A stretch of DNA of 63,714 nucleotides from an uncultured bacterium (GTDB lineage: Bacteria > Cyanobacteriota > Vampirovibrionia > Gastranaerophilales > Gastranaerophilaceae): NCBI GenBank assembly GCA_948433295.1, contig CAOJDT010000002.1, positions 1 through 63,714 of the forward strand, in the 5' to 3' direction. The notes under the pieces are model-generated. The model was not told the DNA's origin. It saw only the letters and a program-made list of their open reading frames with translations, and searched no databases. Within the stretch, counting starts at the first letter, position 1. Each line of letters opens with the position of its first letter. Shown piece after piece: positions 1 through 63,714 of the stretch. The translations under genes and the position numbers were made by a program.

Positions 1-182
1 AGCCTGTCAGAATGCAGTTTATATACAGTATTCCCTGTTTCGGTATCCTTAATCGAAATAGAAATGACACCTTTTTTAATACTTGATTTTGTCAAAACCT
101 TATTAATATCATCAACAGCCGAAGCCGTCAAAGAAAGATTGGCAAATAAAATAATCCCTAAGATACACAATATTTTTTTCAT
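1..182 (-). CDS. D-alanyl-D-alanine carboxypeptidase/endopeptidase (PBP4, peptidase S13 type), N-terminal fragment
   Basis: The reading frame starts with ATG at 182-180 and runs off the left edge, so only about 60 residues are visible. It begins with a signal peptide (MKKILCILGIILFANLSLTA, small residues after the hydrophobic core), followed by a segment of the form 'KKGVISISIKDTETG..VYKLHSDR'. That matches the start of the mature domain of S13 (DacB) penicillin-binding proteins, which trim peptidoglycan peptides in the periplasm. The catalytic SxxK lies outside the window. Its ATG overlaps the stop of the upstream nitrilase gene (ATGA), so it is probably translationally coupled. The family call rests on a short N-terminus. 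Confidence 0.6.
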   Translation of the reverse strand, partial: MKKILCILGIILFANLSLTASAVDDINKVLTKSSIKKGVISISIKDTETGNTVYKLHSDR

Positions 183-997
183 ACGATTTTTACCTCATAA
201 TCGTCTCTTATATCTTTCAGTATAGTACAAACTTTTCTATATTCATACATCGGTGAAAAATCAATCTTACAAGACATAATACCTTCCCGCTGATTTTTAA
301 TTTCGGCAATGGTTTCGCCGCAGTAATCAAAAATTCTGGAGTGTCCGATATTATATTCATCGCCTTTGATTTGTCCCGATTGCGTAACGGCAATCATATA
401 ACACTGATTTTCAACTGCACGGGCACCCGTAAGATACTCCCACGGAATAGGCTTTTTCAACCCCCACGCCGCCATATTAACAAGCAAATCCGCACCCGAA
501 AGCCTGTATGCCCTGAATATTTCGGGAAATCTTATATCATAACAAATAGTAATTCCGATATTAATTCCGTCGAGATTTACCATAACAGGAGATTCCCCCA
601 CTTTTATAAAATCACCTTCAGTGCATCCGCAATAAGAATAAAGATGATTCTTAGAATACGTTGCAACAAGTTCTCCAGCGCGGTTAATAACAGGACAAGT
701 ATTCAAGTCTTTACCTTCTGATTTTTGAATAAAACTTCCGCCAAGAATATTTGTATTATATTTCCTTGCTATTTCAGAAAGAAACGCAACGGTTTCGGAA
801 TTTTCCAAAACTTCCGCCGCAGAAGAAAAATCATCACAAGACCAACCTACAGTCCAAACTTCAGGCAGGACAAGTAAATCTGTATTCTCCGGCAACTCGC
901 GTTCGGCTATTTCTTTAACTTTTGCGTAATTAGCACTTCTGTCCCCAATCACTGATTGCATTTGTAAAGCTGCAACATTTAGGATTTTTTGTCCCAT
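179..997 (-). CDS. Carbon-nitrogen hydrolase (nitrilase superfamily, omega-amidase-like)
   Basis: A 272-residue cytoplasmic hydrolase with the complete nitrilase-superfamily Glu-Lys-Cys triad: E46 in LVLPEVW, K116 in YSKNHL and C152 in ITICYDIRFPE. Length and spacing are those of a single-domain family member. Such enzymes hydrolyse small amides such as omega-amides of 2-oxoacids or N-carbamoyl compounds; the exact substrate cannot be read from the sequence. The gene sits between an acyltransferase gene (19-nt overlap upstream) and a PBP4-like peptidase gene (ATGA overlap downstream), so the three are probably one leftward operon. Confidence 0.88.
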   Translation of the reverse strand: MGQKILNVAALQMQSVIGDRSANYAKVKEIAERELPENTDLLVLPEVWTVGWSCDDFSSAAEVLENSETVAFLSEIARKYNTNILGGSFIQKSEGKDLNTCPVINRAGELVATYSKNHLYSYCGCTEGDFIKVGESPVMVNLDGINIGITICYDIRFPEIFRAYRLSGADLLVNMAAWGLKKPIPWEYLTGARAVENQCYMIAVTQSGQIKGDEYNIGHSRIFDYCGETIAEIKNQREGIMSCKIDFSPMYEYRKVCTILKDIRDDYEVKIV

Positions 998-1659
998 AAT
1001 TTATTTTTTTTCGCCTCCCTGTAGCACTCGGGAGCTTTTTTCGCCAAAGCTTCCATAGATTTTTTAATTTTTTTCTTAATTTCAGCAACCGTTTCATTAT
1101 CCGCATCTTCGGGAACATAAATCGGTTCGCCGTAAAGATTCACTATATAAGCGTGGAAAAACGGCGCAGTCATTTTATCCCAGGACGGAAAAGTTACAAA
1201 AGTTTTATCTTCGGAATACCAAATCATAGGTATAATCGGAGCACCGGACATTTTTGCAATCTTAATAACACCGTTTTTAACGGTATGATAAGGACCGCGA
1301 GGTCCGTCAATGGTTATTGCAACATTTTCACCGTTTTTTAAAAGTGAAATCATTTTCATAGACGCTTCAACCGCTCCGCGTCGTTCCGAAGAACCGCGCA
1401 CAGTCTTAAAACCGATGGTTTCACAGCCATGGGCAACGATATCTCCGTCAATTGAAGTGCTTATCAAAAAACTTACTTCCGATTTATTTTTAACGCCATA
1501 TATTGCAAACTGATCAGAATGCCACATCGCATAAATGCATGGCTACAAATAAGGATTGCCGAACTCAACAATATGGGTTCTCGGCTCCTGAAATTTCATA
1601 TATCCCGCTATTATATTCTTAAAAACCTGAATATTTTTTCTGTTAATTAGTCTTACCAT
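979..1659 (-). pseudogene. Lysophospholipid acyltransferase (DUF374/LPLAT family) with an in-frame amber codon
   Basis: The downstream 182 codons from ATG 1527 encode a DUF374 acyltransferase core: WHSDQF (HxxxxD-like), then 'GFKTVRGSSERRGA', 'AITIDGPRGPYH' and 'GAPIIPM'. The family normally has about 40 more N-terminal residues. These are present in the same frame (from ATG 1659, MVRLINRKN... to FGNPYL) but are separated by one TAG at 1545-1543; the next codons read PCIYA before MWHSDQ. The full frame would be about 226 codons. TAG is used as a normal stop by other genes here (for example the FkbM and etfA genes), so general recoding is unlikely. A nonsense mutation (CAG to TAG would fit), a base-call error, or re-initiation at 1527 are all possible. 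Neither start has a clear ribosome binding site. The enzyme would acylate lysophospholipids or lipid A-like acceptors at the membrane. Confidence 0.75.
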
Positions 1660-1722
1660 GACTTTATTTATATCATAAATCCTAAAAGTTTGCAAAATGG
1701 GCAATTCATATACTTGACGGAC

Positions 1723-1750
1723 TTGCGCAAAAAGTTTTTTGCGGTATAAT
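1723..1750 (+). promoter_or_regulatory. Promoter of tig-clpP-clpX
   Basis: TTGCGC (1723-1728), a 16-bp spacer and a perfect TATAAT (1745-1750) lie about 38 bp before the trigger factor start. They overlap the 5' side of the divergent acyltransferase gene. Confidence 0.65.
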
Positions 1751-1788
1751 CGGGGCAGATACATGTAATAATAATAAGGAAAAACACT

Positions 1789-3099
1789 ATGAAAGTAACA
1801 GTTGAAAAAGAAAAAGAAAATTTAGTTAAATTGAATATCACTATCCCGGCAGAAGAAGCTACAAATGCTTATAACTCTGCAGTAAGAGCCATCTCACAAC
1901 ACGTCAGCATCGACGGTTTCAGAATGGGAAAAGCTCCAAGAAACATGGTTGAAGCTCGCGTAGGTGTTGAAAGAATTAAACAAGAAGCTATCGAACATCT
2001 TATGCCTAAAGCTGTTAATGAAGCAGTTGCGGAAAACCAATTGGATTTGATTACTCAACCGTACGTTTCATCTTATGATTTTGAACTAGGCAAAGATTTA
2101 ACCGTTACGGTTAATGCAGAATTAAGACCTGAAGTAACTTTGGGCGAATACAAAAACCTGACTGTTGAAGCAGAAGACGTAATCGAAAAACCTGAAGCAC
2201 TTCAAAAAGCTATTGAAAATTTACAAAACCAATTCGCAGAAGATAAAATCGTTACAGGCAGAGAAACAAATGCAACCGATATCGTAAGCATTGATTTTGA
2301 CGGCTATGTTAACGGCGAAAAAATTAAAGGCGGAGAAGCTAAAGGTTACAGATTAGACCTCGGTCATTCTAACTTTATTCCCGGCTTTGCAGAACAATTG
2401 GTAGGAAAAAATGCAGGGGAAGAATTTGAAATTAAAGTAACTTTCCCTGCCGATTATCACGATGAAAAATTACAGGCTCAAGATGCAACTTTCAAAATCA
2501 AAATTAACGATATTAAAGAAAGAGTTTTGCCTGAACTTACAGACGAATTCGCACAAAAAGTAGGACTTCAAACTGTTGACGCATTAAAAGAAGATATCAG
2601 AAAGCACCTCGACGAAACAAAAGAAAGAGGCAAAAGAACTAATGCTGAAAATGCAGTTTTCAAAAAAGTTATTGACGGTGCAAGCGTTGAAATTACAGAA
2701 AGAATGATTGACAGAGAAGCTGATTCATTGCTTTCTGAATACAGAAACAGACTTGCTGCTCAAGGCATCAGCTGGGAAATGCTTACTAAAAACCAGAGCG
2801 AATCCGAAATTATAAAATCAATCCGTGAAGACGCTGAAAGCAGAATTAAAAATTCTTTAGTAATTGATAAAATCGCTAAAGAAGAAAAAATTGTTCTTGC
2901 TCAAGACGATTTGACAAAAAAATTCGACCAGTTGGGTGCAGCTTACGGCGTATCTAAAGAAGAAATTATTCAACAAATTTCAAGAAATCCTGAAATTATC
3001 GGTTCATTGTCTCAACAAGCTTTGAATGATAAAGTAAAAGAATTTCTTATGAATAACAACAAAATTACATACGTTGCACCAAAAGAAGTTGAAATCTAA
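1789..3099 (+). CDS. tig: Trigger factor, ribosome-associated chaperone/prolyl isomerase
   Basis: At 436 residues this is a standard-length trigger factor. The ribosome-docking loop is GFRMGKAPR (residues 43-51), close to the family GFRxGKxPR signature. An FKBP-like PPIase segment follows (about 155-240, with 'VSIDFDGYVNG' and 'GFAEQLVGKNAGEEF'), then the helical C-terminal substrate-cradling domain. It binds the exit tunnel and shields nascent chains. It leads the conserved tig-clpP-clpX cluster behind a TATAAT promoter, with an AAGGA ribosome binding site. Confidence 0.97.
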   Translation: MKVTVEKEKENLVKLNITIPAEEATNAYNSAVRAISQHVSIDGFRMGKAPRNMVEARVGVERIKQEAIEHLMPKAVNEAVAENQLDLITQPYVSSYDFELGKDLTVTVNAELRPEVTLGEYKNLTVEAEDVIEKPEALQKAIENLQNQFAEDKIVTGRETNATDIVSIDFDGYVNGEKIKGGEAKGYRLDLGHSNFIPGFAEQLVGKNAGEEFEIKVTFPADYHDEKLQAQDATFKIKINDIKERVLPELTDEFAQKVGLQTVDALKEDIRKHLDETKERGKRTNAENAVFKKVIDGASVEITERMIDREADSLLSEYRNRLAAQGISWEMLTKNQSESEIIKSIREDAESRIKNSLVIDKIAKEEKIVLAQDDLTKKFDQLGAAYGVSKEEIIQQISRNPEIIGSLSQQALNDKVKEFLMNNNKITYVAPKEVEI

Positions 3100-3140
3100 A
3101 AAGAATAAAATTATAATGAAATAAGAAAGGGAATTAAATC

Positions 3141-3731
3141 ATGAGTTTTGTACCTGTAGTAGTAGAACAATCAAGCAGAGGCGAACGTTCTTTTGACATT
3201 TTCTCAAGATTGTTGAGAGAAAGAATCATCTTTTTAGGAACCCCTATTGATGATATGGTAGCTAACCTCGTTGTAGCACAAATGTTATTGCTTGACAGCG
3301 AAAACCCTGAAAAAGATATTATGTTATATATCAACAGCCCGGGCGGAAGCGTTACCGCAGGTTTTGCAATCTATGATACAATGCAGCACATCAGAGCAGA
3401 TGTTTCAACAATCTGTTTGGGACAAGCAGCTTCTATGGGCGCATTCCTCCTTTCTTCGGGTGCGAAAGGCAAAAGACTTGCTCTTCCTCACTCAAGAGTA
3501 TTGATTCACCAACCTTTGGGCGGCGCTCAAGGTCAAGCTACCGATATTGAAATTCAGGCGGCTGAAATTATCAGAATCAAAAAATCATTAAATGAAATTC
3601 TTGCTTCAAATACAGGTCAATCCATCAAAAAGATTGAAAAAGATACAGACAGAGACTATATCATGACTCCTACCGAAGCTTTAGAATATGGTATGATTGA
3701 TAAAGTCGTATCACGCGACGCTATTAAATAA
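3141..3731 (+). CDS. clpP: ATP-dependent Clp protease proteolytic subunit
   Basis: A 196-residue ClpP with the full serine-protease triad: S98 in [11 protein letters not shown]123 in LIHQPLGG and D172 in TDRDYIM. The handle region and the '[12 protein letters not shown]' oxyanion-side motif are intact. The N-terminus is short and resembles processed ClpP ([20 protein letters not shown]). It lies 41 bp after tig and 24 bp before clpX, with which it forms the ClpXP degradation machine. Confidence 0.98.
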
Positions 3732-3755
3732 GATTATTAATTGAGGTAAAAAGAA

Positions 3756-5063
3756 ATGCCAAAGCATGATGACAGCAGATTAAAATGTTCATTCTGTGGA
3801 AAATCACAGGATCAGGTAAAAAAACTTATCGCCGGTCCTGAGGTTTATATTTGTGATGAATGCGTTGAACTTTGTAACGAAATTCTCGACGAAGAGTTTT
3901 TTGAAAACAAAGAAAAAGACGGTGAAAAATCGGAAGAAACAGGTTCAGAAAAACCTATTCCGAAACCTCACGAAATCAAGGCTTACCTTGACCAGTACAT
4001 CATCGGACAGGATGACGCTAAAAAAGTTTTGTCAGTTGCCGTTTATAACCACTACAAACGATTGAAACACAACAAATCCGCAGACTTAAAGAATAATGTG
4101 GAAATTCAAAAATCAAACATTCTTCTCGTGGGTCCTACGGGTTCAGGTAAAACTTTATTGGCTCAAACTCTTGCCAAAATGCTTGACGTACCGTTTGCCG
4201 TAGCAGACGCAACCACTTTAACAGAAGCAGGTTACGTAGGCGATGACGTTGAAAATATTCTCTTGCGTTTATATCAAAACGCCGATTTTGATTCGTCAAA
4301 AGCAGAACGCGGCATTATCTATATCGACGAAATAGACAAAATTTCCAGAAAATCCGAAAATACCTCTATTACCCGTGACGTATCGGGCGAAGGCGTTCAA
4401 CAAGCGCTTTTGAAAATGATTGAAGGTACGGTTGCACATGTTCCGCCTCAAGGCGGAAGAAAACACCCGCATCAGGAATTTATTGAAGTTGATACTTCAA
4501 ATATCCTGTTTATCGTAGGCGGTGCATTCGTAGGATTGGAAAAAATTATCGAAAGACGTGCTCAGGTTGGAAGTTCTGTAGGCTTTGGAGCAAAAGCTCC
4601 TATGTCACAGGCAGAAAAAGAAGCAAATGCCGCTAAAATGCTTAAAAAATTACAACCTGATGATTTGTTAAAATTCGGATTGATTCCGGAATTTATCGGT
4701 CGTATTCCTACCTATGCGGTTCTGGATTCATTGACAGAAAAAACATTAAAAATGATTTTGACAGAACCTAAAAACGCAGTCTTAAAACAATATAAATGTT
4801 TGCTTGAAATGGATGGCGTGGAACTTGACTTTGAACCGGAAGCAGTTGATTTGATTGCTCAAGAAGCCTTGAAACGTAATACAGGCGCCAGAGCATTGAG
4901 AGCAATTGTAGAAGAGATTATGCTTGATGTTATGTATGATGTACCATCAAAAGAAAATAACGAAAAATTTGTTGTTACGGCAGAAATGGTAAAAAACAGA
5001 CACAATGCAGAATTAATCCAACTTCCGACAAAAACTGATGCAACCAAAGAAATTACGGCATAA
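3756..5063 (+). CDS. clpX: ATP-dependent Clp protease ATP-binding subunit ClpX
   Basis: A 435-residue AAA+ unfoldase. The N-terminal zinc-binding domain has four cysteines (C11, C14, C33, C36). Walker A is GPTGSGKT (126-133), followed by the pore-loop GYVG (159-162) and Walker B '[10 protein letters not shown]' (about 187-196). The RKHPHQEF segment and the C-terminal sensor-2 '[11 protein letters not shown]' are present. It recognises tagged proteins and feeds them into ClpP, encoded just upstream. Confidence 0.98.
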
Positions 5064-5101
5064 TTCGTGTTTTTTAATTGCAAAATATTTTAGGATATGA
5101 T

Positions 5102-7957
5102 ATGGGAAATGAAAAAACTTTAATCTTGATAGACGGTCACGCGTTGGCCTTTAGACAATATTTTGCACTGGAAAGAACGAACATGAAGACGACAGATGGC
5201 ACCCCCACCTGGGCAGTTTATGGATTTTTTAAAGCAATATTTGACCTTTTGAAAGATTCAAAACTCAAGGCTGATGCCATTGCTGTTGCTTTTGACGTAA
5301 GCCATCATACGTTTAGAACCGAAAAGTATGCGGAATATAAAAGTAATCGTGAAGCAATGCCCGATCCGATGAGAGTTCAGATGGATTTGATATATGACGG
5401 TTTGCGAGCTTTTAATATTCCTATTTATACAAAAGAAGGTTTTGAAGCAGATGACGTTATCGGAACAATTTCAAAGGAAGCTTGTGAACTCGGACACAAA
5501 GTATTGATTCTCACAGGTGATCAAGACGCTTTTCAACTTGTGGATAAAGACGGCTGCGTCAAAGTAATTCTGCCGTCAAAGGGTGAACTTATTGATTACA
5601 ATTGGGACAGAATCCACGCAAAACTCGGAGTTTATCCAGACCAGGTGATTGACTACAAAGCACTCCGGGGCGATACATCCGACTGTATTCCCGGAATCAA
5701 AGGTATCGGCGAAAAAACGGCACAGAAACTCCTTTCAAGATATTATACTCTTGAAGAAGTTCTTGAACACTGTGAAGAAATTCCCGAAAAAGCAGTAAGG
5801 CAAAAGATTTGCGACGGAAAAGAATACGCGCTTTTGAGCCAATATCTGGCAACTATTGTAAGAGATTTGGATGTAAATTTTGATTTTGCCAATACAGTTG
5901 TAGAACTTCCCGACATAAAAAAAGTTACGGAATTTCTCAAACAAATGCAATTTTACAGCTTTATAAAAAACATCAATGAAATTCTTACATCTTTTAACAA
6001 AGACGCGGTAATAATTCACAGTGATATTCCGGCACCATCATCTGAAAACGGTCAATTACAACTGGGACTTTTCACTCAGGCTGTTCATACCGAAATCAAT
6101 AAAGCCACGCTAAATTATACCAAAAAACTCGTCACTGACAGCGAAGATTTTCAAAATCTTGTGCAAACGTTGGAACAACAAACCGCAATTGCTTTTGATA
6201 TAAAAGCAAACGTCAGAAGTGCAATCGATAATATTATTATAGGGATTACCGTCGGCTATAACAGCGGAATTACAGTAGAAAACGGACAATTAAAGATTAT
6301 TGATAAAGATAAACCGACTGAAGTTTTCTATATTCCGTTGCAGCATTCAACAATAAAAAATCAGCTTAATACGACTGATGTGCTTGAAAAATTAAAACCG
6401 ATTCTTGAAAATGATAATATAAAAAAATTCACCTACGATTCAAAAGTAAAATATAACACATTAAGAACACACGAAATTAATATAAAAGGCGTTGCTTTTG
6501 ATATTCTTCTTGCAAGCTACATAAAGAACCCTTCAAGAAAACATGACCTTGATATTCAGAGTATGGAACTTCTTGAACACGCTGTGTGCGAGTTTGCACC
6601 TTTTGAAAAAGATAAGAAAAAACGTATCAAAATCGAAAATGCCGATATTACAAACGTTTTGAACTGCGTATGTGATGAAATCGCAACAACAACTGATTTA
6701 ACAAAACTCTGGCTTGAAAAATTAGATGCCGACGAACTAAAAGTCCTATATGAAATAGAAATTCCTGTGGCAAAAGTTCTTGCGGATATGGAATTTAACG
6801 GAGTTTCAGTTAACACGAACTATCTCGGACAACTTTCAAAAAGCATGGATTATAACCTGCACAGACTTGAGAGAAAAATTTATGATCTCGCAGACTGTGG
6901 ATTTAATATAAATTCACCGCGTCAGGTTGGAGAAATTTTGTTCGAAAAGCTCGGATTAAAAAGTAAGAAAAAACGCGTCAAAGGCTATTATTCCACAAGT
7001 GCCGAGATTTTGGAAGAACTCGCTCCGGATTATGATATTGCAAGACTCATTCTGGAATACAGAAAATTTTCAAAATTAAAATCAACTTATACAGATGCAC
7101 TACCTGCGCTTATTGATAAGGACGAAAGAATTCACACAACATATAACCAGACAATTACTGCAACGGGAAGACTTTCATCATCAAACCCTAATTTGCAAAA
7201 TATTCCGATTAGAACCGAAGAAGGAAACAAAATCAGAACGGCATTTGTTCCCCGCAGCAAAGCAAAATCCGTAATTCTTTCTGCAGATTACTCTCAAATC
7301 GAATTACGTCTTCTTGCGCATATTTCGGAAGATAAACACCTTATTGAAGCGTTTCTGTCGGGAATTGATGTTCATACACTGACAGCCTCAAAAGTTTTTG
7401 AAGTACCTATAGAAGAAGTTACCAAAGAAATGCGCTATAAGGCTAAGGCTGTAAACTTCGGTATAATTTACGGTCAAAGTAAATACGGACTTGCAAAGGC
7501 GCTTGGAATCTCAAATCAGGAAGCCGAAACTTTCATCAACAAATATTTTGCAAGTTACCCGAAAATCAAAGCATATATGGACGCAACCGTAAAACAAGCC
7601 GAAATCGACGGTTTTGTAGAAACAATTTTCGGAAGAAAACGTTACCTTAGAGATGAACTCGAAAGCTCCAACGCTATGATAAGAGAATTTGCAAAACGCG
7701 CGGCAATAAATCAGCCTATGCAAGGTACCGCCGCAGATTTGATTAAAATCGCAATGATTAAATTTTCTCAAAAACTCAAAGAAAATAATTTAAATTCTAA
7801 AATGATTTTGCAAGTCCACGACGAACTTGTTGTAGAAGCGGATAAAAAAGAATTACCGTTGGTTAAAAAGCTTATCAAAGAAGCGATGGAACTTGACCAG
7901 CCTCTTAGAGTACCGCTTATTGTAGATATCAGTACGGGTGATACATGGAAAGAATAA
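5102..7957 (+). CDS. polA: DNA polymerase I, proofreading site apparently inactive
   Basis: About 951 residues. The start is placed at ATG 5102, which has AGGA six bases upstream; an in-frame TTG at 5078 would add eight residues but is less convincing. The N-terminal 5'-3' exonuclease domain has 'LILIDGHALAFR' and 'GFEADDVIGT'. The polymerase domain has motif A 'SADYSQIELRLLAH', the O-helix 'RYKAKAVNFGIIYGQSKYG' and motif C 'QVHDELVVE', all intact. The middle 3'-5' exonuclease domain is degenerate: the expected DxE (as in FDTETTG) reads 'AFDIKANVRS'. Proofreading is therefore probably lost, as in several other bacterial Pol I enzymes. It acts in Okazaki fragment maturation and repair. Its 3' end overlaps the next start by 13 bp. 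Confidence 0.96.
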   Translation: MGNEKTLILIDGHALAFRQYFALERTNMKTTDGTPTWAVYGFFKAIFDLLKDSKLKADAIAVAFDVSHHTFRTEKYAEYKSNREAMPDPMRVQMDLIYDGLRAFNIPIYTKEGFEADDVIGTISKEACELGHKVLILTGDQDAFQLVDKDGCVKVILPSKGELIDYNWDRIHAKLGVYPDQVIDYKALRGDTSDCIPGIKGIGEKTAQKLLSRYYTLEEVLEHCEEIPEKAVRQKICDGKEYALLSQYLATIVRDLDVNFDFANTVVELPDIKKVTEFLKQMQFYSFIKNINEILTSFNKDAVIIHSDIPAPSSENGQLQLGLFTQAVHTEINKATLNYTKKLVTDSEDFQNLVQTLEQQTAIAFDIKANVRSAIDNIIIGITVGYNSGITVENGQLKIIDKDKPTEVFYIPLQHSTIKNQLNTTDVLEKLKPILENDNIKKFTYDSKVKYNTLRTHEINIKGVAFDILLASYIKNPSRKHDLDIQSMELLEHAVCEFAPFEKDKKKRIKIENADITNVLNCVCDEIATTTDLTKLWLEKLDADELKVLYEIEIPVAKVLADMEFNGVSVNTNYLGQLSKSMDYNLHRLERKIYDLADCGFNINSPRQVGEILFEKLGLKSKKKRVKGYYSTSAEILEELAPDYDIARLILEYRKFSKLKSTYTDALPALIDKDERIHTTYNQTITATGRLSSSNPNLQNIPIRTEEGNKIRTAFVPRSKAKSVILSADYSQIELRLLAHISEDKHLIEAFLSGIDVHTLTASKVFEVPIEEVTKEMRYKAKAVNFGIIYGQSKYGLAKALGISNQEAETFINKYFASYPKIKAYMDATVKQAEIDGFVETIFGRKRYLRDELESSNAMIREFAKRAAINQPMQGTAADLIKIAMIKFSQKLKENNLNSKMILQVHDELVVEADKKELPLVKKLIKEAMELDQPLRVPLIVDISTGDTWKE

Positions 7958-8370
7958 AATATATTTTTATAATTATAGTATTATTTTTTGCAGCATTTGC
8001 TGTGCCAACTGTCAGAGCAGACGAGGCAGATTTGACTTCTCTCATAACTCCGACAACTGTTTCATTCCAAAAATGTACAAAACAGTACAATCTTCCTCCC
8101 GAAAAATTATATTACCTAACAATAGGCTCAATTAACGCTAACAGATTCGAAATACAGGAAATTCAATCAAAAACAGGTTATATTCTTTTCAGTGCTGTGG
8201 GAAAACAATTTCTTGCAAGTGTCATAAAACTCGGCACGCAAAAAAGCATGCTGAAAATTACTCCTACAAACGGCAATTACTATTTTGCCCCGGGAATAGT
8301 TTCAAATATTTTTAAATACATTGACCTCAATCTTCAGGCTCCGTTAACAGAAGTGAAAGCAAAAAAATAA
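7945..8370 (+). CDS. Small secreted or periplasmic protein, unknown function
   Basis: 141 residues with a clear signal peptide: MERIKY, then a hydrophobic IFIIIVLFFAAFAVPTV stretch and an RADEAD cleavage region. The rest is a compact alpha/beta-looking domain with no motif I recognise. It overlaps the end of polA by 13 bp, so it is probably co-transcribed. Its stop abuts the stop of the convergent tlyA gene with no gap. Confidence 0.6.
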   Translation: MERIKYIFIIIVLFFAAFAVPTVRADEADLTSLITPTTVSFQKCTKQYNLPPEKLYYLTIGSINANRFEIQEIQSKTGYILFSAVGKQFLASVIKLGTQKSMLKITPTNGNYYFAPGIVSNIFKYIDLNLQAPLTEVKAKK

Positions 8371-9183
8371 CTAACCGTTTAACGTTTCAAATGCGGAATT
8401 TACAATACCTTCGACAGAAACTTCAATGCCATCTGATTCGGTTGAGAGCCAAACAAGGTATTCAATATTGCCTGACGGACCTTTTATTGACGAAAAAGTA
8501 AGCCCTTTTATTGAATAATTAAGACCTTTCGCAAAAGAAATTACATTTTCGATAACCTCTGCATGAGTTTTTTTACTGCGCACAACCCCGCCTTTTTCAA
8601 CTTTATCTTTTCCTGCCTCAAACTGAGGTTTTATAAGACAAACCATTTCGTGAAAATCAGGATTAAGAAGTTTTTTAAGATTTTCAAGAACTTTGGTAAG
8701 AGAAATAAAAGACAAATCACTTACCAGTAAATCCGCCACAGATTCACCCTCTGCGTAGATTTCAGAATAATCGCAAATCTTCAGATTCGTACGCTCAATA
8801 GCTTTTACTCTTTCATCAGAACGAATTTTCCAATTTAACTGTCCGTATCCGACATCAACGGCATAGACAAATTTTGCACCGTTTTGCAAAAGGCAATCAG
8901 TAAATCCGCCTGTCGAAGCGCCCGCGTCAAAACAAATTCTGCCATCAATTTTAACGGGAAAAGTATCGAGTGCTTTTTTTAATTTAAAACCTCCGCGTGA
9001 AACATAGGGCATAGATTTGACTACAATCTCATATTCTTTTTCCGGAGAAATTTGAAATCCGGCTTTTGTAATATATTCGTCGTTAATCTTCACATGCCCA
9101 GCGAGAATGGCAGAAGCAGCCTTGCTTTTCGTTTCGAAGTATCCTAAATCAACAAGATATTTGTCCAGTCGTTCTTTTTTCAT
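8371..9183 (-). CDS. tlyA: TlyA-family 2'-O-ribose rRNA methyltransferase
   Basis: 270 residues. An N-terminal S4 RNA-binding domain (RLDKYLVDLGYFETKSKA, about 4-60) is joined to an FtsJ/RrmJ-type SAM methyltransferase domain with motif I 'FDAGASTGGFTDCLL' (85-99), 'SDLSFISL' and 'LIKPQFEAG'. Members methylate 2'-OH of cytidines in rRNA and are often mislabelled hemolysin A. The start ATG overlaps the stop of tatD (ATGA), so the two genes form a coupled pair. Confidence 0.92.
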   Translation of the reverse strand: MKKERLDKYLVDLGYFETKSKAASAILAGHVKINDEYITKAGFQISPEKEYEIVVKSMPYVSRGGFKLKKALDTFPVKIDGRICFDAGASTGGFTDCLLQNGAKFVYAVDVGYGQLNWKIRSDERVKAIERTNLKICDYSEIYAEGESVADLLVSDLSFISLTKVLENLKKLLNPDFHEMVCLIKPQFEAGKDKVEKGGVVRSKKTHAEVIENVISFAKGLNYSIKGLTFSSIKGPSGNIEYLVWLSTESDGIEVSVEGIVNSAFETLNG

Positions 9184-9950
9184 AGTTTAAAAACCTTTTC
9201 CGCATTGTTTGTAGTTACCGACGCAATTTCTTCATAAGTAGTACCGCGAAGTTTAGCGATTTCTTCCGCCACAAATTTAACATAAGACGGCTGATTTTCT
9301 TTTCCGCGATATGGAACAGGAGTCAAATAAGGAGCGTCGGTCTCAACCATTAATCTGTCCGAAGGAACTTCTGCTGCAACTTCTTTCATTTTAACTGCAT
9401 TTTTAAAAGTTACAACTCCGCCTAGCGCAAGATACCAGCCTTCTTTTATACATTCTCCGGCGAATTCGACACTGCCTGAAAAACAGTGCATAACAACATC
9501 AGACCCGTTATTATACTCTTTCAAAATATCAAAAGAATCCTTATGGGCTTCCCTGTCATGAACACAAATCGGAAGCCCCAGTTCATTTGCAAGTTTAATC
9601 TGTTTTATAAAAACTTCTTTTTGCAAATCAACAAAACTTTTGTCCCAATAATAATCAAGTCCGATTTCACCGATACCTACAATTTTATGAGATTTTGAAT
9701 ATTCTTTAATCTTGTCAATCAGCCCGTCATCCCAGTCGCGAACTTCTGACGGATGAACACCAAGGAGCCCGTATAAGTTTTCGTATTTGTTAACAAGTTC
9801 AAAGATTTTATCAATATCTTTCGGGTATGCGCAGGGCACAATAATCTTCTTAACGCCCGCATCTTGTGCGTTTTTTATAACATCTTCCACGCCAAGTTCT
9901 TCAATCATATCAACGTGAGAATGTGTATCAATTAAATATGTTTCATTCAT
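9180..9950 (-). CDS. tatD: TatD-family metal-dependent deoxyribonuclease
   Basis: 256-residue TIM-barrel amidohydrolase-type nuclease. Metal ligands of the family are visible: H10 and H12 in DTHSHVD, Glu in 'GIGEIGLDYYW', His in 'VHDREAH', His in 'MHCFSGS' and Asp in 'VETDAPYLTP'. TatD enzymes have 3'-5' exonuclease or DNase activity in repair. It is transcribed away from the gatD-like gene and coupled to tlyA downstream. Confidence 0.93.
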   Translation of the reverse strand: MNETYLIDTHSHVDMIEELGVEDVIKNAQDAGVKKIIVPCAYPKDIDKIFELVNKYENLYGLLGVHPSEVRDWDDGLIDKIKEYSKSHKIVGIGEIGLDYYWDKSFVDLQKEVFIKQIKLANELGLPICVHDREAHKDSFDILKEYNNGSDVVMHCFSGSVEFAGECIKEGWYLALGGVVTFKNAVKMKEVAAEVPSDRLMVETDAPYLTPVPYRGKENQPSYVKFVAEEIAKLRGTTYEEIASVTTNNAEKVFKL

Positions 9951-9995
9951 ATTACAATTATACCACGGAAGAAATTTGTGTTATAATTAGCTTGT

Positions 9996-10730
9996 ATGGA
10001 AGACAGAGAGTTAAAAATTTCAATAGCGCATCTTTATCCGGAACTTCTTAACCTTTACGGAGATATCGGAAACATAATCGCATTGAAAAAACGCTGTGAA
10101 TGGCGCGGAATTCAAGTAGAAGTTGACGAAATTCATGTCGGTGACGATATAAAAGAACATGATATTTATTTTATGGGCGGAGGGCAAGACAAGCAACAGG
10201 AAGATGTTTCTCATGAACTTTTTATGCATAAATGGTTTTTGACCGGAGAACGTGATAAGGGCGCGGTATTTCTCGGAATTTGCGGAGGGTACCAGCTTTT
10301 CGGACATTATTATCAGCCGCATGACAAAGAAAAATTAAACGGAATCAGTCTTCTTGACGCATACACAGTGGCGGGAGATAAAAGATTTATCGGCAACGTT
10401 ACGGCGGAAAACGAGTTACTGACGCCGAATACTCTTGTCGGATTTGAAAATCACAGCGGATTGACTTATCTTCAAGGAGAAACTTTACCGCTTGCAAAAG
10501 TCACGACAGGTAACGGAAACAACGGTCAGGACGGAACAGAAGGCGCGCGTTACAAAAATGTTTTCGGAACATATCTTCACGGTTCGTTTTTGCCTAAAAA
10601 CCCGCACTTTACGGATTATTTAATTGAACTTGCTCTTGAAAAACGTTACGGAGAGAAAATTCAATTAAAACGTCTTGACGATAAAATCGAAATGACAACT
10701 CATCAATCGCTTATAAATAAAGCTTATTAA
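9996..10730 (+). CDS. CobB/CobQ-like glutamine amidotransferase (GatD type, lipid II isoglutaminyl synthase subunit)
   Basis: 244-residue class I glutamine amidotransferase of the CobB/CobQ (GATase_3) type, with nucleophile C96 in FLGICGGYQLFG and H195 in GTYLHGSFLPKNP. The opening 'ISIAHLYPELLNLYGDIGN' is typical of GatD, which supplies ammonia to MurT for amidating D-Glu in lipid II. MurT is normally the adjacent gene but is not in this window, so GatD is assigned by sequence only. A TATAAT (9982-9987) lies only 8 nt before the ATG and there is no Shine-Dalgarno sequence; the mRNA may be leaderless. Confidence 0.82.
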   Translation: MEDRELKISIAHLYPELLNLYGDIGNIIALKKRCEWRGIQVEVDEIHVGDDIKEHDIYFMGGGQDKQQEDVSHELFMHKWFLTGERDKGAVFLGICGGYQLFGHYYQPHDKEKLNGISLLDAYTVAGDKRFIGNVTAENELLTPNTLVGFENHSGLTYLQGETLPLAKVTTGNGNNGQDGTEGARYKNVFGTYLHGSFLPKNPHFTDYLIELALEKRYGEKIQLKRLDDKIEMTTHQSLINKAY

Positions 10731-10828
10731 TCGAACGAGTCCGTTTTAAAATGTTAACAAGATAGTTCACACAAACGGTTTCTGTAGTTTGAACGGTTTG
10801 AAAGTATAATTTGTATTTCCAAAAGACA

Positions 10829-10858
10829 TTGACTTTAAGAATATCCTTAAAGTATAAT
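10829..10858 (+). promoter_or_regulatory. Promoter of mlaE-mlaF, -10 box next to the start codon
   Basis: TTGACT (10829-10834), 18 bp and TATAAT (10853-10858). The ATG at 10865 lies 6 nt after the -10 box, where transcription would begin, which suggests a leaderless mRNA. Confidence 0.6.
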
Positions 10859-10864
10859 CATAAA

Positions 10865-11674
10865 ATGAGCACATTAAGTAAATATTACAAGCAATCAGCC
10901 ACATATAAAATTTTGAAGGCAATATCCGCTGAAGCCTATGACTTTCTGGATACGTTGGGCGAAATTGCCAAAAACGGTTTTATAACTCTTGGATATTTAC
11001 TTACGGGTCAGGTTTCGATAAAAGAACTTATTGAACAGTGCAGTCGATTTGGGGTAAGTTCACTACCGATAACGCTTTCAATTGTAGGAATGACATCAAT
11101 AATCGTAGCGTCTCAGGTTGCCTCGGAAATGGTAAAACAGGGCGGGGGAAATTTTGTTGGAATGATGATGACAGTGCTTATTGTGCGGGAAGTCGGCGCA
11201 ATAATGTCAGGATTTGCAATCATTTCAATGATAGGTTCATCGCTTGCCTCTGAACTGGCGACAATGAGAGTTACCGAGCAAATTGATGCATTGAAGGTTT
11301 TAAAAGTCGATCCTATCAGATATCTGTTTGTTCCCAGAGTATTATCAGGGATTTTGATGATGCCTGTTGTTGTAATAATCGCATCTATTGTTGGAGTTTT
11401 AACGGGTGCCGTTACAACCGCAATGACAACTGATTTAGGTTACCGTGCGTATTTTGACTCTGCCTGGCTCGGTCTTTATATGAAAGATTTAAGCGTAAGT
11501 CTTATTAAGTCATTATTTTTTGGCGGAACAATCGCACTTATAAGCTGTGCCTGCGGTTATACCGCCTCAGGCGGGGCAAAAGGAGTAGGTTTAGCTACAA
11601 CTAAGGCAGTTGTATGGTCATTTGTTGCTATTGTAATATGGGACATGATTTTCGCAATTGCATTTTTCTTTTAA
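10865..11674 (+). CDS. mlaE: MlaE-family lipid ABC transporter permease
   Basis: 269 residues from ATG 10865; an in-frame TTG 54 bp upstream lies before the promoter -10 box and is unlikely. It is a multi-pass membrane protein with the family signatures 'ATMRVTEQIDALKVLKVDP' and 'FVPRVLSG', and a glycine-rich 'ACGYTASGGAKGVGLATT' C-terminal part. MlaE/TGD1 permeases move phospholipids between the inner membrane and the outer envelope. It is followed 40 bp later by its ATPase. The MlaD/MCE substrate-binding partner is not nearby, as is common in cyanobacterial-type genomes. Confidence 0.92.
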   Translation: MSTLSKYYKQSATYKILKAISAEAYDFLDTLGEIAKNGFITLGYLLTGQVSIKELIEQCSRFGVSSLPITLSIVGMTSIIVASQVASEMVKQGGGNFVGMMMTVLIVREVGAIMSGFAIISMIGSSLASELATMRVTEQIDALKVLKVDPIRYLFVPRVLSGILMMPVVVIIASIVGVLTGAVTTAMTTDLGYRAYFDSAWLGLYMKDLSVSLIKSLFFGGTIALISCACGYTASGGAKGVGLATTKAVVWSFVAIVIWDMIFAIAFFF

Positions 11675-11714
11675 AAAAATTCTGCGGAATTCCGCAAGAA
11701 AAGGGTAAAAATTT

Positions 11715-12434
11715 ATGAGTATAGAAGTTAAAAATCTTGTTAAAACATTTGGTGATAAAAGAGTTATTGACGATGTTTCATTCAAAGTTGAAGACGGAGA
11801 GACGTTGGCAATAGTAGGATTCAGCGGTTCGGGAAAAAGTACGATTCTCAAACTTATCTGCGGTCTTATAGAAAAAGACAGCGGGGACATCATTACCTCA
11901 GAAGGGGATATTGCAATGGTATTCCAATATTCTGCACTCTTTGACTCATTAAATGTTGCGGATAATATTACATTTGCACTTACAGAACGAAAAGATTTGA
12001 GAAAAAAATATACACAGGAAGAACTAAATTCCATTGTAACCAAAAAGTTGGAACTCGTGGGCTTACAGGGAATCGAAAAGAAATTTCCGTCAGAACTCTC
12101 TGGCGGAATGCAAAAACGTGTAAGCTTCGCAAGAGCCATAGTTACAGAACCGAAAACAATTCTATACGACGAGCCTACAGCAGGTTTGGACCCTATTTCA
12201 TCAACATTGATTGAGGATTACATCGTCAGACTGAAAGAAGAAACCCATGCCGCTTCAATTGTTGTAACCCACCAGATGTCAACAATTACCAGAACCGCAA
12301 ATAAACTGATTATGCTGTATGACGGAAGAATAGTATTTGCAGGCACACCTAAAGAAATGCTCCGTCAGGACAACGAATATACAAAACAGTTCGTAACAGC
12401 TTCACTTGAAGGACCGATGAGAATGATTGCATAG
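11715..12434 (+). CDS. mlaF: MlaF-like lipid ABC transporter ATP-binding protein
   Basis: 239-residue ABC ATPase with Walker A GFSGSGKS (35-42), Q-loop 'MVFQYSALFDSL', signature LSGGM (128-132), Walker B ILYDEP (149-154) and a 'VVTHQMSTI' H-loop. The 'YSALFDSL' Q-loop region is typical of the MlaF/TGD3 subfamily. It pairs with the MlaE permease just upstream. Confidence 0.92.
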   Translation: MSIEVKNLVKTFGDKRVIDDVSFKVEDGETLAIVGFSGSGKSTILKLICGLIEKDSGDIITSEGDIAMVFQYSALFDSLNVADNITFALTERKDLRKKYTQEELNSIVTKKLELVGLQGIEKKFPSELSGGMQKRVSFARAIVTEPKTILYDEPTAGLDPISSTLIEDYIVRLKEETHAASIVVTHQMSTITRTANKLIMLYDGRIVFAGTPKEMLRQDNEYTKQFVTASLEGPMRMIA

Positions 12435-12442
12435 AGGTAATT

Positions 12443-13369
12443 ATGAATGAACAAGAACAATATTGGAATAATATTTTAGGTTGGGAACTTCCCAGAATCG
12501 AAGAGTTTGCCGAATATATCCGCTCTCATGATTTTGAAAAAGAATATAAAAAACTTGTAAGAAATCTGGACTTTGAATCTGCAAAAGCGGTCAACCGAAT
12601 TTTGTATAGAATTTTAAATTACATGAATGATACACATTACGAGTTATATACAAATAAAGAAAAAGCGGAGGCTTATGCTGTTATTGAAGAATTACAGCGC
12701 ATCATTAAATTAAACGATAACTGTTATGCCTACGGGAAATATTTTTTGCCTGTAAATATCTTTGAAGGCTGCGTCATGATTGAACGGTTGAATCTTGATA
12801 AACTCTCCGATATCAATTCTCTCAAAAACAAAGACATTCTGGATATAGGAGCATTTATAGGAGACTCTGCACTCATACTCTCTGAATACACCGATAAAAA
12901 AGTATATGCTTTTGAACCGACAAAGCAAAATTATGAATACCTGCTGAAAACTATTGAGATGAACAATGTTCATAATATAGAACCGGTAAAACTCGGCTTA
13001 TCTAATGAAATCAAAAACTGTAAAATTCATTATCAGGGATTAGCCTCCTCCATAATAAATACATCTCAAGATGATGAGAATACAGAAGAAATTCAACTCT
13101 CTACCGTTGATAAATTTGTTTTCGACAACAATCTCGATGTAGGTTTAATTAAAGTAGATATCGAAGGTGCAGAACAACTTATGCTTCAAGGAGCAATAGA
13201 AACTATCCGCAAATTCAAACCTGTCCTTCTCATTTCAATTTATCATAACCCTGATGATTTCTTTAATATAAAAGAAATTATAGAAAATATGGATTTAGGC
13301 TATACTTTTAAAATTATTCCGCAAAAGCTCAATGTCGCAGTAACAGAGACAATGCTCATTGCAGAATAG
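12443..13369 (+). CDS. FkbM-family SAM-dependent methyltransferase
   Basis: 308 residues. The C-terminal half has the FkbM fold: motif I 'DILDIGAFIGDSALIL' followed by 'VYAFEPTKQNYEYL', then the characteristic 'LIKVDIEGAEQLMLQGA' and 'KPVLLISIYH'. The N-terminal 130 residues are unlike known families to me. FkbM enzymes O-methylate sugars or polyketides; a surface-glycan role is plausible but not shown. It starts 8 bp after mlaF with an AGAGG ribosome binding site and may ride on that transcript. Confidence 0.85.
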   Translation: MNEQEQYWNNILGWELPRIEEFAEYIRSHDFEKEYKKLVRNLDFESAKAVNRILYRILNYMNDTHYELYTNKEKAEAYAVIEELQRIIKLNDNCYAYGKYFLPVNIFEGCVMIERLNLDKLSDINSLKNKDILDIGAFIGDSALILSEYTDKKVYAFEPTKQNYEYLLKTIEMNNVHNIEPVKLGLSNEIKNCKIHYQGLASSIINTSQDDENTEEIQLSTVDKFVFDNNLDVGLIKVDIEGAEQLMLQGAIETIRKFKPVLLISIYHNPDDFFNIKEIIENMDLGYTFKIIPQKLNVAVTETMLIAE

Positions 13370-13382
13370 CGATAAATTAAGG

Positions 13383-13411
13383 TTGATTAGTTATTTTATC
13401 TGCGATATAAT
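13383..13411 (+). promoter_or_regulatory. Promoter of the aminotransferase gene
   Basis: TTGATT (13383-13388), a 17-bp spacer and TATAAT (13406-13411), with about 50 bp to the start codon. Confidence 0.65.
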
Positions 13412-13463
13412 ACAATTGTGCGAATTTTACGCGAAAATTTTTAAAAATTAGAGGGATATGAAT

Positions 13464-14729
13464 ATGGAAACTATGGCAAATCTTGAAAAGAAACTTTTCA
13501 ACGAAGACGTAATGACTTTAGACACATACATTATGTTTAAACTCAAAGAAATTACCGAACGATTAAAACCTGACTTAATCGCGCGTAATCGCGCACCGAT
13601 TTCACTTTCGATGGGCGCACCTACGGCGGCACCGCCAAAAGAACTTATCGACAGATTAAAAGAAGTTCTCACAGAAGACGGTATACACCTTTATTCAATC
13701 CCTAAGGGCGAAGCTTTCTTTAGAAAAGCTATTGCTAAAAGAATGAAAAATCGTTTCGGCGTTGAATTAGACCCCGAAAAAGAAATCTTTTCACTTATGG
13801 GTTCAAAAGAAGGTATTGCAAACCTCATAAGATTCCTGATTACGCAAAAATCAGAAATCAAGGAAAAAGATGTTATTCTCGTTCCTGATCCGGGTTATGC
13901 GTCATATACGCAGTTTATCAAATGTTCAGGCGGTCACGCTTATCCGATTCCTCTGACAAAGGAAAACAATTACAAGCCTGATATGGAAGAAGTTTGGTCA
14001 AACCTCATAAAAGACGGATTCAAACCCGAAAATGTCAAGGCGGCGATTATAAACTTCCCGAACAACCCGCTCGGCACAAGTACTACAAGAGAATATGTCC
14101 ATTCTGTGGTCAATTTCTGTAAAAAATACGAAATTCTTCTTATCTCGGATGCCGCATATTGCGACTTATATTTCGATGAAAAAGAAAAACCTTTCAGTGT
14201 ATTCGAACTTGAAGGCGCCAAAGATATTGCCGTAGAATTTTACAGTTTTTCAAAACCTTATGCAATCACAGGATGGCGTTTAGGATGGGTTTGCGGAAAC
14301 AGCACAATTGTTCAAAGATTCGGAAAAGGTAAATCAACAATCGACAACGGAATCTTTAAAGCACTTCAAAAAGTTTGCGGAGAAATTCTCAATTCCGAAG
14401 CCGGCGACAAATATATTGCCGAAAGTAATGTAAACTATGCGAAAAAACAGGCTATTATGGTCAAAGGCTTCAAAGAACTCGGCTGGGATATTGATGAAAA
14501 AACAGTTCCACATACAACCTTCTATTTGTGGCTGCCGATTCCTCCAAGATATTCCTCTGCTTTTGATTTTTGTCAGGAAGTTCTGGAAAAATCGGGGGTT
14601 GTACTTGTACCGGGTAACGCGTTCGGTGCCCATGGAGAAGGCTTCTTCAGATTATCCTTTGTGTGTTCTGACGAACAGTTACAGGAAGTAATCGACCGAT
14701 TCAAGGCAGACGGATTCACATTTAATTAA
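13464..14729 (+). CDS. Class I/II PLP-dependent aminotransferase (aspartate/LL-diaminopimelate aminotransferase-like)
   Basis: 421 residues from ATG 13464, chosen because GAGGG sits 8 bases upstream; ATG 13458 is too close to that site. Fold type I motifs are 'IINFPNNPLG', 'LLISDAAYCDLYFDE' and the PLP-lysine segment 'YSFSKPYAITGWRLGW'. The C-terminus holds the carboxylate-binding Arg region 'FFRLSFVCSD'. The opening 'ISLSMGAPTAAPPKELID' resembles DapL and related enzymes. LL-diaminopimelate aminotransferase would suit the lysA elsewhere in the window, but the substrate is not certain. Confidence 0.85.
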   Translation: METMANLEKKLFNEDVMTLDTYIMFKLKEITERLKPDLIARNRAPISLSMGAPTAAPPKELIDRLKEVLTEDGIHLYSIPKGEAFFRKAIAKRMKNRFGVELDPEKEIFSLMGSKEGIANLIRFLITQKSEIKEKDVILVPDPGYASYTQFIKCSGGHAYPIPLTKENNYKPDMEEVWSNLIKDGFKPENVKAAIINFPNNPLGTSTTREYVHSVVNFCKKYEILLISDAAYCDLYFDEKEKPFSVFELEGAKDIAVEFYSFSKPYAITGWRLGWVCGNSTIVQRFGKGKSTIDNGIFKALQKVCGEILNSEAGDKYIAESNVNYAKKQAIMVKGFKELGWDIDEKTVPHTTFYLWLPIPPRYSSAFDFCQEVLEKSGVVLVPGNAFGAHGEGFFRLSFVCSDEQLQEVIDRFKADGFTFN

Positions 14730-14733
14730 CAAT

Positions 14734-14769
14734 AAAAAATCCCGTTTATATAACTAACGGGATTTTTTT
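14734..14769. terminator. Rho-independent terminator, probably bidirectional
   Basis: A 13-bp stem (AAAAAATCCCGTT / AACGGGATTTTTT) with a 9-nt loop and flanking A and T runs, placed between the convergent aminotransferase and HEAT-like genes. Confidence 0.88.
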
Positions 14770-14804
14770 ATTATATATAAAATCATATAACTGCAAATTA
14801 TCGA

Positions 14805-15167
14805 CTAGCAGCTTAATGCCATTAATGCTTTTACTGAACGTGCGTTATCTCTGACTTCTTCGTCTGAGTGCATTTCAACAGTATTTTCAAGAATTCTGAT
14901 AGCTTCAGTTTTGTCTTCAAGAGCAAGAAGTTCGTTAATAGTACTCATAGCAACAAGAGTGCTCAAGTCATTAATACCTTTACCTTTGCTTGAAATAACT
15001 ACGTCGAGTGAATCGTGAACATTTTTCTTAACCAATGCACGAGAAGTCATTTCTCTAACTTCATCAATAGCAGAGTTTGTACCAACTTCGTTCAAAACGT
15101 TGATAGAATCAGGGTCTTGATGACGAGATAATGCTTCAATAATATTTCTAACTTTTCTTCTATCCAT
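14805..15167 (-). CDS. Small all-alpha HEAT-repeat-like protein, unknown function
   Basis: 120 residues made of short amphipathic helices with recurring words ('IIEALSRHQDP', 'EVREMTSRALVKK', 'EEVRDNARSVKALMAL'). These have the look of two to three HEAT-type repeats, so a protein-binding scaffold is likely. It has no signal peptide. It lies 10 bp downstream of the next leftward gene and probably shares its transcript. Confidence 0.55.
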   Translation of the reverse strand: MDRRKVRNIIEALSRHQDPDSINVLNEVGTNSAIDEVREMTSRALVKKNVHDSLDVVISSKGKGINDLSTLVAMSTINELLALEDKTEAIRILENTVEMHSDEEVRDNARSVKALMALSC

Positions 15168-15177
15168 TTTTACCCCC

Positions 15178-15708
15178 TTATGCTACCAAACCTATTGAAG
15201 ATTCGAACATTTCTTTCAAACCGTTTTCACCACGAGTCGGATGATTCATGTAAGATTGAATAATGCGTTCATCCTGCATTGAATTCCATTTTGACATAAT
15301 ATATCCGCTTACATCTGTATTTAATACAGAATCAGCTTTTGATTTAATGCTTTCACCTGCTTTTGACATAAAATCAAGTGAAACTTCCGTATTTTTAAGA
15401 GTGTTCCAGAAACCTATAACACCGTTTTTCATTCTGTTGCAGAATGCACCTACAGATTCGATTGCTTCGCTTATTCTTGAACCTGCGCTTGCTAAAGAAC
15501 CAACCAATGCGCTAGCTTTCAATTTTCCGGTAAAACTTGGGTGAGACATTTTTGACTCATTTTTTTCAGATGCGAAAACATCTGCTGTTAAAACGTTACC
15601 TTTGAATGAAGTTGCAGCGAACGGATTTGAGCTTCTAGCCACTACTTTTTCGTTTTTCGTACTGTTGAAAATACGTTCACGAATACTGGAGATTGATAAA
15701 TTTGCCAT
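15178..15708 (-). CDS. Hypothetical protein with SFKG and SFTG words
   Basis: 176 residues, no signal peptide, Ser/Lys-rich. The N-terminal 60 residues look disordered and carry 'AATSFKGNVL' (about 31-40) and 'HPSFTGKLKA'; a helical region follows. I do not recognise a family. The SFxG word recurs in two other unrelated proteins in this window. It is the first gene of a two-gene leftward unit with the HEAT-like protein. Confidence 0.55.
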   Translation of the reverse strand: MANLSISSIRERIFNSTKNEKVVARSSNPFAATSFKGNVLTADVFASEKNESKMSHPSFTGKLKASALVGSLASAGSRISEAIESVGAFCNRMKNGVIGFWNTLKNTEVSLDFMSKAGESIKSKADSVLNTDVSGYIMSKWNSMQDERIIQSYMNHPTRGENGLKEMFESSIGLVA

Positions 15709-15854
15709 TATATAATCCTTTCCTACCTAAAATATTCAACATATATAGGATAACATATCAGCTTGATTCTCCATCAACCTTTTGGTGTATTATTTCAAAT
15801 AAAACTTATACTTTAGTTGCAAATTATACATCATATTTATGATAAAATATGAAT

Positions 15855-16625
15855 ATGGGATGTGTTAAAGAATTAAATGAACTTATTGATGTAATAGCAA
15901 GACTCAGAGCACCGGACGGATGTCAGTGGGACAGAGAACAAACTCACATGACGCTTCGCCCGAACATGCTCGAAGAAGCCTATGAAGCTGTGGATGCAAT
16001 CGACAATAACGATATGAAACACCTTAAAGAAGAACTTGGAGATGTGCTTTTGCAAGTAGTGCTTCATTCACAAATCGCCTCGGAAGAAGGTGCTTTTACA
16101 ATCGAAGATGTTGCCAAAGGGATTAAAGACAAACTTATACACCGTCACCCGCATGTTTTCGGTGATGTAAAAGTTTCTTCTACAAAAGAAATTCTCGACA
16201 ACTGGGATAAACTTAAAGCAGAAGAGAAAAAACACAGAAAATCCGCAATGGACGGAATTTCTAAGGCTCAATCCGCGTTAATGAGCGCTCAAAAAATAAG
16301 TAAAAAAGCCGTAAAAACAGGATTTGAATGGCCAAATGAAGAGTCCTTGTACGAATGCATACAATCAGAATTTGACGAATTTAAAGAAGCTGTAAAAGAA
16401 CAGGATAAAGACCACATGGAAGAAGAATTCGGCGACATCCTTTTTGCTACGGTAAATCTTGCTCGCTGGAACAAAATTGATGCAGAACAGGCACTTTTAA
16501 AAGCAAACAAAAAATTCATGACAAGATTCCGCAAAATGGAAGAATTAGCAACTAAGCCTCTGGAAGAATATTCGTTTGAAGAATTCGACAACTTATGGAA
16601 ATCGGCTAAAAAACACGTTGGTTAG
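15855..16625 (+). CDS. mazG: Nucleoside triphosphate pyrophosphohydrolase MazG
   Basis: 256 residues with tandem MazG domains. The first has 'LRAPDGCQWDREQTH', 'EEAYEAVDAI' and 'EELGDVLLQVVLHS' (EExxE plus ExxD metal ligands). The second has 'EFDEFKEAVKE' and 'EEEFGDILFATVNLAR'. It hydrolyses (d)NTPs to monophosphate and PPi for nucleotide-pool sanitation. Two ATG codons are possible (15849 and 15855). A TTGCAA (15817-15822) and an AT-rich -10-like stretch end almost at the start, with no Shine-Dalgarno sequence, which fits a very short or absent leader. Confidence 0.93.
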   Translation: MGCVKELNELIDVIARLRAPDGCQWDREQTHMTLRPNMLEEAYEAVDAIDNNDMKHLKEELGDVLLQVVLHSQIASEEGAFTIEDVAKGIKDKLIHRHPHVFGDVKVSSTKEILDNWDKLKAEEKKHRKSAMDGISKAQSALMSAQKISKKAVKTGFEWPNEESLYECIQSEFDEFKEAVKEQDKDHMEEEFGDILFATVNLARWNKIDAEQALLKANKKFMTRFRKMEELATKPLEEYSFEEFDNLWKSAKKHVG

Positions 16626-16729
16626 GTTATTCAGCCTTTTGTAAACAAATGTTAACTTGACTCTTTTCAAAAAGGCAATTTTCTACGCAAAAAATCCTTT
16701 ATTAAAGTATAAGGATGAGGATTCAATAA

Positions 16730-16933
16730 ATGAAAGAACAAGAATTAAATACAATGATGTCAGTAGTTTCTGACCCTGTAAATAACGTATACAAAATCAA
16801 TTCACGTAAAGATTTGGAAGAAATTCAAAGAATCATTCGTATTTTTAATATTGCAGACGAACAACACAACAAACACACTATGTTGTCGATTAAAAATCTT
16901 GCGACATTCAGACTTGTTCTCAGTAATAATTAA
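16730..16933 (+). CDS. Small hypothetical protein
   Basis: 67 residues, soluble, with a predicted helical middle ('RKDLEEIQRIIRIFNIADEQ'). It has a purine-rich AAGGATGAGG ribosome binding site and is followed immediately by a strong terminator, so it appears to be a single-gene unit. No family recognised. Confidence 0.5.
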   Translation: MKEQELNTMMSVVSDPVNNVYKINSRKDLEEIQRIIRIFNIADEQHNKHTMLSIKNLATFRLVLSNN

Positions 16934-16974
16934 AAAGTAATCGTTGGAAGAATAAAGGAAATATGGAATAGTTG

Positions 16975-17004
16975 AAAAAGCCCGTTAATTAAGCGGGCTT
17001 TTTT
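16975..17004. terminator. Rho-independent terminator
   Basis: Stem AAAAAGCCCG / CGGGCTTTTT with a 9-nt loop and a T run, between the small protein gene and the convergent dgkA. Confidence 0.88.
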
Positions 17005-17007
17005 ATA

Positions 17008-17382
17008 TTATAACAAAGCTAAAATCTCAGGGATAAATATTAAACCGCCTATTACGACGGCAATCAAAGTTACAAACATCACCGCTCCTGCCGATATATC
17101 TTTTGCCATACCAACCATTCTGGAATATTTATTATGAAATATTGCATCAAGCGAAAACTCTATTGCAGAATTAAGCATTTCCGCCGAAACCACAAGCCCT
17201 ATTGCCAACAAAAGAATGCTGATTTTTATAGGGCTGAATCCGAGAATTAAGCCAAGCACAAGAACAAATACTGCTGCAACAAAGTGTACTCTTATATTAC
17301 GTTCGCTTTTTAAAACAATCCTCATACCTTTTCGGGCATTTCTAAACGTATTTCCAAATCCCTGTGACTTAAACTTACTCAT
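17008..17382 (-). CDS. dgkA: Diacylglycerol/undecaprenol kinase (DgkA family)
   Basis: 124-residue integral membrane kinase with three transmembrane helices. The family signature is 'SAEMLNSAIEFSLDAI' (catalytic E68, with N71 and E75) followed by 'MAKDISAGAVMF'. In organisms outside the Proteobacteria this type mainly phosphorylates undecaprenol for peptidoglycan synthesis. It lies 1 bp after ybeY in the same leftward operon. Confidence 0.92.
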   Translation of the reverse strand: MSKFKSQGFGNTFRNARKGMRIVLKSERNIRVHFVAAVFVLVLGLILGFSPIKISILLLAIGLVVSAEMLNSAIEFSLDAIFHNKYSRMVGMAKDISAGAVMFVTLIAVVIGGLIFIPEILALL

Positions 17383-17383
17383 A

Positions 17384-17878
17384 CTATACCCCCAAACTTT
17401 CCAGAGCTTTATTTTGCTGTTCTATAACAAAATTATAATCCTCCATTGTTTGGTGGTCAAATCCCAGAAGATGCAAAATTCCGTGACTTATCAAAAAAGC
17501 AAGTTCATATTCTGCTGTAACATTTTTTTTCCCGGCTTCTTCCCGAACTTTATCGAGCGCAATGATAACTTCTCCGAGGTTAATTTCTCCGTCGAAGATG
17601 AATTTCTCCTCACTGTCTGCAAATATCGCAAAGGTTATAATATCTGCGGGATAATCCTTTTCGCGATATTCCCTGTTAATTTCATGAGTTTTTTTGCTGT
17701 CACAGTATAGAAAATCAAACGAAATTGTATCAAAATCTTCTCCCGAAAGACAACAATTTTCGCTTATCTCAGGTTGTTTCAAATAAAACTTCAATATATT
17801 ACGTGCAATTTGAATAAACTTTCTCTCATCCAACTCCCAATCAGTATAGATATTTTCTGAAAAAATATTAATTTTCAT
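17384..17878 (-). CDS. ybeY: Endoribonuclease YbeY, rRNA maturation factor
   Basis: 164 residues from ATG 17878; longer frames to 17941 only read through the overlapping HD-protein gene. The metalloprotease-like zinc motif HGILHLLGFDH is complete, preceded by the 'FDGEINLGEVIIALD' strand region. YbeY cleaves RNA in 16S rRNA 3'-end processing and ribosome quality control. It overlaps the end of the 7TM-HD gene by 11 bp, a widely conserved pairing. Confidence 0.93.
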   Translation of the reverse strand: MKINIFSENIYTDWELDERKFIQIARNILKFYLKQPEISENCCLSGEDFDTISFDFLYCDSKKTHEINREYREKDYPADIITFAIFADSEEKFIFDGEINLGEVIIALDKVREEAGKKNVTAEYELAFLISHGILHLLGFDHQTMEDYNFVIEQQNKALESLGV

Positions 17879-20066
17879 TTTTATCCTCATTAGAAGCTTT
17901 GTCTTCAAGTTGTTTAATCTTGTTTTCAAGATCTTCATCAAGCATTTTTGACGGAAGATTTATTTTATTTTTCTTCAATTCTTCTTCAATATTTTCCTGG
18001 TACTTAATACGATTATGCTGCATTCCGCGAAGGATTCTACTGAACGTCGCAGCTATAACTTTAATATCATGAAGTGTCAACGGACTGTCTGCAAGCTGAC
18101 CGTCATTGAGTCTTTCTACGATAATTTTATCAATAATATTTTCAATTTCTTCTGAAGTAGGATTTTTCAATGAACGAACCGCAGATTCAACGGCATCGGC
18201 AATCATAAGAATCGCGGTCTCCTTCATATTAGGTTTAGGTCCTGTGTAACGGAATTGTTCTTCCTTAACGTTTTCAAGCCCCTCCTCCATGACAGCCTGA
18301 TTGTAAAAGTAACTTGCAAGCCCTTCACCATGGTGTTGAAGAATAAAGTTATTAATAACAGGCGGAAGCCCGTATTCTTTTGCAAGTTCAATACCGTCTT
18401 TCGGGTGGGCAGTAATAACCATTTTGCTTAATCTCGGATTAAGCTTTGTATGCGGATTTTCAATACCAAAATAAGATTGGTTTTCCACAAAGAAAAGCGG
18501 ACGTTTAAGTTTTCCTATATCGTGATAAAAAGCCCCTACCCGAGCCAGAATAGGATTTGCACCTATAGCTTCCGCTGCGGCTTCGCAAAGGTTTGAAACC
18601 ATCAAACTGTGATGATAAGTTCCCGGAGCCTCAAACTGTAAACGTTTCAACAATGGTTGATTATGGTCTGCAAGTTCAGCAAGACCGTAAGGAGTATTAA
18701 TTTTAAACATGCTTTCGAATAACGGTAATGTTCCAAGCGCAATCATAGAACTCACAATACCGTTAAGAGCAATAAATATACTGTTTTTAAAAATTAAAAT
18801 GCTGCTTACGTCAATGAGACAACGTTCAAGAACATAAATTGCAAGAAGAATTATAAGCCCTGCAAGAGAGATTACAAAACCAGCCTTAATCAGGTCAAAT
18901 CTTCTTGAATAACGAATCTGTGAAATTGTTACCATTGAAACAAGACTAAGCATCGAGAAAGTTACCAGAATTTGCGCAGGATACTGCACCCCGACAGTCA
19001 AAACCGAAAGCAGTATAATCGCAGCTACAAACGCAACTCTCGGATTTGTAAAAATAGCCAGAAGCAATACAAATGCAGGTATAGGCAGAACACAAGGCGA
19101 AAAACCTGTAGGCATTACAACAGCAATTCCCGCTAATATAAGCGCCAACACTGCAGAAATTGCCATATATCTCGGTTCCAAGAACTGTTTTTCAAAGAAT
19201 TTCATATAAGTAATGAAAACAAGAGTTGCAAGAAATACGAGTATGTAAATTGCGGCAAGCCCCTGCCAATTTAGTTCATAAACATTATAACCTGCTTGTC
19301 TCAAAGCATCACGTTTCAATCTGGTTACAGGCTCACCTTCAAAAAGAATTTTATCACCTTTTTGGAAAGTAATTTCATAAGGTTTGACCGAATTTTCGGC
19401 ATTTTTGCGCGCGATTTCGGTTGCAAATTCATCGACAACGAGATTTGGAACAATTATTTGGCTCAAAATACCGTTGATAACCGTTATTTGACGTTTTGAA
19501 ACATTAGCAACCAGATTTTCACTTATTATATTATTAACGTTTGAGTTTTCGAAGTCTTTTTCACTGATACCTTTTTGTAAAATATTTGCAAGCGTCAGGC
19601 TTGATTTATCAAAAACTTCATGCAAAGCTGCATCATCAGATTTTAAAAGAAAATTAATAATAAAATTTTTATTATTATCGTTTGATAAATCAAATAATAT
19701 ATTAAGTTCTTCTTGCTTAACCGCGTCCGTAACATCTTTTTTACGGATCTGAATAACAGAATTTTCCAGAGTCGAAAGGTTATTTTTAATAAAATCGTCT
19801 TCTGCAGGCGCGAGAATCGGATCAACTTTCTGCGACATTTCTCTTTTGTGCTGCTCCGTACGTTTGACATCAACAACTTTTATTGTTTTCTGCGCGATAA
19901 TGTCTTTTTTACTGATTCCGTTTTCAACTATTGTTTGAAAAAAGAAATTCTGAGATGCAATAACACCCGTCATTAAGATTGTAAAAACAAGAAACCCTAA
20001 TGCTTTCAAGGCTTGCGACGAAAAGAAAAAGTCACGTATTCTCGTTGTTAAAATCAATTTATTCAT
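17868..20066 (-). CDS. 7TM-HD family phosphohydrolase, c-di-AMP phosphodiesterase PgpH type
   Basis: 732 residues: one N-terminal membrane helix (about 22-40), an extracytoplasmic 7TMR-HDED domain (45-265), seven membrane helices (268-455) and a cytoplasmic HD domain. The HD residues are 'GTYHHSLMVSNL' (about 482-493), 'YHDIGKLKRP' (HD at 515-516), 'TAHPKDGIELAKEYG' and 'FILQHHGEG'. The family member PgpH degrades c-di-AMP. The diadenylate cyclase CdaA is encoded elsewhere in the window, so both synthesis and breakdown are present. It overlaps ybeY. Confidence 0.92.
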   Translation of the reverse strand: MNKLILTTRIRDFFFSSQALKALGFLVFTILMTGVIASQNFFFQTIVENGISKKDIIAQKTIKVVDVKRTEQHKREMSQKVDPILAPAEDDFIKNNLSTLENSVIQIRKKDVTDAVKQEELNILFDLSNDNNKNFIINFLLKSDDAALHEVFDKSSLTLANILQKGISEKDFENSNVNNIISENLVANVSKRQITVINGILSQIIVPNLVVDEFATEIARKNAENSVKPYEITFQKGDKILFEGEPVTRLKRDALRQAGYNVYELNWQGLAAIYILVFLATLVFITYMKFFEKQFLEPRYMAISAVLALILAGIAVVMPTGFSPCVLPIPAFVLLLAIFTNPRVAFVAAIILLSVLTVGVQYPAQILVTFSMLSLVSMVTISQIRYSRRFDLIKAGFVISLAGLIILLAIYVLERCLIDVSSILIFKNSIFIALNGIVSSMIALGTLPLFESMFKINTPYGLAELADHNQPLLKRLQFEAPGTYHHSLMVSNLCEAAAEAIGANPILARVGAFYHDIGKLKRPLFFVENQSYFGIENPHTKLNPRLSKMVITAHPKDGIELAKEYGLPPVINNFILQHHGEGLASYFYNQAVMEEGLENVKEEQFRYTGPKPNMKETAILMIADAVESAVRSLKNPTSEEIENIIDKIIVERLNDGQLADSPLTLHDIKVIAATFSRILRGMQHNRIKYQENIEEELKKNKINLPSKMLDEDLENKIKQLEDKASNEDKNEN

Positions 20067-20101
20067 TATTTATAATCATCCTCTAATTCGAAATTGTATC
20101 T

Positions 20102-21061
20102 TTATTTTATATCTTCAGAGTAATTTTTCAACCCTGCCGATTTAACCATTCGTTGAACATCTTCGATAAGTTTACGGTTAATCGAAATAAGTTCGGACAA
20201 CACAGCAATCAATGACACTTGAACACCTGTAATCAAAAGAATTGCTGCAAGAATGAGTGATTGAACATGTCCTTGCCCGCCTCCGTTAAGGAAATAGTAT
20301 AAAAATCTTGCTCCGACAATCAGACCCGAAAACAGAAATAAACTTCCGAACGAAATAAAAAATCTAAACGGACGATAAATTATAAACATGCGAAGCATCG
20401 TAAAAATCGAACGACGAATATACTGAAACATATTTTTGAACAATCTTGATTTACGCAATTCGGGATTAACATCAACCTCAACACATTCTGTCACAAGCCC
20501 TTTAGCCTTAGCCTGAATAATAGTATCAAGCGTATAGGTATAATTATCAAATACATTCAACTGTAACGCGGCGTTTCGTGAAAAAGCACGAAATCCGCTC
20601 GGAGCATCTTTTACGTCTGTTTTACTTACTAGACGCATAACCTGTGAACCTAGTTTTTGAAGAACTTTTTTCAAAAATGAAAAATGTTTGATTTTTGAAA
20701 CAGGACGTGTACCGATTACTATATCAGCTTTATGTTCAAGAATCGGTTTAATAAGTTCTTTAATATATTTAGCATTATATTGATTATCAGCATCGGTATT
20801 CACAATAATATCGGCACCCATATCAAGAGCTTTGTTAATCCCTGCACTGAAAGCTTTTGCAAGCCCCTTATTCACGCCAAGAGAAATTATACTGTCAACC
20901 TTAAGCCCTTTTGCCACTTCAACTGTTTTATCAACTGAGCCGTCATCTATAACAAGAATCTCAATTTCATCAATTCCCTCAATCTCTTTCGGTAAATCAT
21001 TTACTGTTACGGGAAGAGATTTTTCTTCATTGTAGCAGGGAATCTGAATTACAAGTTTCAT
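20102..21061 (-). CDS. Family 2 glycosyltransferase (polyprenyl-phosphate sugar synthase-like) with C-terminal membrane helices
   Basis: 319 residues. ATG 21061 is chosen because AGAGGA stands 7 bases upstream. GT2 motifs are 'IPCYNEEKSLP', 'VIDDGSVDKT' and the DxD-containing 'NTDADNQY', with the acceptor-side 'GFRAFSRNAAL'. Two hydrophobic segments follow (about 230-255 and 270-300), as in DPM1/GtrB-like enzymes that load sugars on polyprenyl phosphate at the inner membrane. The divergent GT39 gene next door could use such a lipid-linked sugar. Confidence 0.87.
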   Translation of the reverse strand: MKLVIQIPCYNEEKSLPVTVNDLPKEIEGIDEIEILVIDDGSVDKTVEVAKGLKVDSIISLGVNKGLAKAFSAGINKALDMGADIIVNTDADNQYNAKYIKELIKPILEHKADIVIGTRPVSKIKHFSFLKKVLQKLGSQVMRLVSKTDVKDAPSGFRAFSRNAALQLNVFDNYTYTLDTIIQAKAKGLVTECVEVDVNPELRKSRLFKNMFQYIRRSIFTMLRMFIIYRPFRFFISFGSLFLFSGLIVGARFLYYFLNGGGQGHVQSLILAAILLITGVQVSLIAVLSELISINRKLIEDVQRMVKSAGLKNYSEDIK

Positions 21062-21129
21062 ACATATCCTCTTTCTTATTTTTTTTATTATATAATTAAA
21101 ATATAATATTTTCAAACGGGGATTATTAA

Positions 21130-22761
21130 ATGGGTATCTTGATTATTACAATAATCGGAGCATTATTGAGATTATTGTTTATTGATAAGGCTGAAGGACT
21201 TTGGAATGATGAATATGTTTCATGGTATACAGCTTCACAACCTTTAACAAACGGCTTTTTGGAAAGTATAAAGGCGCAATGTCACATGCCTTTTTATTAT
21301 ATTTATTTAAAAGTATTTATGTCGATTTTCAACGACAGTGATTTAGTATTGAGACTAACTTCCGTACTTGCAGGTGTTGCAGCAATTCCTGTAATGTATC
21401 TTGTCGGAAAGATAAAAGATAAACAAACGGGAACAATAGCCGCAATAATAACTGCACTCAGTTCGTTTTTGATTTACTATTCACAAGAAGTCAGACTTTA
21501 TTCGGTTCTGTTTCTTTTTTCAGCATTATCGCTGTTATTTACATTAAAATTTATCCGAAAGACCAACAAAAACAATCTTATCGGTCTTATTATTTCTAAT
21601 ATTCTAATTTTATTCACGCACACTATAGGTTTTGTTTACGTATTTTTCAACCTGATATTTATAAGTGTATTTTTATTCAAAAAATATAAAAAAGAAATTA
21701 TAAGCCTGTGGGTTTTTGTAAAAATTTCAGCAATCATATTTCTTCCGTTGATAATAAAAATATTTACGACAAAATCATTCTCGCAATGGTGGGGAACCTT
21801 TACTACCGCAAAATTCGGATTTTTGATGTCAGATTATTTTTCACCAATGCTCACAAATCTTGTAAATTCACCTTTGAGATTTTTTTACAATCCGAATTCC
21901 GAATTCATAATATTCGCACTCATTCCTTCTTTAATTGCAGTATTTTGGATTGCAAAATCTCTTTATAAAAACAAAATAAATACAGGTTTATTTTTGGTAA
22001 GCCTATGCACGGTTCTCACACTTGTTGTTGCGGCAATATCAGGCAAACTCGTATTTATCACAAAATATTCCATTGAAATTTATCCGACATTAATTTTTCT
22101 TGCAGCATTCGGAGCTTGCTCAATTAATAAAAAAATAATCCGCTACGGAATAATTTCGATATTTTGTTTGCTTCAGATTATTTTTCTAATTATAAGCCCG
22201 ATTTCGGCGCCTAAGATTAAAAGAGGACAGGGGCATGCAATAGTCGCAGATTTAATAAACAAATCTAACCTTAAAAAAGACGATATCATTATTCTCGAAT
22301 ACTATCCGCAATCTCGTTTCGAAAAATATATTGACTTTTCGGATTATAGAGTATATTCGATTGATAAAGGAAATTTTGCAGAATACATGTCACCGGAAGG
22401 AGATTATCAAAAAGCTTATAGAGAAGGAAAAGAGCTTTATAAAGAAGCTTTTGCATCAAACAATAACCTTTATCTCAAATACCGTCTCCAAAACGATATT
22501 GTAAATAATATGAAAGAAAATCAAAGTGTTCTTGTAATCATGCTTAACAGTGTTGCATTTTATCCTTCTAATGTTATGATGAGTATAGTTTCTGATGAAA
22601 CTCTGTACAACAAAACACCTTTATTATTTTTAGTTTTCTCGCATATTAAAACCGGAGTCTTTAATGACTTGTCTGAAAGTCTTACGAGGATTGACTTTAG
22701 AAGTAGAGGCGATTGGTCTGCAGTAAAGTTCACAAAACTTAATAAAATGGAGCATGAATAG
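21130..22761 (+). CDS. GT39-type membrane glycosyltransferase (ArnT/PMT-like)
   Basis: 543 residues with about ten or more membrane helices. The first periplasmic loop has the acidic 'LWNDEYVSWYTA' motif, a 'CHMPFYYIYLK' segment and 'SQEVRLYSVLF', as in the dolichyl-phosphate-mannose-protein mannosyltransferase clan. Such enzymes transfer a sugar from a polyprenyl-phosphate donor on the outer face of the inner membrane. Two TATAAT boxes (21091-21096, 21102-21107) lie upstream. It is divergent from a GT2 enzyme that may make its donor. Confidence 0.85.
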   Translation: MGILIITIIGALLRLLFIDKAEGLWNDEYVSWYTASQPLTNGFLESIKAQCHMPFYYIYLKVFMSIFNDSDLVLRLTSVLAGVAAIPVMYLVGKIKDKQTGTIAAIITALSSFLIYYSQEVRLYSVLFLFSALSLLFTLKFIRKTNKNNLIGLIISNILILFTHTIGFVYVFFNLIFISVFLFKKYKKEIISLWVFVKISAIIFLPLIIKIFTTKSFSQWWGTFTTAKFGFLMSDYFSPMLTNLVNSPLRFFYNPNSEFIIFALIPSLIAVFWIAKSLYKNKINTGLFLVSLCTVLTLVVAAISGKLVFITKYSIEIYPTLIFLAAFGACSINKKIIRYGIISIFCLLQIIFLIISPISAPKIKRGQGHAIVADLINKSNLKKDDIIILEYYPQSRFEKYIDFSDYRVYSIDKGNFAEYMSPEGDYQKAYREGKELYKEAFASNNNLYLKYRLQNDIVNNMKENQSVLVIMLNSVAFYPSNVMMSIVSDETLYNKTPLLFLVFSHIKTGVFNDLSESLTRIDFRSRGDWSAVKFTKLNKMEHE

Positions 22762-22823
22762 CAATTTTTATTATGTTTGAACCTATATATATATAGAAGG
22801 GTTTAGTAAAAAAAGATAGTGTT

Positions 22824-24266
22824 ATGAAGGTAGAAAAAGTAAATTTTAAAACGTACAACAGTTCGCCAAAATTACGCGTCACAAGCGGATTCAGTAAGAA
22901 CGAACCTGTTGGAGATACGACAAGTTTTACAGGCGTCCCAAAAGGTGAAATCGTAAAAGATATTCAAAAACTCATGCCGCGTTCAATCAATATGATGAAC
23001 AAATTTGCGGATAATATGGGTGAGATATCCAATATCCTTATTAACGCGGCAGGTACAGGTCTCGTTGCGCCGATATTTATCAAATACAATCCGTTGTCGA
23101 AAACCGACGAAGATACAAGAACATATTCTGCATGGAGACAACCTCTTTCAGCCGTACTTGCAATCGGTACACAAGCTACCATGGTAGCACCTTTCAACAA
23201 CCTTCTCAGCTGGATGTCAAACAGCGGTTGCTGTGAAGATTATTACAATAAAACAAACTTCCAGGATTCCTCTTACATCCGCAAATTAATCAAAAAAACA
23301 AACAAAGGGCTTACTAAAGAACAACTCGATAAACTCGTATCTGATGAACAGAAAAAACAATATAACGAATTAATCGAAAATCTGAGAAATAAAAATACTA
23401 TCTATATCAAGCATTATAACGCAGAAACAACGGCTATGGATGCAGATTCATTGAAAAATCTGCAACTTGAAACTCTCGAACAAATGCTTAAAGAAGATAA
23501 CAAAAAACTTGAAACTTGTACTACAAAAAGCGGAAAACGTGCAATTAGAAGCGCATTTCTTACCCGCCAAAATGATACGGCAAAAGCAGTATTAACAGAA
23601 ATTGACGCAAAATTCAAAACCTTAAATACACTTTCAGAATACGATAAGTATCTCGGCGATAAAATTGATAATTTAAAAAGCTCAAAAGCTGATAAAGAAC
23701 TCATCGAAATGATAAAAGAAATTCGTGACCGCGGTATAGCTAAAACAACAAAAGATACAGCCGGCGCGGTTATGGATGAAATGCAAAATAAAGTTACAAA
23801 AATGCTTTCTCACGTGAACACATACTCCGAAAAACTTTCGGAAGAAGAAATTCTTAAACACGTTGAACGAAGCGTTAAAGACAGAAAAGAAGCCCTGAAT
23901 ACTTCCATCAAGCTTATTAATGAAATCAAAACCGATCTTAATAGCGGTGCAACAATAAGCGAAATCGAAGCAAAAATTGAAGACTTCCTTAAAAAGAATC
24001 CGCTCAAAGAAGATTGCAGTATAAAATCAAAATACGCAGAAAAAATTGCCGAAAAATTCAAAAGTAATGTCGAAGGCAGCCTAAAAGGTTCAAAACAATT
24101 TACGGGTCTTGTAATTTCCCTTCTCGTACTACCTGTAACCTGCTACCTCTTAAACTATATCTACCCGATATTTATGGATGCGGTGTTCCCGAATCTTTCA
24201 AATAAAAAACATGACAATGAAGCCTCTGCACTTGTTGCAAAAGCTCCTAAGAAAGAGGAGGTTTAA
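22824..24266 (+). CDS. Hypothetical coiled-coil membrane protein with SFTG word
   Basis: 480 residues. The basic N-terminal tail contains 'TTSFTGVPKGEI' (about 36-47). A conserved-looking, partly hydrophobic segment covers about 55-140 ('ILINAAGTGLVAPIFIKYNP', 'AVLAIGTQATMVAPFNNL'), then a long Lys/Glu-rich helical region (150-410) and one or two membrane helices near 415-440. No known domain recognised. It is 2 bp before the next gene, so the pair very likely works together. Confidence 0.6.
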   Translation: MKVEKVNFKTYNSSPKLRVTSGFSKNEPVGDTTSFTGVPKGEIVKDIQKLMPRSINMMNKFADNMGEISNILINAAGTGLVAPIFIKYNPLSKTDEDTRTYSAWRQPLSAVLAIGTQATMVAPFNNLLSWMSNSGCCEDYYNKTNFQDSSYIRKLIKKTNKGLTKEQLDKLVSDEQKKQYNELIENLRNKNTIYIKHYNAETTAMDADSLKNLQLETLEQMLKEDNKKLETCTTKSGKRAIRSAFLTRQNDTAKAVLTEIDAKFKTLNTLSEYDKYLGDKIDNLKSSKADKELIEMIKEIRDRGIAKTTKDTAGAVMDEMQNKVTKMLSHVNTYSEKLSEEEILKHVERSVKDRKEALNTSIKLINEIKTDLNSGATISEIEAKIEDFLKKNPLKEDCSIKSKYAEKIAEKFKSNVEGSLKGSKQFTGLVISLLVLPVTCYLLNYIYPIFMDAVFPNLSNKKHDNEASALVAKAPKKEEV

Positions 24267-24268
24267 TT

Positions 24269-24943
24269 ATGAGTAAGATTAATCCTATACTTAACAACGT
24301 AGTTATTAAACCTCTCAGAAAAATGTCAGTAGCTCCGGGTATGGAAAAAGTTCGTAAAGGATTCTGTAATAACAACCTTGGATTGATTAACGGTATTGCA
24401 ATTTCTTCAATCATCCTTAAAGACGGTCTCGGCTGCTATATGTATGTTACACAAAGTTTAAACAACAAAAAAATCCCTGATGATAAACGTAAATTCGTTG
24501 CAGCACTTGACCTTGCTAACGGCGGATTGATGATTGCAATGCAAATATTGTTGCACATGACTATTTCAAATAAATTAGTTCAATCTAAAATGTTTAACAA
24601 ACTGTATGGAAAATACTTCAGCAGAAGCGTTACGAAAGGTTATCAGGCAATTCTGAAAAGTCAGGACAAATACAAAAACATGACAGGCCAACAATTCCAC
24701 GCGGCAATGGATACAATCCACGGCAAGGCTGTTGGCGCATTCAGTAATATCACATCCCTCTTTGCGGCAACAACAATCGGTAAACGTATTATCGTTCCGT
24801 TTATGGCTACACCTCTAGCTGATAAAACTAAAGCCTGGATGTGCAGAAACGATAAGCCTCAAGAAATCAGCCCTGAAACAAAAAATACTTACAACGAAGC
24901 TAAACCTGAAAATAATAAAAAAGAAGAAACTAAAAAAGCATAA
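24269..24943 (+). CDS. Hypothetical membrane-associated protein, partner of the upstream gene
   Basis: 224 residues with moderately hydrophobic segments ('LGLINGIAISSIILKDGLGC', 'GGLMIAMQILLHMTI', 'AVGAFSNITSLFAATTIG') and a charged Pro/Lys/Glu-rich tail. It begins 2 bp after the preceding gene with a GGAGG ribosome binding site and is closed by a terminator. No family recognised. Confidence 0.58.
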   Translation: MSKINPILNNVVIKPLRKMSVAPGMEKVRKGFCNNNLGLINGIAISSIILKDGLGCYMYVTQSLNNKKIPDDKRKFVAALDLANGGLMIAMQILLHMTISNKLVQSKMFNKLYGKYFSRSVTKGYQAILKSQDKYKNMTGQQFHAAMDTIHGKAVGAFSNITSLFAATTIGKRIIVPFMATPLADKTKAWMCRNDKPQEISPETKNTYNEAKPENNKKEETKKA

Positions 24944-24947
24944 AAAT

Positions 24948-24982
24948 AACAAATCCTGTAATAATTTACAGGATTTGTTTTA
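24948..24982. terminator. Rho-independent terminator
   Basis: Perfect 14-bp stem (AACAAATCCTGTAA / TTACAGGATTTGTT) with a 4-nt loop and a T run, between convergent genes and likely used in both directions. Confidence 0.88.
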
Positions 24983-24984
24983 TT

Positions 24985-25332
24985 TTAGAATGGTTTTGTT
25001 TGATTAAGTTTCAATCTCAAATCTCTAAATCTTGCGATATCTTCCTGAGTTTTACCCGAATCCTTAAAGACTGCCTGAGCTGAAGGGTGAACCATCAAAA
25101 CATAATCCATATGAATTTCGAGGAAATTATATTTTCTAGGAGCCTGATTAACGTTTCTCGGATAGATTTCCGCATTTGTAACGGCAAGGAATCTTCTTTC
25201 TTTGTCGTTCAACAAATCCGTTAATTCACGGTTTGTATTTGTATACTTAGAAACGTGAACCACGCCTTTGATATCGTGATCTACAGTTAAAATACTGACT
25301 TCAATAGGAACCGTATCTATATTCTTTGCCAT
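24985..25332 (-). CDS. Small conserved-looking hypothetical protein
   Basis: 115 residues, soluble, with beta-rich words such as 'VSILTVDHDIKGVVHVSKY' and 'RRFLAVTNAEIYP'. The 'RRFLAVTNAEI' type segment resembles small cyanobacterial-type proteins of unknown function. It is a single-gene unit with its stop facing a terminator. Confidence 0.55.
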   Translation of the reverse strand: MAKNIDTVPIEVSILTVDHDIKGVVHVSKYTNTNRELTDLLNDKERRFLAVTNAEIYPRNVNQAPRKYNFLEIHMDYVLMVHPSAQAVFKDSGKTQEDIARFRDLRLKLNQTKPF

Positions 25333-25407
25333 CTTCTTCTTATCCTTTAATAATCTTTGCCTTGTTTAATTTTAAGTATATTATATTTTTCCCGAATTGT
25401 CTATATG

Positions 25408-26286
25408 TTAAATTTTGTCAATTCTTTTTTTCATTCTAATACCGTAGACTTCGTGTAAGTCTCCAACAGACATAAACGCGCAAGGATCGATTCTTCTGAC
25501 TACTTCTTTAAGTTTACTTAATTCAAGACGTGAAACAACGCAATAAATAATCGTTTTATTTGCACCCGAATATCCGCCTTTACCGTGAAGATAGGTTACA
25601 CCGACATCAAGTTCTTCAATCAGTGCCTTTCCGATATCTTCAGCGCAATCGCTTATAATACGCAGAGATTTAGAAGATTCGACCCCTTCAAGAACAACAT
25701 CAATAACACGGTAAGCAATAAAATAGGTTAAAATGGAATACATAGCCTGTTCCCATCCGAAAACCATCCCTGATGCACCGTAAATAAAAATATTGAATCC
25801 CATAATTATCTCACCGACAGAAAGTCCGAATTTTTTAGACAAAACCAGCGACATAATTTCCGTACCGTCAAGAGAACCTTCATTTTTAAGAACAATACCA
25901 ACTCCCACACCGAGAATCATACCACCGAAAACCGTCGCAAGAAGATGGTCTTCCGTAACTCTCAGATGATGAAACAGGTTGGTCGCAATACCGAGCATTG
26001 CAATTGCGTAAAAAGTTTGTAATACGAACTTTTTTCCCATTTTTGTAAGCGCTAATGCAACAAAAGGAATATTCAAAAGAACAATTAAAAGACCGAGATT
26101 GTATTTAAAAAGGTGACTCAAAATCATTGAAACACCGACAATTCCGCCGTCAATCATGTCATTTGGAACGAGAAAACCTTCAATTGCAAAACCTGCAATA
26201 AATGCACCAAGGGTTAAAAATATAACTTTTTTTATTAAATCACCTATTGTAATTTTTGAAGATTTTGCTGATGCGGTTTGAGCCAT
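25408..26286 (-). CDS. YitT-family membrane protein (DUF161 plus DUF2179)
   Basis: 292 residues: five to six membrane helices, including 'LVPNDMIDGGIVGVSMIL' and 'GSLDGTEIMSLVLSKKFG', followed by a cytoplasmic DUF2179 domain ('ALIEELDVGVTYLHGKGGYS' through 'CVVSRLELSKLKEVVRRIDP'). Function is unproven; a transporter or sensor role has been suggested for the family. It starts 3 bp after cdaA and belongs to the lysA-cdaA-yitT operon. Confidence 0.9.
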   Translation of the reverse strand: MAQTASAKSSKITIGDLIKKVIFLTLGAFIAGFAIEGFLVPNDMIDGGIVGVSMILSHLFKYNLGLLIVLLNIPFVALALTKMGKKFVLQTFYAIAMLGIATNLFHHLRVTEDHLLATVFGGMILGVGVGIVLKNEGSLDGTEIMSLVLSKKFGLSVGEIIMGFNIFIYGASGMVFGWEQAMYSILTYFIAYRVIDVVLEGVESSKSLRIISDCAEDIGKALIEELDVGVTYLHGKGGYSGANKTIIYCVVSRLELSKLKEVVRRIDPCAFMSVGDLHEVYGIRMKKRIDKI

Positions 26287-26289
26287 TAA

Positions 26290-27198
26290 TTAATCCTTTT
26301 TATCTATATTTTTTCTGATTGTAATAAAATTATTTATTTTAAAAATAGTTTTTTTGCCACTCTCAATTTCCTCATTTTTATACCCGAGAATATTTTCCAA
26401 ATCGTTTTTGAGAGTAACAAGATCTTCGTATTTTTTCAAAATACCGTCCAAAGCGATAGAAACATCACCTGTTTCTTCCGAAACAACAAGACATGCCGCT
26501 TCACTGGTTTCTGACATTCCGAGAGCAGCTCTGTGGCGGGTTCCGTATTTCCAACTGAGTTTAGGATCTTCTGTTAAAGGCAAAAGAACACCTGCCGAAA
26601 TTATTTTAGAATCGTTAATTACCACAGCACCGTCATGGAGCGGAGTATTAGGGTGAAAAATCGTCAACAGAAGTTCTGTTGAAACATCCGCATTCAACTT
26701 TGTACCAACATCATAATAGGTATTACTTAAATCATTTTGAAAAACGATTAAAGCGCCGGTGTGTGTTTTTGATAAAAATCTTACCGATTCTATAATTTCT
26801 TTAATAACATCAATTTTTTCATCGTGTTCAGGTTTGGAAGTATTCGAAGTAAACGCTTTACTGATAAAATCTGCCTGACCCAAAAATCCTAAAAAGCGGC
26901 GTAATTCAGGTTGAAAGATTACGATTAAACTCAAAGAAACAAGCGTAACTATTGATTTCAAAAACATTCCCAGAATTTTCAAATCAAATCGAACCAGAGT
27001 TTCACCGAAAATCCAAACAAAAATAAGAATAAAAATTCCTTTTACAAATTTTTCGGACTGAGTATTTTTGATAAATTTCTTGTAAAAGGTATACAAAATC
27101 ATAACGATAATAAGTATTTCAAAAGCATTTGTCCAGTTAAAAGACAAATCCATTGCGCCTAATTGAAATTGTAAGTATGAAATAATATTATCCAACAT
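26290..27198 (-). CDS. cdaA: Diadenylate cyclase CdaA (c-di-AMP synthase)
   Basis: 302 residues with three N-terminal membrane helices (about 25-95) and a DAC domain. The catalytic signatures are DGA (189-191, in 'TPLHDGAVVIND') and RHR (221-223, in 'KYGTRHRAALGMSE'). It joins two ATP into c-di-AMP at the membrane, a signal for osmolyte and cell-wall homeostasis. The gene begins 1 bp after lysA and is followed by yitT. The matching PgpH-type hydrolase is encoded at about 18-20 kb. Confidence 0.96.
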   Translation of the reverse strand: MLDNIISYLQFQLGAMDLSFNWTNAFEILIIVMILYTFYKKFIKNTQSEKFVKGIFILIFVWIFGETLVRFDLKILGMFLKSIVTLVSLSLIVIFQPELRRFLGFLGQADFISKAFTSNTSKPEHDEKIDVIKEIIESVRFLSKTHTGALIVFQNDLSNTYYDVGTKLNADVSTELLLTIFHPNTPLHDGAVVINDSKIISAGVLLPLTEDPKLSWKYGTRHRAALGMSETSEAACLVVSEETGDVSIALDGILKKYEDLVTLKNDLENILGYKNEEIESGKKTIFKINNFITIRKNIDKKD

Positions 27199-27199
27199 T

Positions 27200-28528
27200 T
27201 TACTTTAACCTATCAGGAATTACGTCTTTGGCGATTAAATCATCCAAAGTCTCTCTCTTAACTATAATATCAGATTGTGAATTATTTACAAGTACCATTT
27301 GCGGTTTTTGTACTCTATTATAATTCGACGCCATCGAATAATTGTAGGCACCTGTATTAAACACACACAAAATATCTCCTTCTTCAATTTCAGGGAGATT
27401 AATATCTTTAATCAAAATATCACCGCTTTCACAAAATCTGCCTGCGACAGTAACGGTTTGCGCTAATTCTGCATCAGGCTTGTTCGCAATTTGAGCACGG
27501 TATTCAGCCTGATACATTGACGGTCGCGGATTGTCGGACATTCCGCCATCAATTGCAACATACTTTTTACCTTTCGGCACCTGTTTTGAACTTCCAAAAG
27601 TATACAATGTAACACCAGAGGTTGAAATTATACTTCTGCCCGGCTCTATAAATAACGTAGGAGGTTGAATTCCGTACTTTTTAACATTTTCATTAAGACT
27701 TTTTATAATAACATCAGCGATTTCAAAAGTTGATGGAGGAAGGTCATTTTCGGTATATTTTACGCCTAACCCTCCGCCAATATTTATTTCATCAAGCTTG
27801 AGTCCAAATTTTTCATCAAGTCTTGCAAGTTCTTTCACAAGAATTTCTATTTCGTCATGATAAACTTTTGTCTCAAAAATCTGCGAACCGATATGAGCGT
27901 GAAGACCGTGAAGATTAATATTTTTATATTGATTAAGAATCAATTCCACAGCTTCATCAATCTGAGTCAAATCAAAACCGAATTTTGAATCAAGGTGTCC
28001 TGTTTGAATATATTCGTGAGTATGACACTCGATTCCCGGAGTTATTCTCAAAAGAACGTCAACAATTTCATTTTTACTTTTTGCGATTTCGTCAAGAAGC
28101 GAAAGTTCAAAAAAGTTATCAACCGAGATTCTACCTACACCTAAATCAATCGCAAGATTAAGTTCATCAAAAGATTTGTTATTACCGTTAAACAAAACTT
28201 TTTTCATATCAACGCCCGCTTTATAAACAGTATAAATCTCTCCGCCCGACACTGTATCAAAGCCAAAACCTTCACTTGCGATAATTGCAGAGGTTGCCAT
28301 TGTACAAAGTGCTTTCGAGGCATACATCATATTAACTTTTTCATAAGACGCGAACGCATTTTTGTAATCTCTGCAAACCGAACGCAAAGTTTGTTCATCA
28401 ATAACATACAAAGGAGTAGAATATTGATCTGCGAGTTTAACCAAATCACATCCGCCGATTGAAAGATTACCTTCATCGTTAATTTTAGTCGTAACTGGCT
28501 TTAGTAACTGATTTGTGCTCTCCGTCAT
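27200..28528 (-). CDS. lysA: Diaminopimelate decarboxylase
   Basis: 442-residue fold type III PLP decarboxylase. PLP lysine K72 lies in 'MMYASKALCTMA'. Also visible are 'LHAHIGSQIF', the glycine-rich phosphate-binding 'EINIGGGLGVKY', 'FIEPGRSI' and the active-site 'GRFCESGDIL'. It converts meso-diaminopimelate to lysine. It is the first gene of an operon with cdaA and yitT. Confidence 0.96.
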   Translation of the reverse strand: MTESTNQLLKPVTTKINDEGNLSIGGCDLVKLADQYSTPLYVIDEQTLRSVCRDYKNAFASYEKVNMMYASKALCTMATSAIIASEGFGFDTVSGGEIYTVYKAGVDMKKVLFNGNNKSFDELNLAIDLGVGRISVDNFFELSLLDEIAKSKNEIVDVLLRITPGIECHTHEYIQTGHLDSKFGFDLTQIDEAVELILNQYKNINLHGLHAHIGSQIFETKVYHDEIEILVKELARLDEKFGLKLDEINIGGGLGVKYTENDLPPSTFEIADVIIKSLNENVKKYGIQPPTLFIEPGRSIISTSGVTLYTFGSSKQVPKGKKYVAIDGGMSDNPRPSMYQAEYRAQIANKPDAELAQTVTVAGRFCESGDILIKDINLPEIEEGDILCVFNTGAYNYSMASNYNRVQKPQMVLVNNSQSDIIVKRETLDDLIAKDVIPDRLK

Positions 28529-28605
28529 ATCAAAACGCTCCTTGTGTCTCTTATCTTATATCTATTGTAGCATACTGATAAATAAAATAAAATACAAAAA
28601 ATGTA

Positions 28606-28830
28606 CTACTTATTAAAACCTGCCAGTTCGTCGAGCGAAACTTCAAAAACCTGTGCCAAACGAATAAATATACCTAATCCGATATTCATTCTTCCGTTTT
28701 CTATCCTTACAAGATGTTCTCTGCTGCAATCAATCAATTCCGCAAGTCTTTCCTGAGAAAAACCTTTCTGTTTCCGATATTTCTTAATTCTGTTACGAAT
28801 TTTCAGATTATAATTTTTAAACTCTTGCAT
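28606..28830 (-). CDS. XRE-family HTH regulator, divergent from a prepilin gene
   Basis: 74-residue Cro/C1-type helix-turn-helix protein: 'IRKYRKQKGFSQERLAELI' then 'CSREHLVRIENGRMNIGLG'. It is divergent from a prepilin-like gene, with 85 bp between starts. A TATAAT on its strand (28843-28838) ends 7 nt before the ATG and no Shine-Dalgarno sequence is present, so a leaderless mRNA is likely. Auto-repression and control of the neighbour are inferred from the layout. Confidence 0.85.
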   Translation of the reverse strand: MQEFKNYNLKIRNRIKKYRKQKGFSQERLAELIDCSREHLVRIENGRMNIGLGIFIRLAQVFEVSLDELAGFNK

Positions 28831-28867
28831 AATTCAAATTATAAGTTTATAATATAAAATATACTGG

Positions 28868-28879
28868 GATTAATTAATC
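28868..28879. promoter_or_regulatory. Palindrome between HTH and prepilin genes, candidate operator
   Basis: GATTAATTAATC, a perfect 12-bp palindrome in the 85-bp divergent region. Confidence 0.4.
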
Positions 28880-28915
28880 ACATTTATAAGCTTAAAAACC
28901 AATTATGGAGATATA

Positions 28916-29596
28916 ATGAGACATATTGCTTTTACACTTGCAGAAGTATTGATAACTTTAGGAATAATAGGCATAGTTGCAGCATTAACGCTGCCGACGG
29001 TTATCAACAAGATAGAAAAACAAGTTATAAAAAGTCAATTTCGAAAGGCATACTCCACGCTATCACAGGCTTTAAGCAAAACTGAGGCTGATTTAGGCTA
29101 CAAATCCCAATGCGCTTATGGAAGTCTCACAATATATGATGAGGATTGCCCTGTATTACGAAATGCATTGGAAAAAAATTTAAAAATAGTAAAAGTTTGC
29201 AGAGGTAACGCTCTTAGAGACGGATGTTTCCCAAAATCTTCTTATGAAGGAATTGACACTGTAAAACGGATTAACAATCCAAATATTACAGATTCAGAAA
29301 TAGACTATTGGAAACAAAATTGTGGCGGATTTATTAAATCCAGACTGGAACAAAATTCAATAGTATATATATTAAACGACGGAGTTGTTTTAATCTTATA
29401 TGGAGAGTCTCCAAAAATAATTTCAGTGGATGTTAACGGGCACAAAGGTCCAAACAAATGGGGACATGATATTTTTACATTTAATATCTTTACTAACAAC
29501 AAAAAACCTTTATATCTCAAACCCGATAATGAATACTCCTGCCAACCGATAGAAAAAGGCGGAACAGACACTCTCACATTCATCGAAAACCTATAA
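28916..29596 (+). CDS. Prepilin-like protein (type IV pilin/pseudopilin N-terminus), HTH-paired class
   Basis: 226 residues. A five-residue leader MRHIA precedes FTLAEVLITLGIIG, with Glu at +5 and a hydrophobic helix as needed for prepilin peptidase processing and assembly. The ectodomain carries 'LNDGVVLILYG' and the loop 'VDVNGHKGPNKWGHD', which resembles an acidic metal-binding loop. The ATG has GGAG six bases upstream. It is divergent from an XRE regulator. Its 3' end overlaps the convergent ubiA-type gene by 6 bp. Confidence 0.88.
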   Translation: MRHIAFTLAEVLITLGIIGIVAALTLPTVINKIEKQVIKSQFRKAYSTLSQALSKTEADLGYKSQCAYGSLTIYDEDCPVLRNALEKNLKIVKVCRGNALRDGCFPKSSYEGIDTVKRINNPNITDSEIDYWKQNCGGFIKSRLEQNSIVYILNDGVVLILYGESPKIISVDVNGHKGPNKWGHDIFTFNIFTNNKKPLYLKPDNEYSCQPIEKGGTDTLTFIENL

Positions 29597-30553
29597 TTTC
29601 AAAAGAATTCCAATAATCAACAAAGCACAGAAATAAATCACCAGATTACGCGACTGATAAAGGACAAAATAAAAACTGTGAATTCCGTCGGCTTTAATTT
29701 TTGTCCAATTATCAAGCGGATAATGCCACCACTTGATTTGCGGCTCAAAATTTTTATCCTCGATATATTTTTTTTCGGCACAACAAACATTAACCGCCAA
29801 CGGCACGGTCAAAAGCGCCAACAAAACACAAAAGTTCTTCGTCAAAATCGAAAATCCGATTAATGCTAAAAAACCGACAATATAAAAAATCATAAGCAAA
29901 AGTATTGCCTTATTTTTATCGCCAATCCTACAGCATAAAGTTTTTTTATGCGAAATCATATCACTGTCATAATCCAAAAGCGTATGCGCATAAAGAACAC
30001 CGACAGTAAACGCTCCGACCGCAATCGAAAGCACCAAAACTTCGAACGAAAAAGTTTTGGTCATAACATAATAAACACCTTCAAAAAACAATGGTCCGAA
30101 AGCGATTCCGACCGCAAGTTCACTCAAACCCACTTGGGAAAATTTTGAATAAGAAAGCGTCAGAATACCTCCGATTACGGCAAGCCAAATAACATCAAAC
30201 CCGCTTCTGAAAGTCAAAATCACCCCGATAAAAAAAGCAATTGTGCAGTAAATAATAACAACTTTCAAAACATCTTTTATTGTTGCCTCGCCGTTTTTTA
30301 TATAAGCGCATTTATTTTTCACAACTGTACTCATCATATTACCGTCAGAAAGCATTTTTTGATAATCAAAATAATCATCCGCAAGATTCGTTGCAAGATG
30401 TGCAGCAGAAATTCCCACAAGAGCCAAAACCCCGTTCAGAATATCACCACCGAATTGAAGAGAATAAACAAAAATTACAAGCCATGAAAGTATGGTCATC
30501 GGAAGAGAAAAAAGTCGTGACGCATTGAGCCAGAACCAAATTCTTTTAATCAT
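29591..30553 (-). CDS. UbiA-family prenyltransferase (MenA-like)
   Basis: 320-residue membrane protein with about nine helices. The first Asp-rich motif is N56-L-A-D-D-Y-F-D (NLADDYFDYQ, 56-65) and the second is 'HTLLDYDSDMISHKK', as needed for Mg-prenyl diphosphate binding. Overall layout resembles 1,4-dihydroxy-2-naphthoate prenyltransferases, but the aromatic acceptor cannot be fixed. It overlaps the preceding small gene (ATGA), making it the last gene of the nanE-ROK operon, an unexpected partner for amino-sugar genes. Confidence 0.82.
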   Translation of the reverse strand: MIKRIWFWLNASRLFSLPMTILSWLVIFVYSLQFGGDILNGVLALVGISAAHLATNLADDYFDYQKMLSDGNMMSTVVKNKCAYIKNGEATIKDVLKVVIIYCTIAFFIGVILTFRSGFDVIWLAVIGGILTLSYSKFSQVGLSELAVGIAFGPLFFEGVYYVMTKTFSFEVLVLSIAVGAFTVGVLYAHTLLDYDSDMISHKKTLCCRIGDKNKAILLLMIFYIVGFLALIGFSILTKNFCVLLALLTVPLAVNVCCAEKKYIEDKNFEPQIKWWHYPLDNWTKIKADGIHSFYFVLYQSRNLVIYFCALLIIGILLKL

Positions 30554-30768
30554 TTTAAAAGCCCTTTTATACCCATGACAGCCTCAAAACTTGCACCCGC
30601 TTCCAGAAGTTCCTCCGCACTTAAGCCGAACAGAGTAATTAAACCGTAAATACTTTCCGGATTCACAGTAATTTCCGACGCAACGATTTTTATAGCCTCT
30701 TCTCTTGAAAGATTCGAAACTCTGTCATTAATCCCACGATGAAAACTTCTTTTCTTAGCCTTGCCCAT
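30550..30768 (-). CDS. Small conserved-looking basic protein, unknown function
   Basis: About 72 residues from ATG 30768 (or 30771). A basic start (MGKAKKRSFHRG) is followed by a helical domain ending 'GLSAEELLEAGASFEAVMGI'. It overlaps the 3' end of the ROK kinase gene and shares ATGA with the prenyltransferase gene, so it is translated within the operon. No family recognised. Confidence 0.6.
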   Translation of the reverse strand: MGKAKKRSFHRGINDRVSNLSREEAIKIVASEITVNPESIYGLITLFGLSAEELLEAGASFEAVMGIKGLLK

Positions 30769-31642
30769 CATCCCTCTCTTCCAGAGCCAGAAGCGCAGCA
30801 CCAATCATTCCCGAATAATTTCCTGATTTCGCCTTAACAACTGCTGTCGGCGTTGTGATTATTTCATCATTAACAGCTTTTGTTAAATAATCCGTATCAA
30901 CAAATTCCGCCATTGAACCCGACAACACAATGACTTCCGGATCAAAAAGGTTCGCAAGCCCGATTAAGCCGGCAAGAATGTCCTCTTGCCATTTGAGAAA
31001 GATTTTTGTCATCAATACATCATTATTTTTCCATCCCTCAATTACATCATAGGTTGTAATATCAGGATTAGCGGAAATTTCTTCGGCAGTTTTTTTCAAA
31101 CCCGTTCCTGACGCATAAGCCTCGAAACAATCCCAACCGCCACAGGTACATTTTCTGTGTTTATCGGTTCTGAGTTTAAAATGCATTTCGCCCGCGGCAC
31201 CGTTTTTACCTTTAAAAAGTTTATTGTTAATTATAATACCGCCGCCCACGCCTGTTCCTAGCGTAATCATAATGGAATCCGACAATCCTCTTGAAGCGCC
31301 GATTACGTGTTCTGCCCAGGCCGCAGCATTCGCGTCATTTTCTACAAAAACTTTTTTCTTACTTAATGATGCAAAATTCATATTAGGATATCCTGCCGCA
31401 ATATTTCCAGTAGAACCGAGAATTCCGTTATTAAAATTATTTACGGCACCACATGTTGAAATTGCAACGACATCAACCTCATCTTCGTATTTAGAAATAA
31501 TATCTCGAAATGCAGCTTCAATCTCTTCAAAAGTTTTTGGAGTTGCTCTTTTTTCAATATCGGCAACAATTTCGCCTTTATCGTTAATAACAGTATTATA
31601 AATTTTTGTACCGCCAATATCTATAGCAAGCGCCTTACACAT
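30755..31642 (-). CDS. nanK: ROK-family sugar kinase, probably N-acetylmannosamine kinase
   Basis: 295 residues with the ATPase-fold phosphate motif 'AIDIGGTKIYNTVIND', sugar-binding 'VENDANAAAWAE', 'ITLGTGVGGGIIIN' and the ROK zinc motif 'CTCGGWDCFEAYASG'. ROK kinases include glucokinase and NanK. The gene follows nanE by 12 bp with an AAGGAG ribosome binding site, so ManNAc is the most likely substrate; this is inferred from context. Confidence 0.8.
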   Translation of the reverse strand: MCKALAIDIGGTKIYNTVINDKGEIVADIEKRATPKTFEEIEAAFRDIISKYEDEVDVVAISTCGAVNNFNNGILGSTGNIAAGYPNMNFASLSKKKVFVENDANAAAWAEHVIGASRGLSDSIMITLGTGVGGGIIINNKLFKGKNGAAGEMHFKLRTDKHRKCTCGGWDCFEAYASGTGLKKTAEEISANPDITTYDVIEGWKNNDVLMTKIFLKWQEDILAGLIGLANLFDPEVIVLSGSMAEFVDTDYLTKAVNDEIITTPTAVVKAKSGNYSGMIGAALLALEERDDGQG

Positions 31643-31654
31643 AATTATTGCTCC

Positions 31655-32344
31655 TTAATACTGATTTCTGCAAACAAAACGTTTCGTAATAAGCTGCGGT
31701 CTTGTGATTGCCGAACCAATAACAACACAATGAGCGCCCAGTTCAAAAGCTTTATCCACCTGCCATGGTTCCCATATTCTTCCTTCCAAAACGACAGGAA
31801 GCGAAGTTTCCTTCACGAGAATTTCCAAGAGTTCAAAATCAGGCTCATCGCCGCAAGCTTTTGAATGAGAAGTATAACCAGAAAGCGTTGTTGAAAGAAT
31901 ATTTGCTCCGAGTTTTGCACAATTAATGCCTTCTTCTACGGTTGAAATATCCGCCATTGAAATACGTTTGTTTATTTTAATATATTTGATAATATCTTCA
32001 AGCTTGCAACCGCCCTCTCTTTCGCGGGAAGTTCCGTCAAAAGCAATAATATCAGCCCCCGCATCAATAAGAGAAATAACCTCTTTCAATGTAGGAGTTA
32101 TATAGACAATATCCTTCCAGTTTTTTGGAATAATATCGGGTTTGGTAAGCCCTATTACGGGAACATCAAAGAGATTCTTTGCATTCTTAACATCTCTTGC
32201 TCCTGCAACTCTCAGTGCACCTGCACCGCCTTTTATAACGGATTTCATCATAGCGACCATGCACTTTTCAAGATACAAAGGTTCTGACGGCATAGCCTGA
32301 ACAGAAACCACAACCTTATTTTTTAAACGATTCACAATTTCCAT
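31655..32344 (-). CDS. nanE: N-acetylmannosamine-6-phosphate 2-epimerase
   Basis: 229-residue TIM barrel of the NanE family: 'VVSVQAMPSEPLYLE', 'AGALRVAGARDVKN', 'PVIGLTKPDIIPKN', 'ADIIAFDGTSRER' and 'VLEGRIWEPWQVDKAFELGA'. It converts ManNAc-6-P to GlcNAc-6-P in sialic acid/ManNAc use. No sialate lyase (nanA) is visible here. First gene of the nanE-ROK-small protein-ubiA operon. Confidence 0.93.
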   Translation of the reverse strand: MEIVNRLKNKVVVSVQAMPSEPLYLEKCMVAMMKSVIKGGAGALRVAGARDVKNAKNLFDVPVIGLTKPDIIPKNWKDIVYITPTLKEVISLIDAGADIIAFDGTSREREGGCKLEDIIKYIKINKRISMADISTVEEGINCAKLGANILSTTLSGYTSHSKACGDEPDFELLEILVKETSLPVVLEGRIWEPWQVDKAFELGAHCVVIGSAITRPQLITKRFVCRNQY

Positions 32345-32393
32345 GGAATCATTATATTATAAATTCCACGTACATGCAACGATATTTTTGTTA

Positions 32394-32533
32394 GACTTAT
32401 ATACAAGTTTACACCAAATAATACACTCAAATGTCACCCTGAACTCGTTTCAGGGTCTCAAGTTTAGGAGATGCTGAAACAAGTTCAGCATGACAAATAG
32501 TGTTGGCATACGGTGTAAACTTGTATATAAGTC
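32394..32533. mobile_element. MITE-like insertion with 22-bp terminal inverted repeats
   Basis: A 140-bp non-coding element. Its ends (32394-32415 and 32512-32533) are perfect 22-bp inverted repeats, outer end GACTTATATACAAG. Inside are two smaller matching palindromes (TCACCCTGAAC/TTTCAGGGT and GATGCTGAAAC/GTTCAGCAT). A 10-bp direct repeat ATTTTTGTTA occurs at 32384-32393, touching the left end, and at 32536-32545, 2 bp past the right end, which looks like a target-site duplication. No transposase is encoded, so it would need one in trans. Confidence 0.72.
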
Positions 32534-32574
32534 CCATTTTTGTTATATAATAAAGAAAAAAGAGGGAAATAATA

Positions 32575-33906
32575 ATGAAAAAAAGTTTGGTAAAATATCC
32601 GTTTTTGACAAAAGAAGTTGAAGTATACACACGTGAGAACGGTCATACAATTGTACTTGCACACAAAGAAGGTGCGATGGCTAACGTAAGCACATGGGTG
32701 AAAACCGGTTCTATAAACGAAGATGATAAAAATAACGGAATTTCCCACTTTTTAGAACACCTTATGTTCAAAGGAACACATAAACATAAAGCCGGTGAAT
32801 TCGACAGAATTCTTGAAGCAAAAGGGGCAATTGTCAATGCCGCAACCTGGAAAGATTATACGTTCTACTACGTTACACTCCCGAAAGGCGAAGGCAACAA
32901 GGATTTTTATGAAGCCATAGAACTGCATGCGGATATGATGCTTGACCCTGTTTTACCTTATGAAGAAATCGGCGCACCGTTTAATTTGAACGATACGAAA
33001 GTTAATGAAAAACGCGAACGCCACGTAGTAATCGAAGAAATCAGAATGCGTAAGGACCAGAACTGGACAAAAGTTTATAACGCATGCAACTACAACATGT
33101 ACACTCAACATCCTTACAAACGAGATGTAATAGGAACTCCTGAAATCATTTCACAAGTTACGCGTGATGATATTATGAATTATTACCAAACATTCTATTC
33201 ACCTGAAAACATGACTACAATTATCGTCGGAGATTTCGACCACAAAGAAATTTTAGAAAAAGTAGAAAAAGAATTTGATTTCAAAAACCGTGCAAATGCA
33301 CCCAAAAAAATTAACGAAATTGACAAACCTGTTGAGTCAACAAAGGTTGTAACGACAACAGGACAAATTAATACGTCTTACATAATGTACGGTTGGCTTG
33401 GTCCGAGAGCTTGTAACCTTAAAGATACTATATGCCTTGATTTAATAAGTATTATTCTGGGCAACGGTACAAGTTCCAGACTTTATCAAAATTTAATCGA
33501 AAAACCAAGTGACCCCGTATTTAATATCGTATGCTGCGAACACTATCAATTCAAAGACGGAAATAATTTCTTTATTCAGGCAAACTATAAACCTGAAAAA
33601 CAAGAGCTTGCACGCAAACTTATTGAAGAAGAACTCGCAGGACTATTGAATAATCCGATTACAGACGCAGAACTTCAAAAAGCGAAAAAGAAAACAAAAT
33701 CACAATTTGCATTTTCGGCAGAGACAGTTTCGGAAATCGGCGAAACTATCGGTTATTACATGACTGTTTGCGACGACTTAAAACTGATAGAAGAATACCT
33801 GAATGATTTGGATTCAATAACACTCGAAGACTTAAACAACGCTGTAAAAACGTATTTAAGTCTTGATAATGCGGTTATATCAATTCTTGTTCCGGAAAAA
33901 ATTTAA
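32575..33906 (+). CDS. M16-family zinc peptidase
   Basis: 443 residues. The inverted zinc motif HxxEH is intact (H58, E61, H62 in ISHFLEHLMFKG), with the downstream Glu in 'HVVIEEIRMRK'. The C-terminal half has the inactive partner domain with the R/Y-type 'GNGTSSRLYQNLIE' region. It resembles processing-peptidase-type bacterial M16B proteins. There is no signal peptide, so it is presumably cytoplasmic. The gene lies just after the MITE; its TATAAT (32546-32551) is outside the element but a TTGTAT at the right inverted repeat could serve as -35. Confidence 0.92.
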   Translation: MKKSLVKYPFLTKEVEVYTRENGHTIVLAHKEGAMANVSTWVKTGSINEDDKNNGISHFLEHLMFKGTHKHKAGEFDRILEAKGAIVNAATWKDYTFYYVTLPKGEGNKDFYEAIELHADMMLDPVLPYEEIGAPFNLNDTKVNEKRERHVVIEEIRMRKDQNWTKVYNACNYNMYTQHPYKRDVIGTPEIISQVTRDDIMNYYQTFYSPENMTTIIVGDFDHKEILEKVEKEFDFKNRANAPKKINEIDKPVESTKVVTTTGQINTSYIMYGWLGPRACNLKDTICLDLISIILGNGTSSRLYQNLIEKPSDPVFNIVCCEHYQFKDGNNFFIQANYKPEKQELARKLIEEELAGLLNNPITDAELQKAKKKTKSQFAFSAETVSEIGETIGYYMTVCDDLKLIEEYLNDLDSITLEDLNNAVKTYLSLDNAVISILVPEKI

Positions 33907-34617
33907 GGGAGATTTTTCCAGTAATCTTTATCTGTCAAGGCTCTGTGTGTACAAGCGATACCGTTTGTACCCGCATTTGAGTTTTTCGAACAAAACTCCT
34001 CATTTGAAAATGCGGTTCCGTCTGCACCCATTGGCAGCACTTTTCCATTTCTTATTATCTGGAATGTAAACATATCATGCCCCCACTTGTTAGGTTTTTT
34101 ATCAGGACCGTTTAAATCAATTGTTATAAACAACGAACCATCACCTGGATTTTCAAGCATCCATAAAGATCCGTCTGCAAGCATAAATTGACCGTCATCC
34201 AAATAAAAAGTTGCCATAATTTTATTATTATAAGTTTTATAATTATTTATCACATAGTTTGTTGAACCATCATCACTTCTACGCCTGGAAGTACAAGATT
34301 CATTCCCACAATCTTTTACGGCATTTAATTCTTTCATTAAAAGAGACTTTAATTCTTTTTCCGCAATAGAGACAGAACTAATCAAATGCCCTTGTTCATA
34401 ATTTGCCTTTTGCAATGCTGTTTGTAAAACTGAATAATTTTTTAATAAAGCTGAATGGAGTGCCTTATTTTGGTGGTTTTGAATAAGAGTCGGCAATGTC
34501 ATTGCCGCGACGATTCCGATTATACCTAAGGTTATTAATACTTCCGCCAGGGTAAAAGCTAGGCTATAATTAAGCTTGCCCCCCCCCCCGTTTTTTAAGC
34601 ATAGACTGCATTTTCAC
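33903..34617 (-). CDS. Prepilin-like protein with poly-G leader, phase-variable; out of frame here (11 G)
   Basis: A GTG at 34617 (in frame with ATG 34611) follows GGAGG by 7 bases. Reading from it enters a run of 11 G on this strand and stops soon after. With 10 G the frame would read KKRGGGKLNYSLA then FTLAEVLITLGIIG and continue to a mature prepilin of about 217 residues, a 20-residue leader in all. The ectodomain has 'LADGSLWMLE' and 'IDLNGPDKKPNKWGHD', and ends in 'DKDYWKNLP'. Without the correct frame only a 15-residue peptide is made. No HTH gene is adjacent. The tail overlaps the convergent M16 gene by 4 bp. Confidence 0.8.
34579..34589 (-). repeat. Poly-G tract (11 G on minus strand) in prepilin leader
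   Basis: C11 on the plus strand, inside the leader of the prepilin gene; 10 would restore the frame. Confidence 0.85.
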
Positions 34618-34701
34618 CGTTTTACCTCCATTCTTCATTACCCGTGTTTCCCCGCATTTTAGTGTCAGGGTTATGTGGCTCAGCCACCTTTCTTTCTGTT
34701 T

Positions 34702-34730
34702 AGTATAACATATTTTTCGGAGTTACGCAA
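34702..34730 (-). promoter_or_regulatory. Promoter of the poly-G prepilin gene, with a structured leader RNA
   Basis: TTGCGT (34730-34725), a 17-bp spacer and TATACT (34707-34702). The roughly 80-nt leader contains the hairpin GTGGCTGAGCCAC (34676-34688 on the plus strand) and a possible second CCC/GGG pairing before GGAGG. Confidence 0.6.
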
Positions 34731-34735
34731 CCCTG

Positions 34736-36391
34736 CTATACAACTTCCATAGGTTCAACCACAAAATCAATCAATGCAGGTCCATCAATTTCAAAAGCTT
34801 TTTTAAGGGCAGGAATAACTTCAGGTTCCGACGAAACTCTGGTTGCAGCTATACCGTAACTTTCCGCAAGCTTTACAAAATCAGGATTTGAAATCCGCGT
34901 TTCTGAATATCTTCCTTCACAAAATTTTTGCTGTAATTGTCTCACCATACCGAGATAACCGTTATTCAAAATAAGAATTTTTACGGGAAGATTATAATCA
35001 ATACATACCGCTATTTCCTGAGAATTCATCTGAAAAGAGCCGTCGCCCGAAATACATATTACAGGAACACGCCCGCCCGCAACCGATGCACCGATTGCCG
35101 CAGGAAGTCCGAACCCCATTGTTCCGGAGCCGCCTGAAGTTATAAATTTACCCGAAGATGAAAATTTATAATTTTGAGCCGTCCACATCTGATGCTGCCC
35201 GACTTCGGTCGCAACAACGAGATTCATATTTTTAGTAAATTCGTAAATTTTTTCAATAACTTCAAATGAATGAAGTTTATCCGATATTTTTTTATTAATT
35301 TTGTTTTTGGATTTTAAACTTCTTGCCTGTACCAGCCAATCTGCCTGATGCGGATTTTTAATAAAATTCCCTGACTTCAATTCGGAACACATTTCATCAA
35401 GAATATCCTTTGCATCACCGTTTAAACCTATGAAAGCAGGAATGATTCTTGAAATTTCATTTTGATTAATATCAAGTTGAATAAATTTACGACTCAATTG
35501 TTCCGCAGAAAAACAACAGGTAATCCTGTCATTGAATCTTGCGCCTATTGAAAAAATCAAATCACTTTCTCTGATTGCCTGATTCGCTGAATTTTGCCCG
35601 AAAATGCCAATCATACCGAGATAATTTTCACAATCCTGAGGATAAGCACCTAAAGCCATCATCGTACTTACAACTGGAATATTAAGAAGACGCGCAAATT
35701 CAATAAGTTCATTACTTGCTCCGGCTTGAACAACCCCTCCGCCTGCAACAATAAGAGGTCTTTCCGCATTACAAATTTCTTTTAAAGCGGAAATAATATC
35801 GGATTTCAAAGGTTTTGCCGACTGTATCGTATTTAAAACCGAGGCGGATGAAGAAATTTCACCCTCCTCAGTAAAAATATTTTTTGCCAAATCAACAACA
35901 ACAGGACCTTTTTTGCCTGACATAGCAATTTGAAAAGCTTTTTCAAGCACAGACTCCAGTTCTTGAACACTTTTAACCTGAAAATTTGCCTTGGTACAAG
36001 ATTTTGTCATATCAATAATATCAACTTCCTGAAAAGCGTCTTTTCCGATTAAATTTGCAGAAACCTGACCTGTTAAAACCACAAGCGGCGAGCCGTCAAG
36101 ATACGCGTTTGCAATACCAGTAACAGTATTTGTTGCACCCGGACCCGAAGTCACGAGCACAACCCCGCACTTTCCGCTTACTCTTGCATAACCCTCAGCC
36201 GCATGAACGGCAGATTGCTCATGGCGCACAAGATAATGCTTTATATTATTCTGATTATAAAGTTCATCATAAACACCCAATACAATTCCGCCCGGATAGC
36301 CGAATATTGTATCCGTACCTAAACGTTTAAGGGTATGTATTAATATTTTTGCACCTGATAAGGTAAGCGTTTTAGGCATAACAGCCTGCAT
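34736..36391 (-). CDS. ilvB: Acetolactate synthase large subunit
   Basis: 551-residue ThDP enzyme. Catalytic E58 lies in 'VRHEQSAVHAAEGYAR'. The FAD/central domain follows, and the ThDP-binding C-domain has 'GGSGTMGFGLPAAIGA' and 'ISGDGSFQMNSQE'. It condenses pyruvate to acetolactate in branched-chain amino acid synthesis. No small regulatory subunit (ilvN) is adjacent. Confidence 0.94.
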   Translation of the reverse strand: MQAVMPKTLTLSGAKILIHTLKRLGTDTIFGYPGGIVLGVYDELYNQNNIKHYLVRHEQSAVHAAEGYARVSGKCGVVLVTSGPGATNTVTGIANAYLDGSPLVVLTGQVSANLIGKDAFQEVDIIDMTKSCTKANFQVKSVQELESVLEKAFQIAMSGKKGPVVVDLAKNIFTEEGEISSSASVLNTIQSAKPLKSDIISALKEICNAERPLIVAGGGVVQAGASNELIEFARLLNIPVVSTMMALGAYPQDCENYLGMIGIFGQNSANQAIRESDLIFSIGARFNDRITCCFSAEQLSRKFIQLDINQNEISRIIPAFIGLNGDAKDILDEMCSELKSGNFIKNPHQADWLVQARSLKSKNKINKKISDKLHSFEVIEKIYEFTKNMNLVVATEVGQHQMWTAQNYKFSSSGKFITSGGSGTMGFGLPAAIGASVAGGRVPVICISGDGSFQMNSQEIAVCIDYNLPVKILILNNGYLGMVRQLQQKFCEGRYSETRISNPDFVKLAESYGIAATRVSSEPEVIPALKKAFEIDGPALIDFVVEPMEVV

Positions 36392-36434
36392 TATTTCTCC
36401 TGTCTTTTATTGGAATTTTAGATAAATAAGTTAA

Positions 36435-36749
36435 TTATTTACCTGTTTCCAATAAATCTTTCCATTGTTGTTTTTTAGTTTCGTAATTTTGTTTTCTTGC
36501 TTCTTGTCTTGCTTTAGCATCTGCTTGTTGTTTTTTCCAAGCTTCTTGTTGAGCTTTCTTTTCTTGTTCTCTTTTTTTTTGACGAGCTTCTGCTTCTTTT
36601 TTATTTGCTTCCATTTTTTTGTAAGCAGCTTCTTCTTTAGCTTGAATAGTATTCAACATATTAGAAACAGGACGTTTTGTTTCTGCAGCTTTTGCAGCAC
36701 CGATAGATAAAATTGATAAAGCCATTAACGACAATAAAAGTTTTTTCAT
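36435..36749 (-). CDS. Small exported Lys/Glu-rich coiled-coil protein
   Basis: 104 residues. A clean signal peptide (MKKLLLSLMALSILSIGAAKA) is followed by an almost uninterrupted charged helix (Glu, Lys, Gln, Ala-rich, about 45-100) that should form a coiled coil. Strong AAAGGAG ribosome binding site. Likely periplasmic; function unknown. Confidence 0.65.
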   Translation of the reverse strand: MKKLLLSLMALSILSIGAAKAAETKRPVSNMLNTIQAKEEAAYKKMEANKKEAEARQKKREQEKKAQQEAWKKQQADAKARQEARKQNYETKKQQWKDLLETGK

Positions 36750-36779
36750 TATTTTCTCCTTTCTTCGTAAAAAATTATA

Positions 36780-37481
36780 CTAAACACACTCATACATTTC
36801 AACAATTTTCGAAATACCGTCTTTTGCGACATTAAAAATTTCAATCATCTGTTGATATTCGTAAGGTTCACCTTCGGCAGTAGTTTGAAATTCAATAATT
36901 TTACCGCTTTTCGTAAGCACAACATTGCTGTCGACCTGTGCGTGAGAATCCTCTTCATAACACAAATCCAACAAAACTTCTCCGTCAATTATGCCCGCAG
37001 AAATTGCGGCAACAGGCTCAATTATGGGATTTTCTTGTAATTTTCCTTCGGCAAGAAGTTTATCAACGGCAATTTTTAATGCAAGAAATCCTCCGCAAAT
37101 ACTTGCTGTCCTTGTTCCGCCATCAGCCTGAATCACATCAGCGTCAATAGTAATCGTCAAATCAGGCATTTTAGTTAAATCAACACAAGCCCTGAGACTT
37201 CTGCCGATGAGTCTTTGAATTTCCTGAGTTCTGCCCGAAACTTTTGAACGTTCTCTCTGGCAACGGGTATTGGTCGATGACGGCAGGAGTGAATATTCTG
37301 CGGTAAGCCATCCTCTTGAATCCTCTTTATCCATCCATTTAGGTTTGCCTGTTTCCACCGACGCCGTTGTAATTACACGGGTGTCGCCAAATTCCACAAG
37401 CACCGAACCCAATGCGTTTTTTGTAAAATCTTTTGTAAATTTAATTTCTCTCAACTGGTTATTTTTTCTGTCAGTTCTCAT
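36780..37481 (-). CDS. rph: Ribonuclease PH
   Basis: 233-residue phosphorolytic 3'-5' exoribonuclease for tRNA 3' ends. Family words 'MRTDRKNNQLREIKF', 'GSVLVEFGDTRVITTASVE', 'EIQRLIGRSLRACVDL' and 'TITIDADVIQADGGTRTASI' are all present. It lies 5 bp after a small zinc-ribbon-like gene in a leftward group. Confidence 0.96.
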   Translation of the reverse strand: MRTDRKNNQLREIKFTKDFTKNALGSVLVEFGDTRVITTASVETGKPKWMDKEDSRGWLTAEYSLLPSSTNTRCQRERSKVSGRTQEIQRLIGRSLRACVDLTKMPDLTITIDADVIQADGGTRTASICGGFLALKIAVDKLLAEGKLQENPIIEPVAAISAGIIDGEVLLDLCYEEDSHAQVDSNVVLTKSGKIIEFQTTAEGEPYEYQQMIEIFNVAKDGISKIVEMYECV

Positions 37482-37486
37482 AATTT

Positions 37487-37711
37487 TTATCCTTTATAAT
37501 CATAGTCCCACATATAAATTTGTCCGCAATACTTACACACTGCATGTTCATTCATAAATTGCAAATCAGGTATAAAAGTATATCCGTCTACCGTAATTTC
37601 TATTTCGTTCTTTGCATTATAACGCTGTTCGAAATGTCTTGCGCCCTTATAGTCGGGTGAAAACATCAGTTCAAACTTATCTTTTGATTTGCAAAGTTTA
37701 CAAATAAACAT
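37487..37711 (-). CDS. Small protein with two CxxC motifs (zinc-ribbon-like)
   Basis: 74 residues with CKLC at the N-terminus and CKYCGQIYMW near the C-terminus, a spacing that suits a four-cysteine metal site. The acidic middle has no known motif. It sits between a membrane protein gene (1-nt overlap) and rph. Function unknown. Confidence 0.6.
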   Translation of the reverse strand: MFICKLCKSKDKFELMFSPDYKGARHFEQRYNAKNEIEITVDGYTFIPDLQFMNEHAVCKYCGQIYMWDYDYKG

Positions 37712-38673
37712 TATTCGCGCTCTTTTCTGCCTGATTTTTTAGCCGACTTTTTAACAGGCTTGTGTTCCTGCCTTTCATTATCGGTATTAAGAGCCTTATA
37801 CCACAAAGTCCAGCAAATACTTCTGAGCGGAAGCGTAAAACCTGTTACAACGAAAAACGGTATCTGATAAACAAGTCCTTGCGCTATTTTTGCCGGAGTA
37901 AGAATATCGGTTTTAGGATTTATATTAATAAGCCAATTGTTAAATCCGTCCAGAGGAACATTCGCCGCAACCCACGATTCTACGGGATTGGTCAAAAGTT
38001 CCGTTACACGAATTAAATCAAAAAACACCGAAAAACCTTTGACAAACAAAAAATAAGTAAAAAATGCCAGAATACACATTAAAATAAATGTTTTTGCAAA
38101 ATTACCTTTAATTATGCACAAGCTTCGTTTAAAACATCCGATAATTGAGGTTTCGGGTTCAAAAACAAACACCTGAAATACAAGTATAAAATATACAAAA
38201 AAGACTGCACCGATTACAATAAAAAACGGTAATACAGCAAGCAGCCCCATCAAACTTATGACAAACCATAATCCCACAAACTTGAACGTATGCTGTGTAA
38301 CAAGAGCATTATGCGCAGGAAAATCATAAACTTTTCCGACCTGCATTGCACTTTCTGCCATTGAGTTTAATGCACCAAATGCAACCAGATAATCCCAGAA
38401 TGCTTTTAAAAATATAATCATTCCTGGAACCGTAATCAGAATTACACACCACAGAACAGTCGTCGGATTGTTAAAAGCGGGAGACTTTTCGATTAATGCA
38501 GGTAAATTCTGAGTATACCAGACAGATAGCCCCAGAATTAAGCCTAAACCCAAGACCTGTCCCAACACAGGGAAAGCCATGTATTGAGTAAATTTTACAA
38601 AATTTGTACAATAAATCCTTATACCATCTGCAAGAATTGCAAATATATTAGTATTAGATTTGACTTTTGACAT
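37711..38673 (-). CDS. Polytopic membrane protein of unknown function
   Basis: 320 residues from ATG 38673, chosen for its GGAGAG ribosome binding site. About six membrane helices (for example 'GLGLILGLSVWY', 'LLAVLPFFIVIGAVFFVYFI', 'FILMCILAFFTYFLFVKGF') with a Lys/Arg-rich tail. The layout, with 'ETSIIGCFKRSLCIIKGNF' between helices, resembles DUF-type bacterial membrane proteins of the glycerophosphodiesterase-membrane-domain kind. No catalytic motif visible. Confidence 0.6.
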   Translation of the reverse strand: MSKVKSNTNIFAILADGIRIYCTNFVKFTQYMAFPVLGQVLGLGLILGLSVWYTQNLPALIEKSPAFNNPTTVLWCVILITVPGMIIFLKAFWDYLVAFGALNSMAESAMQVGKVYDFPAHNALVTQHTFKFVGLWFVISLMGLLAVLPFFIVIGAVFFVYFILVFQVFVFEPETSIIGCFKRSLCIIKGNFAKTFILMCILAFFTYFLFVKGFSVFFDLIRVTELLTNPVESWVAANVPLDGFNNWLININPKTDILTPAKIAQGLVYQIPFFVVTGFTLPLRSICWTLWYKALNTDNERQEHKPVKKSAKKSGRKERE

Positions 38674-38684
38674 ATACTCTCCTT

Positions 38685-38712
38685 TTGAAAAAATCACACT
38701 TTTATGTATAAT
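38685..38712 (+). promoter_or_regulatory. Promoter of the PHP phosphatase gene
   Basis: TTGAAA (38685-38690), 16 bp and TATAAT (38707-38712). This argues against the in-frame ATG at 38704, which lies inside the promoter. Confidence 0.6.
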
Positions 38713-38742
38713 AATTTTATTACAAATAAATTAAAAAAAACA

Positions 38743-39372
38743 ATGACGAATTACAAAGAATTAATTAAACACTTTACCGAATCGGATTATCACGAAAATA
38801 AGGTTAACCTTCACATACACACGACCTATTCAGACGGACGCGGTGACTTTCGGGATTTAATAAAACAGGCAAAAGAAAAAGGTTACAAAAAAATAGCAAT
38901 ATCCGACCACAATACCGTTAACGGATACCTTGAAAACGGAATTGATGAAATAGTTATTCCCGCCGTTGAATTCGATGTCTGGTGCGGTTATGTATTTTTA
39001 CACCTTCTGGGTTACGGGATTGATGTTAATAACAAAGAGTTACAAGCTTTCTGCGCAAAATCAAAACGCGAAACCGAACTTGATATCATAAGAATTTTCT
39101 CACAACGCAATATTAAAAAACTCATCAACGCAATTCATAATGCCGGTGGAATAGCAGTACTTGCCCACCCAGCTTGTTGTTGGGCACTAAATCATGAACA
39201 TTTTGTGAAAAAATTAATCTCATACGGACTTGACGGAATTGAAGTATATTATCCGTATAAGCGCCATCGCGGAATTATAAAATTCGCGACAGCGCATAAA
39301 ATTGAACAAATCGCAGACAAATACAATCTTATCAAAACAGGCGGGACTGATTTGCATGATTATAACTTATAA
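38743..39372 (+). CDS. PHP-domain phosphoesterase
   Basis: 209 residues from ATG 38743. Metal-binding PHP motifs are 'VNLHIHTTYSDGRG', 'IAISDHNTVNGY', 'IPAVEFDVW', 'AVLAHPACCW' and 'TGGTDLHD'. The compact size fits 3',5'-nucleoside bisphosphate phosphatase or 5'-3' RNase (YciV/RNase AM) relatives. No Shine-Dalgarno sequence precedes it, only an A-rich leader. Its end overlaps the convergent prepilin gene by 13 bp. Confidence 0.82.
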   Translation: MTNYKELIKHFTESDYHENKVNLHIHTTYSDGRGDFRDLIKQAKEKGYKKIAISDHNTVNGYLENGIDEIVIPAVEFDVWCGYVFLHLLGYGIDVNNKELQAFCAKSKRETELDIIRIFSQRNIKKLINAIHNAGGIAVLAHPACCWALNHEHFVKKLISYGLDGIEVYYPYKRHRGIIKFATAHKIEQIADKYNLIKTGGTDLHDYNL

Positions 39373-40052
39373 GGATAATCCTTTTTAAATTCCCAGTTGT
39401 CTATTTCTAAAAGACTTGAACACCAGTAACCGCTTAATTTACAATCAGCCAAAGCTTTTTCTCTGGTATTTGCACTTCCTTTTCTATTTGTGCCGTATGT
39501 ACAAAATGCTTTTTTATCACTACCACAATAACCTTCTCTGGTATTTTTTGATAGACATATTAAAAATACAAATTGATCAATACCCGTTGTATTTGGATTT
39601 TTATAACCGTTTACATCAAATCGTATATCCATACAACCACCGTTAGAAAATGAAAACATTGAACCGTCCGCAAGATAAACGGTTGTATGGGTACCGCTTT
39701 TATTTCCTTCTTCGTCTACACTATTCTGTCCGTCAGTAATAGAGGTATACTTTATATATGGAGCGAGATAAGTCATAAAAAAGTCCTTTGACACTTTACC
39801 ATTCGCCTCACAATCATAGTCTCCGTCGTCATCCAATAATGTATCTGATTTGACCCATTCTTTTGAATCACCGTTCACCGACTCACTAAATCTTATTGCC
39901 TGTTCCATAGTAGAAACAAACTTCTTTAACCTTGAAGAAGCCTCGACTTTTTTGTAATGACCAACAACAGAAGGAAGTGTCAGCGCTGCGACAACGCCGA
40001 TTATGCCAAGCGTGATTAGAACTTCGGCTAAAGTGAATGCAAATTTTCTCAT
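39360..40052 (-). CDS. Prepilin-like protein, HTH-paired class
   Basis: 230 residues from ATG 40052, which has AAGGAG 7 bases upstream. The leader MRKFA precedes FTLAEVLITLGIIG with Glu at +5. The ectodomain has 'YLADGSMFSF', 'RFDVNGYKNPNTTGID' and several Cys, and ends 'EIDNWEFKKDYPYKL'. It is divergent from a small HTH gene. The promoter TTGTCC-17-TATACT (40127-40099 on this strand) has its -35 over the HTH start codon. Confidence 0.87.
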   Translation of the reverse strand: MRKFAFTLAEVLITLGIIGVVAALTLPSVVGHYKKVEASSRLKKFVSTMEQAIRFSESVNGDSKEWVKSDTLLDDDGDYDCEANGKVSKDFFMTYLAPYIKYTSITDGQNSVDEEGNKSGTHTTVYLADGSMFSFSNGGCMDIRFDVNGYKNPNTTGIDQFVFLICLSKNTREGYCGSDKKAFCTYGTNRKGSANTREKALADCKLSGYWCSSLLEIDNWEFKKDYPYKL

Positions 40053-40068
40053 AATAATCTCCTTCATT

Positions 40069-40106
40069 TTGCTAGTAACACTAGTTGTAATAATTGCTAG
40101 TATAGC
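40069..40106. promoter_or_regulatory. Candidate operator: repeated TTGCTAGTA and CTAGT palindrome
   Basis: TTGCTAGTA occurs at 40069-40077 and 40094-40102 as a direct repeat 25 bp apart. CTAGTAACACTAG (40072-40084) and GCTAGTATAGC (40096-40106) are inverted repeats. The second covers the prepilin -10 box. All lie in the 67 bp between prepilin and HTH genes. Confidence 0.55.
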
Positions 40107-40119
40107 TAACAATTTTTAA

Positions 40120-40335
40120 ATGGACAAGGTTTATTTACAAAAATTTGCAAAAAATTTAAAAAAACTAAGAAAAGAACGCGGACTGACTCAGGATGACATG
40201 GCAGTTTCCGAGCAAATCTCGCGTTCTATGATTAGTTTGATTGAAATTGCAAAAACAGATTTGACTGTTTCTAAAGTTAAAATAATTGCAGATACATTAA
40301 AAGTTCACCCGAAAGAACTTTTTGATTTTGAATAG
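40120..40335 (+). CDS. XRE-family HTH regulator, divergent from a prepilin gene
   Basis: 71-residue Cro/C1-type HTH: 'NLKKLRKERGLTQDDMAVSE' then 'QISRSMISLIEIAKTDLTVS'. There is no Shine-Dalgarno sequence; the nearest -10-like TATAGC (40101-40106) is 13 nt from the ATG. Paired with the prepilin gene across an operator-like repeat cluster. Confidence 0.85.
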   Translation: MDKVYLQKFAKNLKKLRKERGLTQDDMAVSEQISRSMISLIEIAKTDLTVSKVKIIADTLKVHPKELFDFE

Positions 40336-40337
40336 TA

Positions 40338-40832
40338 TTAAAGATTCAAAACTTTTTTTGCTTTTTCTACCACTACTTTTTTATCTAATGTCTCAAGATA
40401 ATCTTTTATTTTCTGAACGTTAGGGGGCATTGGAGAATTACTCCATCCTTTACGGTGATTATTGTTATGCCCATCGAATAAATCTCTATGCATTTTTAAC
40501 GTACTTTTTTTCGTTCCAAGAGCTTCAGCTGCAAGTGACAATGCCCTATCCTGACTTTGAGTCGGATATAACGAGTCATGTTCATAGTAACTAAAGCAGA
40601 AAGCCACGAGTAACACATTGTCACGAACTTTTTCATCAAGCTTATCATACGTTCTGGTTTTCCTTTCTTTTATCGGCTCATAAATAAATGAATCTTGACA
40701 TTTGGAAATTTGATTTTCTAATTTTACATACATGTCTAAAAAATATTTACTGCTTATAAACTCAGAATTCAAAATTGCATCTTGTTGAGCCTTTAATACT
40801 GTTTCTTTTAAGTCATTCAAAAATTCTTTCAT
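40338..40832 (-). CDS. Hypothetical protein, possible DNA-binding segment
   Basis: 164 residues. The second half reads 'LSLAAEALGTKKSTLKMHRD' then 'LFDGHNNNHRKGW', a pattern like the helical N-terminal modules of some HNH/restriction-type proteins (LG...TLKxxRDxFD...RKGW). The nuclease part itself is absent. Convergent with the HTH gene (2-bp gap). The family link is weak. Confidence 0.5.
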   Translation of the reverse strand: MKEFLNDLKETVLKAQQDAILNSEFISSKYFLDMYVKLENQISKCQDSFIYEPIKERKTRTYDKLDEKVRDNVLLVAFCFSYYEHDSLYPTQSQDRALSLAAEALGTKKSTLKMHRDLFDGHNNNHRKGWSNSPMPPNVQKIKDYLETLDKKVVVEKAKKVLNL

Positions 40833-40910
40833 GCTATCTCCTTTACATGAATAGAATAACCTTTATTCAACAAAATGTCAATATCATTTTCTAAAATGCA
40901 TTTCATTTTA

Positions 40911-41997
40911 TCATGCATTTTGTTTCAAATAAGCCTCAATGAATCCGTCTAAATCACCATCCATGACAGAATCTACATTACCGACTTCAAACCCTGTTCT
41001 ATGATCTTTTACCATTTTATACGGATGGAATACATACGAACGAATTTGCGAACCGAAGTTTATATCAAAGTTTTCGCCCTTCAATTCAGCCAGTTTCTTT
41101 TCATGTTCAGTCTGACGAATTGCCAGTAATTTTGATGCAAGGATTTGCATGGCATTTTCTTTGTTCTGCAATTGTGAACGTTCCTGCTGACATTTTACGA
41201 CAATTCCTGTCGGTTTGTGCAAAATCCTTACTGCAGTCTCAACTTTGTTAACATTCTGTCCGCCTGCACCGCCTGAGCGCATTGTATCAACTTCCAAATC
41301 TTCGGGCGGTATAACAATAGATTTTTCAAAATCTGCTATTATCGGCGAAACCTCAAGTGAGGCAAAACTTGTCTGACGCTTTCCGTTTGCATTAAACGGA
41401 GAAATTCTTACAAGTCTGTGAACCCCTTTTTCAGCTTTTGCATAACCAAAAGCGTATTTTCCTGTAATTTTTATTGTTGCGGATTTAATTCCCGCCTCAT
41501 CACCATCTAGTTTATCCAGCAAATCAACATGCCAGCCACGACCTTCTGCCCAACGCATGTACATCCTAAGAAGCATACTTGCCCAATCTTGAGCATCTGT
41601 ACCGCCTGCACCCGCATTAATAGTTAAAATCGAATCAGCTTCATCATACTCACCACTCAACATAAGACGAATTTCAAACTTATCAAGTTCACTTTCCATA
41701 GCCGAAACCCGTTCAAAACTTTCTTTTATAAGGTCTTCATCCTGAATCTCCAGTGCTACTTCCGCATCATCAATTGACGATTGCCAGCAGTCAAGAAGTG
41801 ACAAATTTTCTTTTACCTCTTTTATTTCAGCACCGAGTTTCGAAACCTTATTTTTATCAGCCCAGACATCGGGAGACTGCATTTCGGATTCTAATTTTTC
41901 GAGCTTACCTGACAGCGAGGCGTAGTCAAAGACACTCCTTCGCGCTCTTAACACGAGGTTTTACGTTATTCAAAAGCTGCTTTAATTCTGTTTCCAT
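40911..41997 (-). CDS. prfB: Peptide chain release factor 2, with programmed +1 frameshift
   Basis: The gene starts at ATG 41997 ([11 protein letters not shown]...) and after 23 codons reaches CTT TGA (stop at 41928-41926). An internal AAGGAG lies just upstream, and CTTTGAC is the classical RF2 slip site. A +1 shift continues into [11 protein letters not shown] and gives about 361 residues. GGQ ('[17 protein letters not shown]') and the SPF stop-codon tripeptide ('[11 protein letters not shown]') are present. RF2 reads UGA/UAA, so low RF2 raises frameshifting. Confidence 0.96.
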
Positions 41998-42021
41998 AAC
42001 GCAATTATACTACAAAATTAT

Positions 42022-43590
42022 TTAATCTACAATCTTAATTCTGCCGTCGTCAATCAAATCAACAGGTTCGGTATGACGTCTGAAATGATTTTCCACACAG
42101 ACCGTAAGGTCAAAATCATTAATTTTCTCTGCCTGATTAATTTTATTCAGCATATCAAAATTATCACCGCCCATAGCGAGGTAATCATTTATAGAAACCT
42201 TGTATGTCTTGTCGGTACGAGGGTTGTTGATATCAATAACCTCTTCCTGTCCGTCTTTATTGATAAATTTCAAATCTTTAAGTTCACCCTCTTTTGAAAC
42301 AGTATACTTCAAGCCGGAAACATAAATTAATCCCGGTTTATTGTTTCGATTTTTGAAAGAACGAGCACCGAATTTAATCGCATCAACGATTTCTTTTTCG
42401 GTATAATTAACGTCAACAATTTTGTTTTTGAACGGCGAAATTTCGGAAATTGTTCTTGTATCAACTCTTCCTTTTTCTAAGGTACCTCTGAGTAATGCGG
42501 CAGAAATCATCGAAATTTCGCAGCCTGTATCTTCTTTAATCGAATCCATTACAAAATTTGCCAGAGGACTTGTTTCTATCAAGTCATTTTTCATAATCGG
42601 CGGGGCAGTTCTAATAGTACCTACGACTTCGGGTTTTCCGAGAATAGTATCGAAAATATGTCTTGCTGCTGCGTTTCTGCTAAACGGACGCGTTGATTCC
42701 ACGTTATTTTGAACCTTTTGAATTACACCGTTTTTATCAAATACGAGATTCAAGACTCCGAAGAATTTACCGTCGCGTCCTGCTTGTGTAATAACAACAG
42801 GTTCGCCTGATTTTGAATATAAGAGATTTTCCCCGTCCTGAACATCTTTTACGAGGTTATGCGAGTGTCCGCCCAGAATAACGTCTAAACCGTCTGTCTC
42901 GGTGGCAATTCTTCTATCGTAACCGTATCCGCAGTGGGATAACAATATAATTTTATTTACACCTTGAGATTTTAATTTATCAACTTCACTCTGAACCATT
43001 TTAATTGTTTCATCAATATTAGCAGGTGTAATATTTTTATCGGTAAAGGATTTTCCGTATTTTAAACGGGTTAACAAATCTGTAGGAACAGTACCGATAA
43101 TGCCGTATTTATTACCGTTATGTTCTTCTACGAGAGAGGATTTAACATAATCACGGAAATTATCATTATTATCTTTTGATTTCAAATTGCAGGCAAGCAG
43201 ATTATACGGCAGGGATTTGAAAACTCCGTGCATATCCTGAGGTTTTACGTCGCACTCATGGTTTCCGACGGCAGAAGCTGTAACTCCTATAAATTTCATA
43301 AACGTAGCCGCAACTTTATTAATCAAATTATCTTCTCCGAGCATAATATCACCCGAAGCAAGCTTCAATTTATCAACATTTTGAGAAGGAACAAATCTGT
43401 CATAAGCCTGCGCTGCAGTAATTGTCCTCTCCATATTTATTGCTCTTCCGTGAAAATCGTTGACGTAAAAAATACTTGTATTGGTGTACCCCGAACCGTT
43501 CGGCTGTTTATTAGCTGCCTGAGAATTGTTCTGCCTTAAATAAGTTGCTATTAAATTTGTCGGTCTTGAGGTTAATACAGGATTCGTCAT
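42022..43590 (-). CDS. 5'-nucleotidase/metallophosphatase (UshA-like), apparently without signal peptide
   Basis: 522 residues. The metallophosphoesterase domain has 'FYVNDFHGRA' (D45, H47), 'ASGDIMLGED', 'ASAVGNHECD', 'ILLSHCGYG' and 'VILGGHSHN'. The C-terminal 5'-nucleotidase domain (about 310-510) has 'ETSPLANFVMDSI' and 'YLAMGGDNFDML'. These enzymes are usually periplasmic, but the N-terminus here is polar with no signal peptide. Substrate unknown. Confidence 0.88.
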   Translation of the reverse strand: MTNPVLTSRPTNLIATYLRQNNSQAANKQPNGSGYTNTSIFYVNDFHGRAINMERTITAAQAYDRFVPSQNVDKLKLASGDIMLGEDNLINKVAATFMKFIGVTASAVGNHECDVKPQDMHGVFKSLPYNLLACNLKSKDNNDNFRDYVKSSLVEEHNGNKYGIIGTVPTDLLTRLKYGKSFTDKNITPANIDETIKMVQSEVDKLKSQGVNKIILLSHCGYGYDRRIATETDGLDVILGGHSHNLVKDVQDGENLLYSKSGEPVVITQAGRDGKFFGVLNLVFDKNGVIQKVQNNVESTRPFSRNAAARHIFDTILGKPEVVGTIRTAPPIMKNDLIETSPLANFVMDSIKEDTGCEISMISAALLRGTLEKGRVDTRTISEISPFKNKIVDVNYTEKEIVDAIKFGARSFKNRNNKPGLIYVSGLKYTVSKEGELKDLKFINKDGQEEVIDINNPRTDKTYKVSINDYLAMGGDNFDMLNKINQAEKINDFDLTVCVENHFRRHTEPVDLIDDGRIKIVD

Positions 43591-43643
43591 TTATTCAGTC
43601 CCTCTATCTAAAAGTTCCTGAAAATTTATTTTTGCGCAATCAT

Positions 43644-45263
43644 TTACAAAGATTTACAATAATCCTTCCACGCCTGAATATAACCGTCTTCCACGCATTT
43701 TGCAAACCCTGCGTAATCCGTTCTTAGAACAGATTTATTCCATATTTTTCTGAGATTTTTTCTGTAATACCGAAGTTTATTAATATCCCCCGCAAGTTTT
43801 TTTGCTTTTGATATATATTCATATTCGTTTTCAGCAACCAAATCATTAAGTCCCAGAGCCTTATTAACCCTTGCGCATCCGCGTGATTGCATACTTTCGC
43901 CCACGAGAGTAATGACGGGAACGCCCATGGAAATCAATTCCATAGTTATGGTTAAACCGTTAAAAGGTGTAGGGTCCAGTGCGATATCCGCCATTTTATA
44001 CGCTGTAAACTGCGCTCCCTGTTGAGGAGTATTATTAAATATAATACGGTTCAAATTCGTTCCGTACTGTTCAAATTTATTTTTAATATGCTCGATAATT
44101 TTATCTGATAATTGAGTTCTGTAAATCAAAAGTTTAGAATTAGGAACATTATCCAACAATCTTGCCCAGAGGTTTATGGTGTAATCGTTAATCTTTGACG
44201 GACAATTGAAACTTCCGAATGTTATATAACCGTTTTTAAAATAAGGCAGGTCATTCAATTCAGGCAGAACCATATTTGGATTACTGAAATCAAAACGCTG
44301 CATTCCGCATTTGATATACATAGGTTTTTCAGTATAATATTTTGCCATTTCTTTCGGAATTGTAAACTCATCCGCAAAAATATAATCAACTTCTTTCATA
44401 CCCATTGTATTTACAAAACCGAGATACTGCATAATTATCGGCGCAGGTTTGTAATACAGTGCAAAACCTCTGCAATGAGTATATCCGCCCAAATCCACAA
44501 GAATGTCTATTTCATCATCATGAATGCGTTCGGCAAGCTGTTTATTTGTCATATTATAACAATCAATAAATTTTATACCTGTTTTTTTAATTCTTTCCGT
44601 TGTGGAATCACATCTGTTTGCGCATGAATAAAGTGAAATATTGAAATTATCCTGATTGTGATATTCCAGAAGCGGCAAAACAAACTGCATCATTGCATGA
44701 CAATGAAAATCCGATGAAAGATACCCGATTCTGAGTTTTTTATGAGGGTCTTGCGGTTTTGAATATTCATACGGCTTGTCATTCTGCAAAACTACCGGTC
44801 TGAATTTATCTATATGATATTCTATAGTTTCTTTCAATTCCTTCTGAGAATACTTATCTGATTTCAACAGAGTAAGACAAAGATTTGAAACCGCTGACGC
44901 TTTCGGTTTAACATCAAGCGCTTTGTGATAGTATTCAATGCTTTTTTCGTTGTCATAATAATAGTACAGAAAACCAAGCATTGAAAATACGCTTTCATTC
45001 GATGCCGAATATTTTATATAATTTTCATAAGCCTCAATGGCTCCGTCCTTGTCTTTCAACGAGTGATAACAGTCCCCGATTTTTCGATAAAGTTCACACA
45101 AATCAAAGGTAAAGGATTTATCAATCTCATCAAGAATCTCTTTATAAATTGCAATGGCTTCGGCTTTTTTATTTTCTTTTGAAAGCTTATCAGCCTCCGC
45201 CATCTTCTTTAAAACGGGTGTGCCTTCAGGCATTCTTTTTAAGGGTTTATTTTGTGTACTCAT
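43644..45263 (-). CDS. TPR protein with O-GlcNAc transferase-like (GT41) domain
   Basis: 539 residues. TPR-type helical repeats (about 25-140, for example 'KAEAIAIYKEILDEID', 'GAIEAYENYIKY') are followed by a GT41 catalytic region: 'KLRIGYLSSDFHCHAM', 'DILVDLGGYTHCRG', 'ITFGSFNCPSKIND', 'DPTPFNGLTITMELISMGVP'. Family members transfer sugars such as GlcNAc to protein Ser/Thr. A target could be a surface or pilin protein, but nothing here shows that. Confidence 0.87.
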   Translation of the reverse strand: MSTQNKPLKRMPEGTPVLKKMAEADKLSKENKKAEAIAIYKEILDEIDKSFTFDLCELYRKIGDCYHSLKDKDGAIEAYENYIKYSASNESVFSMLGFLYYYYDNEKSIEYYHKALDVKPKASAVSNLCLTLLKSDKYSQKELKETIEYHIDKFRPVVLQNDKPYEYSKPQDPHKKLRIGYLSSDFHCHAMMQFVLPLLEYHNQDNFNISLYSCANRCDSTTERIKKTGIKFIDCYNMTNKQLAERIHDDEIDILVDLGGYTHCRGFALYYKPAPIIMQYLGFVNTMGMKEVDYIFADEFTIPKEMAKYYTEKPMYIKCGMQRFDFSNPNMVLPELNDLPYFKNGYITFGSFNCPSKINDYTINLWARLLDNVPNSKLLIYRTQLSDKIIEHIKNKFEQYGTNLNRIIFNNTPQQGAQFTAYKMADIALDPTPFNGLTITMELISMGVPVITLVGESMQSRGCARVNKALGLNDLVAENEYEYISKAKKLAGDINKLRYYRKNLRKIWNKSVLRTDYAGFAKCVEDGYIQAWKDYCKSL

Positions 45264-45291
45264 AGAACTAATAATAGTTCATAAAACGGTT

Positions 45292-45525
45292 TTAGTCAAA
45301 TGAAATTGTTTTGACTTCCCATCGTTTTGAGAGTTCTTCGACAAGAAGAGGTTCCTCGCCCAAAGTTTCAAGAAGCACGATTCCCCGATTAAGACAAACG
45401 CCCTGTTCTGTCGGATGAAGCCCGATTCTTGTTCTTATCGAACAGCCGAATTTTGTAAGAATTTCCTGGAATTGAAGCGAGCATTCAGCCCTGTCTGTAA
45501 GTTTTACACCTATAATTGTCGTCAT
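45292..45525 (-). CDS. Small ACT-like protein (TM1266-type regulator-like)
   Basis: 77 residues with a ferredoxin-like beta-alpha-beta pattern: 'TTIIGVKLTDRAECSLQFQE' then 'IRTRIGLHPTEQG'. It resembles the small ACT-domain proteins annotated as iron-only hydrogenase system regulators, but no hydrogenase gene is nearby. AAGGAG ribosome binding site. Function unknown. Confidence 0.55.
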   Translation of the reverse strand: MTTIIGVKLTDRAECSLQFQEILTKFGCSIRTRIGLHPTEQGVCLNRGIVLLETLGEEPLLVEELSKRWEVKTISFD

Positions 45526-45562
45526 AAAATCTCCTTTTTATATAAATTATTTACACACGCAC

Positions 45563-45597
45563 AAAAAAAACACCCCCGTAGTGGAGGTGTTTTTTTA
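45563..45597 (-). terminator. Rho-independent terminator of the 104-residue protein gene
   Basis: On the minus strand CACCTCC and GGGGGTG pair (one U-G wobble), flanked by A and T runs. Confidence 0.8.
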
Positions 45598-45611
45598 TTT
45601 AAATTTTAACC

Positions 45612-45926
45612 TTATTCAATATCAAGGTCTTCAGTGGCTTGAAGCTGTTTTTTCTTTAAATTGTGCATAACCGCATCAACAAGAAGTTCATAGGATTTTG
45701 AGTTTTCAATATTCGGAAACTCTTCCTTGAGTTGTTCTCTGACCATTGCTTCCAGCCTGCGTTCGTCAGAATTTGTTTGTATATCATCAACTCCGCTAAT
45801 CATTTTAATATATTCGGGAGAAGATTTATCAACACCGCTTTTTGAGAATTGAAGCCAGCGTAGTTTCGGGCTGAGTGTACTCTTAAGCGTTTTTACTATT
45901 TTTAAATTTTTTAATCGGTCTAACAT
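45612..45926 (-). CDS. Small hypothetical protein
   Basis: 104 residues with a basic N-terminal helix and an acidic helical rest ('RRLEAMVREQLKEEFPNIE', 'ELLVDAVMHNLKKKQ'). No signal peptide or known motif. Single-gene unit closed by a terminator. Confidence 0.55.
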   Translation of the reverse strand: MLDRLKNLKIVKTLKSTLSPKLRWLQFSKSGVDKSSPEYIKMISGVDDIQTNSDERRLEAMVREQLKEEFPNIENSKSYELLVDAVMHNLKKKQLQATEDLDIE

Positions 45927-46036
45927 CGTTACCTCTGATTTTTAACCTTCTTGTACTATTTTAAAGTATCCTCAAAAAAATAATTTACTTTTTTAAGTAT
46001 TTTATTTAAAAAACTTTACAAATCCTCAAAAAGCAA

Positions 46037-48106
46037 TTATAGCTTGCTGAAATCTGTAAGCTTTTCATATTTTTTCTTTAACATTGTTAATAAAGCCAGT
46101 CTGTTTTCTTTAACTTTTTCATCTTTATCCATAACAAGGACATCAGCAAAGAATTTTTCAACAGCAGGATTAATAGCGATTAATTGGTTCAAATAGGTTG
46201 CATAATCTGCGTTTTCATCGACTGTTTGAATTTCTCTGTAGAGCATGCCTTCAGATGTATCTTTAAAGAGGTCTTTATTAACAGAAGATTTTGAATCTTC
46301 TTTAAGAATTCTGATAACTCTGTTTGCGCTTTCGAGTAGGGCAGGATTATCAAGCGTTGAAACGACTTTAACCCGTTCAATGTAATCCGCAAGATTTTCC
46401 ATAGGATTTTTATTGGAAGCGCATGCTTCAAGAACATTTTTCGCATATTTGTCAGCGAGGAAGATAATAAGACGTTGTACAAAGAATTCGTTAATCTCTG
46501 CAGGACATTGCGCAGGAACGATTCTTGCAACGTTTTTCTTCACTGTATCTGCAATCTTTTGAAGCGCATTTTTATCAGAAGATGTTTCAAGTGAAACAGG
46601 CAGTAAAAGTAAATCTTTTTTGATTAAATCCGCAATATTTACTTTTAAATTGTTATCAAGAATTGTTCTGATAATACCGAGAGCTGCACGACGAACACCG
46701 AGCGGGTCGGAAGAGCCCGTAGGCTTTTTACCGTCTGCGAATACTGCACAAATTGTGTCGAGTTTATCCGCAATACCCACAACCTGACCTTCAATACCTT
46801 TTGCTGTTTCGCTTTCTGCATTGAGCGGGAAGTAGTGTTCTTTAATACCTTCCACAACTTTTTCGTTTTCGCCCGAAACTCTTGCATAATCAGAGCCGAT
46901 ATATCCTTGAAGTTCCGTGAACTCAAATACAAGTTGAGTCACAAGGTCTGCTTTACAAAGAAGCGCTGTTCTTTCGATATCTTTTGACGGAACATTAAGT
47001 TCTTTCGCAATATCTTTTGAAAGTGAAATAATTCTTTGAGTTTTGTCGTAAACCGAGCCCATACCTTTCTGGAAAGTTACGCCTTTGAGTTCTTCAAGAT
47101 AATCAACAAGCGGCTTTTTGGTATCTTCATTAAAGAAGAATACCGCGTCGTCAAGACGAGCCTTGATTACGCGAACATTACCCGCTTTAATATTAGCAAA
47201 TTCATCGCCTATATAGTTTGTCATCGTAATAAATTTGTTAATCAATTTACCGTCTTTATAAAGCGCGAAATATCTTTGATGAACAGCCATTACCGTAACA
47301 ACAAGTTCTTCCGGAAGTTTAAGGTATTCTTCGGAGAATTCGCAGGTTGCGGGAACGGGATATTCGGTAATGAACGTTACTTCATCAAGCAAGTCGTCGG
47401 TATAATAAGGTTCTGCACCTAATTTTGCAGCTTCCGCCTTTGCTTTTTCAATAATAATTTGTTTTCTTTCGTTCTGGTCAACAATAACACAGCAGTTACG
47501 CATAATTTCAACGTAATCGTCAGGATGTCCGATAATAACGTTTTGTTGTGCAAATCTGTGACCGCGGGAAATATTTGAAGATTCTTTATCAATTAATTTA
47601 ATTTTAACTTCTTCTCTATCAAGAATAGAAACAACCCACTTGATAGGACGTGAGAATTTCTGGTCGTTATACCCCCATCTCATAAAGTGAGCGCCTTGGA
47701 GTTTAGAGAAAATGTGCTCAACATTATCTTTCAAAAGTTCAACAATAGATTTACCTTTAACAACGATTTTTGCATGAACGTAATTATCTTCAACGTACAA
47801 ATCTTCGGCATTTACACCGTTCTTCTTAGCGAAACCTTCGCCCGCTTTAGAAAGATTGCCTTGTTCATCATAAGCAATTTTCGCGATAGGACCTTTTACG
47901 ACTTTAACTTCGTCTTCGCTTTTTTCAACAAGACCGCTTACGATAACCGCAAGACGTCTCGGTGTTGCATAAACATCAACTTTTTCAAAGCCGATTTTAT
48001 TGCTGTTTAAAAAGTTTTCAAACCCGCTGCGCAACTGTTCAATAGCCTGCGGTATAAATTTATAAGGTAATTCTTCCGTTCCGATTTCCAATAAATATTT
48101 ACTCAT
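46037..48106 (-). CDS. glyS: Glycyl-tRNA synthetase beta subunit
   Basis: 689 residues, normal for the beta chain of the alpha2beta2 enzyme. It starts 'YLLEIGTEELPYKFI' and has 'ATPRRLAVIVSGL', 'MRWGYNDQKFSRPIKW' and an HD-like 'ADKLDTICAVFADGKKPTGS' followed by 'DPLGVRRAALGIIR'. The C-terminal anticodon-binding helical domain is present. The alpha subunit (glyQ) is not adjacent. Confidence 0.97.
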   Translation of the reverse strand: MSKYLLEIGTEELPYKFIPQAIEQLRSGFENFLNSNKIGFEKVDVYATPRRLAVIVSGLVEKSEDEVKVVKGPIAKIAYDEQGNLSKAGEGFAKKNGVNAEDLYVEDNYVHAKIVVKGKSIVELLKDNVEHIFSKLQGAHFMRWGYNDQKFSRPIKWVVSILDREEVKIKLIDKESSNISRGHRFAQQNVIIGHPDDYVEIMRNCCVIVDQNERKQIIIEKAKAEAAKLGAEPYYTDDLLDEVTFITEYPVPATCEFSEEYLKLPEELVVTVMAVHQRYFALYKDGKLINKFITMTNYIGDEFANIKAGNVRVIKARLDDAVFFFNEDTKKPLVDYLEELKGVTFQKGMGSVYDKTQRIISLSKDIAKELNVPSKDIERTALLCKADLVTQLVFEFTELQGYIGSDYARVSGENEKVVEGIKEHYFPLNAESETAKGIEGQVVGIADKLDTICAVFADGKKPTGSSDPLGVRRAALGIIRTILDNNLKVNIADLIKKDLLLLPVSLETSSDKNALQKIADTVKKNVARIVPAQCPAEINEFFVQRLIIFLADKYAKNVLEACASNKNPMENLADYIERVKVVSTLDNPALLESANRVIRILKEDSKSSVNKDLFKDTSEGMLYREIQTVDENADYATYLNQLIAINPAVEKFFADVLVMDKDEKVKENRLALLTMLKKKYEKLTDFSKL

Positions 48107-48215
48107 TTCTCAACCTCTAATTGTCTTTCAATGTTAAAAATTATAGATAAAGCAAAACGCATTGTAAAGTATTTATAAATTTACATTTACTTAATATATT
48201 TATAGGTATTTATCT

Positions 48216-48495
48216 GTCTATTTCTTTTCTTTTGTTGCGAGGCAAAAGAAAAGAAATAGACGAAAGAAAAGAAAACTCGCGACCAAATGATTCGAGTGAG
48301 CAGAAACTACGTTTCCGCACCTTCCTTTGCACCGAGCGTGTGCGAAGCACGATAGCGAGGCAAAAGGTTGACGATTCCCAATCGTCAACTACATCCATTT
48401 GGTTTGCAACGCGTAAGCGGTGCTGAAAACAGCGTGTTTTTTCTTTTTCGGTTCACTTTTTCTTTTTGCGTCGCAATCAAAAAGAAAAAGTGAAC
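48216..48495. repeat. Hairpin-rich non-coding block
   Basis: The 440-bp gap between glyS and the next prepilin gene holds nested inverted repeats: perfect 19-bp arms at 48216-48234/48243-48261, 9-bp arms at 48368-48376/48380-48388, 8-bp arms at 48282-48289/48396-48403, and 18-bp arms at 48451-48468/48478-48495. The two outer hairpins end in pyrimidine/purine-rich stems with 8- to 9-nt loops that share TTGCG/GTCGC words. The short reading frames here mirror the palindromes and are not credible genes. Confidence 0.75.
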
Positions 48496-48549
48496 GTAAC
48501 CAAAAGCAGAAGAGCTTTGCTTACTTCCGATAACATACATTATGGAATC

Positions 48550-49227
48550 TTATTTTATAAACGGATAATCATCGGGAATACGCCAACCGTTCATCTGAAT
48601 TAATTTTGTTGCATGATACGCATTGTCTGCTAAATCAGCCTCAGTCGTAATATGCGAATTTTCATCAACCACGCCGTCAGAATTTCTTGTCGTGCAAACA
48701 ACATACGGTTCTACACCTTTATTATAAAAATTATTGTAACTTAATGTTCCTTCTGAGCAAGGACCCGTCGGATATATTCCAAAGGTAAAACATTTTGTGC
48801 CGACAAGCTCATTTGGCACCAGAAAACTTACATTAATATCCTGTAAGTTTCTTGCTTTAATACAATAAATCCAATCGTTTCCAATAATACCAACCCCGGA
48901 ACCGTCAGCAAAATATACATTTATTTTATTACTATCCTTTTCAACTTTTACGGTTTTCAAATACTCCTTAAAATATTTATCATAAAAAAGCATTATGGAA
49001 TCAGGTTGACTACTACTCGGAAATGTCCAATATTTCGTTTCACCATTATTAACAACAGATAATTTTACAGCCTGATTAACATTTGTATAGAACTTTTTCA
49101 ATGCAGTTTCGGTTGTTGATTTTCTGTAAGAGGCAGTAAGAGCAGGTAATGTCATGGCAGCAACTACACCTATTATCCCAAGAGTAATCAAGACTTCTGC
49201 CAGAGTAAAACCGGTTTTCTTTTTCAT
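48550..49227 (-). CDS. Prepilin-like protein, HTH-paired class
   Basis: 225 residues. Leader MKKKTG precedes FTLAEVLITLGIIG with Glu at +5. The ectodomain has 'YFADGSGVGIIG' and Cys pairs, and ends 'QMNGWRIPDDYPFIK', like the prepilin near 62 kb. The DxNG loop is absent here. It is divergent from a small DNA-binding protein gene and has a near-perfect promoter. Confidence 0.88.
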   Translation of the reverse strand: MKKKTGFTLAEVLITLGIIGVVAAMTLPALTASYRKSTTETALKKFYTNVNQAVKLSVVNNGETKYWTFPSSSQPDSIMLFYDKYFKEYLKTVKVEKDSNKINVYFADGSGVGIIGNDWIYCIKARNLQDINVSFLVPNELVGTKCFTFGIYPTGPCSEGTLSYNNFYNKGVEPYVVCTTRNSDGVVDENSHITTEADLADNAYHATKLIQMNGWRIPDDYPFIK

Positions 49228-49279
49228 AATATTAACCTTTCGTTACATTTTTAACATTATTTATATTGTAATAACATGA

Positions 49280-49307
49280 ATTATAATGTAATTTACTTTT
49301 TTGTCAA
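49280..49307 (-). promoter_or_regulatory. Strong promoter of the prepilin gene
   Basis: TTGACA (49307-49302), a 16-bp spacer and TATAAT (49285-49280), consensus at both boxes. TTACATT (49243-49249) and AATGTAA (49285-49291) form a widely spaced inverted repeat nearby. Confidence 0.7.
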
Positions 49308-49325
49308 TTGTTTACAAGCAAAACT

Positions 49326-49355
49326 TTAACAAAATGCGCGTATTACTTTTATAAT
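49326..49355 (+). promoter_or_regulatory. Promoter of the small regulator gene, -10 box next to the start
   Basis: TTAACA (49326-49331), 18 bp and TATAAT (49350-49355). The ATG is 6 nt after the -10 box. Confidence 0.6.
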
Positions 49356-49361
49356 GGAAGA

Positions 49362-49574
49362 ATGAAAGCAAAAAGTGCACGTGAAGTTTTAAAAATATTA
49401 CTAATGCAAAATAAATTATCTCTCAGTAAGCTTGCGAGAATGTTATCAACGGACGAAAAAAAAGTTTACCAGCAGACGCTTTCAGCAAAACTCATAAACG
49501 GCACGCTAAAATACGATGAAATGGTAAAAATCTGCGAACTTCTGGGGTATGAAATAGATTTTAAAAAACTGTGA
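49362..49574 (+). CDS. Small HTH-type DNA-binding protein, divergent from a prepilin gene
   Basis: 70 residues from ATG 49362. 'EVLKILLMQNKLSLSKLARM' and 'ISDFKKL'-type C-terminal helices with 'TLKYDEMVKICELLGYEIDF' form a lambda-repressor-like HTH, more diverged than the other regulators in this window. No Shine-Dalgarno sequence; the start lies where transcription should begin. Divergent from a prepilin gene across 134 bp. Confidence 0.75.
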   Translation: MKAKSAREVLKILLMQNKLSLSKLARMLSTDEKKVYQQTLSAKLINGTLKYDEMVKICELLGYEIDFKKL

Positions 49575-49622
49575 AAAATCTTTACCTTACGTAAACAGGT
49601 TAAAGTTAGTGTATAATCAACC

Positions 49623-49651
49623 TTGATTATATAATTACCTTTGTGTATAAT
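49623..49651 (+). promoter_or_regulatory. Promoter of the redox operon
   Basis: TTGATT (49623-49628), 17 bp and TATAAT (49646-49651), followed by AGGAGAG and the start at 49683. Confidence 0.65.
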
Positions 49652-49682
49652 ATTTTCATAGGTTAATAAGGAGAGATAAACA

Positions 49683-50522
49683 ATGGGATACAAAATTTTA
49701 TCAAAAAAAGAAATATGTCCGAATCAATATGAAATCACTATTGACGCACCTTACGTTGTAAGAAACGCTCAGGCTGGTCAGTTTATTATATTCAGAGCAG
49801 AAGAAAACGGTGAAAGAGTTCCGCTTACTATTGCAGATGTTAATAAAGAAACAGGTGCTTTGACATTAGTATTTATGGCTGTCGGATATTCTACAAAAAA
49901 ACTTGCTCAACTTGAAGTTGGCGAAGAACTTGTTGACATCGTAGGCCCGCTCGGCAAACCTACCGAAATCAAAAAATACGGCACGGTTGTATGTCTTGCA
50001 GGCGGTTACGGTGCGGCACCATGCTATTTGATTGCTAAAGCGTTTAAAGAAGCAGGAAATAAAGTTTACATGATTATGGGTGCAAGGAACAAAGACCTCA
50101 TTTTCTGGGCTGATAAAATGAAAGATGCCTGCACCGAATTGTTCATCACAACCGACGACGGTACAATGGGCGAAAAAGGTTTCGTAACTCAGGTAATGGA
50201 AAGATTAATGAATCAGGAAAAAATAGATTATGCCATTGCCGTAGGTCCTATGCCTATGATGAGAGCGGTTGCAAACCTTACAAGAGACAAAGGCATTTAT
50301 ACCGAAGCCAGCATGAACCCTATTATGGTTGACGGAACAGGTATGTGCGGAGCATGCCGCGTAACAGTTGGCGGAGAAGTTAAATTTGCTTGTGTTGACG
50401 GTCCTGATTTCGACGCTCACAAAATCGACTTTGATGAAGTTATTAACAGAACCAAAATATACAAAGATCAGGAAAGAAAACGCAGCGAAAATTGCAACCT
50501 CTTAAAACAGGCAAGCAAATAG
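49683..50522 (+). CDS. FAD/NAD-binding oxidoreductase subunit (NfnA/dihydroorotate dehydrogenase electron-transfer subunit-like)
   Basis: 279 residues. FAD-binding barrel 'ERVPLTIADVNKETG', NAD(P)-binding 'TVVCLAGGYGAAPCYLIAKA' and a C-terminal [2Fe-2S] site 'DGTGMCGACRVTVGGEVKFA' then Cys-Val-Asp-Gly. This is the layout of ferredoxin-NADP reductase alpha subunit (NfnA/SudB). The usual NfnB partner is not next to it; instead a 41-residue Cys protein and etfBA follow, suggesting a different electron-transfer route. Confidence 0.87.
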   Translation: MGYKILSKKEICPNQYEITIDAPYVVRNAQAGQFIIFRAEENGERVPLTIADVNKETGALTLVFMAVGYSTKKLAQLEVGEELVDIVGPLGKPTEIKKYGTVVCLAGGYGAAPCYLIAKAFKEAGNKVYMIMGARNKDLIFWADKMKDACTELFITTDDGTMGEKGFVTQVMERLMNQEKIDYAIAVGPMPMMRAVANLTRDKGIYTEASMNPIMVDGTGMCGACRVTVGGEVKFACVDGPDFDAHKIDFDEVINRTKIYKDQERKRSENCNLLKQASK

Positions 50523-50532
50523 GAGATACAAA

Positions 50533-50658
50533 ATGGCAGATATCAAAAAAGAAATTCCGTATTGCCCGCTTCTCAGTGTAGGACAAAACGTTGATATGGT
50601 TTGTACTCAGGAAAGATGCGCGTGGTATATGGCGAATGTAAAACAAAAACGTTCATAA
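50533..50658 (+). CDS. 41-residue cysteine-containing small protein
   Basis: ATG 50533 with AGGAG 7 bases upstream, 10 bp after the NfnA-like gene and 24 bp before etfB. The product begins MADIKKEIPYCPLL and has three Cys (C11, C24, C29) in a C-P-L-L ... C-T-Q-E-R-C-A-W-Y pattern. Short proteins of this CPLL...CxxxxCAWY look occur in other bacteria; metal or Fe-S binding is plausible but not shown. Its place inside the redox operon supports it as a real gene. Confidence 0.7.
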   Translation: MADIKKEIPYCPLLSVGQNVDMVCTQERCAWYMANVKQKRS

Positions 50659-50682
50659 GCATAATTTAATTCTGAGGTTTTT

Positions 50683-51465
50683 ATGAAAATAATATTGTGC
50701 GTAAAACAGGTTCCCGACACATCTGATATTAAATGGACAGAAAATAATACAATTCAGCGTGAAGGGCTTGAAAGCATTATAAATCCTTATGATGTCTATG
50801 CGATAGAAGCAGCGTTAAAACTAAAAAAAACTTATAAAGATGTTGAAATAACGGCTCTGACAATGGGGCCGTTTCAAGCTGTTGACATGCTGAAAAAAAC
50901 TATCGCAATCGGAGTCGATAAAGGCGTTCTTCTTTCCGACAAAAAATTTGCGGCAGCTGATACTTATGCAACAGGAAAAACCATCGGCACGGTTATTAAA
51001 GAAAAACTTTCGGATTACGATTTGATAATTTGCGGACAATTTGCAATCGACGGTGACACCGCACAGACAGGTCCGAGCATTGCAAACACCTTGAATATTC
51101 CGCAGGTAACCTATGTTCAAGAAATTCTTTCATACGAAAACGGTTCTTTAACAGTCCGCAGAGAACTTGATGACGGCACCGAAATTGTTAAAGTCAAGCT
51201 GCCTGCACTTATTTGCGTGCTAAAAGATTATTTTGAGCCAACCCGTGCAAAAATTAACGGAATAATAAAAGCGCAAAATTCCGAAATTACAACCTACGGA
51301 TTTGACGATTTAAGCCTGACCGCAGAAGAAGTCGGTCTAAAAGGTTCTCCGACTTATGTAAGCCGTGCGTTTAGACCTGCGCCGAAAGAGACGGTCTGCG
51401 AATTTTGCAGCGACATCGGTGAACTTGCGGAAAAAATAAAAATTTGCGGAGGGCTTGATGAGTAA
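50683..51465 (+). CDS. etfB: Electron transfer flavoprotein beta subunit
   Basis: 260 residues starting MKIILCVKQVPDTSDIKW, with 'NPYDVYAIEAALKLK', 'TALTMGP' and the signature 'AIDGDTAQTGPSIANTL' then 'PQVTYV'. It binds AMP or FAD in the EtfAB heterodimer and passes electrons from dehydrogenases. It overlaps etfA by 8 bp. Confidence 0.95.
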   Translation: MKIILCVKQVPDTSDIKWTENNTIQREGLESIINPYDVYAIEAALKLKKTYKDVEITALTMGPFQAVDMLKKTIAIGVDKGVLLSDKKFAAADTYATGKTIGTVIKEKLSDYDLIICGQFAIDGDTAQTGPSIANTLNIPQVTYVQEILSYENGSLTVRRELDDGTEIVKVKLPALICVLKDYFEPTRAKINGIIKAQNSEITTYGFDDLSLTAEEVGLKGSPTYVSRAFRPAPKETVCEFCSDIGELAEKIKICGGLDE

Positions 51466-52456
51466 GAAAATCTTGATTTATGCGGAAGTCACACGCGAAA
51501 ATTACATTCATACGGTATTTTTTGAACTTGCAAACAAAGCCGGAGAACTTGCGGAAAAACTTGATAATGCAGAGGTTGACGCACTTTTGATTTCAAAACC
51601 CGGTCTTGCTGAAAATTACAGAGAAGCTTTCGTAAACAGCGGTATTGATAAAATTTACGCGATTGAAGACGAAAGATTTGAAACATACTGTACGGAATAT
51701 TTTTCAAAAGTCGCAGTTGATGCGATAAAAGAAATTCAACCCGAAATTCTTTTAATAGGTGCAACCAATCAGGGAAGAGACCTTGCGCCGAGGATTTCAA
51801 CGGCGCTTAATACAGGCTTAACCGCAGACTGCACAGGACTTGATATAAACGAAAAAGGACAGCTTGCCGCAACCCGTCCGACATTTGGCGGACAATTAAT
51901 GGCAACAATCCTGTGTAAAAACTTACCGCAAATGGCAACTGTGCGCCCTAAAGTTTTTAAACCCGCAGAATATGATAATATTAAACCTGCCGAAATTATT
52001 AAAATTACGCCTAATGAAGACGGAGTTACGAGATGTGTGGAATTGTTAGAGTTTCACAAAAAACTTACCTCCGAAATCAACGAACTTGACAGCGCGGAAA
52101 TAATCGTTGCAGGCGGCCGCGGAATGAAGAATTCCGATGGATTTGCACTATTAAAAGAATTTGCAGATAAACTTGGCGCAGCCGTTGGGGCAAGCAGAAC
52201 TGCAGTGGAAATGGGGCTTGCGTCTCATGACATGCAAATCGGACAGACAGGAAAAACCGTTACGCCAAAACTTTACATAGCCTGCGGAATTTCGGGCGCA
52301 ATTCAGCACACAATCGGAATGAATAATTCTGATAAAATCATCGCAATTAACACCGATAAAAATGCTCCTATATTTGAAATCGCAGACTTTGGTATGGTCG
52401 GTGACGTGTTCGAGATACTTCCAAAATTAATTAAACTTGAAAATTTTCAAAAATAG
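51458..52456 (+). CDS. etfA: Electron transfer flavoprotein alpha subunit
   Basis: 332 residues from ATG 51458 (GGAGG five bases upstream). The C-terminal FAD domain has 'AIIVAGGRGMK'-type sequence, 'AAVGASRTAVEMGL', 'QIGQTGKTVTPKLYIACGIS' and 'INTDKNAPIFEIADFGMVGD'. With EtfB it forms a flavoprotein electron carrier. No acyl-CoA dehydrogenase is encoded in the window, so its redox partner is unknown. Confidence 0.95.
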   Translation: MSKKILIYAEVTRENYIHTVFFELANKAGELAEKLDNAEVDALLISKPGLAENYREAFVNSGIDKIYAIEDERFETYCTEYFSKVAVDAIKEIQPEILLIGATNQGRDLAPRISTALNTGLTADCTGLDINEKGQLAATRPTFGGQLMATILCKNLPQMATVRPKVFKPAEYDNIKPAEIIKITPNEDGVTRCVELLEFHKKLTSEINELDSAEIIVAGGRGMKNSDGFALLKEFADKLGAAVGASRTAVEMGLASHDMQIGQTGKTVTPKLYIACGISGAIQHTIGMNNSDKIIAINTDKNAPIFEIADFGMVGDVFEILPKLIKLENFQK

Positions 52457-52464
52457 TTTATAAT
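52437..52464 (+). promoter_or_regulatory. Promoter of the poly-G prepilin gene
   Basis: TTGAAA (52437-52442), 16 bp and TATAAT (52459-52464), starting inside the end of etfA. Confidence 0.6.
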
Positions 52465-52493
52465 TAAAATATAAATTAAAAAAGGAGGATATG

Positions 52494-53272
52494 ATGAAAA
52501 CTCAGACTATGAAAGAATCTGCATTAAGGTGGGGGGGGGCTTATCTATGTGTAACCAACACTCAGCAAAGGTTTTCGGGGCTTTTTCTTTAGCAGCAGTT
52601 TTAATTACTTTAGGTATTATCGGAATTGTTGCCGCAATGACTTTGCCTGCGCTGATACAAAATTATCAAGAAAAGGTCGTTGTTAATAAGGTTTCAAAAT
52701 TCTACAGTGAGTTTTCGCAAGCTTACCAGCTGGCGGTTAATGACCTTGGAACAATGGATAACTGGGGTTTAAGCGATACAATTAAGGTAAAAGATGAAAA
52801 CGATCAATATGTTCTGAGTGAAGAAGGACTTAAGTCAACTGAGAAATTTTTTGATATTATGGATAAGTATTTAAAAAGGGTTTCCAGAACTGAAAAAACT
52901 ATTGAATATTCAAAGTCTACAGGTAATGATTATATTTTATCAGACGGAATGTCCATCGCTTCAATACATATATTGCCAATATCTTATTGCAGGCCTTGGA
53001 ATAAGAATTCAACTTGTGCTGATATTTATCTGAAAACTGATACAAAAGAACCAATGTATCGTGCTGATGGCTCTCATAATAAAAATGTTTTTAATTTCCG
53101 TTTACATCCACATTCTGTAACTCCAACCGGATTTATGGATAGTGAATTTGATAAATGTAAATCAGGTGAAAACTATGCAACGTGTACAGCATGGGTTTTG
53201 CATAATAAAAACATGGATTATCTGAAATGTCCTGAAAAATTGAGTTGGAAAGGCAAGCACTCTTGTAAGTAG
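52494..53272 (+). CDS. Prepilin-like protein with poly-G leader, phase-variable; out of frame here (9 G), Glu+5 replaced
   Basis: ATG 52494 has AGGAGG five bases upstream. Its frame passes through 9 G and ends after 32 codons. With 10 G it would read ALRWGGGLSMCNQHSAKVFGA then FSLAAVLITLGIIG, a 30-residue leader and a prepilin of about 230 residues. The otherwise conserved Glu at +5 is Ala (FSLAAV). The ectodomain has 'YILSDGMSIAS' and ends with 'CTAWVLHNKNMDYLKC', like the genes at 57.6 and 60.5 kb. The leader and helix are nearly identical at DNA level to the 57.6-kb gene. Confidence 0.8.
52531..52539 (+). repeat. Poly-G tract (9 G) in prepilin leader
   Basis: G9 after AAGGT; one more G would restore the frame. 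Confidence 0.85.
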
Positions 53273-53361
53273 AAACAATTTTATTTCTGTGTTAGAATAA
53301 ATCAGTAAACGACCTTTTGCTTTAATGGCAGGGAATACTTGAATTAAGGAAGGATATGTTC

Positions 53362-54636
53362 ATGAACAAAGTTGTAGTCGGCGCTCAATGGGGCGATGAA
53401 GGAAAGGCTAAAATTACTGATTTATTAGCGGCTGATGCGGAAGTGATTATCAGATATCAGGGCGGATGTAACGCAGGTCACACTGTTGTCGCCAACAATA
53501 AAACTTATAAGTTCCACCTGATTCCGTCAGGAATTCTCTACGGAAACAAAACCTGCTTTATCGGTGCGGGAACAGTTATTCTTCCGGAATCTTTCGAAAA
53601 AGAAGTCAACGAACTTATTGAAGAAGGCATCGACGTTTCAGGATTAAAAGTCAGTCCGCTTGCATCAATCACAATGCCTTACCATACAGAAGTCGACGGT
53701 TACAGCGAAGATAACGCAAAGAAAGGTAAAATCGGAACAACTAAAAAAGGCATTGGTCCGACTTATACCGACAAAGTCGCACGTTTCGGGTTAAAGATAG
53801 AAGATTTGTACTCACCTGAAGCATTGAACGAAAAACTCGACGTAATTCTTCCTCTCAAAAATAAAACTCTTGAAAAAGTTTACGGTCTTCAACCTTATTC
53901 AAAAGAATGCGTGCTTGCATTGTGCGAAAAATATGCAGAAATTTTCAGACCTTATGTATGTTTTGACTGGCAGGAAATGCTTGAAAATTCACGCAAAAAA
54001 CAAATTCTTTTCGAAGGCGCACAAGGTGTAATGCTTGACGTGGATTACGGAACATATCCGTTCGTAACCTCATCCAATCCTATTGGCGGAGGAGCTTGCA
54101 CAGGTTCAGGTTACGGTCCTAAAATGATAGATGAAGTTATCGGAGTTGCAAAAGCCTACGTTACGCGTGTAGGCGAAGGTCCTTTCGTAACCGAATTAAC
54201 AGATGAAACAGGTGACAAAATTCGAGAAATCGGTCACGAATTCGGCGTAACAACAGGTCGTCCGCGTCGCTGCGGATGGTTTGATGCTGTAACAATGCGT
54301 TATGCGGTTCTTGTAGGCGGTTTAACGTCAGTTGCACTTACAAAAATCGACGTTTTTGATTCGTTTGACGAAATCAAAGTTTGTACGGCATACAAAGATA
54401 CACGCGACGGAAAGATTTACAAATCATATCCGACGAATGTATACATTCATAAATACTTAGAGCCTGTTTACGAAACTCACAAAGGCTGGGGCGAAGATAT
54501 TACGGGAATCAGAGAATACAACAAGCTTCCCGAAAACGCAAAAAAATATCTCGCAAGATTGGAAGAACTTCTTGAAGTTCCGATTTCTATCGTAAGTGTC
54601 GGTCCTGACAGAGAACAAACTATTTTCCGCGGATAA
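53362..54636 (+). CDS. purA: Adenylosuccinate synthase
   Basis: 424 residues from ATG 53362, which is well spaced from AAGGAAGGA; ATG 53356 is too close. GTP/IMP motifs are 'VVVGAQWGDEGKAKITDLLA', 'YQGGCNAGHTVV', 'KKGIGPTYTDKVAR', 'LFEGAQGVMLDVDYGTYPFV' and 'TGRPRRCGWFDAVTMRYA'. It makes adenylosuccinate from IMP and Asp in AMP synthesis. A long hairpin with a T run follows. Confidence 0.97.
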   Translation: MNKVVVGAQWGDEGKAKITDLLAADAEVIIRYQGGCNAGHTVVANNKTYKFHLIPSGILYGNKTCFIGAGTVILPESFEKEVNELIEEGIDVSGLKVSPLASITMPYHTEVDGYSEDNAKKGKIGTTKKGIGPTYTDKVARFGLKIEDLYSPEALNEKLDVILPLKNKTLEKVYGLQPYSKECVLALCEKYAEIFRPYVCFDWQEMLENSRKKQILFEGAQGVMLDVDYGTYPFVTSSNPIGGGACTGSGYGPKMIDEVIGVAKAYVTRVGEGPFVTELTDETGDKIREIGHEFGVTTGRPRRCGWFDAVTMRYAVLVGGLTSVALTKIDVFDSFDEIKVCTAYKDTRDGKIYKSYPTNVYIHKYLEPVYETHKGWGEDITGIREYNKLPENAKKYLARLEELLEVPISIVSVGPDREQTIFRG

Positions 54637-54653
54637 AATATCTTAAACCAAAA

Positions 54654-54732
54654 CAGACAGGTAATTTATTTCGAAACGATAGCGAAAGCAGAGCGGAAGC
54701 GTGTTTGAGAAATAAAATGCCTGTCGTTTTTT
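54654..54732 (+). terminator. Long imperfect hairpin after purA, terminator-like
   Basis: Arms GACAGG..TTTATTTC (from 54656) and GAAATAAA..CCTGTC (to 54725) enclose a purine-rich core and are followed by CGTTTTTT. The core word ACGATAGCGA (54676-54685) also occurs in the 48.2-kb hairpin block. Confidence 0.6.
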
Positions 54733-54782
54733 AATTTAGCAATTTTTTACTGCCCGATGTTTTTATATTATTACAGGTAGTT

Positions 54783-57575
54783 ATGCTCAATATTAATCCA
54801 TTCTATAAATTCGGAATACCACAGCTTTCGACAAATTCTGCACCGCAGCAAAAAGTCGAAAATAAAAAGGTGCAAAATAATTCCATTTCAAACGTTACCC
54901 CTGATTATAACGTGAAAATTCCGATTGGCTATCAAAAAATAGAAGAAATTAATCTTCCGTTTGAAACAAAAGCGCATCTTTATAAGCTTTCTAACGGGCA
55001 ACGAGTTGCGATTATTCCTAACGAAGGTGCGACAGTCGTTAAAACTTACGTAAATACAGGTTCAATGAATGAACCTGATAATGTTCGCGGAATAAGCCAC
55101 TATATTGAACATAACCTGTTTAACGGCTCAGAAGAACTTGAAGCTGGCGAATTCTTCAAAACAACGGATGAAATGGGGGCAAATACAAACGCAAGCACAG
55201 GCTTTGCAGAAACAAATTATTACATAAAATCTTTCCTGTTGAACGACGGAGATTTGGAAAAGAAAATAAAAATCCACGCCTCAATGCTTGAATCGCCGCG
55301 GTTCGCCGTTGAAATGCTCGAAAAAGAAAAAGGCATTGTGAATTCCGAAATCAACATGATTACATCAAACCCCGAAAATATCGGCTTCAACAAAACAATT
55401 AAAAACCTTTTTAATATCAAATCAAAATCTAATGACCTTATTGCAGGAACAACCGACAATATTACAAACTTAAAAAAAGAAGACGTGGTTGACTATTTTA
55501 ACAAAAATTACTATCCTGCAAACATGGTGACTGTGATTTCCGGCGAAGTTAATCCCGATGAAACAATTAAACTCGCCGCAAAATATTTTACATCAACAAA
55601 ACAACCTCAAAATAATCGTCATTTTGAAGAGTTGAAACCACTAGAAAAACCAATCAGAGAAGACATCATTTCGGATAAAGCCGTCTCTACCTTTGTTTCG
55701 CTAGGTTTCAAAGGTCCCGAAAATAACAATTACAAAGACCGTATTGTTCTAAATGCTTTTCTGGAACTTCTTTTGACATCTCCGGCAATGACCAGACATA
55801 CAGGCAAACTGAATATTCAACCTTTTGCCAACGATGAAAAAATTTGTACGCAAGAAAATTCTCCGCGTGCAATCGTTATTGCCGCAGATACTAATGAAGA
55901 AAATTCGGAAAAATTCCTGAAAATTCTTTACCAACAAATCGCCAACAGAAAAAATACAAACTTGACAGATGAAGAAATGCAGATTATCAAAAAAAGAATG
56001 TTAAAATATCTGTCTAACGATTTTGAATACTCGGAAAGTATTAACAATCTCGTCGGACAAGCTTTATTGGAAGGTAATACCGAATTAATCAAAAACTATG
56101 AAAATATCATAAACTCAATGACTGCCGACGATATCAAAAATATCACACGTAAGTATTTTGACCTGAACAAAGTGGCGATAACACTCGTACACCCTGAAGG
56201 TTCAGATAATATTAAACAAAATTATGCAAAAGCAAAAACGATTTCGTTTACGGGTAGAAATAAAGCAATAAATATGGACAATGTAAAAGAATACACTATG
56301 CCCTCCAACAATGTAAAAATCGTAACTAATAACACGAAAACAACAAATTCATCACTTGCAATAACTTTTAACTGCGATACTCCAATTACAACACAAAAAC
56401 CTGCAACAGCATTTTTATTAAATGAATTGCTGAATGAAGGTTCTATGCTAAGAAACAAAACCCAATTTTCAACAGACAACGCAAAACGTGCAATCGTAAA
56501 TGATTTTGTCTCAGGAGATAAGGTTATTCAATCCTCAAGCGAATTTGATGCACAAGATTTGACTTATGCAATTAAATCAGCAACCGAAGTTCTTCTAAAC
56601 CCTAGATTTAACGAAGATTCACTTAATCTAGTCAAAAATAATCTGAAAGACGAACTTTCACGCCTGCATAAAACACCTTATGATAAATTAAACAAGGAAC
56701 TTCATAATGGCACGCTATACGGATGCACAAACGAAGAAATCCTTAATAGCATCGACAGTGTTACTATGGAGGAAATAAAATCTCTTTATAATTCGATTAT
56801 TAAAAATGCCAAAACGTCCGTTGTTGTCTCTGCCCCTTTTGAACAAAACAAAGGACTTGCACAAGAATTGTTTAACGAAATTCAAAGATTACCAAAAGCA
56901 AAAGAATTCAAGCCATTCCATTATCAAAAATATGAACCCGTAAAGGAAACAAAAGTTCTGACTGATATTCACAATAAAAATCAGGCACAAATTGTTATGG
57001 CGTATAAATTCAAAATAAACAACAACCTGAAAGATACAGTCGCCCTTGAACTTTTGAACAATATTCTCGGCGGAAGCCCATCATCAAGGCTTTTTAATGA
57101 CTTACGCGAAAAGCAAAAACTTGCTTATTCAGTAAAATCCGAACTTGGAAAGGTTTTTAATGCACAAACTCTGGCACTTATTATCGGAACAACAACGGAA
57201 AATAAAGAAACAGGTGAAATAAGTTACGATAATCTTCAAAAATCAATTGAAGGCTTCAAAAAACATGTCAAAAAACTTAAAACAGAAAAAGTTACGGAAG
57301 AAGAACTCAAAAGTGCAAAACTTGCAATGAAAAACGCAATACTTTCACAAAACGAAAGCGGAAACGACAAAACTGAAACACTTGAATACAGCCTATCTTC
57401 TGAATACGGTTTGACGCGTGAAAATCAACTTCTGGATATGATTGATAAAATTACATCAGATGACATTTATAATGCCGCAAATTACATTTTTAAAGAAAAA
57501 CCGACTTACTCAATTGTCGCAACAGAAAATACACTTAAAGCAAACAATGAATACCTGAAATCACTTGCTATATAG
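54783..57575 (+). CDS. Tandem M16-family zinc peptidase with an SFTG linker word
   Basis: 930 residues: two M16 repeats of about 450 residues. The first has the zinc motif HxxEH (H106, E109, H110 in ISHYIEHNLFNG) and 'KGIVNSEINM'. The second lacks it and keeps the partner-type 'NILGGSPSSRLFNDLREKQK'. The N-terminal 45 residues are polar and low-complexity, with no signal peptide. A 'TISFTGRNKAI' word lies in the linker between the repeats. It resembles PqqL/pitrilysin-like peptidases. Its weak ribosome binding site (AGGTAG) makes the start slightly uncertain. Confidence 0.9.
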   Translation: MLNINPFYKFGIPQLSTNSAPQQKVENKKVQNNSISNVTPDYNVKIPIGYQKIEEINLPFETKAHLYKLSNGQRVAIIPNEGATVVKTYVNTGSMNEPDNVRGISHYIEHNLFNGSEELEAGEFFKTTDEMGANTNASTGFAETNYYIKSFLLNDGDLEKKIKIHASMLESPRFAVEMLEKEKGIVNSEINMITSNPENIGFNKTIKNLFNIKSKSNDLIAGTTDNITNLKKEDVVDYFNKNYYPANMVTVISGEVNPDETIKLAAKYFTSTKQPQNNRHFEELKPLEKPIREDIISDKAVSTFVSLGFKGPENNNYKDRIVLNAFLELLLTSPAMTRHTGKLNIQPFANDEKICTQENSPRAIVIAADTNEENSEKFLKILYQQIANRKNTNLTDEEMQIIKKRMLKYLSNDFEYSESINNLVGQALLEGNTELIKNYENIINSMTADDIKNITRKYFDLNKVAITLVHPEGSDNIKQNYAKAKTISFTGRNKAINMDNVKEYTMPSNNVKIVTNNTKTTNSSLAITFNCDTPITTQKPATAFLLNELLNEGSMLRNKTQFSTDNAKRAIVNDFVSGDKVIQSSSEFDAQDLTYAIKSATEVLLNPRFNEDSLNLVKNNLKDELSRLHKTPYDKLNKELHNGTLYGCTNEEILNSIDSVTMEEIKSLYNSIIKNAKTSVVVSAPFEQNKGLAQELFNEIQRLPKAKEFKPFHYQKYEPVKETKVLTDIHNKNQAQIVMAYKFKINNNLKDTVALELLNNILGGSPSSRLFNDLREKQKLAYSVKSELGKVFNAQTLALIIGTTTENKETGEISYDNLQKSIEGFKKHVKKLKTEKVTEEELKSAKLAMKNAILSQNESGNDKTETLEYSLSSEYGLTRENQLLDMIDKITSDDIYNAANYIFKEKPTYSIVATENTLKANNEYLKSLAI

Positions 57576-57583
57576 CTTACACC

Positions 57584-57611
57584 TTGATAATAACAAAAAA
57601 TATGTTATAAT
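57584..57611 (+). promoter_or_regulatory. Promoter of the poly-G prepilin gene
   Basis: TTGATA (57584-57589), 16 bp and TATAAT (57606-57611), then AAGGAGG and the start at 57631. Confidence 0.65.
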
Positions 57612-57630
57612 AATTAAGGAGGTATTTTAT

Positions 57631-58420
57631 ATGAAATCATTAATTATAGCTTCAAAACAGGTTCGGGGGGGGGGGCTTATCTAGCTGTAACCTCCACACA
57701 GCAAAGGTTTTCGGGGCTTTTACTTTAGCGGAAGTTTTAATTACTTTAGGTATTATTGGTATCGTCGCGGCAATGACTATGCCGGCGCTGATTCAGAAAC
57801 ATCAGGAAAAAGTTACCGTTGCAAAATTGAAGAAAAATTATTCCATAATGCAGCAGGCTTTTTTAATGGCGATTAACGAAAAAGGCCCTATTGAAACCTG
57901 GGGGTTAGCTTTTTCACATGACAATAGAGATTCTGAAGATGAACAAGATATCTCACTTTACGATGATAAAGAAAACATCTTATACCATTTAAAAGATTAT
58001 TTAAAAATCACTAAATATTGCGGATTGGAAAAGGGGTGCTGGTACTCAACACCAATGTATGCATTAAATGGAGAGATTTTCGGATATCCTGACAGAGGAT
58101 TTTTTTCAAAAGCAATACTTGCAGACGGCAGCATGATTTTGGGATACACTGAAGGCGACAGTTCAGGCTTTTTCAGAATAGATGTAAACGGAAAAAATCC
58201 GCCAAATACATTGGGAAAAGATATTTTTACCTTCCATATTGAAAAAAATAAAATCGTTCCATGGGGTGTACGCAGATATCCTTTTGATAATTTTTGTAAT
58301 CCGAAAAGGGGCGGTAAGGATCAAGGCAGAGGCTGTACAGCATGGGTAATTTATAATGAAAACATGGATTACCTTCACTGCGACGGTCTTTCGTGGAACA
58401 GTAATACAAAATGTAAATAA
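57631..58420 (+). CDS. Prepilin-like protein with poly-G leader, phase-variable; out of frame here (11 G)
   Basis: ATG 57631 has AAGGAGG eight bases upstream. Its frame enters 11 G and stops after 17 codons. With 10 G it reads KQVRGGGLSSCNLHTAKVFGA then FTLAEVLITLGIIG (Glu+5 present), a 29-residue leader and a mature part of about 234 residues. The ectodomain has 'AILADGSMILGY', 'RIDVNGKNPPNTLGKD', and a C-terminus 'CTAWVIYNENMDYLHC' then 'LSWNSNTKCK'. Closed by a perfect hairpin terminator. No adjacent HTH gene. Confidence 0.82.
57665..57675 (+). repeat. Poly-G tract (11 G) in prepilin leader
   Basis: G11 after GTTC; 10 would restore the frame. Confidence 0.85.
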
Positions 58421-58423
58421 TAA

Positions 58424-58453
58424 GAAAAGACCTCTCATAAGAGAGGTCTTTTC
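58424..58453. terminator. Rho-independent terminator, bidirectional
   Basis: Perfect 13-bp stem GAAAAGACCTCTC / GAGAGGTCTTTTC with a 4-nt loop, between the prepilin gene and the convergent gapA. Confidence 0.92.
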
Positions 58454-58473
58454 TTTATATGTTTGCTAAAAAA

Positions 58474-59484
<1,011 letters not shown>

Positions 59485-59506
59485 TTACTCCTTCTTATTT
59501 TGTAAA

Positions 59507-59536
59507 TCTATAACATGTCATTTATATCATCAACAA
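59507..59536 (-). promoter_or_regulatory. Promoter of gapA
   Basis: TTGTTG (59536-59531), 18 bp and TATAGA (59512-59507). Confidence 0.5.
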
Positions 59537-59587
59537 AAAAGTTAATCAATAGGTTTAGACTGAATGAATTATTAAGAAAAGGTTAAA

Positions 59588-60485
59588 TTATTTACATTTT
59601 TTCTTGCCGTCCCACGAAAGATCATCACAATGCCAATAATCCATGTTTTCATTGTAAATTACCCATGCTGAACAACCCCAGCCCTCGGCTTCAGACGAAA
59701 GACAACCGGAATCAAATCTGTAATATTTAGGATTATAACGGGGGTTTGAACCATCGGAAGTGTTATTTTCAAAGATTTGTGCTCCGTTTGGTATTATTCC
59801 GTATTTTGTTACTGTAAAAATAAACAGGTCATCACCATATTTATTAGGACCTTTGCCTCCGTTTACATCGACAATATATTCTCCACAAACATTTTCTAAA
59901 TATTTTCCGCTTGCATATACTGCATTACAGTCAGGATTTTGAATATATGTATTCATTATCATACCATCAGGCAGAACTGCGCTAAATCGTTGTTTATTTT
60001 TAGGGTTAAATAAATTGTTAAAAACTGTACCTTTTCGCAGGAAAAGTTTTTCTGCAGGATGACATTTTTCACCTACCGTACAAATTTTCAGAAATTTCAT
60101 TTGAGGCTGAATATATTTAAGCAAAATTTCTGAACTATCTAATGTCATCCCCCATTGATCGGGAGTACCATGCTCCATAACTGCAAATTGAAATGCCTGC
60201 GATATTGTTGAATAAAACTTTTTGAGCGCGGTTACTTTTGCTTTCTCCTGATGTTTTTGAATCAGTGTCGGAAGAGTCATAGCGGCAACAACTCCGATTA
60301 TACCGAGAGTGATTAAGACTTCGGCAAGAGTGAAACCGAATTTTGGACTCTGCCGAACAAACGATTGAGTATCGTTTGTCAGAGTTTGCGCCGTGTGAGC
60401 ATGAACAAACCCTTTTTTAGTATTGCTTACCTTAGAGGAGCTCTGCCCCCCCCCCCGAAATAGTTGATATCACTGCGTTTGACAT
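59588..60485 (-). CDS. Prepilin-like protein with very long poly-G leader, phase-variable; out of frame here (11 G)
   Basis: ATG 60485 has GGAGG eight bases upstream. Its frame enters 11 G and stops after 17 codons. With 10 G it continues STISGGGQSSSKVSN... through an open Ser/Thr/Gln-rich stretch to QSPKFG and FTLAEVLITLGIIG: a 50-residue leader and a mature part of about 249 residues. The ectodomain has 'AVLPDGMIMNTY', 'IVDVNGGKGPNKYGDD' and the C-terminus 'CSAWVIYNENMDYWHC'. Its promoter overlaps a 32-bp perfect palindrome. Confidence 0.8.
60446..60456 (-). repeat. Poly-G tract (11 G on minus strand) in prepilin leader
   Basis: C11 on the plus strand; 10 would restore the frame. Confidence 0.85.
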
Positions 60486-60521
60486 AGTTTAACCCTCCAA
60501 TATTTCTTAATTAATATAAAC

Positions 60522-60553
60522 TTAATATCTGTTATAATTATAACAGATATTAA
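60522..60553. promoter_or_regulatory. 32-bp perfect palindrome between prepilin and mlaE-like genes, candidate operator
   Basis: Half-site TTAATATCTGTTATAA followed directly by its reverse complement. It covers the -10 box of the leftward prepilin promoter. Confidence 0.7.
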
Positions 60554-60565
60554 TAATATTTACAA
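60537..60565 (-). promoter_or_regulatory. Promoter of the long-leader prepilin gene
   Basis: TTGTAA (60565-60560), 17 bp and TATAAT (60542-60537), the latter inside the palindrome. Confidence 0.6.
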
Positions 60566-60566
60566 C

Positions 60567-60595
60567 CTGACAAAAATTTTCTTTTATGCTACTAT
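60567..60595 (+). promoter_or_regulatory. Probable promoter of the second mlaE-like gene
   Basis: CTGACA (60567-60572), 17 bp and TACTAT (60590-60595); the ATG at 60607 follows 11 nt later without a Shine-Dalgarno sequence. Confidence 0.45.
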
Positions 60596-60606
60596 CATAA
60601 ACAGTT

Positions 60607-61344
60607 ATGATAAATTTTCTGGGGCTTTGCGTTCAAAATTTAATCAGATGTCTAAAATATCTGTTCAGCGGACAGTTAAGATTTTTTGCAGTAATTTCAC
60701 AGGCTGCTGCCATAAGTTATGACTCACTGCCGATATCCTTAATTATTGCATTCATTGCAGCTGCGGTAATCGCAATACAAGTATCAAAACAGTTTTTGAT
60801 GTCAGGCGCAGAAGCTTATATAGGCGGAACAATTGCTATTGTAATGATAAGAGAAATCGCACCCGGTTTTGTAGCTCTGGCTATAGGAGCGCGTGCAGGA
60901 ACAGCGATTTCCGCAGAAATTGCCAACATGCAGGTAACTTCTCAAGTTGATGCAATAAAGACATTAAAAGTCGATCCTGTAGGATATTATTTCACACCGA
61001 GACTTATTGCCGCTGCGATTACTGTACCTATGGTCGTACTACTTGCGGAAGTTATCGGGGTTCTCGGCGGATTATTTGTATCAAACGTTACTATTGACCT
61101 GCATCCTGACAGATATATGTATTCGGTCTGGGCGTGGCTTTCTACACGTGATATTTATATAAGCTTGTTAAAGGGCGCTGTTTTTGGACTCGTAATAGCA
61201 CTTGTCTGCGCTACACAGGGATATGAAACTAAAGGCGGCGCAAAAGAAGTAGGAAATTCCACCACTCAAGCCGCAATCCTTTCTACAATTTACATGCTTA
61301 TTTGTGATTTTATAATAAACTTAATATTTTATATTGCAAAATAA
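60607..61344 (+). CDS. Second MlaE-family lipid ABC transporter permease
   Basis: 245 residues, multi-pass, with 'ANMQVTSQVDAIKTLKVDP' and 'YFTPRLIAAAITVPMVV', homologous to the permease at 10.9 kb but clearly diverged. No ATPase or MCE gene lies beside it, so it must share an ATPase encoded elsewhere (possibly the mlaF in this window). The start is near-leaderless. The stop abuts that of the convergent HTH gene. Confidence 0.9.
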   Translation: MINFLGLCVQNLIRCLKYLFSGQLRFFAVISQAAAISYDSLPISLIIAFIAAAVIAIQVSKQFLMSGAEAYIGGTIAIVMIREIAPGFVALAIGARAGTAISAEIANMQVTSQVDAIKTLKVDPVGYYFTPRLIAAAITVPMVVLLAEVIGVLGGLFVSNVTIDLHPDRYMYSVWAWLSTRDIYISLLKGAVFGLVIALVCATQGYETKGGAKEVGNSTTQAAILSTIYMLICDFIINLIFYIAK

Positions 61345-61614
61345 TTATTCTAAAATAGACCAGTTTTCGGGTAATTCTTCGTATATCATTTGCATAACGG
61401 TTTCGGGTTTTAAATAATAAGCCTCTGCAATCTTTATAAAAGTTGATATTTGAGGGTCAAGTTCACCTGATTCTGCAATCAGCAGTGTTGTTTTTGAAAT
61501 ATTAATATCATAAGCCACCGAACGAGCCGAACGTTTGGTCTGGGCTCGAAGTTTCGCGATTACTCTTCCAAAAGCTTGAGAAAATTCTTTTTTCTTTGTT
61601 TGTGACACTTGCAT
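61345..61614 (-). CDS. XRE-family HTH regulator, divergent from a prepilin gene
   Basis: 89 residues: 'FGRVIAKLRAQTKRSARSVA' then 'YDINISKTTLLIAESGELDP', a Cro/C1-type HTH, followed by an extra helix. There is no Shine-Dalgarno sequence. Divergent from a prepilin gene, with 66 bp between starts containing a perfect palindrome. Confidence 0.85.
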   Translation of the reverse strand: MQVSQTKKKEFSQAFGRVIAKLRAQTKRSARSVAYDINISKTTLLIAESGELDPQISTFIKIAEAYYLKPETVMQMIYEELPENWSILE

Positions 61615-61637
61615 ATTATCATGATATCGGTTATTAT
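61609..61637 (+). promoter_or_regulatory. Promoter of the prepilin gene
   Basis: TTGCAT (61609-61614, over the HTH start codon), 17 bp and TATTAT (61632-61637); an overlapping TATAAT lies at 61635-61640. Confidence 0.5.
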
Positions 61638-61644
61638 AATTATA

Positions 61645-61662
61645 TGGACATAATTATGTCCA
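61645..61662. promoter_or_regulatory. 18-bp perfect palindrome, candidate operator
   Basis: TGGACATAATTATGTCCA, placed at the expected transcription start of the prepilin gene and upstream of the divergent HTH gene. Confidence 0.65.
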
Positions 61663-61680
61663 CCATGGAGGTATTTATTT

Positions 61681-62379
61681 ATGGCTAATAAGAAAAACTT
61701 TGGATTTACACTTGCAGAAGTTCTGATAACTCTTGGAATTATAGGCGTGGTAGCGGCGATGACGATTCCTAATCTTATATCAAATCACCGCAAAAATATT
61801 GTAGAAACGCGTATGGCAAAATTTTATAGCGTCATTAATCAGGCTATAAGACGTTCTGAAGCCGATAATGGCCCTGTTGCTCACTGGGATAAACTTATAC
61901 TGGATGATATTAAAGATGAAAATAACGAAATAATCGGAAAAACTACAAACACTAAAGAATGGTTCAATAAATATCTTAAACCGTATTTAAACGTCAAAAA
62001 ATTTGTAGAAACGGACGCAGAAGATCCTAAATTAAAATTATATTTTACAGACGGCAGCCTGTTACTTCTTTCAAAAAGCAGTGTACTATTTTATCCTGAA
62101 GCAAAATCATATTCCGAAATAGAAAAAGAAAATTCTGTTATAGATAGAAACAGAGATGATTGCGGAACCAAATATTTTACATTTTATTTATATCCCAAAT
62201 ATGGAAACGGAGGAATTTATCCGTATGGTCAACCCGAAAATCTGAGCGACACGTTTCTGAAAACAAATGCAACTTTGGGCTGCAGAGCAGAACAAGTAAG
62301 CAACGAACGCGCGTACTGCACATTATTAATAGCACGCAACGGTTGGAAAATCCCGAAAGATTATCCGTTAAAGTTTTAG
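61681..62379 (+). CDS. Prepilin-like protein, HTH-paired class
   Basis: 232 residues. Leader MANKKNFG precedes FTLAEVLITLGIIG with Glu at +5; GGAGG ribosome binding site. The ectodomain has 'YFTDGSLLLLS' and ends 'CTLLIARNGWKIPKDYPLKF', similar to the 48.5-kb gene. The DxNG loop is absent. The last 36 bp are the first part of a tandem duplication that extends downstream. Confidence 0.88.
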   Translation: MANKKNFGFTLAEVLITLGIIGVVAAMTIPNLISNHRKNIVETRMAKFYSVINQAIRRSEADNGPVAHWDKLILDDIKDENNEIIGKTTNTKEWFNKYLKPYLNVKKFVETDAEDPKLKLYFTDGSLLLLSKSSVLFYPEAKSYSEIEKENSVIDRNRDDCGTKYFTFYLYPKYGNGGIYPYGQPENLSDTFLKTNATLGCRAEQVSNERAYCTLLIARNGWKIPKDYPLKF

Positions 62380-62591
62380 ACACTACTGAATGATTTTCCA
62401 ACCGTCTAAGTGACAATTGTTGTGATTTCAGGCATTTTTGGTAGCATATAGTGCCGGACTGGTCCGGTGGAAAATACCTAAGAATTATCCGTTAAAATTT
62501 TGACACCACTGAATGATTTTCCAACCGTCTAAGTGACAATTGTTGTGATTTCAGACATTTTTGGTAGCATATAGTGCCGGACTGGTCCGGT
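62344..62591 (+). repeat. Tandem duplication of about 124 bp including a prepilin 3' end
   Basis: Copy 1 (62344-62467) begins within the prepilin gene at codons for WKIPKDYPLKF-stop. Copy 2 (62468-62591) begins with WKIPKNYPLKF-stop. The two are nearly identical, with a few substitutions and a 1-bp indel. Each copy ends in the palindrome CCGGACTGGTCCGG. Copy 2 touches the 3' end of the PilB-like gene. Confidence 0.85.
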
Positions 62592-63714
62592 TACGCCAGA
62601 TACTTCTGAATGGTTTCTTTGTTAAAGACTTCTATACTGTCTCGAGAATGAATAAAAATCATACAACTGAGAAGCGATTTCAGTGTTTCAAAATCAGAAA
62701 ACGCCATTTTATTACGGAGTTCTTCCATATTGTTTGCGAGAAACTCCATGATAATCGTTTTGTTGTCATAAACAAGACTGGAAAAATAATCAAAGATTTC
62801 CTTTGTCTTGACTCCCTCAAGATAAATTATATCAGGAGATTGGAACTCAATAAACCTCGACGCTTTATCCATATTAAAACTTATATTTTCGTTAAGTTCG
62901 CATTGGTTTACCCCTTCAAGATTGTATTTTGTAATACTCTCAAGAGTCATAATGTTTTTATTTTTATTACGCTTTGCAATCTCAGTCAAAAGAGAATAGA
63001 TAATGTGCGTTTTTCCACTGAGCGGCGAACCGCACACCAAAATAATTCCCTCAGAATTAAGCGCATCATTAATTATTTTAAAATTCTTTTCTGAATCAAT
63101 AATTGTAGACAATTTTTTAGGCGGCTTGTAAATTTTCAAGAAAATTCTTTCACCCATAATCGTCGGGAAAGTTGAAACACTTGCAATAACTGCAATATCG
63201 TCTACTTTAAAACATAGTTTCCCCAACTGTGGAACCTCAGAAACGGACGGATCAAGTTCTGCCAGATTTTTTAGTTTGGCAATAAACGAAGATGTCAAAA
63301 CATTCGGAATAGTACCTTTACTTGAAATTTCGCCATTCTTTTTAAAATTAACTTCCAAACCTTCATTTTCGCGTTGGAAAGTCACTTCATGAACTTTTTC
63401 GAGAATAGCCTGTTTCAAAACCGCGCGAATAATCTTTTGCATGTGATTATCGCTCAAATCTTCGTTATGAAGTTCTTCACGCCAATCAAATCCGATATAT
63501 TCGCTATCAGTATAAATTTCGCCTACTGTAATATCTGTTTTGTAATACTCATCAATTTTTTTGAGAATACTTGATTCCGATGAAATGACAGGTTCAATTG
63601 AACAAGATGCCGTTTCAACGATTTTGTCTATGGCAAACAAATCAAGAGGGTCTGCCATTGCGACAGTAAGAGTATCTTCGATTTTAAACAGCGGAATAAT
63701 CTTATATTTTCTTG
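62591..63714 (-). CDS. Divergent PilB/GspE-type secretion ATPase, 5' end outside the window
   Basis: At least 373 residues; the frame is open to the right edge (about 18 codons upstream of the first internal ATG at 63658). It opens with 'YKIIPLFKIEDTLTVAMADP', the typical MshEN-like N-terminal region of PilB/GspE ATPases. The Walker A is 'VCGSPLSGKTH' rather than GPTGSGKT. The usual Walker B GEIRD reads 'DIIYLEGVKTKEIF', and the His box is unrecognisable ('IIMEFLANNMEEL'). The protein ends soon after, without the C-terminal zinc tetracysteine. It is pilus-ATPase-like, but hydrolysis may be weak or lost. Confidence 0.8.
   Translation of the reverse strand, partial: RKYKIIPLFKIEDTLTVAMADPLDLFAIDKIVETASCSIEPVISSESSILKKIDEYYKTDITVGEIYTDSEYIGFDWREELHNEDLSDNHMQKIIRAVLKQAILEKVHEVTFQRENEGLEVNFKKNGEISSKGTIPNVLTSSFIAKLKNLAELDPSVSEVPQLGKLCFKVDDIAVIASVSTFPTIMGERIFLKIYKPPKKLSTIIDSEKNFKIINDALNSEGIILVCGSPLSGKTHIIYSLLTEIAKRNKNKNIMTLESITKYNLEGVNQCELNENISFNMDKASRFIEFQSPDIIYLEGVKTKEIFDYFSSLVYDNKTIIMEFLANNMEELRNKMAFSDFETLKSLLSCMIFIHSRDSIEVFNKETIQKYLA

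Follow-up and report, generated by a model that had tools for sequence, protein, structure and literature searches.

A 32-bp perfect palindrome over overlapping -10 boxes of a divergent prepilin promoter: a possible operator in a Gastranaerophilaceae genome

The palindrome and its gene setting

A 32-bp perfect palindrome, TTAATATCTGTTATAATTATAACAGATATTAA, occupies 60522-60553 of the window (the whole 63,714-nt stretch of DNA that was analysed) and has at its centre two overlapping sigma-70-type -10 boxes. Since a prepilin gene lies to its left on the minus strand and an MlaE-family gene to its right on the plus strand, the palindrome stands between divergent genes. The exact symmetry, the overlapping boxes and the divergent gene arrangement can all be seen directly. 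The best-supported single reading, drawn by analogy with other prepilin promoters beside XRE regulators, is that the palindrome may be a cis-acting operator for a dimeric regulator on a divergent promoter, which we put at somewhat under an even chance. The features of the region are as follows.

59588..60485, minus strand: prepilin gene with leader (leader start 60485, stop 59588; N_methyl domain PF07963)
60446..60456, minus strand: poly-G tract in the prepilin leader (G11 on the minus strand), out of frame as assembled
60511..60538, plus strand: candidate rightward promoter towards mlaE, TTAATA-16-TATAAT with TG before the -10 (promoter scan, 10/12 consensus matches)
60522..60553, no strand: 32-bp perfect palindrome, arms 16 bp, spacer 0 nt, 100% complementary
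60530..60545, no strand: core of the palindrome, TGTTATAATTATAACA, with an extended -10 box on each strand, the two overlapping (sequence and promoter scan)
60537..60565, minus strand: leftward prepilin promoter, TTGTAA-17-TATAAT with TG before the -10 (promoter scan, 10/12 consensus matches)
60567..60595, plus strand: separate candidate mlaE promoter, CTGACA-17-TACTAT (promoter scan)
60607..61344, plus strand: lipid ABC permease gene of the MlaE family, running divergently from the prepilin gene (PF02405, 4e-60)
61345..61614, minus strand: gene for a small HTH protein, XRE-like, and the regulator gene closest to the palindrome (HTH_31 at E 7e-5, short of the curated cut-off)
61645..61662, no strand: a palindrome of other sequence, TGGACATAATTATGTCCA, located between the XRE-like gene and the prepilin gene beyond it

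An earlier sequence-only reading had described sixteen base pairs followed at once by their reverse complement, and indeed the halves TTAATATCTGTTATAA and TTATAACAGATATTAA match with 0 mismatches and a spacer of 0 nt at 60522-60553, the G+C content being 12%. The window has no other loop-0 palindrome as long (the runner-up, at 61645-61662, has 18 bp), and no other occurs in 1.2 Mb of genus DNA either; all genus palindrome and core statistics given here derive from this sample, which was taken as stretches of three genomes, with genes as simple ORF calls. The same reading held a chance origin to be unlikely, and this is borne out by an expectation, at local composition, of about 4.5e-4 loop-0 palindromes of 16+16 bp per window, with 0.014-0.02 expected per 2-Mb genome. 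The palindrome is real, though fairly ordinary. Elsewhere in the window, an inverted repeat at 48216-48261 has 19-bp perfect arms around an 8-nt loop.

Overlapping -10 boxes at the dyad centre

The palindrome covers the -10 box of the leftward prepilin promoter (TTGTAA-17-TATAAT, minus strand, 60565..60537) and lies upstream of the mlaE-like gene, whose product matches PF02405 at 4e-60; both points had been claimed and both hold. The point overlooked at that stage is the symmetric extended -10 pair at the palindrome centre between divergent genes. Indeed, the TATAAT boxes on opposite strands overlap by the two bases at the centre of the dyad and, from the usual distance between a -10 box and its start, start sites are predicted near 60530 (leftward) and 60545 (rightward), ~15 bp apart. 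Such a pair between divergent genes by itself suggests two-way transcription.

The site might then serve as a symmetric promoter for both directions, with no regulator dedicated to it; polymerase would bind either way and produce divergent transcripts ~15 bp apart, one into the prepilin gene and one towards mlaE. We regard this as somewhat unlikely as the whole explanation; it is compatible with the operator reading, and the evidence for it is of several kinds. On both strands the predicted promoters match 10/12 consensus positions and carry TG-extended -10 boxes, and the overlap of -10 elements on opposite strands is the one that marks bidirectional promoters. Bacterial bidirectional promoters are defined by divergent starts 7-25 bp apart (PMC10268837; PMC12825309), a range which includes the predicted spacing of 15 bp, although the commonest published spacing is 18 bp (PMC10268837). 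In the -10-symmetric bidirectional promoters of Warman et al. 2021, described in PMC10268837 and PMC12825309, the opposing -10 boxes overlap as they do here, whereas at the present site the symmetry is perfect over 32 bp and the predicted spacing is 15 bp against the commonest 18.

In the 1.2 Mb of genus DNA, symmetric -10 cores are found 17 times in divergent gaps versus 7 times elsewhere (p 1.5e-5 per bp; p 0.009 for the enrichment relative to TATAAT), which favours two-way transcription but is only suggestive, since the three symmetric cores were selected after the table had been seen. Moreover, in a search of 84,980 species, eight other records were found to contain the palindrome's 20-bp core. 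In one family of loci (Lacrimispora/Paenibacillaceae MAGs) and in a second from Lactococcus it lies between divergent genes, and in a Dorea MAG at a promoter upstream of a single gene, the palindrome there being extended to 19+19 bp. This Dorea palindrome (L136:564-583) is perfect and independent, has the same TCTGTTATAATTATAACAGA core, and lies just ahead of a gene that we take to be an alcohol dehydrogenase.

Against a promoter without a regulator, about 8 symmetric bp per arm would be enough and 16 are seen. Among the TATAATTATA cores of the 1.2 Mb (n=19), the arms are 16 bp at the window site and 7 bp at the next longest, and extensions as long as those of the window palindrome are expected around such cores about 5e-5 times in the sample; the symmetry of the -10 core therefore does not explain the outer arms. 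In addition, a separate candidate promoter for mlaE lies at 60567-60595 (CTGACA-17-TACTAT), and in genome G003 mlaE is preceded by a similarly placed TTGACT-17-TATAAT.

Comparator palindromes and the operator reading

Under the operator reading, a dimeric DNA-binding protein, most likely an XRE-type repressor, would bind the dyad and cover the overlapping -10 boxes, so that RNA polymerase would be blocked at the leftward prepilin promoter and at any rightward start towards mlaE. We infer protein binding at the palindrome, the dimeric state of the protein, the repression and which protein is involved. The site is dyad-symmetric and overlaps a promoter, as XRE-type operators do, and its 16-bp arms far exceed what -10 symmetry involves.

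Loop-0 palindromes with arms of at least 12 bp are all in divergent gaps (3/3 in the 1.2 Mb, representing two independent loci), and such gaps make up 28% of the intergenic DNA. The closest comparators are putative XRE/Cro operators of the genus. In genome G010, a prepilin gene (L094) has the promoter TTGACA-17-TATACT with a 17-2-17 palindrome overlapping the -10, and an XRE gene stands divergently next to it; the palindrome recurs unchanged in G011, and the G001 ortholog, TCCTATTAACTAGTAGTAAACTACTAGTTAATAGGA, shows two changes per arm that are matched across the dyad, the palindrome remaining perfect. Such paired changes are a prediction of selection on an operator, and could likewise arise by template switching from one arm to the other. 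These sites resemble the window palindrome in that a long dyad covers a prepilin -10 between divergent genes; they differ in that the regulator is the divergent gene there and mlaE is here, that the sequences are unrelated, and that the present palindrome has no spacer and its prepilin gene a poly-G leader. This operator-like palindrome of 36 bp lies, in all three genomes (G010, G011 and G001; L250-L252), between the XRE gene and the prepilin gene, over the prepilin promoter.

Furthermore, at another divergent promoter (L135:10729-10758 in G000:C32, orthologs L236-L244), seven of ten species of the genus share one and the same 30-bp perfect palindrome, ATTATACAATAAAAATTTTTATTGTATAAT, and the DNA matched around it is about 76-84% identical. 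The flanking genes, putatively named from their sequences, are phosphomannomutase-like and acyltransferase-like. Comparable palindromes at divergent promoters of the genus, prepilin promoters included, are kept as palindromes, and both the paired changes at the XRE-flanked site of G010 and G001 and the conservation of ATTATACAATAAAAATTTTTATTGTATAAT support the operator reading.

The dimeric or tetrameric operator proposed in the earlier reading is backed only by the analogy with the genus prepilin palindromes beside XRE genes and weakened by the single genomic copy and the lack of an adjacent cognate regulator. Indeed, no cognate XRE gene lies adjacent to or divergent from the palindrome, the divergent gene being MlaE. 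The nearest XRE-like gene (61345-61614), whose product also resembles RstR (E 2e-4, again below the cut-off), is preceded by a palindrome of its own with another sequence. That palindrome, TGGACATAATTATGTCCA at 61645..61662, is probably the operator of this regulator, and an extended copy, TATGGACATAATTATGTCCATA, is found near the homologous region of G007. Binding of the window palindrome by the neighbouring regulator was rejected, its palindrome GGACATAATTATGTCC being unrelated in sequence. A second candidate was the PerR box, TTATAATnATTATAA, which has in common with the window palindrome an AT-rich half TTATAA near the dyad axis; it too was rejected, as the spacing is wrong and the three central bases of the box are missing.

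A genome-wide search for the half-site, suggested as a check on the operator, returned 20 matches with ≤2 mismatches versus 19 for the reversed control, and so gave no regulon. The one other exact copy in the genome (C10:14847) is within an ORF, no second promoter target of the half-site was found in the genome, and the 22-bp dyad core is unique there at ≤3 mismatches. The missing targets count against an operator, as does the failure to find an intergenic ortholog in relatives.

Gene order and the origin of the arms

Among 118 relatives, compared as one genome per species, no convincing homologous DNA was found, the matches being short, AT-rich and weak, and the palindrome core had no match in viral contigs. 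Absence from related strains had been named beforehand as evidence against the palindrome; it is absent from the related species, but so is the entire intergenic region, and the absence therefore weighs neither way. In 10/11 same-genus genomes the orthologous mlaE is preceded by another gene and a hairpin, and neither the palindrome nor a prepilin gene was found upstream of mlaE in the same-genus genomes. The gene ahead of mlaE in the relatives (product ending KYKHWCMPVY or similar) is presumably a branched-chain aminotransferase and was not found in this genome, an empty result that carries little weight. This difference in gene order puts the palindrome at what appears to be a lineage-specific junction.

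This setting suits a rival reading of the palindrome as a mutational by-product: an imperfect inverted repeat enclosing the TATAATTATA core, near a recent gene-order junction, would have had its arms made perfect by template switching, leaving an outer symmetry without function. The synteny break, with 10/11 same-genus mlaE genes in the other arrangement, and the single copy without a regulon agree with such an origin. Template switching that extends arm identity in quasi-palindromes is documented (PMC7202029; PMC3820800). It could also yield the paired changes of the G001 comparator. We nevertheless consider this origin unlikely: the long loop-0 palindromes of the sample are at divergent promoters only, and one of them has been preserved across species while its flanks diverged.

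The cruciform suggested earlier, in which supercoiling would extrude the AT-rich palindrome and so control the promoter, or else its RNA would be a terminator or attenuator, is energetically possible (14-bp stem in the folded single strand, -9.9 kcal/mol, z -5.4) but highly improbable, as nothing points to extrusion, 0 terminator-like sites were found at the site, and the leftward RNA would carry one arm only because its predicted start is inside the palindrome. An intrinsic terminator was likewise rejected, with 0 found at the palindrome and a stem of 12% G+C.

The poly-G leader and the wider prepilin family

The prepilin gene had been called phase-variable on account of a poly-G switch in its leader, which our results do not establish. 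With all tract lengths taken as assembled, the tract is at an OFF length: G11 closes the prepilin frame after 17 codons, and G10 or G13, the lengths needed, would open 298 or 299 codons. Among same-genus poly-G leader genes, 30/34 need the same -1 step whatever the tract length, 3 need +1 and 1 is in frame. The step in other genera of the family is -1 in 18/45, +1 in 21/45 and none in 6/45 (a few of those 45 leader genes belong to this genus), and these counts are not independent since many leaders are related by duplication. A programmed -1 shift as the reading of the genus pattern was dropped, as the other genera show +1, -1 and in-frame cases. The poly-G data are compatible both with mostly-OFF phase variation and with programmed slippage.

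About 95 prepilin-type genes were examined in the genus, 43 of them with a poly-G leader. In a rough pattern test, none of these 43 had a divergent XRE gene beside it and at least 10 prepilin genes without poly-G did. Three other long palindromes upstream of poly-G prepilin genes resemble terminators of the upstream genes; hence the window gene alone among the sampled poly-G prepilin genes carries a palindrome over its promoter, and this proportion of 1/43 among the poly-G prepilin promoters examined also counts against an operator.

If the palindrome is nevertheless an operator, a prepilin gene with a poly-G leader would also be under transcriptional control, and the palindrome would be a clean DNA bait for its regulator in an uncultured lineage. 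A broader conjecture is that long perfect palindromes on overlapping extended -10 boxes form a distinct, recurring type of promoter-operator that arose separately in distantly related bacteria (the present one, Lacrimispora, Lactococcus and Dorea, the last with 19+19 bp) and that in this genus would add transcriptional control to a poly-G leader holding most prepilin genes out of frame; we judge it decidedly improbable.

In each genome, dozens of prepilin genes follow a short leader peptide that ends in a poly-G tract, and most are a single step out of frame; this may matter more than the palindrome. Such tracts are in the window at 60446-60456, 57665-57675 and 52531-52539, and others are at many loci in G000 and its relatives (L035-L063, L145-L194). 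Two contigs, L091 (G000:C8) and L134 (G000:C86), end within prepilin poly-G tracts in stretches of 52-53 G, which are probably artefacts of sequencing or assembly. Leader sequences differ from genome to genome (MKTIDMTAF.. here, MKNLFR.. in G033 and MKN-IV.. in G021), and across the family poly-G leaders are present in 27/59 genomes.
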